A stretch of DNA of 34,613 nt from Burkholderiales bacterium RIFCSPHIGHO2_12_FULL_69_20 (GTDB taxonomy: Bacteria > Pseudomonadota > Gammaproteobacteria > Burkholderiales > Burkholderiaceae_C). The DNA lies in assembly GCA_001770815.1 (NCBI GenBank), contig MESD01000027.1, positions 1-34,613 of the forward strand. Direction: 5' to 3'. Under the pieces are notes generated by a model. It had not been told where the DNA came from. It made no database searches and was given only the letters and a program-made list of their open reading frames with translations. The translations under genes and the position numbers were made by a program. Below are positions 1-34,613 of this stretch, in pieces. Position 1 is the stretch's first letter. Each line of letters begins with the position of its first letter.

Positions 1-288
1 AACGATGCTGGGCGCGTGGTTGGTGCTCGTCGGGGGCGCGTGCGGCGATGATCCCGCGACTGGCGTTGGACCTGCTCCCGCCACGACGGATGCGGGTGAT
101 GCCTCGGGCAAGGCCTTGGCGATGGCCGCGATGCACTGCAGCGCCACCGGCGTGCGCAGCGTCACTTCCAGCACCTTGACGCCGCCGGCCAGCAAGGCCT
201 CGGCCAGTGGCACGGCGTCCTGCACACGCTGCAGCACGATGACGGGGATGACGGGGCCATGGCTGGCCAGGCTGGCGGGATCGATCAT
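1..288 (-). CDS. eda: KDPG aldolase, N-terminal part (runs off window)
   Basis: Start ATG is at 288, preceded by a GAGGAA ribosome binding site. The first ~55 residues match 2-keto-3-deoxy-6-phosphogluconate aldolase: [20 protein letters not shown], then [13 protein letters not shown], which holds the active-site Glu region of the family. The enzyme splits KDPG into pyruvate and glyceraldehyde 3-phosphate in the cytoplasm, completing the Entner-Doudoroff pathway begun by edd, whose stop lies 61 bp upstream. From about residue 57 (positions 1-118) the reading frame stays open but no longer looks like the family: the expected VGAGTV segment is replaced by a Pro/Ser/Ala-rich stretch, and the other two frames do not restore it. 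The gene identity is firm for the N-terminus. The end of the sequence may be divergent, rearranged or mis-assembled. Confidence 0.8.
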
Positions 289-349
289 GGGGTTCCTCGT
301 GTCGGTTCGGGTCGTGGCAGACGCCATCTTGGCGGCGTCGCCCACGGGT

Positions 350-2191
350 TCACAGCCAGGTGATGGCGCCTTCTTCAGCGCTGTGCACGGTGCGGCGCAT
401 GCCGCCGAACAGCTCGCGGCCCAGGCCGAAGGCATGCTCTTCGGCCTGCTCCGGCGACAACGTGGCGTGCTCGCGTGCGGCCCACTCGGCCGCGTCGACC
501 AGCGCGGCCAGCGTGCCGGCCTCGGCGTCCACCCGGACCACGTCGCCATCCCGCAGCTTGGCCAGCGGCCCACCGGCCAGCGCCTCGGGGCTGACATGGA
601 TGGCCGCCGGTACCCGGCCCGACGCGCCGCTCATGCGGCCGTCGGTGACCAGCGCCACCCGGAAGCCCTTGCCCTGCAGCACCGCCAGCGGCGGCGTCAG
701 CTTGTGCAACTCGGGCATGCCGTTGGCCTGCGGGCCCTGGAAGCGCACCACCACCACCACGTCGCGGTCAAGCTCACCGGCCTGGAAGGCGCGGTGCAGC
801 GCCTCCTGGCTGCTGAACACCCGTGCCGGCGCCTCGATCACATGGCGGTCGTCGGGCACGGCCGAGATCTTGATCACCGAGCGGCCCAGGTTGCCCGTCA
901 GCAGCCGCAGGCCGCCGCTGGGTGAGAACGGCGCCACCGCGGTGCGCACGATGCTGGCGTCGATCGGATCGGCGGGCAGCGTTTCCCAGTCGAGCGTCCG
1001 GTGCGGCGCGTTCCCTGCGGCGGCGCCCGTGGCCAGCCGCGGCACCTGGCCATAGGCCGCCAGGCCGCCTGCCGACACCGTGGCCACGTCGCCGTGCAGG
1101 CAGCCGGCCTGCAGCAGCTCGCGCAGCACCCAACCCGGGCCACCGGCGGCCTGGAACTGGTTCACGTCGGCGCTGCCATTGGGGTACACCCGCGCCAGCA
1201 GCGGCACCTCGGCCGACAGGTCGGCAAAGTCACTCCAGTCGATGGTGATGCCGGCGGCGCGCGCCACCGCCACCCAGTGGATCAGGTGGTTGGTCGAGCC
1301 GCCAGTGGCCAGCAGCGCCGCCATCGCGTTGACGATCACCCGCTCGTCCACCAACTGGCCGATCGGCGTATAGCGCGCACGGCGGGTGATGCCCAGCAGC
1401 GTGGCCACCGCCTCGCGCGTGAGCGCTTCGCGCAGACCGGCATGCGGGTGCACGAAAGCGGCGCCGGGCACATGCAGGCCCATGGCTTCGAGCAGCATCT
1501 GATTGCTGTTGGCGGTGCCGTAGAAGGTGCAGGTGCCAGGGCCGTGGTAAGCGGCCTGCTCGGCAGCCAGCAACTGCTCGCGGCCCACCAGGCCCTGGGC
1601 GAACTGCTCGCGCACCTTGCTCTTGTCGCCATTGGACAGGCCGCTGCCCATCGGCCCGGCCGGCACGAACACACAAGGCAGGTGACCGAAATGCAGCGCG
1701 CCGATCAGCAGCCCGGGCACGATCTTGTCGCACACGCCCAGCAGCAGCGCACCGTCGAACACATCGTGCGTCAGCGCCACCGCGGTGGCCTGGGCGATGC
1801 TGTCGCGCGAGAACAGCGACAGCTCCATGCCCGGCAGCCCTTGGGTGACGCCATCGCACATTGCCGGCACGCCGCCGGCCACCTGCACCGTGGCGCCGTG
1901 GCGCTGCGCCTCGTCACGGATCAGCGCCGGATAGCCCTCGTAGGGCTGGTGCGCCGACAGCATGTCGTTGTAGGCCGTCACCACCGCCAGGTTGGGCGCA
2001 CGCTCGGCCACCACCCGCAGCCGCTGATCACCCGGCAAGGCGGCAAAGGCGTGGGCGACGTTGGCACAACCCATGCGTTGCGCGCCGGGCGGCCGGTCCA
2101 TCAGACGCTGCAGCCGGGCGAGGTAGGCACTGCGCTGGGGCGCGCTGCGCTCGCGGATGCGATGGGTCAACTCGGTGATGCGATGTTTCAT
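350..2191 (-). CDS. edd: 6-phosphogluconate dehydratase
   Basis: A 613-residue protein closely resembling E. coli Edd along its whole length. It dehydrates 6-phosphogluconate to KDPG in the cytoplasm using a [4Fe-4S] cluster. Cysteine-bearing family motifs are present: [18 protein letters not shown] and [13 protein letters not shown]. Also present are [21 protein letters not shown] and, near the C-terminus, [14 protein letters not shown]. The frame is open upstream to a TTG at 2218, but that codon overlaps the -10 box of a strong candidate promoter. I therefore place the start at the ATG at 2191, whose context has only a weak ribosome binding site. The stop at 350 is 61 bp before eda, so the two probably form one operon. 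Confidence 0.96.
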
Positions 2192-2217
2192 GGTCTGAGC
2201 TGGTAACTGATGATCCA

Positions 2218-2246
2218 ATTATCAAGTAACCCGGTTACATCGTCAA
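2218..2246 (-). promoter_or_regulatory. edd-eda promoter with palindromic operator in the spacer
   Basis: On the minus strand there is TTGACG (2241-2246), a 17-bp spacer and GATAAT (2218-2223), a near-consensus sigma70 promoter with predicted start near 2211, about 20 nt before the edd ATG. The spacer holds GTAACC and GGTTAC as inverted arms around one central base (2226-2238). A protein bound there would cover the promoter, so this is a likely repressor site. The arms recall LacI/GntR-type gluconate repressor sites more than the HexR consensus. The regulator itself is not in the window. Confidence 0.75.
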
Positions 2247-2322
2247 ATCAATCGATGCCATGCACCCGCGCAAACCCGCGCCGGTGCCAAGCCGCGAAAG
2301 TGCGCGGCGCCGGCTGACTCTG

Positions 2323-2340
2323 GCATGCTGCACAGCATGC
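2323..2340 (+). repeat. 18-bp inverted repeat containing both candidate start codons of the ChaC-like gene
   Basis: GCATGCTG (2323-2330) and CAGCATGC (2333-2340) are perfect reverse complements separated by CA. The ATGs at 2325 and 2337, which are in frame with each other, lie one in each arm. In RNA this would be a tight hairpin that hides both starts. It may also be chance in GC-rich DNA. Confidence 0.5.
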
Positions 2341-2930
2341 AGCGCTTGTCCATCCGCAACACCGCCGCCCTGCTGGCGCAGGTGCGCCAGCAATGGGGTG
2401 GGCGCACCGACCTGTGGGTCTTCGGCTATGCCTCGCTGATCTGGCGCCCGGAGTTCGACGCGGTCGAGCACCGCCCGGCGCTGGTGCACGGCTGGCACCG
2501 CGCCTTCCAGATGCGCTCGCGCATCAATCGCGGCACGCCCGAGCAGCCCGGGCTGGTCTATGCGCTGGTGTCGGGCGGCATGTGCCGGGGCATGGTCTTT
2601 CGCATACCGCGCCAACGCGCCCACGACGAGTTGGACCGCCTGTGGCAACGCGAGATGCCCACGGGCGTCTACGACCCACGCTGGCTGCGCTGCCAGACGG
2701 CCGGCGGCGAGGTGATGGCGCTGGCCTTCGCCCTCAGCCGGCGCAGCCCCGCCTTCACCGGCCGCATCGCCGATGCCGACCTGCTGCGCATCCTGCAGCA
2801 GGCCAGTGGCCGCTACGGCAGCACGCTGGACTACCTGGTGCACACCGCCGAAGCCCTGCACCAGCACCGCATGTGCGATCGGGAGAGCGCGCGGCTGGTG
2901 GCGCTGGCGCGGCGCGCGGGGCTGGTCTGA
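2325..2930 (+). CDS. ChaC-like gamma-glutamylcyclotransferase
   Basis: A 201-residue protein of the ChaC family, which cleaves glutathione or gamma-glutamyl dipeptides to 5-oxoproline in the cytoplasm. The family opening motif is clear as VFGYASLIWRPEFD at about residues 31-44, followed by a conserved core with RINRGTPEQPG and GMVFRIP. The C-terminal half is the expected helical region ending LVALARRAG. Two in-frame ATGs (2325 and 2337) lie in a short inverted repeat, and neither has a good ribosome binding site. The gene stands alone, with edd divergent on one side and a convergent nucleotidyltransferase gene on the other. The exact substrate cannot be told from sequence. Confidence 0.85.
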   Translation: MLHSMQRLSIRNTAALLAQVRQQWGGRTDLWVFGYASLIWRPEFDAVEHRPALVHGWHRAFQMRSRINRGTPEQPGLVYALVSGGMCRGMVFRIPRQRAHDELDRLWQREMPTGVYDPRWLRCQTAGGEVMALAFALSRRSPAFTGRIADADLLRILQQASGRYGSTLDYLVHTAEALHQHRMCDRESARLVALARRAGLV

Positions 2931-2963
2931 TCCGCTGCGATTGGCGGCCGATCAGCGCGGCAT

Positions 2964-3602
2964 TCAGCGCGGCGTCGAGATCGGCGCCACCGGGCGCGCC
3001 TGTGCCTCCTGGCGGGCACGCACCAGCGCCAGATCGGCGACCGTGTCCACGTCCACCAGCACCCCGGGGTCGTCAACCTCGATACCGTGCGACGGATAAC
3101 GGGCCATCACGCGCCGCGCACCTTCATCGCCGCTGAGTTGCACCAGTTCAGAGAACAGTTCGGCCCCAAAGCCGACCGGATGCCCACGCCGGCCCCGGTA
3201 CTGCGCAAATACCACCACCTGCTGCGCCAAGCCCTGCGCCACCTGCACCAGGGTGCGCGGCTGCACCAGCGGCATGTCGCCGGGCAGCACAAGCCAGCCA
3301 CCGGCATCCGGGCGGGCTGCCACGCCCGCCGCGATCGAGAAGCCCATGCCCAGCGGGCCGGCACCGGCGCTGCCCACTTCCGGCAGCACCACCACGTCGC
3401 GCCGCGCCACCCAACGCGCTGCTTCAGCGGCCAACGGCTGGGTGGTCACCACGATCACCGGCAAGCGGCTCTCGATGGCATGGCTGATGGTCTGGCCCAG
3501 AACGCTGGCGGCCCCCAGATCCTGGGCGAGCTTGTGCTGCGGGCCGGCAAAACGGCTTCCCTGGCCGGCGGCCAGCACGACGATGACGGGTGGGGGTTTC
3601 AT
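2964..3602 (-). CDS. MocA-like molybdenum cofactor nucleotidyltransferase family protein
   Basis: A 212-residue protein starting MKPPPVIVVLAAGQGSRF at the ATG at 3602. The LAAGxGxRF signature followed by HKLAQDL is the nucleotide-binding loop of the MobA/MocA/IspD-like fold. LVLPGDMPLV is the metal-binding Asp motif, and GHPVGFG with a late DVDTVADL are typical of the MocA subgroup. Such enzymes transfer CMP or a related nucleotide to molybdopterin in the cytoplasm, often for xanthine dehydrogenase-type enzymes. No molybdoenzyme gene is next to it, so the acceptor is unknown. The frame is open further upstream but without family resemblance, so the ATG at 3602 is preferred. Confidence 0.82.
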   Translation of the reverse strand: MKPPPVIVVLAAGQGSRFAGPQHKLAQDLGAASVLGQTISHAIESRLPVIVVTTQPLAAEAARWVARRDVVVLPEVGSAGAGPLGMGFSIAAGVAARPDAGGWLVLPGDMPLVQPRTLVQVAQGLAQQVVVFAQYRGRRGHPVGFGAELFSELVQLSGDEGARRVMARYPSHGIEVDDPGVLVDVDTVADLALVRARQEAQARPVAPISTPR

Positions 3603-3693
3603 GGGGCAATCGATGTGGGGCCCTTGCCGATGCTCCCGGGCGCCTCTGGTGCGCAAGCATGGCGGGCCGGGCCGTTGACCGACAGTCGGAGGT

Positions 3694-3714
3694 TCACTTA
3701 AGGCCAATCACTTA
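3694..3714. repeat. Direct repeat TCACTTA x2, 14-bp spacing
   Basis: TCACTTA occurs at 3694-3700 and 3708-3714 in the divergent gap between the mocA-like gene (minus) and pdxH (plus). Spacing of 14 bp could suit a dimeric or tandem DNA-binding protein. No good promoter boxes were seen beside it, so a regulatory role is a guess. Confidence 0.3.
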
Positions 3715-3742
3715 GGGTGCAACCACCATGCAAGCCCCGTAC

Positions 3743-3764
3743 CCTTGCCTGACCCACGGCAAGG
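3743..3764. repeat. 7-bp inverted repeat upstream of pdxH
   Basis: CCTTGCC (3743-3749) and GGCAAGG (3758-3764) are perfect reverse complements with an 8-nt loop, 32 bp before the pdxH start. It could be an operator or an mRNA hairpin in the leader. No matching protein is known to me. Confidence 0.3.
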
Positions 3765-3796
3765 TGCCGGCCGCGCCACGGCGGCATACTGCGCGC

Positions 3797-4435
3797 ATGG
3801 ACCACCGCATAGCCGATCTTCGCAAGAGTTATGAACGCGCCGAACTCGATGAGGCGGCTGCAGCCGAGCGCCCGCTGCACCAGTTCGAGGCGTGGCTGCA
3901 GCAGGCCATCGATGCCAAGCTGCCCGAGCCCAACGCGATGACCCTGGCCACGGTGGATGTCGAAGGCCGGCCATCGACGCGCATCGTGCTGATCAAGGGC
4001 GTGGACGAGCGCGGCTTGACCTGGTACTCCAACTTCGACAGCCGCAAGGGGCAAGAACTGGCCGGCAACCCGATGGCCGCGCTGCAGTTCCATTGGGTCG
4101 AACTGGAACGCGTGGTGCGCATCGAAGGCCGGGTGCACAAGGTCGACGATGCCGAGGCCGATGCGTATTACGCGACGCGTCCGCTCGATTCACGCATCGG
4201 CGCCTGGGCCTCGCCACAGAGCCAGGTGATTTCGTCGCGCGCGGTGCTGGTGGCTCAGGCTGCGCGTTATGCGGCGCAGTTTGCGCTGTCGCCGCCGCGG
4301 CCGCCGCATTGGGGCGGCTTCCGGCTGGTGCCCGACCGCTGGGAGTTCTGGCAAGGCCGCAAGAGCCGTCTGCACGACCGACTGCGTTACCGCCTGGCCG
4401 ACGGCCACTGGCTGCGCGAGCGCCTGGCGCCCTGA
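3797..4435 (+). CDS. pdxH: Pyridoxine/pyridoxamine 5'-phosphate oxidase
   Basis: A 212-residue FMN enzyme that oxidises pyridoxine or pyridoxamine 5'-phosphate to pyridoxal 5'-phosphate in the cytoplasm. Conserved blocks run in family order: [44 protein letters not shown] (FMN phosphate binding), [43 protein letters not shown] and the terminal RLAP. Length is normal (E. coli 218). The frame opens earlier at 3728, but family proteins begin at the MDHRIADLR block, so the ATG at 3797 is chosen. It converges with msrA, with 25 bp between the stops. Confidence 0.96.
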
Positions 4436-4460
4436 GCGCGCGCCGCTGCGCTGGCGCCGA

Positions 4461-4994
4461 TCAGGCCTGGCGCACCCGGGCTGCGAAGGTCTTGCGGAAC
4501 TTGGCCACCTTGGGCGCCACCACGTAGGCGCAATAACCCGCCCCGGGATGGTTGGCGAAGTAGTGCTGGTGGTAGTCCTCGGCGGGCCAGTAGTTCGCCT
4601 CGGCGACCAGTTCGGTCACCAGCCGGCCGCCGACGGTGGCATCCACCTCGGCCATCACCGCGCGCGCCACGTCCGCCTGCCCGGCATCGTGCCAATAGAT
4701 GCCCGAGCGGTATTGCGTGCCCACGTCGTTGCCCTGCCGGTTCAGCGTGGTCGGATCGTGGATGACGAAGAAGATCTCCAGCACCTCGCGCAGGCTCAGT
4801 TGCGCCGGATCGAACTGCACACGCACCACTTCAGCATGGCCGGTGCTGCCTTCGCACACCTGCTCGTAGGTGGGTTGCCGCACCTGCCCGTTGCAGTAGC
4901 CCGATTGCACCGCCAGCACGCCCTGCACCTGCTCGAACACCGCCTCGGTGCACCAGAAACAACCGCCGCCCAGCGTGATGGTTTCAACGGCCAT
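4461..4994 (-). CDS. msrA: Peptide methionine-S-sulfoxide reductase
   Basis: A 177-residue MsrA that repairs the S-epimer of methionine sulfoxide in proteins. The catalytic Cys is C12 in GGGCFWCTE. Family blocks GYCNGQVRQPTYEQVC, GHAEVV, DPTTLNRQGNDVGTQYRSGI, WPAEDYHQHY and a late Cys in GYCAYVVAPKVAKFRKTF are present. The start at 4994 is set by a GGGAG ribosome binding site 8 nt upstream; an in-frame ATG at 5024 adds ten residues without family support. It lies downstream of ubiD on the same strand, but 322 bp of unusual structured DNA separate the two, so co-transcription is doubtful. Confidence 0.95.
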   Translation of the reverse strand: MAVETITLGGGCFWCTEAVFEQVQGVLAVQSGYCNGQVRQPTYEQVCEGSTGHAEVVRVQFDPAQLSLREVLEIFFVIHDPTTLNRQGNDVGTQYRSGIYWHDAGQADVARAVMAEVDATVGGRLVTELVAEANYWPAEDYHQHYFANHPGAGYCAYVVAPKVAKFRKTFAARVRQA

Positions 4995-5031
4995 GAATCG
5001 TCTCCCGGAATGTGATTCATGCATTGTGGGC

Positions 5032-5053
5032 CGGCACCAAAGACCCGGTGCCG
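5032..5053. repeat. Hairpin in the msrA-ubiD gap
   Basis: CGGCACC (5032-5038) and GGTGCCG (5047-5053) form a perfect 7-bp stem with an 8-nt loop. It is the first of several hairpins between msrA and ubiD and lies 37 bp upstream of the msrA start. Confidence 0.5.
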
Positions 5054-5084
5054 CATGCGCCCGCTGCCGACAAGATGCGCTCGG

Positions 5085-5257
5085 AAACGGGACCCAAAAC
5101 GGGGCCCGAAACGGGGCCCAGAAACACGAACCCCCTCAAGCCTTGCGACCTGAGGGGGTGGGTGGCCGATGGCCACCATGTGGGGATCCGGAGGAATGAA
5201 GTCCGGGGCCCCGTTTCATGCAGAGACTGCACGAAGTTTGATGCCTTCATCGAAGGC
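5085..5257. repeat. Structured repeat block between msrA and ubiD
   Basis: Three tandem 12-bp repeats (5085-5096, 5097-5108, 5109-5120) share the core AAACGGGGCCC, with one base changed in the first. The same unit returns inverted at 5206-5217, a perfect 12-bp complement of 5108-5119. Between these arms lie hairpin A (5130-5138 with 5151-5159, 9 bp) and hairpin B (GGTGGCC gat GGCCACC, 5161-5177). After them come TGCAG aga CTGCA (5219-5231) and GCCTTC atc GAAGGC (5243-5257). No convincing gene covers it. It could be a small repeat element, a structured RNA or a long leader for msrA. I do not recognise it. Confidence 0.6.
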
Positions 5258-5316
5258 AAAGCGAACTTACTGCAACCCCCGCGGCTCGGCAAGCGAAAGT
5301 TGATGCCGCGTGCAGG

Positions 5317-6870
5317 TCAGCGCTTCATCACCAGGTCGAACAGGCCTTGCACCCGTTGCGTCACCTCGGCCGGCATGGTGATCACGCGGCCCCATTCGCG
5401 CGGGGTCTCGCCCGGCCACTTGTTGGTGGCGTCCAGCCCCATCTTGCCGCCCAGGCCGCTGACCGGCGAGGCGAAGTCGAGGTAGTCGATCGGCGTCTGC
5501 GCAACCAGCGTGGTGTCGCGCACCGGGTCCATGCGGGTGGTGATGGCCCAGATCACGTCCTGCCAGTTGCGGATGTCGACGTCGTCGTCGGTGACCACGA
5601 TGAACTTGGTGTACATGAACTGCCGCAAGAAACTCCACAGCCCGAACATCAGCCGCTTGGCATGGCCCGGGTAGGCCTTCTTGATCGAGATGATCGCCAT
5701 GCGGTAGCTGCAGCCCTCGGGTGGCAGGTAGAAGTCGACGATTTCCGGAAACTGCTTCTGCAGGAGGGGCACGAACACCTCGTTGAGCGCCACGCCCAGC
5801 ACGGCCGGCTCATCGGGCGGCTTGCCGGTGTAGGTGGAGTGGTAGACCGGATCGCGCCGATGGGTGAGGCGGTCGATGCGGAACACCGGGAACCAGTCCT
5901 GCTCGTTGTAGTAACCGGTGTGGTCGCCGTAGGGGCCCTCCAACGCGTGCAGGTAGCCGTTGATCTCCTTGACCGGCACGCCGTGGTCGCTGCGCCCGGC
6001 AAAGCCGGCTTCGGCGGTGGGGATATGGCCTTCGAGCACGATCTCGGCGGTGGCCGGCACCTGCAGAAAGCGCCCGGCCTCGCCGACCTCGCAGTCGACC
6101 AGCTCGGTGGCGCTACCACGCAGCAGGCCGGCGAACTGGTATTCCGACAGGCTGTCGGGCACCGGCGTCACCGCGCCCAGCGTGGTGGCCGGGTCGGCGC
6201 CCAAGGCCACTGCCATCGGGAACGGCCGGCCCGGATTGGCGCGGGCAAAGTCGCGGAAATCAAGCGCGCCGCCGCGGTGGGCCAGCCAGCGCATGATCAC
6301 TTCGCGCGGGGCTATCACCTGCTGGCGGTAGATGCCGATGTTCTGGCGCAAGCGCGGCCGCTCTATGGATTGCGGCCCGCGCGTGATCACCAGCCCCCAG
6401 GTGATCAGCGGCCCGGCATCGCCCGGCCAGCAGGTCTGGATCGGCCAGCGCGACAGGTCGACCTCGTCGCCAACCAGCTGCACCTCACGGCAGGGGCCGT
6501 CGCGGCGCCGCACCGGCTTCATGTCCCACAGCGCCTTGGCCATTTGCACCAGCCGGCCGGCGTCCTTCAGGCCCTGCGGTGGCTCGGGCTCCTTCAGGCG
6601 CGCCAGCAGCGTGCCGATCTCGCGCAGCTGCGACACCTCGGCGGCGCCCATGCCCAGCGCCACGCGCCGCGGCGTGCCGAACAGATTGGCCAGCACCGGC
6701 ACCTGGTGGCCGGTGGGCCGCTCGAACCACAGGGCAGGCCCACCAGCACGCAGCACCTGGTCGGCCAGGGCGGTCATCTCGAGTTGGGGCGACACCGCAT
6801 CCGCCACCCGCCGCAGTTCACCCATGCGCTCAAGTTGAGCGGCAAAGTCGCGCAGATCGCGGTATTTCAT
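5317..6870 (-). CDS. ubiD: UbiD decarboxylase (4-hydroxy-3-polyprenylbenzoate decarboxylase)
   Basis: A 517-residue protein matching E. coli UbiD (497) throughout. With prenylated FMN supplied by UbiX (not in the window) it removes the carboxyl group of 4-hydroxy-3-polyprenylbenzoate in ubiquinone synthesis. Clear blocks include [74 protein letters not shown] and [19 protein letters not shown]. An insertion of about 20 residues sits between the EIVLEGHIP and EGPYGDHTG motifs compared with E. coli; I believe this is a common betaproteobacterial variant. Start ATG at 6870 gives the family-typical MKYRDLRDF; no strong ribosome binding site is seen. Confidence 0.95.
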
Positions 6871-6904
6871 GCTTGATTTTGAATTAGAGAAGCGTTTGAT
6901 ATAC

Positions 6905-6934
6905 TTGACTGGTTATTACCAGCCTTCCTAGAAT
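6905..6934 (+). promoter_or_regulatory. Sigma70-like promoter for the lytic transglycosylase gene
   Basis: TTGACT (6905-6910), an 18-bp spacer and TAGAAT (6929-6934) fit a sigma70 promoter. It would give a leader of about 195 nt before the ATG at 7136. The leader begins with AAACCC (6940-6945) and GGGTTT (6956-6961), a 6-bp stem with a 10-nt loop. AGCCTTCC (6921-6928) is also repeated inverted at 6981-6988. No gene was found in 6871-7135. Confidence 0.6.
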
Positions 6935-7135
6935 TCTGAAAACCCGATCAATCAAGGGTTTACCCGCGACCCACCTGTTGGGAAGGCTTCAGGCGCGGAC
7001 TCTCTCTCATCCGCCCACCGAGTGCCGCTGCTTCAGGCTGCGGCCGGTCTGGCGGCAGATTATCGGCCCCGGGTTCGGGCGGTTCCGGCTTCAGCCGTTC
7101 TGCCAGGAAACGATGGCCAACAACTGGGTCTGATC

Positions 7136-8065
7136 ATGTCAGCGATAGCAAATTTGCGCGCTGCGGGCAGCACCTGTGTCGATTCGGCGCGGGTGTTCCT
7201 GCGCGATGTGGGCGCCGGGCTGTTCGAGGTAAGCCACAACTCGCTGGCGCTGCTGGGGCTTTGCGTGGTGGGCGTGGCCCTGTTTGCGGGCGGCCGCGCA
7301 GAGATGCGCACGCTGGTGGAACAGCACGCACTGGGCTGGCTGCAGGCCCGGCAGGAGGCGCGCGATCCGGCGCGCATCAACGTCCAGCCTGAGCCGGAAC
7401 CCGACGCGGTGGCGCGCGCCACCGCAGCCGATCCCAAGGCCCTGCCGCGCCAGCAGGCGGCGGTGGCGCAGTGGCTGTCGCGCCGCTACAAGGTGGCGCC
7501 TGAGCCGGTCAGCCGCCTGGTGCAGGAAGCATGGGCAGTGGGCCATCGCGTGGGCCTGGATCCGACGCTGATCCTCGCCATCATGGCGATCGAGTCCAGC
7601 TTCAATCCGTTTGCACACAGTTCCGCCGGCGCGCAAGGCCTGATGCAGGTGATGACCAAGGTGCACGACGACAAGTACCAGGCTTACGGTGGTGTGCGCG
7701 CCGCATTCGACCCGGTGGCCAATCTGCGGGTGGGCGTGCAGGTGCTCAAGGAATGCATTGCACGCGCCGGCGGACTGGAAGCCGGCCTGCGTTACTACGT
7801 GGGTGCGGCCATCAGCGGCGAGGACGGTGGTTATGTCGGCAAGGTGCTGGCCGAGCAAGGCCACCTGCGGCAAGTGGCCGACGGTCGCCGCGTGGCGGTG
7901 AACGCCAGCAACGCGGCACGATCGCCCGCCCCGGTCATCGTGCAGGCCGTGCGCAGTGCCGAGATTGCTGAAGCTGCCGAGCCGGTGCCCGTGTCGGCGC
8001 CCCTGCCTGCCGCCATCCCCAGTGCGCCGGCAGTGATCGAGGAGCGCGTCGCGATGATGCGCTGA
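7136..8065 (+). CDS. Membrane-anchored SLT-domain lytic transglycosylase
   Basis: A 309-residue protein with one hydrophobic segment near the N-terminus (about residues 34-52, LALLGLCVVGVALFAGG), a linker, then an SLT fold at about residues 120-230. The catalytic Glu lies in IMAIESSFNP and is followed by GAQGLMQVM and a late GLRYYVGA, the usual goose-lysozyme-like motif order. It should cleave murein glycan strands in the periplasm, anchored in the inner membrane. The C-terminal ~70 residues are Ala/Pro/Val-rich and look disordered. A GTG at 7022 would add 38 unconserved residues, so the ATG at 7136 is chosen. Its role in growth, secretion or pilus assembly cannot be assigned. Confidence 0.85.
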   Translation: MSAIANLRAAGSTCVDSARVFLRDVGAGLFEVSHNSLALLGLCVVGVALFAGGRAEMRTLVEQHALGWLQARQEARDPARINVQPEPEPDAVARATAADPKALPRQQAAVAQWLSRRYKVAPEPVSRLVQEAWAVGHRVGLDPTLILAIMAIESSFNPFAHSSAGAQGLMQVMTKVHDDKYQAYGGVRAAFDPVANLRVGVQVLKECIARAGGLEAGLRYYVGAAISGEDGGYVGKVLAEQGHLRQVADGRRVAVNASNAARSPAPVIVQAVRSAEIAEAAEPVPVSAPLPAAIPSAPAVIEERVAMMR

Positions 8066-8089
8066 CGGCGCAGCGGCTGGCGCCCGATC

Positions 8090-8119
8090 TGGGCACTGCC
8101 GCGGTGGCTTCGCTACAAT
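8090..8119 (+). promoter_or_regulatory. Candidate glyA promoter
   Basis: TACAAT (8114-8119) with TGGGCA (8090-8095) 18 bp upstream. The predicted start near 8126 falls just before the first paired base of the riboswitch (8129), which supports the call. The -35 box is poor (4 of 6). Confidence 0.5.
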
Positions 8120-8125
8120 CTGCGG

Positions 8126-8230
8126 GTTTGCGCGACTGGCGATAGGGCCGCACGGCCCGAGGTGGACGACCACCGTGGAGCGCACACCGGCCCGATGAAA
8201 TTCGGCCGATTCAGCCGTTCGCCTGGGCAG
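8126..8230 (+). ncRNA. ZTP (pfl) riboswitch upstream of glyA
   Basis: The leader carries the conserved parts of the ZTP/pfl aptamer in order. P1 is TGCGC (8129-8133) with GCGCA (8180-8184). The conserved CGACTGGCG follows at 8134-8142. A small hairpin GGGCC/GGCCC lies at 8145-8158. The stem GGTGG acga CCACC is at 8161-8174, then GTGGAGCGC, and after a spacer hairpin the conserved CGCCTGGGC at 8220-8228. The class binds ZMP/ZTP (AICAR nucleotides), signals of 10-formyl-tetrahydrofolate shortage, and turns on one-carbon genes; glyA is a known target type. The following 80 nt hold further GC-rich complementary segments before the ATG at 8311, which may form the expression platform. Confidence 0.9.
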
Positions 8231-8310
8231 CCCGAAGCCGGGTGTCGGGTTGCCAGCGTATCCCGGCAATCGGGCACCGACGGGTCTACACCCTCGACAG
8301 GACTGCCCCC

Positions 8311-9558
8311 ATGTTTGACCGCACCCAATCCACCGTTGCCCATGTCGACCCCGAACTGTGGGCCACCATCCAGCTCGAAAACGCGCGCCAGGAGGCGCAC
8401 ATCGAGTTGATCGCCAGCGAGAACTACGCCTCGCCCGCAGTGATGCAGGCCCAGGGCTCACAACTGACCAACAAGTACGCCGAGGGCTACCCCGGCAAGC
8501 GCTACTACGGCGGCTGCGAGTACGTCGACGTGGTCGAGCAACTGGCCATCGACCGCCTGAAGTCCCTGTTCGGCGCCGCCAACGCCAACGTGCAGCCCAA
8601 CTCGGGCTCGCAAGCCAACCAGGCGGTGTTCTTTGGTTTGCTGCAGCCGGGCGACACGATCATGGGCATGAGCCTGGCCGAGGGCGGCCACCTGACCCAC
8701 GGCATGCCGCTGAACATGAGCGGCAAGTGGTTCAAGGTGGTGAGCTACGGGCTGGATGCCAACGAGGCCATCGACTACGACGCGATGGAGCGCCTGGCGC
8801 ACGAGCACCGCCCCAAGCTGATCATCGCCGGCGCATCGGCATATTCGCTGCGCATCGACTTCGAGCGCTTTGCCAAGGTGGCCAAGGCCGTCGGCGCCTA
8901 CTTCATGGTCGACATGGCGCACTACGCCGGCCTGATCGCCGCCGGCGTCTACCCCAACCCGGTGCCGTTTGCCGACGTGGTCACCAGCACCACGCACAAG
9001 ACGCTGCGCGGCCCGCGCGGCGGCCTGATCCTGATGCAGGACCACGTGGCCAAGCAGATCAACAGCGCGATCTTCCCTGGCATCCAGGGCGGCCCGCTGA
9101 TGCACGTGATCGGGGCCAAGGCGGTGGCCTTCAAGGAGGCGCTGGCGCCCGAGTTCAAGGTCTACCAGCAGCAGGTGGTGAAGAACGCCGCGGTGATGGC
9201 CGAGACCCTGGTGCAGCGCGGCCTGCGCATCGTCAGCGGGCGCACCGAGAGCCATGTGATGCTGGTCGACCTGCGCCCCAAGGGCCTGACGGGCAAGGAG
9301 GCCGAAGCCATCCTCGGCTCGGCACACATCACCTGCAACAAGAACGGCATCCCGAACGATCCGCAGAAGCCGATGGTGACCAGCGGCATCCGGCTCGGTT
9401 CACCCGCCATGACCACCCGCGGCTTCGCTGAAGACCAGGCGCGCCAGACCGCGCACCTGATTGCCGATGTACTGGACAAGCCGAACGAGGCCGACACCAT
9501 CGCGGCGGTGCGTGCCAAGGTGGCCGCGCTGACGCGCGACTTCCCGGTCTACCGCTGA
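8311..9558 (+). CDS. glyA: Serine hydroxymethyltransferase
   Basis: A 415-residue PLP enzyme converting serine and tetrahydrofolate to glycine and 5,10-methylene-tetrahydrofolate in the cytoplasm. [47 protein letters not shown] and the PLP lysine K230 in [14 protein letters not shown] are all present. Length is normal. The start at 8311 ([17 protein letters not shown]) is chosen because the upstream open frame overlaps the riboswitch. It heads a run with nrdR, the pilin genes and ribD, although the 172-bp nrdR-to-pilin gap with hairpins may end its transcript. Confidence 0.98.
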
Positions 9559-9608
9559 GCGTGGTGCGCTGACCCGCCACCCGGTTCGGCGCTGCTGATT
9601 CCACCGCC

Positions 9609-10052
9609 ATGCGTTGCCCCTTCTGCAGCCACCACGAGACCCAGGTCGCCGAGACGCGCGAATCGGACGAGGGCGACGTGGTGCGCCGGCGGCGGCGTTG
9701 CCTGAAGTGCGACAAGCGCTTCACCACCTATGAACGCGCCGAGATCGCGCTGCCCGCGGTGGTCAAGAAGGACGGCGCGCGGGTGGAGTTCGATCCGGCC
9801 AAGCTGCGCGGCTCGATGATGCTGGCGCTGCGCAAACGGCCGGTGAGCATGGAGCAGGTGGATGCGGCGATCGACCGCATCCAGGACAAGCTGATGGCCA
9901 CCGGCGCCCGCGAGCTGCCCAGCGCGCGGCTGGGCGAGCTGGTGATGCGTGAGCTCAAGCGCATCGACAAGGTGGCCTACGTGCGCTTCGCCTCGGTCTA
10001 CCGCAGCTTCGAGGACGTGGACGAGTTCCGCCAGCTGATCCGCGACATCTGA
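9609..10052 (+). CDS. nrdR: Transcriptional repressor NrdR
   Basis: A 147-residue protein with a zinc ribbon (C3, C6, C31, C34 in RCPFC and CLKC) and an ATP-cone from about residue 49 ([18 protein letters not shown]). NrdR senses ATP/dATP and represses ribonucleotide reductase genes by binding paired NrdR boxes. It follows glyA by 50 bp, a gene order common in proteobacteria where ribD usually comes next. Here six pilin-like genes lie between nrdR and ribD. Confidence 0.97.
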
Positions 10053-10086
10053 TTCGCCGCGCCGCCCCCTCGGCGCGCTGACCCTC

Positions 10087-10102
10087 TCCCCCGTTGGGGG
10101 GA
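10087..10102. terminator. Hairpin after nrdR, GC-rich intergenic element
   Basis: CCCCC (10088-10092), loop GTT, GGGGG (10096-10100) form a strong short hairpin 35 bp past the nrdR stop, without a T tract. The surrounding gap (10053-10224) is very GC-rich, with runs of C, and contains the start region of the first pilin gene. It resembles the gap before ribD in style, and both contain GCCCCCTC followed by GCGC motifs. Confidence 0.35.
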
Positions 10103-10224
10103 ATGGGCACCACCCCCCGCCGGTGGCCCCTCTCCGAAGTGCCGGCCGTCCCCCCTCCTGGGCGACGCGCCGTCGGCGCTCGATTTCTACAGTGTGCCCA
10201 TCGATCACCCCATCGGAGCACACC

Positions 10225-10803
10225 ATGCAGCCCACCCTGATCCGCACCCCTTCCAGCCCGGCGAAGATCGGCAGCGCGCTGCGCCGCGGCCTGTCGCTGG
10301 TGGAGTTGCTGTGCAGCCTGACCATCACGGTCATCCTGCTGGGTGGCGCGCTGCCGATGTTCAACGAGCTGCGCACCGGCATGGCGCTGCACGCCACGGC
10401 GGCGCTGCTCGAGACCGATCTGCATTTTGCGCGATCGGCGGCGATCACCGGTGGCACGTCGGTGCGGCTGTCGGTGCTGGGCACCGACGCGGGCGGCAGC
10501 TGCTACGTGCTCTACACCGGCGCTGCCGACGCCTGCAGCTGCGAAGGCCGCGGCCAGACGCGCTGCGAGGCCGGCGCCCGGCTGCTGCGGCTGGAGGAGC
10601 AGGCCGGCAGCGCCGGCGTGTTGCTGGTGCCGCTGCAGCGCTCGATCATCTTCGACGCCCGCAAGGGCACGGTCACCCCCACCGCCACGGTGAAGGTGGT
10701 GGCCGCCGACGGCCGTGCCATCCACCAGGTGGTGAACATCATGGGCCGGGTGCGCACCTGCGCCCTGGCGGGCAGTGTCGGCGGCCTGCCGGCCTGCCGG
10801 TGA
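10225..10803 (+). CDS. GspH/FimT-type minor pseudopilin
   Basis: A 192-residue type IV pilin-like protein with a GGAG ribosome binding site before the ATG at 10225. The class III signal is RRG followed by LSLVELLCSLTITVILLGG, with Glu at mature position 5 and one hydrophobic helix. The C-terminal domain looks like GspH/FimT and has a Cys pattern CYVLYTG...CSC...C also found in the third pilin gene of this cluster. Such proteins are processed by PilD and join the pilus tip complex in the inner membrane. It is the first of six pilin genes. A 133-bp gap with a hairpin separates it from the next. Confidence 0.82.
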   Translation: MQPTLIRTPSSPAKIGSALRRGLSLVELLCSLTITVILLGGALPMFNELRTGMALHATAALLETDLHFARSAAITGGTSVRLSVLGTDAGGSCYVLYTGAADACSCEGRGQTRCEAGARLLRLEEQAGSAGVLLVPLQRSIIFDARKGTVTPTATVKVVAADGRAIHQVVNIMGRVRTCALAGSVGGLPACR

Positions 10804-10842
10804 ATCCAGCGTGATGCATCCGGCCACCCCCTCGATTGCGGG

Positions 10843-10867
10843 GCCAGGCGACAAGCGGTGGCCTGGC
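10843..10867. terminator. Hairpin between first pilin gene and pilE-like gene
   Basis: GCCAGGC (10843-10849) and GCCTGGC (10861-10867) form a perfect 7-bp stem with an 11-nt loop, without a T tract. It may limit read-through or stabilise an mRNA end. Confidence 0.35.
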
Positions 10868-10936
10868 AGCGACCAGCGGCCTCACCCAACCCGCCTGACC
10901 GTCGATTCGGGTGGGCACCCTGACGATAATTTGCGC

Positions 10937-11401
10937 ATGGCTGCTCCACGATCCACCCCCGCTGCACAGACCGGCATGACGCTGGTCGAGCTGATGATCG
11001 TGATGGCCATCCTGGCCGCGCTGGCGGCGATGGCCTGGCCGGTGTTCCAGGAGGCGGTGCAGCGCAGCCGCCGCGCCGATGGCATGGCCGCGCTGACCGA
11101 GATCATGCAGTCGCAGGAGCGCTGGCGCGCCAACAACCCGACCTACCAGGCCACGCTGGCCGATCTGCCGGGTGCCCGCACGGTCTCGCACGACAACCAT
11201 TACGACCTGTCCTTGGTCGCCGGCAGCGTCACGGCCACGGCTTACACCGCCCGCGCCACAGTGCGCAGCAGCTCGCCGCAAGCCTCGGACAGCCGCTGCC
11301 AGGCACTGCAGCTGGTGGTCAACGGCGGCAACATCACCTACAGCTCGCTGGCCAGCGGCAACGCCGCCAACGCCGCGCCCGATCCATGCTGGGCACGATG
11401 A
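10937..11401 (+). CDS. PilE-like type IV pilin
   Basis: A 154-residue protein beginning MAAPRSTPAAQTG, then the mature N-terminus MTLVELMIVMAILAALAAMAWP with Glu at position 5, as in PilE-type pilins. The body has the expected alpha/beta layout and a C-terminal Cys pair (CQALQL and PDPCWAR) for the D-region disulfide. In Burkholderiales such a PilE-like protein is usually part of the minor pilin operon and not the main fibre subunit. The upstream frame is open, but the ATG at 10937 gives a normal 13-residue leader. The stop overlaps the next start by ATGA (11398-11401), showing translational coupling. Confidence 0.85.
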   Translation: MAAPRSTPAAQTGMTLVELMIVMAILAALAAMAWPVFQEAVQRSRRADGMAALTEIMQSQERWRANNPTYQATLADLPGARTVSHDNHYDLSLVAGSVTATAYTARATVRSSSPQASDSRCQALQLVVNGGNITYSSLASGNAANAAPDPCWAR

Positions 11402-11991
11402 CCAACCAGCCCGCGCCCTGGCGGCGCCAGCGCCGGGCCGTCGCACCGGGCTTCACGCTGATCGAAGTGATGATCACGCTGGTGATCCTGGCGGTGCTGC
11501 TGGCCATCGCGGTGCCGTCGATGCGAGAGTTCGTGGCCCGCAAGCGGGTCGAAGGCATCGCACAGGAACTGGCCACCGACCTTCGGCTGCTGAAATCGCA
11601 GCAGATCCAGCGCAGGCGGTCCGTGGGCATCCTGTTCGGATCGAATGACTCGGTGACCTGCTACTCGCTCTACTTCATCGGCACCGGCGACGAGAATTGC
11701 GATTGCACCATCGGCAACGGCCCGGTCTGCGGCAATCCTGCTCGGGTGCAGGGGTCGGCCGAAATCAAGACCGTGGTCGTGCCGCGCAGCTCCGGCGTCA
11801 CCGTGTCGTCCAACCCGCAACTGCTGCGGCTGTTCGGTTTCAACGGCATGCCCATCGGCAACACCACGATCCAGGCCTCGGTGCAAGGCAGCTCGGGCGG
11901 CACGGTACGGGTGTCGACCAACACGGCGGCCATGCCCGTCATCTGCTCGGTGTCCGGCTCCGAGAGCGCCATTGCGGCTTGCCCGCCATGA
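11398..11991 (+). CDS. fimT: FimT/GspH-type minor pilin
   Basis: A 197-residue protein with leader ending VAPG and mature start FTLIEVMITLVILAVLLAIA, then a FimT/GspH domain (MREFVARKRVEGIAQELATDLR). It shares a CYSLYF...CDC...C pattern with the first pilin of the cluster, suggesting the two are paralogues. An ATG at 11386 is also in frame, but the ATG at 11398 in the ATGA overlap with the pilE-like gene is the natural coupled start. The next gene overlaps its stop in the same way (11988-11991). Confidence 0.83.
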   Translation: MTNQPAPWRRQRRAVAPGFTLIEVMITLVILAVLLAIAVPSMREFVARKRVEGIAQELATDLRLLKSQQIQRRRSVGILFGSNDSVTCYSLYFIGTGDENCDCTIGNGPVCGNPARVQGSAEIKTVVVPRSSGVTVSSNPQLLRLFGFNGMPIGNTTIQASVQGSSGGTVRVSTNTAAMPVICSVSGSESAIAACPP

Positions 11992-12764
11992 TCGCCTGCT
12001 CACGCTCGGTACCCGCTCGCCTCGGACGCGCCCGCGCGAGGGGCTTGTCGATCGTCGAGTTGATGATCGGCATCACGATCTCGTTGTTCATCCTGGCCGG
12101 CGCCACCATGGTGCTCACCTCGCAACTCGGTGACAACCGCCGCCTGCTGCTCGAGGCCCAGATGCAGCAAGACATGCGCACGGCGGCCGACATGATCTCG
12201 CGCGACATCCGGCGGGCGGGCTACTGGGGTCAGGCCTACCGCAGCATCTGCCCGCCACCGCCAGTGGCCTGTGTCGCGGAGGTCAATCCCTATGAGGCCA
12301 TGGCACCCGAGCCGGCGCCCGACGCCACAACCCAGGCCACCTACATCCGCTCGACCGACGAAGAGGGCGGCGCACTCATCGGCACCGACGACAACCTGGT
12401 CGATGGCGCGGCCGGTCGCCCGCGTGAGCAGGTCGGCTTCAGCTGGAACGCCGACAACCGCACGATCGACTACCTGGTGGGCGCCGGCAACTGGCAGGCC
12501 CTGACCGATTCGACGGTGTTGCAGGTCACCCAGTTCGACATGGTGATCAACGCACGCGACCTGCCCATGCCCTGCGGTGCAACGGCCTGCCCGGTGCTGG
12601 GGCCGGGCGGTTGCCCGCTGTTCCTGCGTTCACGCGACGTGACCGTCACCATCGTGGCGCAGGCAGTGCACGACGCCAACGTGCGGCGCAGCGTGCGCGA
12701 CAACGTGCGCCTGCGCAACCACGTGCCCACCGAAGTCTGCGCGGCACCGCCGGCGGGTCCATGA
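11988..12764 (+). CDS. pilW: Type IV pilus minor pilin PilW
   Basis: A 258-residue protein with leader ending RARG and mature start LSIVELMIGITISLFILAGATMVL. The segment MQQDMRTAADMISRDIRRAGYWG is the PilW signature after the hydrophobic helix. PilW belongs to the tip complex that primes pilus assembly. It overlaps fimT before it (ATGA, 11988-11991) and pilX after it (12761-12764). Confidence 0.9.
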   Translation: MIACSRSVPARLGRARARGLSIVELMIGITISLFILAGATMVLTSQLGDNRRLLLEAQMQQDMRTAADMISRDIRRAGYWGQAYRSICPPPPVACVAEVNPYEAMAPEPAPDATTQATYIRSTDEEGGALIGTDDNLVDGAAGRPREQVGFSWNADNRTIDYLVGAGNWQALTDSTVLQVTQFDMVINARDLPMPCGATACPVLGPGGCPLFLRSRDVTVTIVAQAVHDANVRRSVRDNVRLRNHVPTEVCAAPPAGP

Positions 12765-14086
12765 TGCCGGCCCGTCCCCCGCACCCGTTGGCGCCGCGGC
12801 GCGGCATTGCCGCGCTCACCGTGGTGATGATCCTGTTCTTCGTGATGGCGATGGTGGCGGCCTACACCAACCGCAACCTCGTCTTCGAACAGCGCATCTC
12901 CGCCAACAGCTACCGTTCGAACCGGGCGCTGGAGGCCGCGGATGCGGGCGTCGAGTGGGCCGTGGCCATGCTCAATGCCGGGCGCGTGGACGCCAATTGC
13001 CAAGCCACCAACAACAACGCCTTTGGCGATTTCCGCAGCCGCTACCTGGTGGAGGCCGACAACGCGGTCAACGTCGCCAGTGGCGAAGGTGGCTACACCT
13101 TGCAGTGGGGCGCCAACTTCGCCAACCGGATCTACCCCGCCTGCATCATCCGCGACGGTGCGCTCAACTGCATCTGCCCGATCGCCGGGGCGGTGGCGCC
13201 GGCCATCGGCGCCCCGGCCGATGGCATCGGCAGCGCTTTTCGCATCACCCTCATCCTGCCGGGCAATGCCGTTCGTGCCGGCGCCATGCAGTTCATATCC
13301 CGAGGCTGCTCCAACCCCGGCACCGGTGACACTGCCTGCTTCGCGCAGACCAATGCCATGCCGGCGGTGGACGGCGTGTCGGCAGCGCTCACCACGGTGG
13401 GTTTGGTCCGGGCGTTGCCGATCGCGCCGATCGCGCCGTTGACGGCAGGCGGCGTCATTGATGCCACCGCGGGCAAGCTGGTGGTGACCAATTTCGATCC
13501 GCAGACCGACGGCATCACCGTGCGCACTGGGGCGGTGGTCGCCGACTTCCGTGACTCTGCAACCAGCGAATACTCGCAGCTGCAAGCCGGTGTCGAGACC
13601 AAGCAGTTGGATGTGCCCGAGCTCGCGGCCGCCGCGGCAACCTATGAAGGCTGGTTCCGCGCGCTGTTCGGCATGGACAGCGCCACCTATCGCGAACAGC
13701 CGGCGGTGATGCGCGTGGCGTGCGCCGCGGGCTGCACGCTGGCCGACCTGAACAACACGCTGGCCGGCTACCCGCGCAATCCGGTCTGGGTGGACGGTGA
13801 CCTGAACATCGACACGGTCGCCAACCTGGGCAGCGCTGCCGATCCGCTGATGTTGATCGTGACCGGCACCCTCACCGTGTCGGCCAATGCCACGGTGCGC
13901 GGGTTTGTCCATGCCAACCAGGTGCGGTGGAATTCGGCCGCCACGCTGGATGGTGCGCTGGTGTCGGCCACCACGTTCACGACCACGGCCGTCGCCACGC
14001 TGCGCTACGACAAGGCGGCCCTGGACACCATCCGCCTGCGTTACGGCTCGTTCGTGCGCGCGCCGGGCAGCTGGAACCTGTTCTAG
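12761..14086 (+). CDS. pilX: PilX-type minor pilin, unusually long
   Basis: A 441-residue protein whose N-terminus is PilX-like: RRGIAALTVVMILFFVMAMVA, then QRISANSYRSNRALEAADAGVEWAVAML. As in other PilX (and GspK-like) proteins the Glu at mature position 5 is missing. Typical PilX proteins are around 200 residues; here about 240 extra residues follow. The last ~80 residues (DPLMLIVTGTLTVSANATVRGFV and onward) show alternating hydrophobic and Thr/Asn residues like a beta-helix or polymer-forming fold. Ten or more Cys residues lie in the middle, suggesting disulfides outside the membrane. Start is the first of two ATGs, in an ATGA overlap with pilW. Confidence 0.85.
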   Translation: MMPARPPHPLAPRRGIAALTVVMILFFVMAMVAAYTNRNLVFEQRISANSYRSNRALEAADAGVEWAVAMLNAGRVDANCQATNNNAFGDFRSRYLVEADNAVNVASGEGGYTLQWGANFANRIYPACIIRDGALNCICPIAGAVAPAIGAPADGIGSAFRITLILPGNAVRAGAMQFISRGCSNPGTGDTACFAQTNAMPAVDGVSAALTTVGLVRALPIAPIAPLTAGGVIDATAGKLVVTNFDPQTDGITVRTGAVVADFRDSATSEYSQLQAGVETKQLDVPELAAAAATYEGWFRALFGMDSATYREQPAVMRVACAAGCTLADLNNTLAGYPRNPVWVDGDLNIDTVANLGSAADPLMLIVTGTLTVSANATVRGFVHANQVRWNSAATLDGALVSATTFTTTAVATLRYDKAALDTIRLRYGSFVRAPGSWNLF

Positions 14087-14089
14087 ACC

Positions 14090-15322
14090 ATGCCTGCACA
14101 CCATCTCCCCCTCAGGCACCGCGGTGTCTCGCTGGTCGAAGCCCTGATCGCGCTGGCGGTGATGGCCTTCGGCATGCTGGCGGTGGTGGGCGTGCAGAGC
14201 ACGATGCGATTGAACAGCGATCTGTCCAAGCAGCGCACCGAAGCGACCCGCATCGCCAGCGAAGAAATCGAGCGCCTGCGCTCGTTCACCTCGGTCGCCG
14301 TGGTGGCCGGGCAGCCGGGTGTGTCGTACGACGAGATCGCCAGCCGGGTGCTCGACGGCTATGCGCCGCCCGATGCCATCGGCAATACGACCTATGCCAT
14401 CACCCGCACCGTCACCCTGGTGCCGGGCACGCGGCAAAAGGTGGTGAGCGTGCAGGTGCGATGGACCGACCGCACCAACGCCCAACAGACCGTCACCCTC
14501 GACAGCGTGATCAGCCGCACCGCGCCGACCTTGGGCGCCCTGCTGGCAGTGCCGATCGAAGGTTCGCCCACCAACCAGCGCGGCGGCCGTCACGTCACCA
14601 TCCCGCCCCAAGCGCTCGACCAGGGCGACGGCAGCAGCCGCTTCGAGCCGCCGGGTTCCACGGGCATTGCCTGGTACTTCAACAACCTCTCGGGCGTGAT
14701 GCGCGCCTGCGATGCCGATGGTGATGATTGCGTGCAGGGCACGCTGGTGTCGGGCACGGTGCTTTACCACCTGACGGCCAGCCAAGCCGACGGCGCCAGC
14801 GCCGAGAACCCGCAAGGCCCGGCGCTCAATTTGGCCACCGGCCCGAATGCGCTGACACTGGCTTCACCGGTCGGCGCCAGCACCGTGGCGCGCTGCTATT
14901 CAGGCCACCTGACGACGTCCGAGCTGTCGGAGCGCAATGGCGTCAGCTATTACTGCGCGGTCATTCCGGCGCAGGTCACCGGCTGGGGCGGCCGCCTCAA
15001 TCTGCAGCCGATCGACGACACCGACGCGGCCATCACCTTTTCGACCAGTGCCACGGGCTACCGGTCCTGCCGCTACACCGCCGACGTGCCCAGCGATGCG
15101 GACCCGTACGCCGACTTCACCCTCAACGAAGACCATCCCAAGGCCTACTGCATGGAGAAGCCCGGCACGGCCACGGCAGACGCGCCCTGCACCGGCCGCC
15201 GCGTCACCGGCAACCTGATCAACCAGAACTTCCTGGTCATCCCGGGCCAGCAGACCTGCCCCACCGACGAAGGTGGCATCAGCGCACTGATCAACGGCAA
15301 CACCCGCCAGCATCAACCGTGA
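14090..15322 (+). CDS. pilV: PilV-type minor pilin, unusually long
   Basis: A 410-residue protein beginning 3 bp after pilX. The PilV-type start is clear: HRGVSLVEALIALAVMAFGMLAVVGVQ, with Glu at mature position 5, then RTEATRIASEEIERLRSF. Usual PilV proteins are about 150-200 residues. The extra C-terminal ~240 residues are Cys-containing and rich in small and polar residues (DACDADGDD-like and CYSGHLT segments), with no domain I can name. It is the last gene of the pilin block. No pilY1 follows; instead there are 140 bp of GC-rich repeat-like DNA and then ribD. Confidence 0.82.
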   Translation: MPAHHLPLRHRGVSLVEALIALAVMAFGMLAVVGVQSTMRLNSDLSKQRTEATRIASEEIERLRSFTSVAVVAGQPGVSYDEIASRVLDGYAPPDAIGNTTYAITRTVTLVPGTRQKVVSVQVRWTDRTNAQQTVTLDSVISRTAPTLGALLAVPIEGSPTNQRGGRHVTIPPQALDQGDGSSRFEPPGSTGIAWYFNNLSGVMRACDADGDDCVQGTLVSGTVLYHLTASQADGASAENPQGPALNLATGPNALTLASPVGASTVARCYSGHLTTSELSERNGVSYYCAVIPAQVTGWGGRLNLQPIDDTDAAITFSTSATGYRSCRYTADVPSDADPYADFTLNEDHPKAYCMEKPGTATADAPCTGRRVTGNLINQNFLVIPGQQTCPTDEGGISALINGNTRQHQP

Positions 15323-15328
15323 AGTGAA

Positions 15329-15402
15329 ACGCCCCCTCCGCGCTTCGCGCACCCCCTCGAGGGGTCAACGCCAGCGGCCCGACGGCGCCGGTTCCGCGGC
15401 GA
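15329..15402. repeat. GC-rich palindromic intergenic element before ribD
   Basis: The gap after pilV contains GCG ctt CGC (in 15340-15350), the perfect 12-bp palindrome CCCCTCGAGGGG (15353-15364), and further GC-rich stretches to 15400. Such C-run palindromes are frequent between genes in this bacterial group, as far as I recall. It may terminate the pilin transcript. No gene fits here. Confidence 0.45.
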
Positions 15403-15462
15403 TCATTGGCTTCTGTTCATTTCATGCGGCGCGGATGGCGCTTGGCGTCATGGACCACTGAC

Positions 15463-16605
15463 ATGCCGATGTCCGATACCGACCTGGCCCGACTGCTGCG
15501 GGCCATCGACCTGGCCGACGGCTCGATCGGCCTGTCCGACCCCAACCCGCGCGTGGGCTGCGTGATGCACGACGCCGCCGGGCAACTGGCAGGTGAAGGC
15601 TTCACCCAGCAGGCGGGTGGGCCGCATGCCGAGGTGATGGCGCTGCGCGACGCGGCCCAGGCCGGCCGGTCGGTGGCCGGTGGCACGGCCTGGGTCAGCC
15701 TCGAGCCCTGTGCCCACCACGGCCGCACGCCGCCCTGTGCCGATGCGCTGATCGCCGCCGGCCTGGCCCGCGTGGTGGTGGCCACCACCGATCCGTTTGC
15801 GCAGGTGGCCGGCCGCGGCATCGAACGGCTGCGGGCTGCGGGCGTGGTGGTCGATCTGGCCGGGCCGGGGCCGGCCCGGCGTGCCGCCCATGAGCTGAAC
15901 ATCGGCTTCTTCTCGCGCGTGCTGCGCCAACGGCCTTGGGTGCGCTTGAAGGCGGCCGCGTCGCTGGACGGGCGCACCGCCCTGCCCGACGGCACCAGCC
16001 AGTGGATCACCGGCGAGGCCGCGCGCCGCGATGGCCACGCCTGGCGCCGCCGTGCCGGCGCACTGCTCACCGGTATCGGCACGGTGCAGCAGGACGACCC
16101 GCAGCTGGATGTGCGCCTGGTGGCCACGCACTGCCAGCCCTTGCGGGTGGTGGTGGATTCGAACTTCTCGATGTCGCCACGGGCCCGCATGCTGCAGACA
16201 CCCGGTCGCGTGCTGGTGGTGGGTGCCCACCACCGGCCCGAGCCGATGGCCGCACTGCGCGCGGCTGGCGCCGAGGTGCTGCTGCTGCCCGATGCCGGCG
16301 CGGCCCATCGCCGGGTCGACCTGCCGGCCCTGATCGACCGCCTGTCGGCCGATGGGGTCAACGAACTGCACGTGGAAGCCGGCGCCACCCTCAACGCCGC
16401 GATGCTGGCCACCGGGCTGGTCGACGAGTTGCTGCTCTACGTCGCGCCGATGCTGCTGGGCCCGGGCCGCGACATCGCCGCCCTTCCTACGCTGCCCACA
16501 CTGGCGATGTCCACGCCGCTGCGCTTTGAAGACGTGCAACCAGTGGGGGACGATCTGCGCATTCGTGCCCGGCGCGTCGGTGCGGACGCGTTCCTGCGGG
16601 ATTAG
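15463..16605 (+). CDS. ribD: Bifunctional riboflavin biosynthesis deaminase/reductase
   Basis: A 380-residue RibD. The N-terminal deaminase domain has the zinc site H55-A-E57 with PCAHHGRTPPC (C83, C92) and the opening LSDPNPRVGCV. The C-terminal reductase domain (about residue 155 on) has RLKAAASLDGRTA, GIGTVQQDDPQL and ELHVEAGATLN. It deaminates and then reduces the pyrimidine intermediate after GTP cyclohydrolase II in riboflavin synthesis. The ATG at 15463 (or 15469) is chosen over upstream in-frame codons in the repeat-like gap. No FMN riboswitch is visible in the short leader. Confidence 0.96.
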   Translation: MPMSDTDLARLLRAIDLADGSIGLSDPNPRVGCVMHDAAGQLAGEGFTQQAGGPHAEVMALRDAAQAGRSVAGGTAWVSLEPCAHHGRTPPCADALIAAGLARVVVATTDPFAQVAGRGIERLRAAGVVVDLAGPGPARRAAHELNIGFFSRVLRQRPWVRLKAAASLDGRTALPDGTSQWITGEAARRDGHAWRRRAGALLTGIGTVQQDDPQLDVRLVATHCQPLRVVVDSNFSMSPRARMLQTPGRVLVVGAHHRPEPMAALRAAGAEVLLLPDAGAAHRRVDLPALIDRLSADGVNELHVEAGATLNAAMLATGLVDELLLYVAPMLLGPGRDIAALPTLPTLAMSTPLRFEDVQPVGDDLRIRARRVGADAFLRD

Positions 16606-16620
16606 GCAGGCGCGGCCCCA

Positions 16621-16641
16621 CATCGGGCATCGGGCATCGGG
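16621..16641. repeat. CATCGGG x3 tandem repeat
   Basis: Three exact 7-bp copies of CATCGGG follow ribD by 15 bp. The gap from 16606 to 16746 otherwise shows no gene. Confidence 0.6.
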
Positions 16642-16746
16642 ATGTCAGGATGACGCGTCAAGCGTGCATCGATCCAACACCAAGGACACCCGGCTGGCAG
16701 CGCTGCAAGCAGCGCTCGCGAAGCGCCATGGGCCGTGGAAGGCCGA

Positions 16747-16781
16747 CAAAAACAAAGGGCTGCAACCTTTCGGTGCAGCCC
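16747..16781 (-). terminator. Rho-independent terminator of tRNA-Asp
   Basis: On the minus strand GGGCTGCA and TGCAGCCC (16774-16781 and 16757-16764) form a perfect 8-bp stem with a 9-nt loop, followed by a T-rich tract (A-rich on the plus strand, 16747-16756). It lies 12 bp past the tRNA 3' end, a textbook position. Confidence 0.9.
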
Positions 16782-16793
16782 CTTGAGATGTCT

Positions 16794-16870
16794 TGGCGGA
16801 GTGGACGGGACTCGAACCCGCGACCCCCGGCGTGACAGGCCGGTATTCTAACCAACTGAACTACCACTCC
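16794..16870 (-). tRNA. tRNA-Asp (GTC), CCA encoded
   Basis: The minus strand reads as a full 77-nt cloverleaf: acceptor GGAGTGG pairing with CCACTCC, D-arm TAGTTCAGTTGGTTAGAATA, anticodon loop CTGTCAC with GTC (plus-strand 16834-16836), T-arm GGGTTCGAGTCCC, discriminator G and an encoded CCA. It is close to E. coli tRNA-Asp in loops and T-arm. It stands alone, with its own promoter and terminator. Confidence 0.97.
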
Positions 16871-16887
16871 GCGGCAGTGAAGCTAGC

Positions 16888-16917
16888 AGTTTAGCATGGA
16901 TTTTTTGCCCTCCGCAA
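16888..16917 (-). promoter_or_regulatory. Candidate tRNA-Asp promoter
   Basis: On the minus strand TTGCGG (16912-16917), an 18-bp spacer and TAAACT (16888-16893) place a start near 16880, ten bases before the mature tRNA 5' end. Confidence 0.5.
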
Positions 16918-16998
16918 GCGTGTCAGCAATTCGCGAAGGCGAGCCCCGTCGGCGAGGCGCGTGCCTGAACCCGCCGCACCAACCAAGCCTTGTCGTCA

Positions 16999-17018
16999 GC
17001 CTTGATCACGATCAAGGC
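16999..17018 (+). promoter_or_regulatory. FNR/ANR box upstream of usp gene
   Basis: TTGATCACGATCAA (17002-17015) matches the FNR/ANR consensus TTGAT-N4-ATCAA exactly, and the symmetry extends three more bases each side. It is centred about 85 bp before the start codon, with a weak -10 candidate (CACACT, 17037-17042) at the spacing of a class II FNR-activated promoter. This predicts induction under low oxygen. Confidence 0.85.
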
Positions 17019-17093
17019 AAAGCCTGTGTCAGGGCGCACACTGTGCGTGGCGCCGGGTCAGCCCGGCTGGCATCAACCGCACAGGAGCACACC

Positions 17094-17528
17094 ATGTACC
17101 AACGCATTCTCGTTCCCACCGATGGTTCGGACATCACCGCCAAGGCCGTGAGCACCGCCGTGGCGCTGGCCAAGCTGTCGGGCGCGTCGCTGGTCACGTT
17201 GTGCGTGAAGGAGCCCTTTCCCTACAGCGCCATCTCCGAGATGCAGCCGGTGCCGCCGCAAGAGTTCTACGACGCGCAGGAGCGCATTGCGGCGTCGCGC
17301 GTGAAGGCGGTGATGGACGCCGCTGCCGACGCCGGCGTGGCCTGCGACGGCGCCACGGTGGAGGCCTTGCATCCTTGGGAGGCGATTCTCGACATGGCCA
17401 AGCAGAAGGCCTGCGACCTGGTCGTGATGGCCTCGCACGGCCGCCGCGGCATGGCCGCGCTGCTGATCGGCAGCGAGACCAGCCGGGTGCTCACCCACAG
17501 CCCGCTGCCGGTGCTGGTGGTCAAGTAA
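17094..17528 (+). CDS. Universal stress protein (UspA family)
   Basis: A 144-residue single Usp domain: MYQRILVPTDGSDITAKAV at the start, then the ATP-loop region LVVMASHGRRG and GSETSRVL, and the terminal SPLPVLVVK strand. The GRRG-to-GS motif suggests it belongs to the ATP-binding branch. A GGAG ribosome binding site fixes the start at 17094. The perfect FNR/ANR box upstream suggests a role in oxygen limitation, as known for several proteobacterial Usp genes. The molecular task of such proteins is generally unclear. Confidence 0.92.
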   Translation: MYQRILVPTDGSDITAKAVSTAVALAKLSGASLVTLCVKEPFPYSAISEMQPVPPQEFYDAQERIAASRVKAVMDAAADAGVACDGATVEALHPWEAILDMAKQKACDLVVMASHGRRGMAALLIGSETSRVLTHSPLPVLVVK

Positions 17529-17546
17529 AAGACCGTTGCGGCAAGG

Positions 17547-17566
17547 CGGCAGCGGGCGCGCTGCCG
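17547..17566. terminator. Hairpin between convergent usp and ZIP genes
   Basis: CGGCAGC (17547-17553) and GCTGCCG (17560-17566) form a 7-bp stem with a 6-nt loop in the 42-bp gap between two converging genes. There is no T tract on either side. A bidirectional terminator is likely from position. Confidence 0.5.
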
Positions 17567-17570
17567 TGCG

Positions 17571-18365
17571 TCAATGGTCGCCCTGCAGGCCCTTGATCAG
17601 CACCACGGCGAGCAAGCCGGCACCGATCCAGCCAATCTGCGCCAGCGTCGATCGCATCGGCAGCCGGCGCTGCAACTGCGGCAGCAGATCGGCCACGGCC
17701 ACGTAGATGAAGCTGCTGGAGGCCGCCACCAGCAGGTACGGGAACAGCGCATCCCATGGGCCCACGATGAAGTAGCCCAACACGCCACCCACCACCGAGG
17801 CCAGGCCCGACAGCGCGTTGTACAGCAGCGCCTTGGCCCGGCTGAAGCCGGCGTTGAGCAGCACGATGTAGTCGCCCACCTCCTGCGGTATCTCGTGCGC
17901 GATCACGGCGGCTGCCGTGACCACGCCCAGTTGCACGTCGGCCAGGAAGGCCGCGGCGATGATGATGCCGTCGCAGAAGTTGTGGATGCTGTCGCCCACC
18001 AGCACGCTCCAGCCACCGCGGCCGGCCTGTTCGGCATCGAAGCCATGGCCGTGGTGGTGGTGCGGGTCGTCGCCTTCGTGGTGGTGGCCGTGCCGGTACA
18101 ACTCGGCCTTCTCGAGCAGGAAGAAGAACAGCAGTCCGCCCAGCAGCGTCATGAACAGGTGATGCGGATCGACCCCGCCCTCGAAGGCCTCGGGCAGCAC
18201 ATGCAGCAGCGCGGTGCCCAGCAGCACGCCCACCGACAGGCTGACCAGGTGCTTGACGATGCGCCCCAGCAGCGCCAGCGTCAGCGACGCGGCGATCAGC
18301 ACCGACAGCACGCCGCCCGCGAAGGTGGCCAGCACGATATAGAGCAGGGTCATCGATCCATTCAT
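17571..18365 (-). CDS. ZIP-family metal (zinc/iron) transporter
   Basis: A 264-residue membrane protein with about eight hydrophobic segments and the ZIP layout. A His-rich cytoplasmic loop (HGHHHEGDDPHHHHGHG, about residues 92-108) is followed by the metal-site helices DSIHNFCDGIIIAAAF and IAHEIPQEVGDY. It should bring Zn2+ or related divalent metals into the cytoplasm. Two starts are possible: ATG at 18365 (used here) or ATG at 18353, which has a weak GGATCG upstream and begins the conserved MTLLYIVLATFAGG. A strong terminator ends only 3 bp before the first of these, so transcription of this gene needs explaining. It converges with the usp gene. Confidence 0.9.
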   Translation of the reverse strand: MNGSMTLLYIVLATFAGGVLSVLIAASLTLALLGRIVKHLVSLSVGVLLGTALLHVLPEAFEGGVDPHHLFMTLLGGLLFFFLLEKAELYRHGHHHEGDDPHHHHGHGFDAEQAGRGGWSVLVGDSIHNFCDGIIIAAAFLADVQLGVVTAAAVIAHEIPQEVGDYIVLLNAGFSRAKALLYNALSGLASVVGGVLGYFIVGPWDALFPYLLVAASSSFIYVAVADLLPQLQRRLPMRSTLAQIGWIGAGLLAVVLIKGLQGDH

Positions 18366-18368
18366 CCC

Positions 18369-18396
18369 AAAAAAAGAAACGCGCCGGGATGGCGCG
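18369..18396 (-). terminator. Strong rho-independent terminator directly before the ZIP gene
   Basis: On the minus strand CGCGCC, loop ATCCC, GGCGCG (18380-18396) is followed by TTTCTTTTTTT (18369-18379). This would end the dienelactone hydrolase transcript. Because it lies 3-15 bp before the ZIP start codon, it could also act as an attenuator of ZIP expression. Confidence 0.85.
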
Positions 18397-18427
18397 GTTG
18401 CGATATGGCGCCGGCCGGCGCGGGGCG

Positions 18428-19303
18428 TCAGGCCACGCCGTGCACCTTGAACCACGCCAGGCAGCGCTTCCAGCCGTCGTCGGCAGCGTCCTTGCGGTAG
18501 CTGGGCCGGTAGTCGGCATGGAAGGCATGCGGCGCGTCCGGGTACACGACGAACTCGGATCGCTTGGCCGCGGCCGACCCTGCCGCCAACGCCACCTTCA
18601 TCTTATCGACCGTGTCAAGCGGGATGCCGCTGTCCTGCCCGCCATACAGGCCCAGCACCGGGCCGTTGAGCTTGCTCGCCAGATCAACCGGGTGCGCCGG
18701 ATTGAGCGGTGAGGCGGCGCCCACCAGCCGGCCGTACCAGGCCACACCGGCCTTCACCGCCGGGTTGTGCGCGGCATACAGCCAGGTGATGCGCCCGCCC
18801 CAGCAGAAGCCGGTGATCGCCGTCTTGCCGGTGTCGGCGCCCTGCCCCTTGGCCCAGGCCACGGTGGCGTCCAGATCACCCATCACCTGCGCGTCGGGCA
18901 CCTTGGAGACCACCTCGGCGATCAGCTTGGCGATTTCGCCATAAGCGCCCGCATCACCCTGGCGCACGAACAGCTCGGGCGCAATGGCGAAGTAACCCGC
19001 CTTGGCGAAGCGCCGGGCCACGTCGGCGATGTGCTCGTGCACGCCGAAGATCTCGCTGATCACCAGCACCACCGGCGCATTGGCCTTGCCCGCCGGCGCG
19101 GCGCGGTAGGCGGGCAACTTGAAGTCGCCCACCGGGATGGTGACTTCGCCGGCCACCAGGCCGGCGGTGTCGGTCTTGATGACGGTCTGCGCCATCACCG
19201 GCAGCACGGCCGCGGCAAAGCCCGTACCCACCGAGGTGCGCACGAAGTCGCGCCGGCTGAAATCGCGGCTGGGAGTCAGGCTGTCGAGGTCTTCACGCAA
19301 CAT
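18428..19303 (-). CDS. Tat-exported dienelactone hydrolase family protein
   Basis: A 291-residue alpha/beta hydrolase. A twin-arginine signal [20 protein letters not shown] lies at residues 16-35, followed by MAQ as a likely cleavage zone, so the protein is expected in the periplasm. The DLH catalytic triad is visible: C167 in GFCWGG, D224 in GGQDSGIP and H259 in DAPHAFH. Family members hydrolyse dienelactone-like esters, but a Tat-exported one is probably not part of chlorocatechol breakdown, and the real substrate is unknown. An AGGAG ribosome binding site sets the start at 19303. It diverges from ppx across 105 bp. Confidence 0.88.
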
Positions 19304-19408
19304 GGAGGTCTCCTGGGGTTGAGCGGAACGGGCAGAGCAATCCACATTCTAGGAAGCCCCCCGTCGGCCCTCGGCCGGTGCGGGATTGCCGGTAGCATCC
19401 TGACCATC

Positions 19409-20929
19409 ATGCCCCTACGCCCCCCCAGCGCCGCCGCCCCCCTGGCAGCCATCGACATCGGCTCCAACAGCTTTCGGCTTGAACTGGCGCAACTGCAGCA
19501 TGGGCGTTACCGCCGCATCGCCTACCTGAAGGAGACGGTGCGCCTGGGTGGCGGGCTGGATGCCAACGGCTACCTGACCGAAGCCGCCGCGCAGCGGGGG
19601 CTGGATTGCCTGCGCCAGTTTGCCGCCCGGCTGCAGGGTTATGACGCCTCGCAGGTGCGCGCGGTGGCCACGCAGACCTTGCGCGAGGCGCGCAACCGCG
19701 ATGCCTTCCTGGTGCGCGCCGAGGCCGCGCTGGGCTACCCGGTGGAGGTGATCTCGGGCCGCGAGGAGGCCCGGCTGATCTACAGCGGCGTGTCGTTCCT
19801 GCAGCCCGGCGACGCCCCGCGGCTGGTGATCGACATCGGCGGGCGCAGCACCGAGATGATCCTGGGCCAGGGCCGCGCGCCCAGCGTGGTGGAGTCGTTT
19901 CGCACCGGCAGCGTGAGCCTGTCGATGCGCTGGTTTCCCGATGGCCAGTTCACCGAGCAGCGCTTCCGCGATGCGCAGGTGGCCGCCGGTGCCGAGCTGG
20001 AAGAGGCGCTGACGCAGTTTGCGCCCGGCTTGTGGCAAGAGGCGCTGGGCTCGTCGGGCACGGCCGGCGCGGTGTCGCAGATCCTCGAGGCCGCCGGCAT
20101 CACCGACGGCACCATCACGCCCGAAGGCCTGCGCTGGTGCATCGCCCGCTGCCTGGCCGCCGGCAGCGTGGATCGGCTGGCGCTGCCGTCGCTGCGCGAG
20201 GACCGCAAGGCCATCATCGGCGGCGGGCTGGCGCTGCTGTACACGCTGGCCACGCACTTCGGCATCACCGCGCTGCGGCCGGCCAAGGGCGCCTTGCGCC
20301 AGGGCGTGATCATCGACCTGCACGAGCGCCATGCCGCGCGCCGCCAGGCCGGCGGTGGTGATCTGCGCGACCAGTCGGTGGCGGCGCTGCAGGCGCGCTT
20401 CGGCGTCGACACCGCGCAGGCGGGCCGGGTGCGCGCGGTGGCCGCCGCGCTGCTGCGCAGTGCCCTGCCCGATCTGGCCGAGACCGACGGCGGCGAGTCA
20501 CTGCGCGAACTGGGCTGGGCCTGCGATCTGCACGAGATCGGCCTGATGGTCTCGCACCACGACCACCACCGCCACAGCGCCTACCTGTTGGGCCATGTCG
20601 ACGCGCCGGGTTTCTCGCAAAGCCAACAGCGGCGCATGGCCGATCTGGTGCTGGGCCAGCGCGGCGGCCTGCGCAAGATCGAGGCGCAGCTGTGCAGCGA
20701 GCGCTTTGCCTGGCAGGTGCTGGCGCTGCGGCTGGCGGTGATCAAGTGCCATGCGCGCGGCATGGTCGACACCAAGGCCTTGCGCCTGAAGCGCGACGGC
20801 AAACTGGCGCGGCTGGCCTTTCGCAGCAGCTGGGCCGACGCCCACCTGCGCACCGTTCACCTGCTGCGCGAAGAGGCCGAGGCCTGGGGCCGGCAAGAGC
20901 TGCCGCGGCTGGTGCTCGATCCGGGTTGA
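19409..20929 (+). CDS. ppx: Exopolyphosphatase, Ppx/GppA family
   Basis: A 506-residue protein with the ASKHA fold. The first phosphate loop AAIDIGSNSFRLELAQL and the second DIGGRSTEMILGQG are clear, as is the conserved GREEARLIYSGV. A C-terminal HD-like part contains SHHDHHRHSAYLL. It releases phosphate from polyphosphate ends, or hydrolyses pppGpp in some members. The genes converge with sixA-ppk, so polyphosphate making and breaking enzymes are paired here. The frame is open far upstream, across the dienelactone hydrolase gene; the ATG at 19409 is the family-like start, without a clear ribosome binding site. Confidence 0.93.
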   Translation: MPLRPPSAAAPLAAIDIGSNSFRLELAQLQHGRYRRIAYLKETVRLGGGLDANGYLTEAAAQRGLDCLRQFAARLQGYDASQVRAVATQTLREARNRDAFLVRAEAALGYPVEVISGREEARLIYSGVSFLQPGDAPRLVIDIGGRSTEMILGQGRAPSVVESFRTGSVSLSMRWFPDGQFTEQRFRDAQVAAGAELEEALTQFAPGLWQEALGSSGTAGAVSQILEAAGITDGTITPEGLRWCIARCLAAGSVDRLALPSLREDRKAIIGGGLALLYTLATHFGITALRPAKGALRQGVIIDLHERHAARRQAGGGDLRDQSVAALQARFGVDTAQAGRVRAVAAALLRSALPDLAETDGGESLRELGWACDLHEIGLMVSHHDHHRHSAYLLGHVDAPGFSQSQQRRMADLVLGQRGGLRKIEAQLCSERFAWQVLALRLAVIKCHARGMVDTKALRLKRDGKLARLAFRSSWADAHLRTVHLLREEAEAWGRQELPRLVLDPG

Positions 20930-20934
20930 GGCGG

Positions 20935-20960
20935 GGCGCAGGCCACTGGCCTTCCGCGCC
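20935..20960. terminator. Hairpin between convergent ppx and sixA
   Basis: GGCGC (20935-20939) pairs with GCGCC (20956-20960), and the inner GGCC (20941-20944) pairs with GGCC (20948-20951), filling the 39-bp convergent gap. No T tract was seen. A weak bidirectional terminator is possible. Confidence 0.35.
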
Positions 20961-20968
20961 GCCGCCGG

Positions 20969-21454
20969 CTACAGCTTGTCGGGCGTGCGCACCGTCACCA
21001 GCATCACCTCGGCGCCGCCTTCGCGCGCCCGGTGGCGCAGCCACCACACCGCGCCCTTGCGTATCGCCCAGGGCGGGGCCTGCAGGGCGCTGGCGCCGGC
21101 CATCAACCAGGCCGCCAACTGCCCCAGCGTGGGCTGGTGGCCGATCAGCAGCACCGGCTCGCGGCGGTCGGGCCAGCGCGCGGCATCCAGCGCCCGGGCA
21201 TGCGATTCACCCGGCGCCAGCGCGTCCACCGTGCGGTACTTGCGCCCCAGCGCGTCGGCCGTCTGGCGACAGCGCAGCGCCGGGCTGACCAGGATGCGCG
21301 TGCTGTCGGGCAGGTGCTGGTTCAGCCACTCGGCCATGCGCTGGGCCTGCTTCTCGCCGCGCGGGGTGAGCGGGCGCGCCAGATCGGCCTCGGGACTGGG
21401 ATGCTCTTCGGCCAGGTCGCGCGCCTCGGCATGGCGCCACAGGATCAGATCCAT
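20969..21454 (-). CDS. sixA: SixA-type phosphohistidine phosphatase
   Basis: A 161-residue histidine phosphatase. MDLILWRHAEARD contains the RHG/RHA catalytic motif (His8), followed by RPLTPRGEKQAQRMAEWL, ILVSPALRCRQTA and the second histidine in VLLIGHQPTLGQLA. SixA removes phosphate from phosphohistidine proteins such as ArcB or the nitrogen PTS. A GAGGAG ribosome binding site overlapping the ppk stop region sets the start at 21454, only 11 bp after ppk. The two should be one operon, so a link to polyphosphate or phosphate control is plausible. Confidence 0.88.
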   Translation of the reverse strand: MDLILWRHAEARDLAEEHPSPEADLARPLTPRGEKQAQRMAEWLNQHLPDSTRILVSPALRCRQTADALGRKYRTVDALAPGESHARALDAARWPDRREPVLLIGHQPTLGQLAAWLMAGASALQAPPWAIRKGAVWWLRHRAREGGAEVMLVTVRTPDKL

Positions 21455-21465
21455 CGTCGGGCTCC

Positions 21466-23568
21466 TCATGCAGGCGACATGTAGCGCGCGGCCAGCGCGG
21501 CCTGGGCACTGACGCCACTTTCGGCCACACGCTGGTAGCTGCCGTCGCTGGCCTGCACCCAGGCGTCGCGCTGGTCGTGCAGGTAGGGCACCAGGCATTC
21601 GTCGATCACGCGCTGGCGCAGCCGGGCATCGCGCACCGGCCAGGCGATCTCGATGCGGCGGAACATGTTGCGGCCCATCCAGTCGGCACTGGACAGGTAC
21701 AGCGCCTCGTCCGCGTCACTCTCGCCCCAGCGGAAGTACATCGCCCGCGTGTGCTCCAGGAAGCGGCCCACCACCGAGCGCACGCGGATGCGGTCGGTCA
21801 CCCCCGGGATGCCCGGCGGCAGCATGCAGGCGCCGCGCACGATCAGATCGACTTCAGCGCCGGCCTGCGCGGCCTGCACCAGCGCCTGGATCATCGCCGG
21901 CTCGGTCAGCGAATTGAACTTGGCGACGATGCGCGCCGGCCGCCCGGCGCGGGCGGCATCGGCCACCTGCGTGATGTGCGCCACCAGCCGGCGGTGCAGC
22001 GCAAACGGCGCGGTCAGCAGATGGCGCGGCGTGCGCACCTTGGTCAGGCTGGCCAGCTGGTGGAACACCGCATCGGCGTCGGCCGTCAGCAGCGCATCGG
22101 CGGTGAGCATGCCCACGTCGGTGTAGAGCCGCGCGGTGCTGGGGTTGTAGTTGCCGGTGGACAGGTGGGCGTAACGGCGCAGCACCGTCTGGCCGCGGCG
22201 GGTGGTCTCGCGCCGGGTCACCAGCAGCAGCTTGGCATGGGTCTTGAAGCCGACGATGCCGTAGACCACCTGCGCGCCCACCGCCTCCAGCCGCTCGGCC
22301 CAGTTGATGTTGGCCTCTTCGTCGAAGCGCGCCTTCAACTCGACCACCACGCAGACGTCCTTGCCGCGGCGCGCCGCCTCGATCAGCAGCTCCATCAGCA
22401 CCGACTGGCTGCCGGTGCGGTAGATGGTCTGCTTGATCGCCAGCACCGCCGGGTCGTGTACCGCCTCGCGCAGGAACTCGACCACCACGTCGAAGCTCTG
22501 GAACGGGTGGTGCAGCAGCAGATCGCCCTGGCGCAGCCGCGCCAGGATCGAGCTGCCACGCGGCAGGTCGTGCTCGGGCCAGCGCGCGGCCAGCGGCGCA
22601 AAGCGCAGCGCCGGGGCATCGGCCTGGTCGATCAGCTGGTTCAGCCGCACCAGGTTGACCGGGCCGTTGACCAGGTACAGCGCCGCCTTGGGCAGGTCGA
22701 ACTGGTCGAGCAGCAATCGCCACAGCGGCTCGGGGCAGCTGGCCACCACCTCCAGCCGGATCGCCTCGCCGAAGTGGCGCGTGGTCAGGCCCGAACGCAG
22801 CGCCTGGCGCAGGTTGGCCACGTCGTCCTCGTCGACTTCCAGATCCGAATCCCGGGTGACGCGGAACTGCGAGAACGACTCGACCGGGCGGCCACCGAAC
22901 AGCTCCTGCAGGTGGGCGCGGATCACGCTGGTCAGCAGCACGAAGGCCTGGGTGCCGGGCGGGCACACCGCCGCCGGCAGCCGGATCACCCGCGGCAGCG
23001 CGCGTGGCACCTTGACGATGGCGATCGAGTTCTCGCGCCCGAAAGCATCCTGCCCGCCGAGCTTGACGATGAAGTTCAGGCTCTTGTTGGCCACCAGCGG
23101 AAAGGGGTGCGCCGGGTCCAGCCCCACCGGCAGCAGCAGCGGCTGCACCTCGCGCTCGAAGAACCGCGCCACCCATTCGCGCTGCGCTTGATTGCGCTCG
23201 GCGTGGTTGATGATGACGATGCCGTGCTGCTGCAGCGCGGGCATCACCACGTCGTTGAAGACGGCGTACTTCTGGTCGATCAGCGCATGCGCCTCGGCGG
23301 CCACCGCGCGCAGGTCGTCGCGCTGCGGGTCGCCATCGGCCGGCGCCTCGTCCTTGGCCGCGCGCATCGCGCCGATGGCATCGGCAAAGCGCACCTCGAA
23401 GAACTCGTCCATGTTGGACGACACGATGGTGATGTAGCGCAGCCGCTCGAGCAGCGGCACATCGGCGCGGCGCGCCTGGGCCAGCACGCGGCGGTTGAAT
23501 TCGAGGATCGCGCGCTCGCGATTGAGCAGCGCAGGCATGTCGCCCGGCTGGGCTGGCACAGAAGTCAT
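21466..23568 (-). CDS. ppk: Polyphosphate kinase 1
   Basis: A 700-residue PPK1 that builds polyphosphate from ATP. The N domain has ERAILEFNRRVL and SNMDEFFEVRF; VANKSLNFIV and LLHHPFQSFDVVVEFL follow. The phosphorylated histidine lies in GFKTHAKLLLV, and HLSTGNYNPSTARLYTD follows. Length is normal. The start may be the ATG at 23538 (MPALLNRERAIL), ten codons in: the -10 box of the Pho-type promoter puts the transcript start at about 23569, which would leave the first ATG without a leader. The sixA gene follows by 11 bp. Confidence 0.96.
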   Translation of the reverse strand: MTSVPAQPGDMPALLNRERAILEFNRRVLAQARRADVPLLERLRYITIVSSNMDEFFEVRFADAIGAMRAAKDEAPADGDPQRDDLRAVAAEAHALIDQKYAVFNDVVMPALQQHGIVIINHAERNQAQREWVARFFEREVQPLLLPVGLDPAHPFPLVANKSLNFIVKLGGQDAFGRENSIAIVKVPRALPRVIRLPAAVCPPGTQAFVLLTSVIRAHLQELFGGRPVESFSQFRVTRDSDLEVDEDDVANLRQALRSGLTTRHFGEAIRLEVVASCPEPLWRLLLDQFDLPKAALYLVNGPVNLVRLNQLIDQADAPALRFAPLAARWPEHDLPRGSSILARLRQGDLLLHHPFQSFDVVVEFLREAVHDPAVLAIKQTIYRTGSQSVLMELLIEAARRGKDVCVVVELKARFDEEANINWAERLEAVGAQVVYGIVGFKTHAKLLLVTRRETTRRGQTVLRRYAHLSTGNYNPSTARLYTDVGMLTADALLTADADAVFHQLASLTKVRTPRHLLTAPFALHRRLVAHITQVADAARAGRPARIVAKFNSLTEPAMIQALVQAAQAGAEVDLIVRGACMLPPGIPGVTDRIRVRSVVGRFLEHTRAMYFRWGESDADEALYLSSADWMGRNMFRRIEIAWPVRDARLRQRVIDECLVPYLHDQRDAWVQASDGSYQRVAESGVSAQAALAARYMSPA

Positions 23569-23580
23569 GCCGGCCAGTTT

Positions 23581-23609
23581 ATGAACGATTGACGACAGCG
23601 GCGTGACAG
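23581..23609 (-). promoter_or_regulatory. Pho box upstream of ppk
   Basis: On the minus strand CTGTCAC (23603-23609), GCCG, CTGTCGT (23592-23598), CAAT, CGTTCAT (23581-23587) form three 7-bp direct repeats at exact 11-bp period, the spacing of PhoB sites (consensus CTGTCAT). A -10-like TAAACT (23576-23581) lies 10 bp downstream of the second repeat. This predicts PhoB activation of ppk-sixA in phosphate starvation. Confidence 0.8.
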
Positions 23610-23631
23610 CCGCGCCGATCGCCCGTGACGG

Positions 23632-23982
23632 TTAACGGCGTCCGCGCTTGGGCGGCTCGGGTGGCGGGTGCCCGCCGGGCGGGGCCGAGAACAGCTTGGC
23701 GGCGCGGCCCTTCAGCTCCAGCAGCTCGCTGGGGGTGATCGAGTACTTGCGGCCGACCACGTCCACCTCGATGCGGAACTCAACGTCCTTGCTGCCGTTG
23801 CTGAGCGTGCCGCAGGTGAAGTCGTAGTCCTGGCTCTCGGCTGGAAAGCCATCGGCCTCCAGATCGAACTCGATGTACTTGACGTCGCGGATCTCGCCGC
23901 TGGCCAGGTCGAGCACGCCGGTGGATTCGATGACTTCGTCGTTCAGTTCATCGTGGATGGTGATCGGCAGTTTCAGGTCCAT
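23632..23982 (-). CDS. Small hypothetical protein
   Basis: A 116-residue soluble protein I do not recognise. It is acidic in the first 80 residues (MDLKLPITIHDELNDEVIES, then DVKYIEFDLEADGFPAESQ), with predicted alternating beta strands, and ends in a basic Pro-rich tail PPEPPKRGRR. One Cys (FTCGTL). No signal peptide or membrane segment. The frame opens earlier, but MDLKLPI at 23982 is the plausible start; no ribosome binding site is clear. It lies upstream of ppk on the same strand, with the Pho box between, so it is probably a separate unit. Codon use looks like that of its neighbours. Confidence 0.65.
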   Translation of the reverse strand: MDLKLPITIHDELNDEVIESTGVLDLASGEIRDVKYIEFDLEADGFPAESQDYDFTCGTLSNGSKDVEFRIEVDVVGRKYSITPSELLELKGRAAKLFSAPPGGHPPPEPPKRGRR

Positions 23983-24075
23983 CGTGGGTCGCTTGTTCTG
24001 TGACCGGCGGCCCCGGCGGCCTTCGGTCAAGGGCGCGGATGATGCCACACCGCCCGGCATCGCCGGTGCGTGCGG

Positions 24076-24564
24076 TCAGGCTTGGGCCGAGACGAACACG
24101 CCGGTGGCCTGCAGCAGCAGGGCCGTCAGCAGCCGCGCGTGCACCACGTGCAGGCGGCCTTGCGGGCGGCAGCCGACCACCTCGACCACGCCTTCGAGCG
24201 CGCTGTCGATCAGGCGCAGGCGCTGGCCCGGCGCGATCGGCACGGGCGTGTAGAGGCTCAGGCCGGTGAGCGACAGGTCGCGCCAGCGCACGGCCAGCGC
24301 CTGCGACGGCCAGCCCACGTGCAGCAGCGCCACATGGCTCTGGTCGCGGCGCACGGCACCGCGCCGGCCGAGCACGTCGAGCGCGCTGGCCTCGGGGCCG
24401 GGCAGCGCGGCCAGCGGGCTTTGGCAGGCCGGGCAGCGGGCGTCGGGCCGGGCCGTCAGCACCACCGGGTGCTGGCACAGCGGACAGCGGCGCTGGGGCA
24501 AGGCCAGGCCGACATCGGCAGTGGTCAGCGGCACCAGTGCCTGGGGGTCGGGATGCGCGTGCAT
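24076..24564 (-). CDS. Zinc-ribbon plus PilZ-like protein, downstream partner of GGDEF-EAL
   Basis: A 162-residue protein with two parts. The first is a four-Cys zinc ribbon (C27, C30, C44, C47 in CPLC and CPAC). The second, about residues 60-155, looks like a PilZ domain: an R-x3-R pair (R68, R72), then D96-L-S-L-T-G101 matching the D/N-x-S-x-x-G motif, followed by beta strands. PilZ domains bind cyclic di-GMP. Start ATG at 24564 lies 2 nt after the stop of the membrane PAS-GGDEF-EAL gene, so the two are surely co-transcribed. The protein may sense the nucleotide made or cut by its neighbour. The PilZ call rests on motifs only. Confidence 0.62.
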   Translation of the reverse strand: MHAHPDPQALVPLTTADVGLALPQRRCPLCQHPVVLTARPDARCPACQSPLAALPGPEASALDVLGRRGAVRRDQSHVALLHVGWPSQALAVRWRDLSLTGLSLYTPVPIAPGQRLRLIDSALEGVVEVVGCRPQGRLHVVHARLLTALLLQATGVFVSAQA

Positions 24565-24566
24565 GC

Positions 24567-27191
24567 TCAATGCATGGTCGCGGCGAAGTCGACCACCTGG
24601 GCCCAGTGCGAGGGCATGTCGTGCTCGGCGCTGGTCGGCAGGTGGCGCTCGGCGTCGGCCTGGGCCATGGCACTGGCCATCTCGGGCGTGAGCGGGCGCG
24701 CCAGCAGGTAGCCCTGGCCGAACTCGCAGCCCAGCGCGCGCAATTGCGCCAGCTGGGCCGGTGTTTCGATGCCTTCGGCGATCACTGTCTTGCCCAGCGC
24801 CTGGCCCAGCGTGATCACCGCGCGCACGACCTCGGTGTCCTTGCTGTCGTGGTTCAGGCCTTCCAACCGCTGCACGAACGAGCGGTCGATCTTCAGGCTG
24901 GTGATCGGCAGCGTCGACAAATAGGCCAGCGACGAGTAGCCGGTGCCGAAGTCGTCCACGCTCAGGCCCACGCCGATCTCGCGCAGCTGGCCCATCACGT
25001 CCAGCGCGCTGTCGAGGCGGTGCATCAGCGTGCTCTCGGTGATCTCCAGCGTCAGCTGGTTCGGCTCGAGGCCGTTGCTCAGCAGCGCGGTGGCCACCTG
25101 CTGCACGAAGCTGGCGCGGCACATGTCGGTGCCCGAGACGTTGACATGCACCCGCGGCTTGCGCTGCGTGGGCGACAACTGCTGGAAGGCCTTGAGCTGC
25201 GCGCAGGCACTGCCCAGCACCCAGGCGGTGAGCGCGCCGATCAGCGCCGAATCCTCGGCGATGGGCACGAAGGTGGCCGGCGGCACCGGGCCCAGCTCGG
25301 GGTGGTTCCAGCGCACCAGCGCCTCGAAGCTGTCGATGCGCCCGGTCTCCAGCGCGTAGATTGGCTGGAAGGCCAGCGACAGCTGCGCATGCTCGATGGC
25401 GCGGCGCAGGTCGCGCTCCAGGTTCACCTGCGCGGCCAGTTGCGCGCGCAGGCTGGCGTCGAACAGCGCGATGCGGGCGCGCCCCGCGGCCTTGGCGCGG
25501 TACATCGCGATGTCGGCGTCGCGCAGCACGTCGCCCGGTGTCTCGTAGCCCACGCTGCTGAAGGTGATGCCGATGCTGGCGCTGCTGTTGACCTCGGTGC
25601 CCGCCAGCTGGTAGGGCTCGGCCAGCGCACGCTGCAGCCGCTCAGCCATCGCCAGCACGTCGTCCTCGTGGGCCAGGTTCTCGGCCAGGATGGCGAACTC
25701 GTCGCCGCCCAGCCGGCCCACCGTGTCGGCCGGCCGCACCTGCGCGCTGATGCGTTGCGCCACCATCGTCAGGAACTGGTCGCCGGCGCTGTGGCCCAGC
25801 GTGTCGTTGATCAGCTTGAAGCGGTCGAAGTCCAGGTACATCACCGCAAAGCGTTGGCGTGCATCAGTGCGGCAGCGCTCGATGGCCTGGGCCAGGCAGG
25901 CGCCAAAGCGGATGCGGTTGGCCAGCGAGGTGAGGCTGTCGTGGTAGGCAATGTGCTGCAGTTGCGCCTCGGCCTCGCGCCGGGCGCTGATGTCCTGCGC
26001 CTGCAGGATCAGGCAGGGCGCGCTGGCGTCGCGGTCGCTGAAGTGGCCGCTGTGCAGCGCCACGTGCACCACCTCGCCGCCGCTGCGCAGGCAGCGCAGC
26101 TCCACCGTGGTGTCGGTGCCGTCGCGGGCCAGCAGCGCCAGCCACGGCCGTTGCAGCAGCGGCATGTCGTCGGGGTGCACGAAGTCCTTGAAGTCGCGGC
26201 CGATCAGCGGGCCCTCGGCGCTGCCCAGCAGCGCACACAGCGCCGGGTTGGCCTGCAGCACCTGGCCGGTGGTCGATACCAGCGCCATGCCGATGGCGGC
26301 ATGCGAGAAGGCGGCGTGAAAGCGCTGCTCGCTGTCGCGCAGCTCCTGCAAGTGGCGCGCCGACTGGGCGGCCTCGCGCTCGGCGGCGTTCAGCCGCAGG
26401 CTGTGCGCCTGTTCTTCCGATTCACGCTGGCGGAAGTGGTAATGCAGCATCACCAGCAGCAGGATGATGATGGGCACCGCGCCGGCCATCACACCCACGC
26501 CGGTGGCCTTGAAGGCCAGGTACAGCAGGCCGGCGATCAGCGCGCTGACGGCGTAGGTGGTGCCCACCCAGCCAAAGCTGGACAGGAAGGCCACCAGGCG
26601 GAACCGCTCGCTGCGCTTGAGGTGCATCACCATCGTGATCATCAGCGTGTTGAACATGAAGTGGCCGATGGCGAAGCCCATCGCCAGCAGCAGCACCATC
26701 GCCTCGCCGTAGGTGCCCTGCATGCTCAGTGCGTCCCGGGCCGCCTGGAAGGCCGAGCCCATCAACGTCATCGACAGCGCGGCGGTGCAGGGGCTGATCA
26801 GCCGGCTGGTCCAGCGCTTGGAGGTGCGCGCCGAGCCGACGAAGGCCTCGCCCGCGGCGGCCAGCGCGGCCGCAGGCGGGCCCTGCATCAGCAGCAGCAG
26901 CATGATGAACACCTCACCGGCGGCGAACGAGTTCTTCGAGCCGGGGATGCGCACCGGAAACAGCCCGGCCAGCATTGCCACCGCGCAGCCGAACAGCACC
27001 TGGAACTGGATGTCGAAGGGCAGCCGCCACAGGCTGGCCAGCGCATGCATCAGCACCCCACCGCCCAGCAGCAGCAACGTCCACCAGTAGGCGGTGGCCT
27101 TGCCGTTGTAGTCGGGCATCAGCGCGGCATGCAGCCGATGCCACCAGTTGCGGCGTTGCAGAGGGGGTGTCTCGGTGGGCGGTGTCAACAT
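24567..27191 (-). CDS. Membrane PAS-GGDEF-EAL cyclic di-GMP enzyme
   Basis: An 874-residue protein. Residues ~35-250 hold about seven hydrophobic segments, a sensor type I cannot name. A coiled region (255-288) and a PAS domain (about 288-402) follow. The GGDEF domain is intact (LGGDEFAIL, 495-499) with a product-inhibition site R486-P-A-D489. The EAL domain is intact (E623-A-L) with HVNVSG, LEITES, DDFGTGYSSL, LKIDRSFV, AEGIETP and GQGYL. Both activities could exist. It sits in the inner membrane with the enzyme parts in the cytoplasm. A zinc-ribbon/PilZ-like gene follows 2 nt after its stop. The upstream gap 27192-27434 shows no gene. Confidence 0.93.
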   Translation of the reverse strand: MLTPPTETPPLQRRNWWHRLHAALMPDYNGKATAYWWTLLLLGGGVLMHALASLWRLPFDIQFQVLFGCAVAMLAGLFPVRIPGSKNSFAAGEVFIMLLLLMQGPPAAALAAAGEAFVGSARTSKRWTSRLISPCTAALSMTLMGSAFQAARDALSMQGTYGEAMVLLLAMGFAIGHFMFNTLMITMVMHLKRSERFRLVAFLSSFGWVGTTYAVSALIAGLLYLAFKATGVGVMAGAVPIIILLLVMLHYHFRQRESEEQAHSLRLNAAEREAAQSARHLQELRDSEQRFHAAFSHAAIGMALVSTTGQVLQANPALCALLGSAEGPLIGRDFKDFVHPDDMPLLQRPWLALLARDGTDTTVELRCLRSGGEVVHVALHSGHFSDRDASAPCLILQAQDISARREAEAQLQHIAYHDSLTSLANRIRFGACLAQAIERCRTDARQRFAVMYLDFDRFKLINDTLGHSAGDQFLTMVAQRISAQVRPADTVGRLGGDEFAILAENLAHEDDVLAMAERLQRALAEPYQLAGTEVNSSASIGITFSSVGYETPGDVLRDADIAMYRAKAAGRARIALFDASLRAQLAAQVNLERDLRRAIEHAQLSLAFQPIYALETGRIDSFEALVRWNHPELGPVPPATFVPIAEDSALIGALTAWVLGSACAQLKAFQQLSPTQRKPRVHVNVSGTDMCRASFVQQVATALLSNGLEPNQLTLEITESTLMHRLDSALDVMGQLREIGVGLSVDDFGTGYSSLAYLSTLPITSLKIDRSFVQRLEGLNHDSKDTEVVRAVITLGQALGKTVIAEGIETPAQLAQLRALGCEFGQGYLLARPLTPEMASAMAQADAERHLPTSAEHDMPSHWAQVVDFAATMH

Positions 27192-27346
27192 CTCACGGGC
27201 CAGGCGGGCGTGGCGTCGGCGGGTGCCGGCACCGCCCCCACGGGTGGAGGGTTGTAGTGGTTGTCGGCCGTTGCGCGCGCAGCTTGAGCGGTGATGGCGG
27301 GTGACGCGGCCGCCACGGCGCTGAAGCGGTGCACACCACCGGACAA

Positions 27347-27367
27347 CCGCCCGGAAAAACGGGGCGG
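27347..27367. terminator. Hairpin after the S8 protease gene
   Basis: CCGCCC (27347-27352) and GGGCGG (27362-27367) form a 6-bp stem around a GGAAAAACG loop, 68 bp past the protease stop on the minus strand. No T tract. Weak support as a terminator. Confidence 0.3.
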
Positions 27368-27434
27368 CACCGGTGCAGGTGCCTCCCCGTGGGCTGGCGT
27401 CGTGCAGCCGGGCTGGCTGCGCAGCGGTATCAGC

Positions 27435-29678
27435 TCAAGGCTCGCCCGCCGGATCGGCCAGCGTGGCGGCACGCGTCTGGCCGCTGCTGCTCTCGCTGAG
27501 CACCACGCCTTCGCTCAACACCACACCCTCGCTCAGCACCACGCCTTCACTGAGCACCACGCCCTCGCTCAGCACCACGCCCTCGCTGAGCACCACGCCT
27601 TCGCTCAGCACCACGCCTTCGCTGAGCACCACGCCCTCGCTCAGCACCACGCCGCTGCCGCTGGCCAACCACAAGGCCATCGTGCTGCTGGGCAGGAACA
27701 CGCCGGTCTGGCCGATCTTGGAGCTGGTGCCGGCCAGCGAGGTGGCCAGCTTCACGCCGCTGGTCAGCAGCCCGCCGTTGGGCGCCACCGCTTCGGCAAA
27801 GGTGCGTGGCACGGTGTTGGCCGCCACGCCGTTGCTCAGCGGCCAGTAGGTGACCGTGTGGCGCAGCGCGGTATTGCCGCCCCAGCTGGTGCGCGGGTCG
27901 TAGATCGGCTGCCACTTCTTGAACAAGTCGTCGCCGCTGACGATCTGGCGGCCACCCACGGTGACGATGCGCGACCAGTTGAAGGTTGCGCCGTTGATCG
28001 TGGAGGTGGGAAAAGGCAGGAAGGTGGCGTTGATCGGGGCGCCGGCCACCAGGGTGCCGGCCTGCAGCTTGCTGGCGGTGTCGGTGCGCATCGCCTTGGC
28101 CAGGCGCACCGCGCCGTCGATGTTGAGCATGCCTGCGCCCTGATCCACCAGGCTGGCGTTGGCCAGCGGCTGCGCGGTGTACTGCAGGATGGCCTTGATC
28201 ATCGGCCCGGTCAGGCCGGGGTTGGCCTGCAGCAGCAGCGCCACCGCACCGCTGACCACCGGCGCCGACACCGAGGTGCCGCTCAGCATCATCAGCGTGC
28301 GGCCGTAGACCTGGTAGCTCTCCAAGCCACTCAGCAGCGACGGGTTGGCCGCGGCCAGGTTGTTCCACACGCCGGCCGGGTTGGCCACCGAGGTGGCACC
28401 GGCGCTGAAGATGCGGTTGCCCGGGGCCACCAGATCGGGCTTGATCAGGTTGTCGACATGGCGCAGGCCGTTGCTGTCGGTCAGCGCGCCGCGCGAGGGC
28501 CCACGCGAGCTGAAACCGTTGATCGTGTCGTTGCCGCGTGCCAGCGTCAGGTTCATGTGCGACGAGCCGACGGTGATCACCGAGGGGTCGTGCCCGGGTG
28601 AGCCGATGCTGCCGTAGGTGGTGCTGCCGCTGACCTGGCCGAAGTTGCCGGCCGCGGCCACCACGGTGATGCCGGTGGCGGCGGCGGCGCGCACGGCACG
28701 CGCCAGCGGATCGGTGCGCCAGGATTCGGTCGACCCGGCGGCCAGACTCAGGTTCATCACGCGGATGTTGTACTGCCGCGCGTTGTAGATCACCCAGTCG
28801 ATGCCGGCCAGCACGTCGGCCATGCTGCCCGAGCCGTCGGCGCCCAGCACGCGCACGTCGATGATCGAGGCACCCGGCGCCACGCCGGCGGTATTGAGCA
28901 GCGCGGTGGCGTTGCGGCGGCCGGCGGCCACCGCCGCCACGTGCGTGCCATGACCGTAGGCGTCGGGAACCGGCGACGAACTCCAGTTGATCGAGCTCTC
29001 GAATGCCTGCCGCTCGGCGCTGCCCGGCGCCATGGCCGATGCCGCCAGTGCGCTGCTGGCCTTGCCCACCAGGCTGACCTGGCGCACCACGCGGCTGACG
29101 CCGTTGGCATTGACCAGGTGCTGGTGCTGGGCCATCACGCCCGAGTCGAGCACCGCGATGCCCACGCCGCTGCCATCCAGCCCGGTGTAGCTGGTGGTGC
29201 TGGTGGTGGTGCGCACATTGCTGGACGACGCGCCGGTGACGTTCTCCAGCGTGCTGGCGGCGCGTCGCGTGGTGCGGTTGGGCGAGATCGACTCGACGTC
29301 GCTGCGCTCGTCGATCACGCGCATGGCCCGGGTGGGCAGCGTCACCGACAGCGCCTGCACCGACGAGAAGCGCGCGTGCACCACACCACCCAGCCGCTCG
29401 ATCTGAGCGCGCAGCGCGCGCATCTCGGGATCGGTGGAATTGCTGACGATCACCGCATCCACCAAACGCTGGCCGCCGCGGCGGCGCACCCAGCGGTGGT
29501 TGGGCGCCATCGGCGCCGCCACAGCGATCTCCAGGTCCTTGGCCACCTTGCGGTGCTTGCCCTGCCCGCCGGCCTGCACCCCCAGCGTGGCGGCCAGCGC
29601 CAGCGAGGACAGCAGCAAGACGAACACAGCGCGCATGCGGCGCTCGATCAACACGATAAATGACGTCAGAAAACCCAT
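27435..29678 (-). CDS. Secreted S8 (subtilisin-like) serine protease with C-terminal hexapeptide repeats
   Basis: A 747-residue subtilase. An AAGGA ribosome binding site sets the start at 29678. A signal segment (MRAVFVLLLSSLALAATLGV, residues 15-34) is followed by an inhibitor-like prodomain to about residue 140. The catalytic triad is D178 (AVLDSGV), H243 (YGHGTHVA) and S469 (LSGTSVSAP), with N345 (AAGNFG) as oxyanion residue. After the protease fold come ~180 residues, then nine exact copies of GVVLSE (676-729) and a short polar tail. It should be exported; no cell-wall anchor or PEP-CTERM is seen. The target is unknown. It lies between two cyclic di-GMP loci. Confidence 0.92.
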   Translation of the reverse strand: MGFLTSFIVLIERRMRAVFVLLLSSLALAATLGVQAGGQGKHRKVAKDLEIAVAAPMAPNHRWVRRRGGQRLVDAVIVSNSTDPEMRALRAQIERLGGVVHARFSSVQALSVTLPTRAMRVIDERSDVESISPNRTTRRAASTLENVTGASSSNVRTTTSTTSYTGLDGSGVGIAVLDSGVMAQHQHLVNANGVSRVVRQVSLVGKASSALAASAMAPGSAERQAFESSINWSSSPVPDAYGHGTHVAAVAAGRRNATALLNTAGVAPGASIIDVRVLGADGSGSMADVLAGIDWVIYNARQYNIRVMNLSLAAGSTESWRTDPLARAVRAAAATGITVVAAAGNFGQVSGSTTYGSIGSPGHDPSVITVGSSHMNLTLARGNDTINGFSSRGPSRGALTDSNGLRHVDNLIKPDLVAPGNRIFSAGATSVANPAGVWNNLAAANPSLLSGLESYQVYGRTLMMLSGTSVSAPVVSGAVALLLQANPGLTGPMIKAILQYTAQPLANASLVDQGAGMLNIDGAVRLAKAMRTDTASKLQAGTLVAGAPINATFLPFPTSTINGATFNWSRIVTVGGRQIVSGDDLFKKWQPIYDPRTSWGGNTALRHTVTYWPLSNGVAANTVPRTFAEAVAPNGGLLTSGVKLATSLAGTSSKIGQTGVFLPSSTMALWLASGSGVVLSEGVVLSEGVVLSEGVVLSEGVVLSEGVVLSEGVVLSEGVVLSEGVVLSESSSGQTRAATLADPAGEP
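27492..27653 (-). repeat. 9 x 18-bp tandem repeat in the protease gene
   Basis: Nine head-to-tail 18-bp units (162 bp) each encode GVVLSE on the minus strand. Units differ at a few third-codon positions (for example C/T and CTC/CTG), yet the peptide is identical in all nine, so selection or recent conversion keeps the protein sequence. Confidence 0.95.
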
Positions 29679-30089
29679 GACATGGTCCTTTTGATTCGAC
29701 AAGAAGGTGTTACAGCCACCCCCTTGAACAGATGGTCGCGATGATCGTGACAAACCGTGTCGCGCGGTGAATTCGGCAAAAACCAGCGTGCGTTTCTGGG
29801 CGTGAAAAGATCACGACACCGGGCTGCTTTCAGACCGCTCGGCGCGCCGAACACGAACTTGAGCACCAGCTTCGTGACGGGCTGCACATCCTGCCGCGGG
29901 ATTCGGGCGCCGCCGACCGGGAGGCCATCGATGCCAGGGCGCGGCACGCGGCTGGCGTGGGGCGCTTGCGCATCCGCTCAAGCCTGCCGGCCAAAGCGCC
30001 GATAGCAAAGCCCAGGGACCGCATGGCGCACGGGCCCGCTGGCACGCGGGCCTCAACCGCCACGGGCACCCCCACCGGAGATCACGTCC
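29679..30089. other. Divergent intergenic region, no gene seen
   Basis: This 411-bp gap lies between the S8 protease (minus) and the binding-protein gene (plus). Base composition is less extreme than in the genes for its first 170 bp. A weak minus-strand promoter pair, TTGTCA and TGTTCA 17 bp apart (about 29731-29759), and the small inverted repeat CGTGA/TCACG (about 29801-29815) are present. It probably holds promoters for both sides. Open frames here look like chance. Confidence 0.5.
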
Positions 30090-30941
30090 ATGACACCCAC
30101 CCCCCTGTTGCGGCCGCTGCCCGGTGCGGGCCTGCGCCGGCGTGTTGCGCTGGCCCTGCCGGTGGCCGCCTGGCTGGGCGGCCTGTGCACCACCAGCCGG
30201 GCCGCCGGCCCGGTGCTGCTGGGCGGCACCGGCTCCGGCGTGGCGGTGCTGCGCCGCGTGCTGGACGGCCAGGCCGCGCCGTTGTCGGTGGTGCCCAACC
30301 TGGGCAGTGGCGGCGGCCTCAAGGCCCTGGCCGCTGGCCAGCTGGACCTGGCGATCGCCTCACGCCGGCCGAACGCGGCCGAGCGCGCCGCCGGCCTGGT
30401 CGAGCGGGAGGTGTTCCGCTCGCCGCTGGTGTGGGCGGTGAACCCCGACGTGGCCGTGCGCCAGGCCACCCGGGCCGAGTTGGTGGCGCTGTACCAAGGC
30501 CACCGCACCACCTGGTCCGATGGCCGGCCGGTTCGGCTGGTGCTGCGGCCCGAATCCGACATCGACACGCTGTTGCTGCGTGCGCTGGGGCCAGAGATGG
30601 ACGCAGCCATCAGCGCCGCCAGTCGCCGCCCGGGCATGACGGTGGCGTTGACCGACGACGAAGTCGCGCTCGACATCGGCCGCATCCCGGGTGCGCTGGG
30701 CACCGTCACGCTGGGCCTGGTGCTGGCCCAGGATCACACGCTGCCACTGCTGACGGTGAGTGACCTGCCGGCCAGCGACGCCGCGCTGGCCGCTGGACGC
30801 TACCCGCTGGTCAAGCGCTTCTACCTGGTGACGCGCGCCCGCAGCACGCCCGAGGCGGCCGCCGTGCTGCAGGCGGTGGCCTCGCGGGGCACGGCCGAGC
30901 GCCTGGCCCGCCTGGGCTGCCAGGCGGTGGGCACGGCATGA
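30090..30941 (+). CDS. PstS-like periplasmic substrate-binding protein
   Basis: A 283-residue protein with a GGAG ribosome binding site. A signal peptide (residues 14-39, ending TTSRAA) is followed by the binding-protein opening PVLLGGTGSGVAVLRRVLDG and NLGSGGGLKALAAGQLDLAIASR, as in phosphate-type PBP proteins. No transporter permease or ATPase gene is nearby. Its stop overlaps by ATGA the start of a GGDEF-EAL membrane protein, so it likely serves as a periplasmic sensor subunit and not for uptake. The bound ligand is not known; phosphate or another oxyanion is a guess from the family. Confidence 0.85.
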   Translation: MTPTPLLRPLPGAGLRRRVALALPVAAWLGGLCTTSRAAGPVLLGGTGSGVAVLRRVLDGQAAPLSVVPNLGSGGGLKALAAGQLDLAIASRRPNAAERAAGLVEREVFRSPLVWAVNPDVAVRQATRAELVALYQGHRTTWSDGRPVRLVLRPESDIDTLLLRALGPEMDAAISAASRRPGMTVALTDDEVALDIGRIPGALGTVTLGLVLAQDHTLPLLTVSDLPASDAALAAGRYPLVKRFYLVTRARSTPEAAAVLQAVASRGTAERLARLGCQAVGTA

Positions 30942-32797
30942 CACTGCTGGGACGACGTCGGTCTGCGGCGGGCTGGCTGGAGCGCCTGGCCTGGGTGCTG
31001 GTGACGCTGGTCGCGGTCGGCCTGCCGGCGGCGCTGTTCACGCTCAACATGAGCTACCAGCGCGGCGCGCTGGCCAGCATCGCCGCCGTGCGTGGCGACA
31101 CCGTGACCCAGCGCATCAGCATCAATCCGCAATTCTGGCGCTTCGAGGAGCTGCGGCTGCTCGAACTGCTCAAGCGCAGCGTGCATCCCGACGACCTGGG
31201 CGACCGCTTGGCGATCCTGGACACCGATGGCCAGTTGGTGGCCGAGAACCGGCCCATCGCCGACCTCGCCTGGCCGGTGCTGGCGCAGCAGGTGCCGCTG
31301 CACGACGCCGGGCGGGTGGTGGCCCAGCTGAGCGTGCAACGCTCGATCCGCACCCCGCTGATGCACCTGGCCATGCTGATGGCCGCCTCCATCGCCACCG
31401 GCCTGCTGGTGCTGACCTACCTGCGCCGGCTGCCGCTGCGCGCGCTGCGCCAGGCCGAGGCCGAGCTGCAACACAAGGCCTATCACGACGCGCTGACCGG
31501 GCTCTACAACCGCGACGCCTTCCGCCAGCTGCTGGGCCGTGCGGTGGTCCGCGCCGCCCAGACGCCAGGCCAGCTGGCCGTGCTGTTCATCGACCTGGAC
31601 CGCTTCAAGGCCATCAACGACACGCTGGGCCACGATGCCGGCGACGAAGCGCTGTGCGGCGTGGCCCGCCAACTGCGCGCCGGCGTGCGCGCGGGCGACG
31701 TGGTGGCGCGGCTGTCGGGCGACGAGTTCGCGGTGCTGATCGAGGGCCTGGCCGACAGCCACCAGGCGGCGGCGGCGGCCGATGCGCTGCTGGCGCGCTT
31801 CGATGCACCGTTCGACCTCGGCGGCCGCCCCTGGCATTTGAGCTGCAGCATCGGGCTGTCGATCTTTCCGCAGCATGCGCAAGACCCGGACAGGTTGCTG
31901 GCCCATGCCGATACCGCGATGCTGCATGCCAAGAGCAGCGGCCGCAGCTCGCAGCGCGTCTACAGCGACGAGATGCAGGAAAGCGTGGCCAGCCGCGTGC
32001 ACATCGAGGACGACCTGCGCGGCGCGCTGGGCCGGGGCGAGTTCAGGCTGCATTACCAGCCGCTGGTCGACCTGGCCAGTGGCCGCGTCGAGGGTGCCGA
32101 GGCGCTGCTGCGCTGGCAGCATCCGCAGCGCGGGCTGGTGCCGCCGGTGGAGTTCATCCCGATCCTGGAGGACCTGGGCCTGATCCACGCGGTGGGCGAG
32201 TGGGTGCTGAACGAGGCCTGTCGGCAGATGGGGCGCTGGCGGGCCACGGGCAGCAGCGTGCGGTCGGTGTCGGTCAACGTCTCGGCGCTGCAGTTCGGCC
32301 GCGGCGCCGGGTTTGTCGACCAGGTACGCCAGGTGCTGCGCGCCACCGCGCTGCCGCCGGCACTGCTGCAGCTGGAACTGACCGAAGGCATCCTGATGTC
32401 CGACAGCGAGCGCAGCGTGGCGGTGCTGGACGACCTGCGCCTGCTGGGCGTGTCGCTGGCGATCGACGACTTCGGCACCGGCTACTCGTCGCTGTCCTAC
32501 CTGCGCCGCTTTCCGGTGTCGACCTTGAAGGTGGACCGCTCCTTCGTGCGCGACATGTGCACCGACCCCAAGGACGCCAGCATCGTCAGGGCCGTGGTGC
32601 AGTTGGCGCACAGCCTGGGGCTGACGGTGGTGGCCGAGGGCATCGAGACGCCGGCCCAGCTGGCCGAGTTGCGGGCGCTGGGCTGTGACAGCGGCCAGGG
32701 CTACCTGCTGGGGCGTCCGGTGGCGGCAGCGGCCTTCATGGTCGATGCGGCGGTGCTGACCGACGCGAGCGTCGCCGCCGCGCTTCAGCCGGCTTGA
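30938..32797 (+). CDS. GGDEF-EAL cyclic di-GMP enzyme with periplasmic loop
   Basis: A 619-residue membrane protein. Two hydrophobic segments (about 15-36 and 142-162) enclose a ~105-residue periplasmic loop. The GGDEF motif is SGDEF (260-264), a variant active in many enzymes, with an inhibition site R251-A-G-D254. The EAL domain has E388-A-L, VNVSALQF, ELTEG, DDFGTGYSSL, LKVDRSFV, AEGIETP and GQGYLLG, so hydrolysis of cyclic di-GMP looks possible. It is coupled by ATGA overlap to a PstS-like binding protein. The likely model is that the binding protein docks on the loop and switches activity, as NspS does with MbaA in Vibrio. That is inference. Confidence 0.92.
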   Translation: MTLLGRRRSAAGWLERLAWVLVTLVAVGLPAALFTLNMSYQRGALASIAAVRGDTVTQRISINPQFWRFEELRLLELLKRSVHPDDLGDRLAILDTDGQLVAENRPIADLAWPVLAQQVPLHDAGRVVAQLSVQRSIRTPLMHLAMLMAASIATGLLVLTYLRRLPLRALRQAEAELQHKAYHDALTGLYNRDAFRQLLGRAVVRAAQTPGQLAVLFIDLDRFKAINDTLGHDAGDEALCGVARQLRAGVRAGDVVARLSGDEFAVLIEGLADSHQAAAAADALLARFDAPFDLGGRPWHLSCSIGLSIFPQHAQDPDRLLAHADTAMLHAKSSGRSSQRVYSDEMQESVASRVHIEDDLRGALGRGEFRLHYQPLVDLASGRVEGAEALLRWQHPQRGLVPPVEFIPILEDLGLIHAVGEWVLNEACRQMGRWRATGSSVRSVSVNVSALQFGRGAGFVDQVRQVLRATALPPALLQLELTEGILMSDSERSVAVLDDLRLLGVSLAIDDFGTGYSSLSYLRRFPVSTLKVDRSFVRDMCTDPKDASIVRAVVQLAHSLGLTVVAEGIETPAQLAELRALGCDSGQGYLLGRPVAAAAFMVDAAVLTDASVAAALQPA

Positions 32798-32815
32798 GAC
32801 GCACCCTCGCCGGCA

Positions 32816-33592
32816 TCACCCGCCAACATCACCCGCCGGCAACTTCAGCGCGCTGCGCAACGCCGCCAGCGTGACCTGGCCGGTCCATGGCCGCCCGGCC
32901 CACAGGCCGGCCGCCGGCAGGCCCGGCTCGCCCAGGCCATCCAGATCGGCCAGCACCGGCGGCAGCGCATCCGTGCGGCTGTAGCGGCTGCGCGTGGCCA
33001 GCACCGGCAGGCCGGCGGCGCACGCCGCGCGCGCACCCGGGGCGGAGTCCTCGATCGCCAGGCCATCGCTGGCCGGCAGGCCCAGCCGCTGCAGCACCCA
33101 GTGGTAGATGTCGGGCGCGGGCTTCTTGCGCGGCACCACGTCGCCCGCGCCGATGCAGGCAAACCAGCCGCTGCTGTCCGGCCCCAGCGTGGCGTGCAGC
33201 AGCGCGTCGACGTTGGCCGGCGAGGTGGTGGTGGCGATCGCCAGCGTCAGGCCCTGCGCGCGCGCCTCGTCCAGCAGCCGCCGCACGCCCGGGCGCAGCG
33301 CCACCCGGCCCTGCGCGACCAGGGCGACGTAGACCGCCGTCTTGCGTGCGTGCAGCCGCGCGATGCGCTGCGCGGCATCGGGTGCAGCGGCCGCGGCGGC
33401 ATCCAGCCGCTGCCACCAGGACAGCATCCGCTCCTTGCCGCCGGTGATGGCCAGCAACTCGCGGTAGCGCGCCTCGTCCCAAAACCAATCCAGGCCCTCG
33501 TCGGCAAAGGCCTGGTTGAAGGCCACGCGGTGGCCATCGTGCTCGGTCTCGGCCAGCGTGCCGTCGACGTCCCAGATCAGCGCGCGCAGCAT
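32816..33592 (-). CDS. CbbY-like HAD-superfamily phosphatase
   Basis: A 258-residue HAD hydrolase. Motif I is IWDVDGTLAETE (nucleophile D8, D10), motif II is the Thr in IATTTSPANV, motif III is the Lys in PRKKPAPDIY, and motif IV is AIEDSAPGARAACAAG. The opening DVDGTLAETE and the cap-domain style match CbbY proteins, which dephosphorylate xylulose 1,5-bisphosphate or similar RuBisCO inhibitors. A general phosphoglycolate phosphatase is the alternative. Start is 14 bp after the rpe stop, so it is in one operon with rpe and the aldolase. It converges with the GGDEF-EAL gene. Confidence 0.85.
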   Translation of the reverse strand: MLRALIWDVDGTLAETEHDGHRVAFNQAFADEGLDWFWDEARYRELLAITGGKERMLSWWQRLDAAAAAAPDAAQRIARLHARKTAVYVALVAQGRVALRPGVRRLLDEARAQGLTLAIATTTSPANVDALLHATLGPDSSGWFACIGAGDVVPRKKPAPDIYHWVLQRLGLPASDGLAIEDSAPGARAACAAGLPVLATRSRYSRTDALPPVLADLDGLGEPGLPAAGLWAGRPWTGQVTLAALRSALKLPAGDVGG

Positions 33593-33606
33593 GGCGGCGG
33601 CGCGCC

Positions 33607-34290
33607 TCAGGCCGATGCGGCGCCGGCCTTCAGCGCGGCGATGGTGGCGGCCCAGTCGGCGCTGCCGAACACCGCCGAGCCGGCGACGAAGGTGTCGGCA
33701 CCGGCCGCGGCGATGGCCGCGATGTTGTCGGGCTTGACGCCGCCGTCCACCTCCAGCCGGATCGCGCGGCCAGTGCGCGCGGTGTAGGCGTCGATGCGCT
33801 GGCGCACCTCGGCCAACTTGGGCAAGGTGGCGGGGATGAAGCTCTGCCCGCCGAAGCCGGGGTTCACGCTCATCAGCATCACCAGATCCAGCTTGTCCAT
33901 CACGTGATCGAGCCAGTTCAGCGGCGTGGCCGGGTTGAACACCAGCCCGGCCTGGCAGCCTTGGTCGCGGATCAGCGCCAGCGTGCGGTCGACATGGCGG
34001 CTGGCCTCGGGGTGAAAGCTGATCAGCCCCGCACCGGCCTTGGCGAACATCGGCACCAGCGCGTCCACCGGCTCGACCATCAGGTGCACGTCCATCAGCG
34101 CGCGGCCCGCATAGGGCTTGAGCGCCTCGCAGATCATCGGACCGAAGGTGAGGTTGGGCACGTAATGGTTGTCCATCACGTCGAAGTGGATCCAGTCGGC
34201 ACCGGCCTCGACGACACGCGCCACGTCGTCGCCCAGGCGGGCGAAGTTGGCCGACAGGATGCTGGGGGCGATGACGGTAGGCTGGCGCAT
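33607..34290 (-). CDS. rpe: Ribulose-phosphate 3-epimerase
   Basis: A 227-residue TIM-barrel enzyme that interconverts ribulose 5-phosphate and xylulose 5-phosphate. [16 protein letters not shown] starts it; metal ligands H35 and D37 lie in [15 protein letters not shown]69 in MDVHLMV and the late Asp in [25 protein letters not shown] completes the set. The ATG at 34290 has a GGGG-rich ribosome binding site; the longer open frame upstream is out of family. The aldolase stop is 11 bp upstream and the CbbY-like gene 14 bp downstream. Confidence 0.96.
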
Positions 34291-34301
34291 CCCGTTCCCC
34301 T

Positions 34302-34613
34302 TCAGGCCGCCTGGCGCAAGGCGGCATCGGCCTTGGCATAACGCGCGGCCAGCACGGCCAGCGGCTGCACCACGATCTTGCTGGCCTGCCCGGCGCAGCC
34401 AAAGGCCTCGAAGCGGTCCTGGCACACCTGGCGGGCGGCGGCGGTGGCGGCCTTCAGGAAGGCACGCGGGTCGAACTCGTCGGGTTGGGTGAACATGGTC
34501 TTGCGCATCGCACCGGTCATCGCCAGGCGGATGTCGGTGTCGATGTTGATCTTGCGCACGCCGCTGCGGATGCCGCGCACGATCTCGGCGACCGGCACGC
34601 CGTAGGTCTCGCG
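34302..34613 (-). CDS. Class II fructose-bisphosphate aldolase, C-terminal part (Calvin-cycle type)
   Basis: The last ~103 residues of the gene; the rest lies beyond the window. [20 protein letters not shown], then [29 protein letters not shown] and [14 protein letters not shown] match the class II aldolases of the Calvin-cycle (CbbA) subtype. The asparagine and threonine of NIDTD belong to the phosphate/metal site. It condenses DHAP with glyceraldehyde 3-phosphate or erythrose 4-phosphate. It is followed within 11 bp by rpe and then the CbbY-like gene, which suggests a carbon-fixation or sugar-phosphate operon. Confidence 0.9.

Follow-up and report, generated by a model that had tools for sequence, protein, structure and literature searches.

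To our knowledge, few c-di-GMP enzymes are controlled by a solute-binding protein (SBP). In the NspS-MbaA system, described in Vibrio cholerae and Sinorhizobium meliloti, the SBP gene and the gene of a GGDEF-EAL receptor with two transmembrane (TM) segments either overlap or lie end to end (PMC9993111, PMC8967002). In Vibrio parahaemolyticus, the periplasmic binding protein ScrB controls ScrC, a dual-function GGDEF-EAL enzyme, from within one operon (PMC10269520). In Pseudomonas aeruginosa, a PstS-family protein, PstS, stimulates the membrane receptor CtpL (PMC4926252). According to one review, SBP_bac_3 is the only Pfam family of the periplasmic-binding-protein clan that has been studied in c-di-GMP networks, and there it is a built-in domain (PMC8846402).

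The window, by which we mean the whole 34,613-nt stretch of DNA analysed here, carries a gene pair with an NspS-MbaA-like layout built on a different SBP family: the partner is a GGDEF-EAL protein, and the SBP is, as the original prediction had it, PstS-type; it is not PotD-like. On the forward (+) strand, the open reading frame (ORF) of a PstS-fold periplasmic SBP (30090-30941, 283 aa) is followed by that of a two-TM receptor that has an SGDEF and an EAL domain (30938-32797, 619 aa; ORF and Pfam). The SBP stop codon overlaps the receptor start in an ATGA read directly from the sequence (30938-30941), and the ORF bounds agree with the overlap claimed earlier. The claim that no ABC transporter genes lie nearby also holds: a Pfam scan of 26 window ORFs, the SBP and the receptor among them, found no ABC transporter domain; these 26 are part of the window's ORFs, and some are probably not genes. 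Neither neighbour of the pair is a pstCAB gene, and none occurs among the 26 scanned ORFs. Upstream of the SBP gene lies a divergent subtilase gene (27435-29753), and downstream of the receptor gene lies a convergent HAD-hydrolase gene, and also a ribulose-phosphate epimerase gene; given the divergent subtilase and the convergent hydrolase, the SBP and receptor genes seem to form a bicistron of their own. The window further contains a ZIP zinc transporter gene (17574-18455), 12 kb from the pair, and a polyphosphate kinase gene. We propose, with a probability of roughly 0.78, that the pair is a dedicated two-protein periplasmic sensor, in which the SBP would dock on the receptor in a ligand-dependent way and shift the balance of c-di-GMP synthesis and degradation.

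The binding protein had been called one of the phosphate type, and its domain and fold bear this out. PF12849 (PBP_like_2, E 2e-19) is its sole Pfam family at E 1e-3, and its AF2 model is a confident PstS fold (pLDDT 91.3). The top Foldseek matches of the model are PstS-type structures (4q8r, TM-score 0.79; 4gd5, 0.78; both by target length), and the best 42 chains all carry the annotation of a phosphate-binding or putative phosphate-binding protein. The PstS fold is present, but the other PstS features are missing: the score against the NCBIfam PstS model TIGR02136 is 43.8 bits, far under the cut-off of 206.6, and the loop Ser-Gly-Thr, the Thr or Ser at position 48 and adjacent pstCAB genes are all absent. 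A signal peptide had been claimed as well. Judged by eye, one is probable at residues 1-38 (30090-30203, ...TSRA/AG); it must be only weakly hydrophobic, since no SBP segment rises above the hydropathy threshold.

The receptor had been described as a two-TM GGDEF-EAL protein with a periplasmic loop, in agreement with hydropathy and Pfam. TM1 (residues 14-39, 30977-31054) and TM2 (residues 140-162, 31355-31423), both assigned by hydropathy, enclose a periplasmic loop, which is thus 100 residues long and not about 105 as first stated. The GGDEF domain (residues 181-337, 31478-31948; E 6.5e-46) and the EAL domain (residues 358-594, 32009-32719; E 9.6e-77) are both found by Pfam, which at E 1e-3 finds neither HAMP nor PAS in the receptor. 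The reading of catalytic motifs, which covers the window receptor, found SGDEF (31715-31729) with an I-site-like RAGD motif (31688-31699) five residues ahead of it, and all the EAL motifs sought (EALLR, VNVS, IDDFG, LKVDRSFV and GQGY). Hydropathy also marks two marginal C-terminal segments at residues 595-616, where the EAL domain ends. V. cholerae MbaA carries SGDEF and both makes and degrades c-di-GMP (PMC8967002); thus, SGDEF is compatible with synthesis, and by analogy it is plausible that the window receptor has both activities.

The loop forms a periplasmic sensor domain (residues 40-139, 31055-31354) that is conserved in relatives and predicted to be PDC/PAS-like. In the AF2 model (pLDDT 91.2), a long TM1 helix leads into a pair of short helices and four strands, and the TM2 helix that comes next continues unbroken to GGDEF (helix 138-180; Pfam GGDEF begins at 181), its part behind TM2 being a putative signalling helix (31424-31477). 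Foldseek returned PDC/PAS-like periplasmic domains, namely the LapD ortholog CdgS9 (4u64) and WalK, among other matches. The match to 4u64 has a TM-score of 0.54 by target length at E 7e-3, and no match reached E 1e-3 or better, so Foldseek points to the fold class, PDC/PAS-like, and to nothing narrower. Searching PDB sequences with a profile of the sensor gave nothing useful.

A lack of conserved adjacency in relatives would have counted against the original prediction, but the adjacency proved to be conserved. As a lone query, the window SBP had matches in 10 of 120 genomes, its own included. In five of the other nine, the next gene has a region homologous to the TM-loop-TM part of the receptor, as does the next gene in Alginatibacterium (L020). 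The other four comprise two with hybrid kinases (G017, G022) and one with a GGDEF-EAL protein (G071), all three with a different sensor, and one with a weak SBP match whose meaning is not clear (G081). A single-sequence scan of genome contigs found one relative only. Two profiles were built from the window and six relatives, A1 from the 7 SBPs and A2 from the 7 TM-loop-TM regions. The SBPs that seeded A1 all had the sensor next door (L016 and L017, SBPs without it, were excluded), and the matches outside the seeds are therefore also counted separately. In the family sample of 399 genomes, A1 matched in 29 genomes and A2 in 19; an A2 match lay directly behind, on the same strand, in 14 of 14 A1 matches of at least 237 bits and in 0 of 18 of about 137 bits or less. 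The class sample of 369 genomes (A1 matches in 34, A2 in 8) had the sensor behind 6/6 strong matches (the own one and five new) and 0/32 weak ones. Among 165 genomes sampled across the phylum, 38 had A1 matches; a sensor receptor followed 16 of 16 strong ones (at least 162 bits, own genome aside; one SBP is cut by N, and three of the 16 receptors were recognised only with a later start allowed), and the sensor was found behind none of the four examined (L079-L082) of the 25 weak ones.

In total, 35 strong SBPs (own included) and L020 make 36, and the next gene on the same strand encodes a sensor receptor in 36/36, and in 29/29 outside the profile seeds; the sensor lies behind 0/50 weaker matches of the family and class samples, a count from genome profile searches that score only part of the candidates and can miss a sensor. 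From this contrast, the window SBP is a member of a clade dedicated to receptors, and the pairing exceeds chance. Conserved gene pairing, a general feature of SBP-dependent receptors, is thus present here. A usable start overlaps the SBP stop or lies within 20 nt of it at 31 of the 36 loci (nearest start, ATG preferred: 8 overlaps, six of them at -4; 23 at 0-20 nt; 5 at more than 20 nt). Sensor-like domains also occur with no clade SBP ahead, at 6/20 places in the family sample and 2/8 in the class sample, and some of these sensors may therefore function by themselves. A search for natural SBP-receptor fusions led to four weak matches lying in long frames (L059-L062), none of which has a sensor match or, by Pfam, a receptor output domain; L060 combines an SBP with an OmpA domain. 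A plasmid search gave no match with the window SBP as query and 17 records with the SBP of L012, at below 60% identity among the 15 listed.

What follows the sensor varies. By Pfam, the output is of the c-di-GMP type in 13 of the 36 receptors (GGDEF-EAL, GGDEF alone, or PAS/GAF-GGDEF-EAL; the window, L011, L012, L020, L022, L023, L025, L027 and L042-L046) and a hybrid histidine kinase in 23 (L013-L015, L026, L028-L030 and L063-L078). This means that the pair is not confined to c-di-GMP signalling: the description of the locus as a c-di-GMP system fits the window receptor and those relatives that share its output type, but it is too narrow for the kinase majority. What is conserved is the input, SBP and sensor together, and the output varies. 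In a quick tree of 34 clade SBPs and 14 others, whose outgroup does not fall on one side of a branch, the 34 full-length clade SBPs come together as a single group (SH-aLRT 99), which excludes the PstC-linked SBPs and those linked to other receptors. The SBPs of L030 and L078 are truncated by a contig end or by N, and these two loci do not enter the tree, the correlations or the residue counts, which thus use 34 of the 36. The output would have changed between kinase and c-di-GMP types three times on the best tree, and once if only changes forced by well-supported branches are counted. The window SBP sits on a long branch (1.78), and its exact sister is therefore not claimed. Distances between SBPs correlate more closely with those between sensors than with those between outputs, both in the c-di-GMP receptors (0.46 versus 0.26, n = 13) and in the kinases (0.76 versus 0.57, n = 21); this would be expected if SBP and sensor interact, and shared descent contributes too.

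The spread of the pair is patchy. The clade SBP was found in 0 of 20 congeners with the window SBP as query (14 of the 20 at least 90% complete), and one of them, G017, carries another, receptor-linked SBP type. The sensor was found in 0 of 5 congeners in the family-sample A2 search, in which the own genome matched; a further sensor profile, A4, had 0 matches in 10 congeners, a set that held no genome known to match. Clade SBP and sensor do occur outside the genus: in the same family, in further families of the class and in other parts of the phylum. Such a distribution fits gain and loss as a unit.

Outside the clade, PstS-like SBPs keep other company. Among 19 weaker matches whose neighbours were read by Pfam, seven stand ahead of BPD_transp_1 permease genes (L038, L039, L053-L057). 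Nine precede different receptors: hybrid histidine kinases (L016, L017), a histidine kinase (L051), chemoreceptors (L050, L052), and dCache-HAMP-PAS-GGDEF-EAL (L049), dCache-GGDEF (L036) and HAMP-GAF-GGDEF-EAL proteins (L018, L041). Three (L037, L040, L058) have neither pattern. In the phylum sample, L081 and L082 likewise precede BPD_transp_1 permease genes, which makes nine such loci in all, L080 precedes a dCache hybrid histidine kinase, and L079 a HAMP protein with no recognised output. In the tree, the SBPs of L018 and L041 group with the PstC-linked SBPs, apart from the other seven receptor-linked ones; thus, PstS-like proteins seemingly became receptor partners more than once.

The binding pocket of the clade differs from that of PstS. 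The loop of phosphate-bound 4gd5 reads R-E-D-G-S-G-T; we take the E. coli PstS loop to have identical spacing, and the Ser-Gly-Thr loop and the Thr or Ser at position 48 to be the phosphate contacts of that protein. In the alignments, the clade has R153-x-x-x-D157-x-D159 instead, with Asp157-x-Asp159 (30558-30566) replacing Ser-Gly-Thr: Arg153 occurs in 34/34, Asp157 in 29/34 (Asp or Glu in 32) and Asp159 in 32/34, versus K, R and T at these loop positions in PstC-linked SBPs (5/5 each). Position 48 is Gly in 34/34 clade SBPs versus Ser or Thr in PstC-linked ones, and Asp189 (30654-30656) is invariant in the clade (34/34) versus Asn in 5/5. Arg149 is kept in 33/34, as is Arg92 of the 'SR' motif (30363-30365), which the PstC-linked SBPs also have (5/5). 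Asp157 by itself does not set the clade apart: of the nine other receptor-linked SBPs, six share it, but seven have Ser at 159. The window SBP departs from the clade consensus at E214, R216 and P228, which are Q, H and A.

Three rival readings of the pair can be considered. First, the SBP may have lost ligand binding and become a constitutive part of the receptor, structural or chaperone-like, which would sense the state of the envelope and not a solute. The phosphate-contact positions are indeed changed, and no ligand can be named; the clade, however, keeps a charged set at or near the pocket (Arg92, Arg149, Arg153, Asp159 and Asp189), and for this reason a changed specificity is likelier than a dead site. 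We consider a non-binding subunit unlikely. Second, the SBP may bind Pi as PstS does and report to c-di-GMP as PstS reports to CtpL (PMC4926252), and the original prediction had suggested phosphate or another oxyanion as the ligand. The PstS fold, the annotation of the best Foldseek chains, the polyphosphate kinase gene within the window, and Arg92, common to the clade and PstC-linked SBPs, would suit such a sensor. The pocket does not: the loop Ser/Thr positions are mostly Asp in the clade, Gly48 and Asp189 are invariant, and, compared with 4gd5, two acids are gained and three hydroxyls lost, which makes phosphate unlikely and favours another ligand. Moreover, the genome has a separate, canonical PstS on another contig (C31, 409 bits), whose gene adjoins a BPD_transp_1 permease gene behind it. 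Considering all this, sensing of phosphate or another oxyanion by the pair is improbable. Third, that the SBP feeds a transporter is unlikely, and the version in which that transporter is encoded elsewhere and the place ahead of the receptor merely coordinates expression is very hard to credit. In its favour, permease genes follow more distant PstS-like relatives at nine loci; against it, ABC transporter domains are lacking in the 26 scanned window ORFs, and all 36 clade members precede a sensor receptor with a kinase, cyclase or cyclase-phosphodiesterase output.

Returning to the dedicated two-protein sensor, we propose that it would work as follows. The exported SBP would bind a small ligand, probably not inorganic phosphate and possibly, to judge from the pocket residues and the model, a positively charged one. 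The SBP, in one of its states, would dock on the PDC/PAS-like periplasmic domain of the receptor, presumably a sensor dimer, and docking would move TM2 and the continuous helix behind it. This movement would shift the receptor between synthesis by its SGDEF domain and degradation by its EAL domain; if NspS-MbaA is a guide, synthesis would be favoured when the SBP is docked. More tentatively, and at somewhat less than even odds, a PstS-type scaffold was rebuilt, with the loop turned to Asp-x-Asp and Asp189 added, into a sensor that serves receptors only and recognises a ligand class not known from PstS proteins (such as a cationic or zwitterionic metabolite), and this input module was repeatedly plugged into histidine-kinase and c-di-GMP outputs across Pseudomonadota.

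The pair thus reaches beyond c-di-GMP signalling, and a role as a phosphate sensor is improbable. Because the SBP-sensor module is conserved, easy to recognise and joined to varied outputs, it offers a direct route to the ligand: any of the 36 pairs lends itself to assay, and kinase and c-di-GMP versions can be compared. It also means that proteins labelled 'phosphate ABC transporter substrate-binding protein' may in some cases be receptor subunits, with probably no part in transport and no affinity for phosphate. A literature search of limited depth did not turn up a PstS-like SBP coupled to such a receptor, and we do not claim that none is in print.

Among known systems, the LapD/CdgS9 periplasmic domain has a PDC/PAS-like fold similar to the window sensor, at the level of a weak structural match. 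LapD is a degenerate c-di-GMP receptor; the window receptor, in contrast, has its GGDEF and EAL motifs. P. aeruginosa PstS, as described, belongs to the transporter itself, unlike the window SBP: its gene adjoins the pst transporter genes, and the protein binds Pi and has a chemoreceptor as its target (PMC4926252). ScrB-ScrC shares with the window an SBP gene and a GGDEF-EAL enzyme gene in one operon, but the scr operon as reported also has scrA, whose product makes the signal, whereas the window pair is flanked by the subtilase and HAD-hydrolase genes and has no such neighbour (PMC10269520). The likeness to NspS-MbaA goes further, with overlapping SBP and two-TM GGDEF-EAL genes, neighbours unrelated to the signal, and the same SGDEF as in V. 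cholerae MbaA (PMC8967002). The differences lie in the parts: NspS is PotD-like (polyamine), whereas the window SBP is PstS-like and falls outside the PotD/polyamine family; the periplasmic part of S. meliloti MbaA is given as about 233 residues with a cytoplasmic HAMP (PMC9993111), compared with 100 residues and no HAMP in the window receptor; and relatives of the window pair have kinase outputs instead, unlike NspS-MbaA. The analogy drawn in the original prediction is thus the right one: most likely the pair operates as NspS-MbaA does, but its components are unrelated, namely an SBP of the PstS type and a small sensor that is PDC/PAS-like and has no HAMP.

Among the loci fetched from other genomes, two carry a PstS-like substrate-binding protein (SBP) gene directly followed by one for a HAMP-GAF-GGDEF-EAL protein (L018, 3980-7933; L041, 952-4860). 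The sensor of both GGDEF-EAL proteins is unlike that of the window receptor, and on the SBP tree their binding proteins cluster with the PstC-linked SBPs; judged by sequence, these loci represent a second type of pairing between a PstS-like SBP and a c-di-GMP protein. Receptor-linked PstS-like SBPs also precede a dCache GGDEF-EAL protein (L049, 4893-8631), a dCache GGDEF protein (L036, 4805-7365) and, at two loci, a chemoreceptor (L050, 2280-5250; L052, 2673-5683). At L060 (1987-3693), Pfam identifies an OmpA domain and a PstS-like SBP domain in one fused protein.

At L035 (3703-7130), a binding-protein-like gene, which has no match in Pfam, overlaps a CHASE5-PAS-GGDEF-EAL gene by 4 nt. Genome G200 encodes a second receptor with the same sensor as the window receptor (L024, 4192-7241); this locus lacks the clade SBP, and a divergent gene at it was assigned by eye as a TctC-like SBP.

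The source genome has 15 EAL domains above the cut-off. A second GGDEF-EAL protein in the window, a PAS-GGDEF-EAL membrane protein (24567-27191, minus strand), is encoded 3 kb upstream of the main pair. Also on the minus strand are a subtilase (Peptidase_S8) gene (27435-29753), with eight tandem SEGVVL repeats close to the protein's C-terminus (27498-27641, minus strand), and a polyphosphate kinase gene (21466-23568), which lies about 6.5 kb from the window's PstS-like SBP gene and does not share an operon with it.
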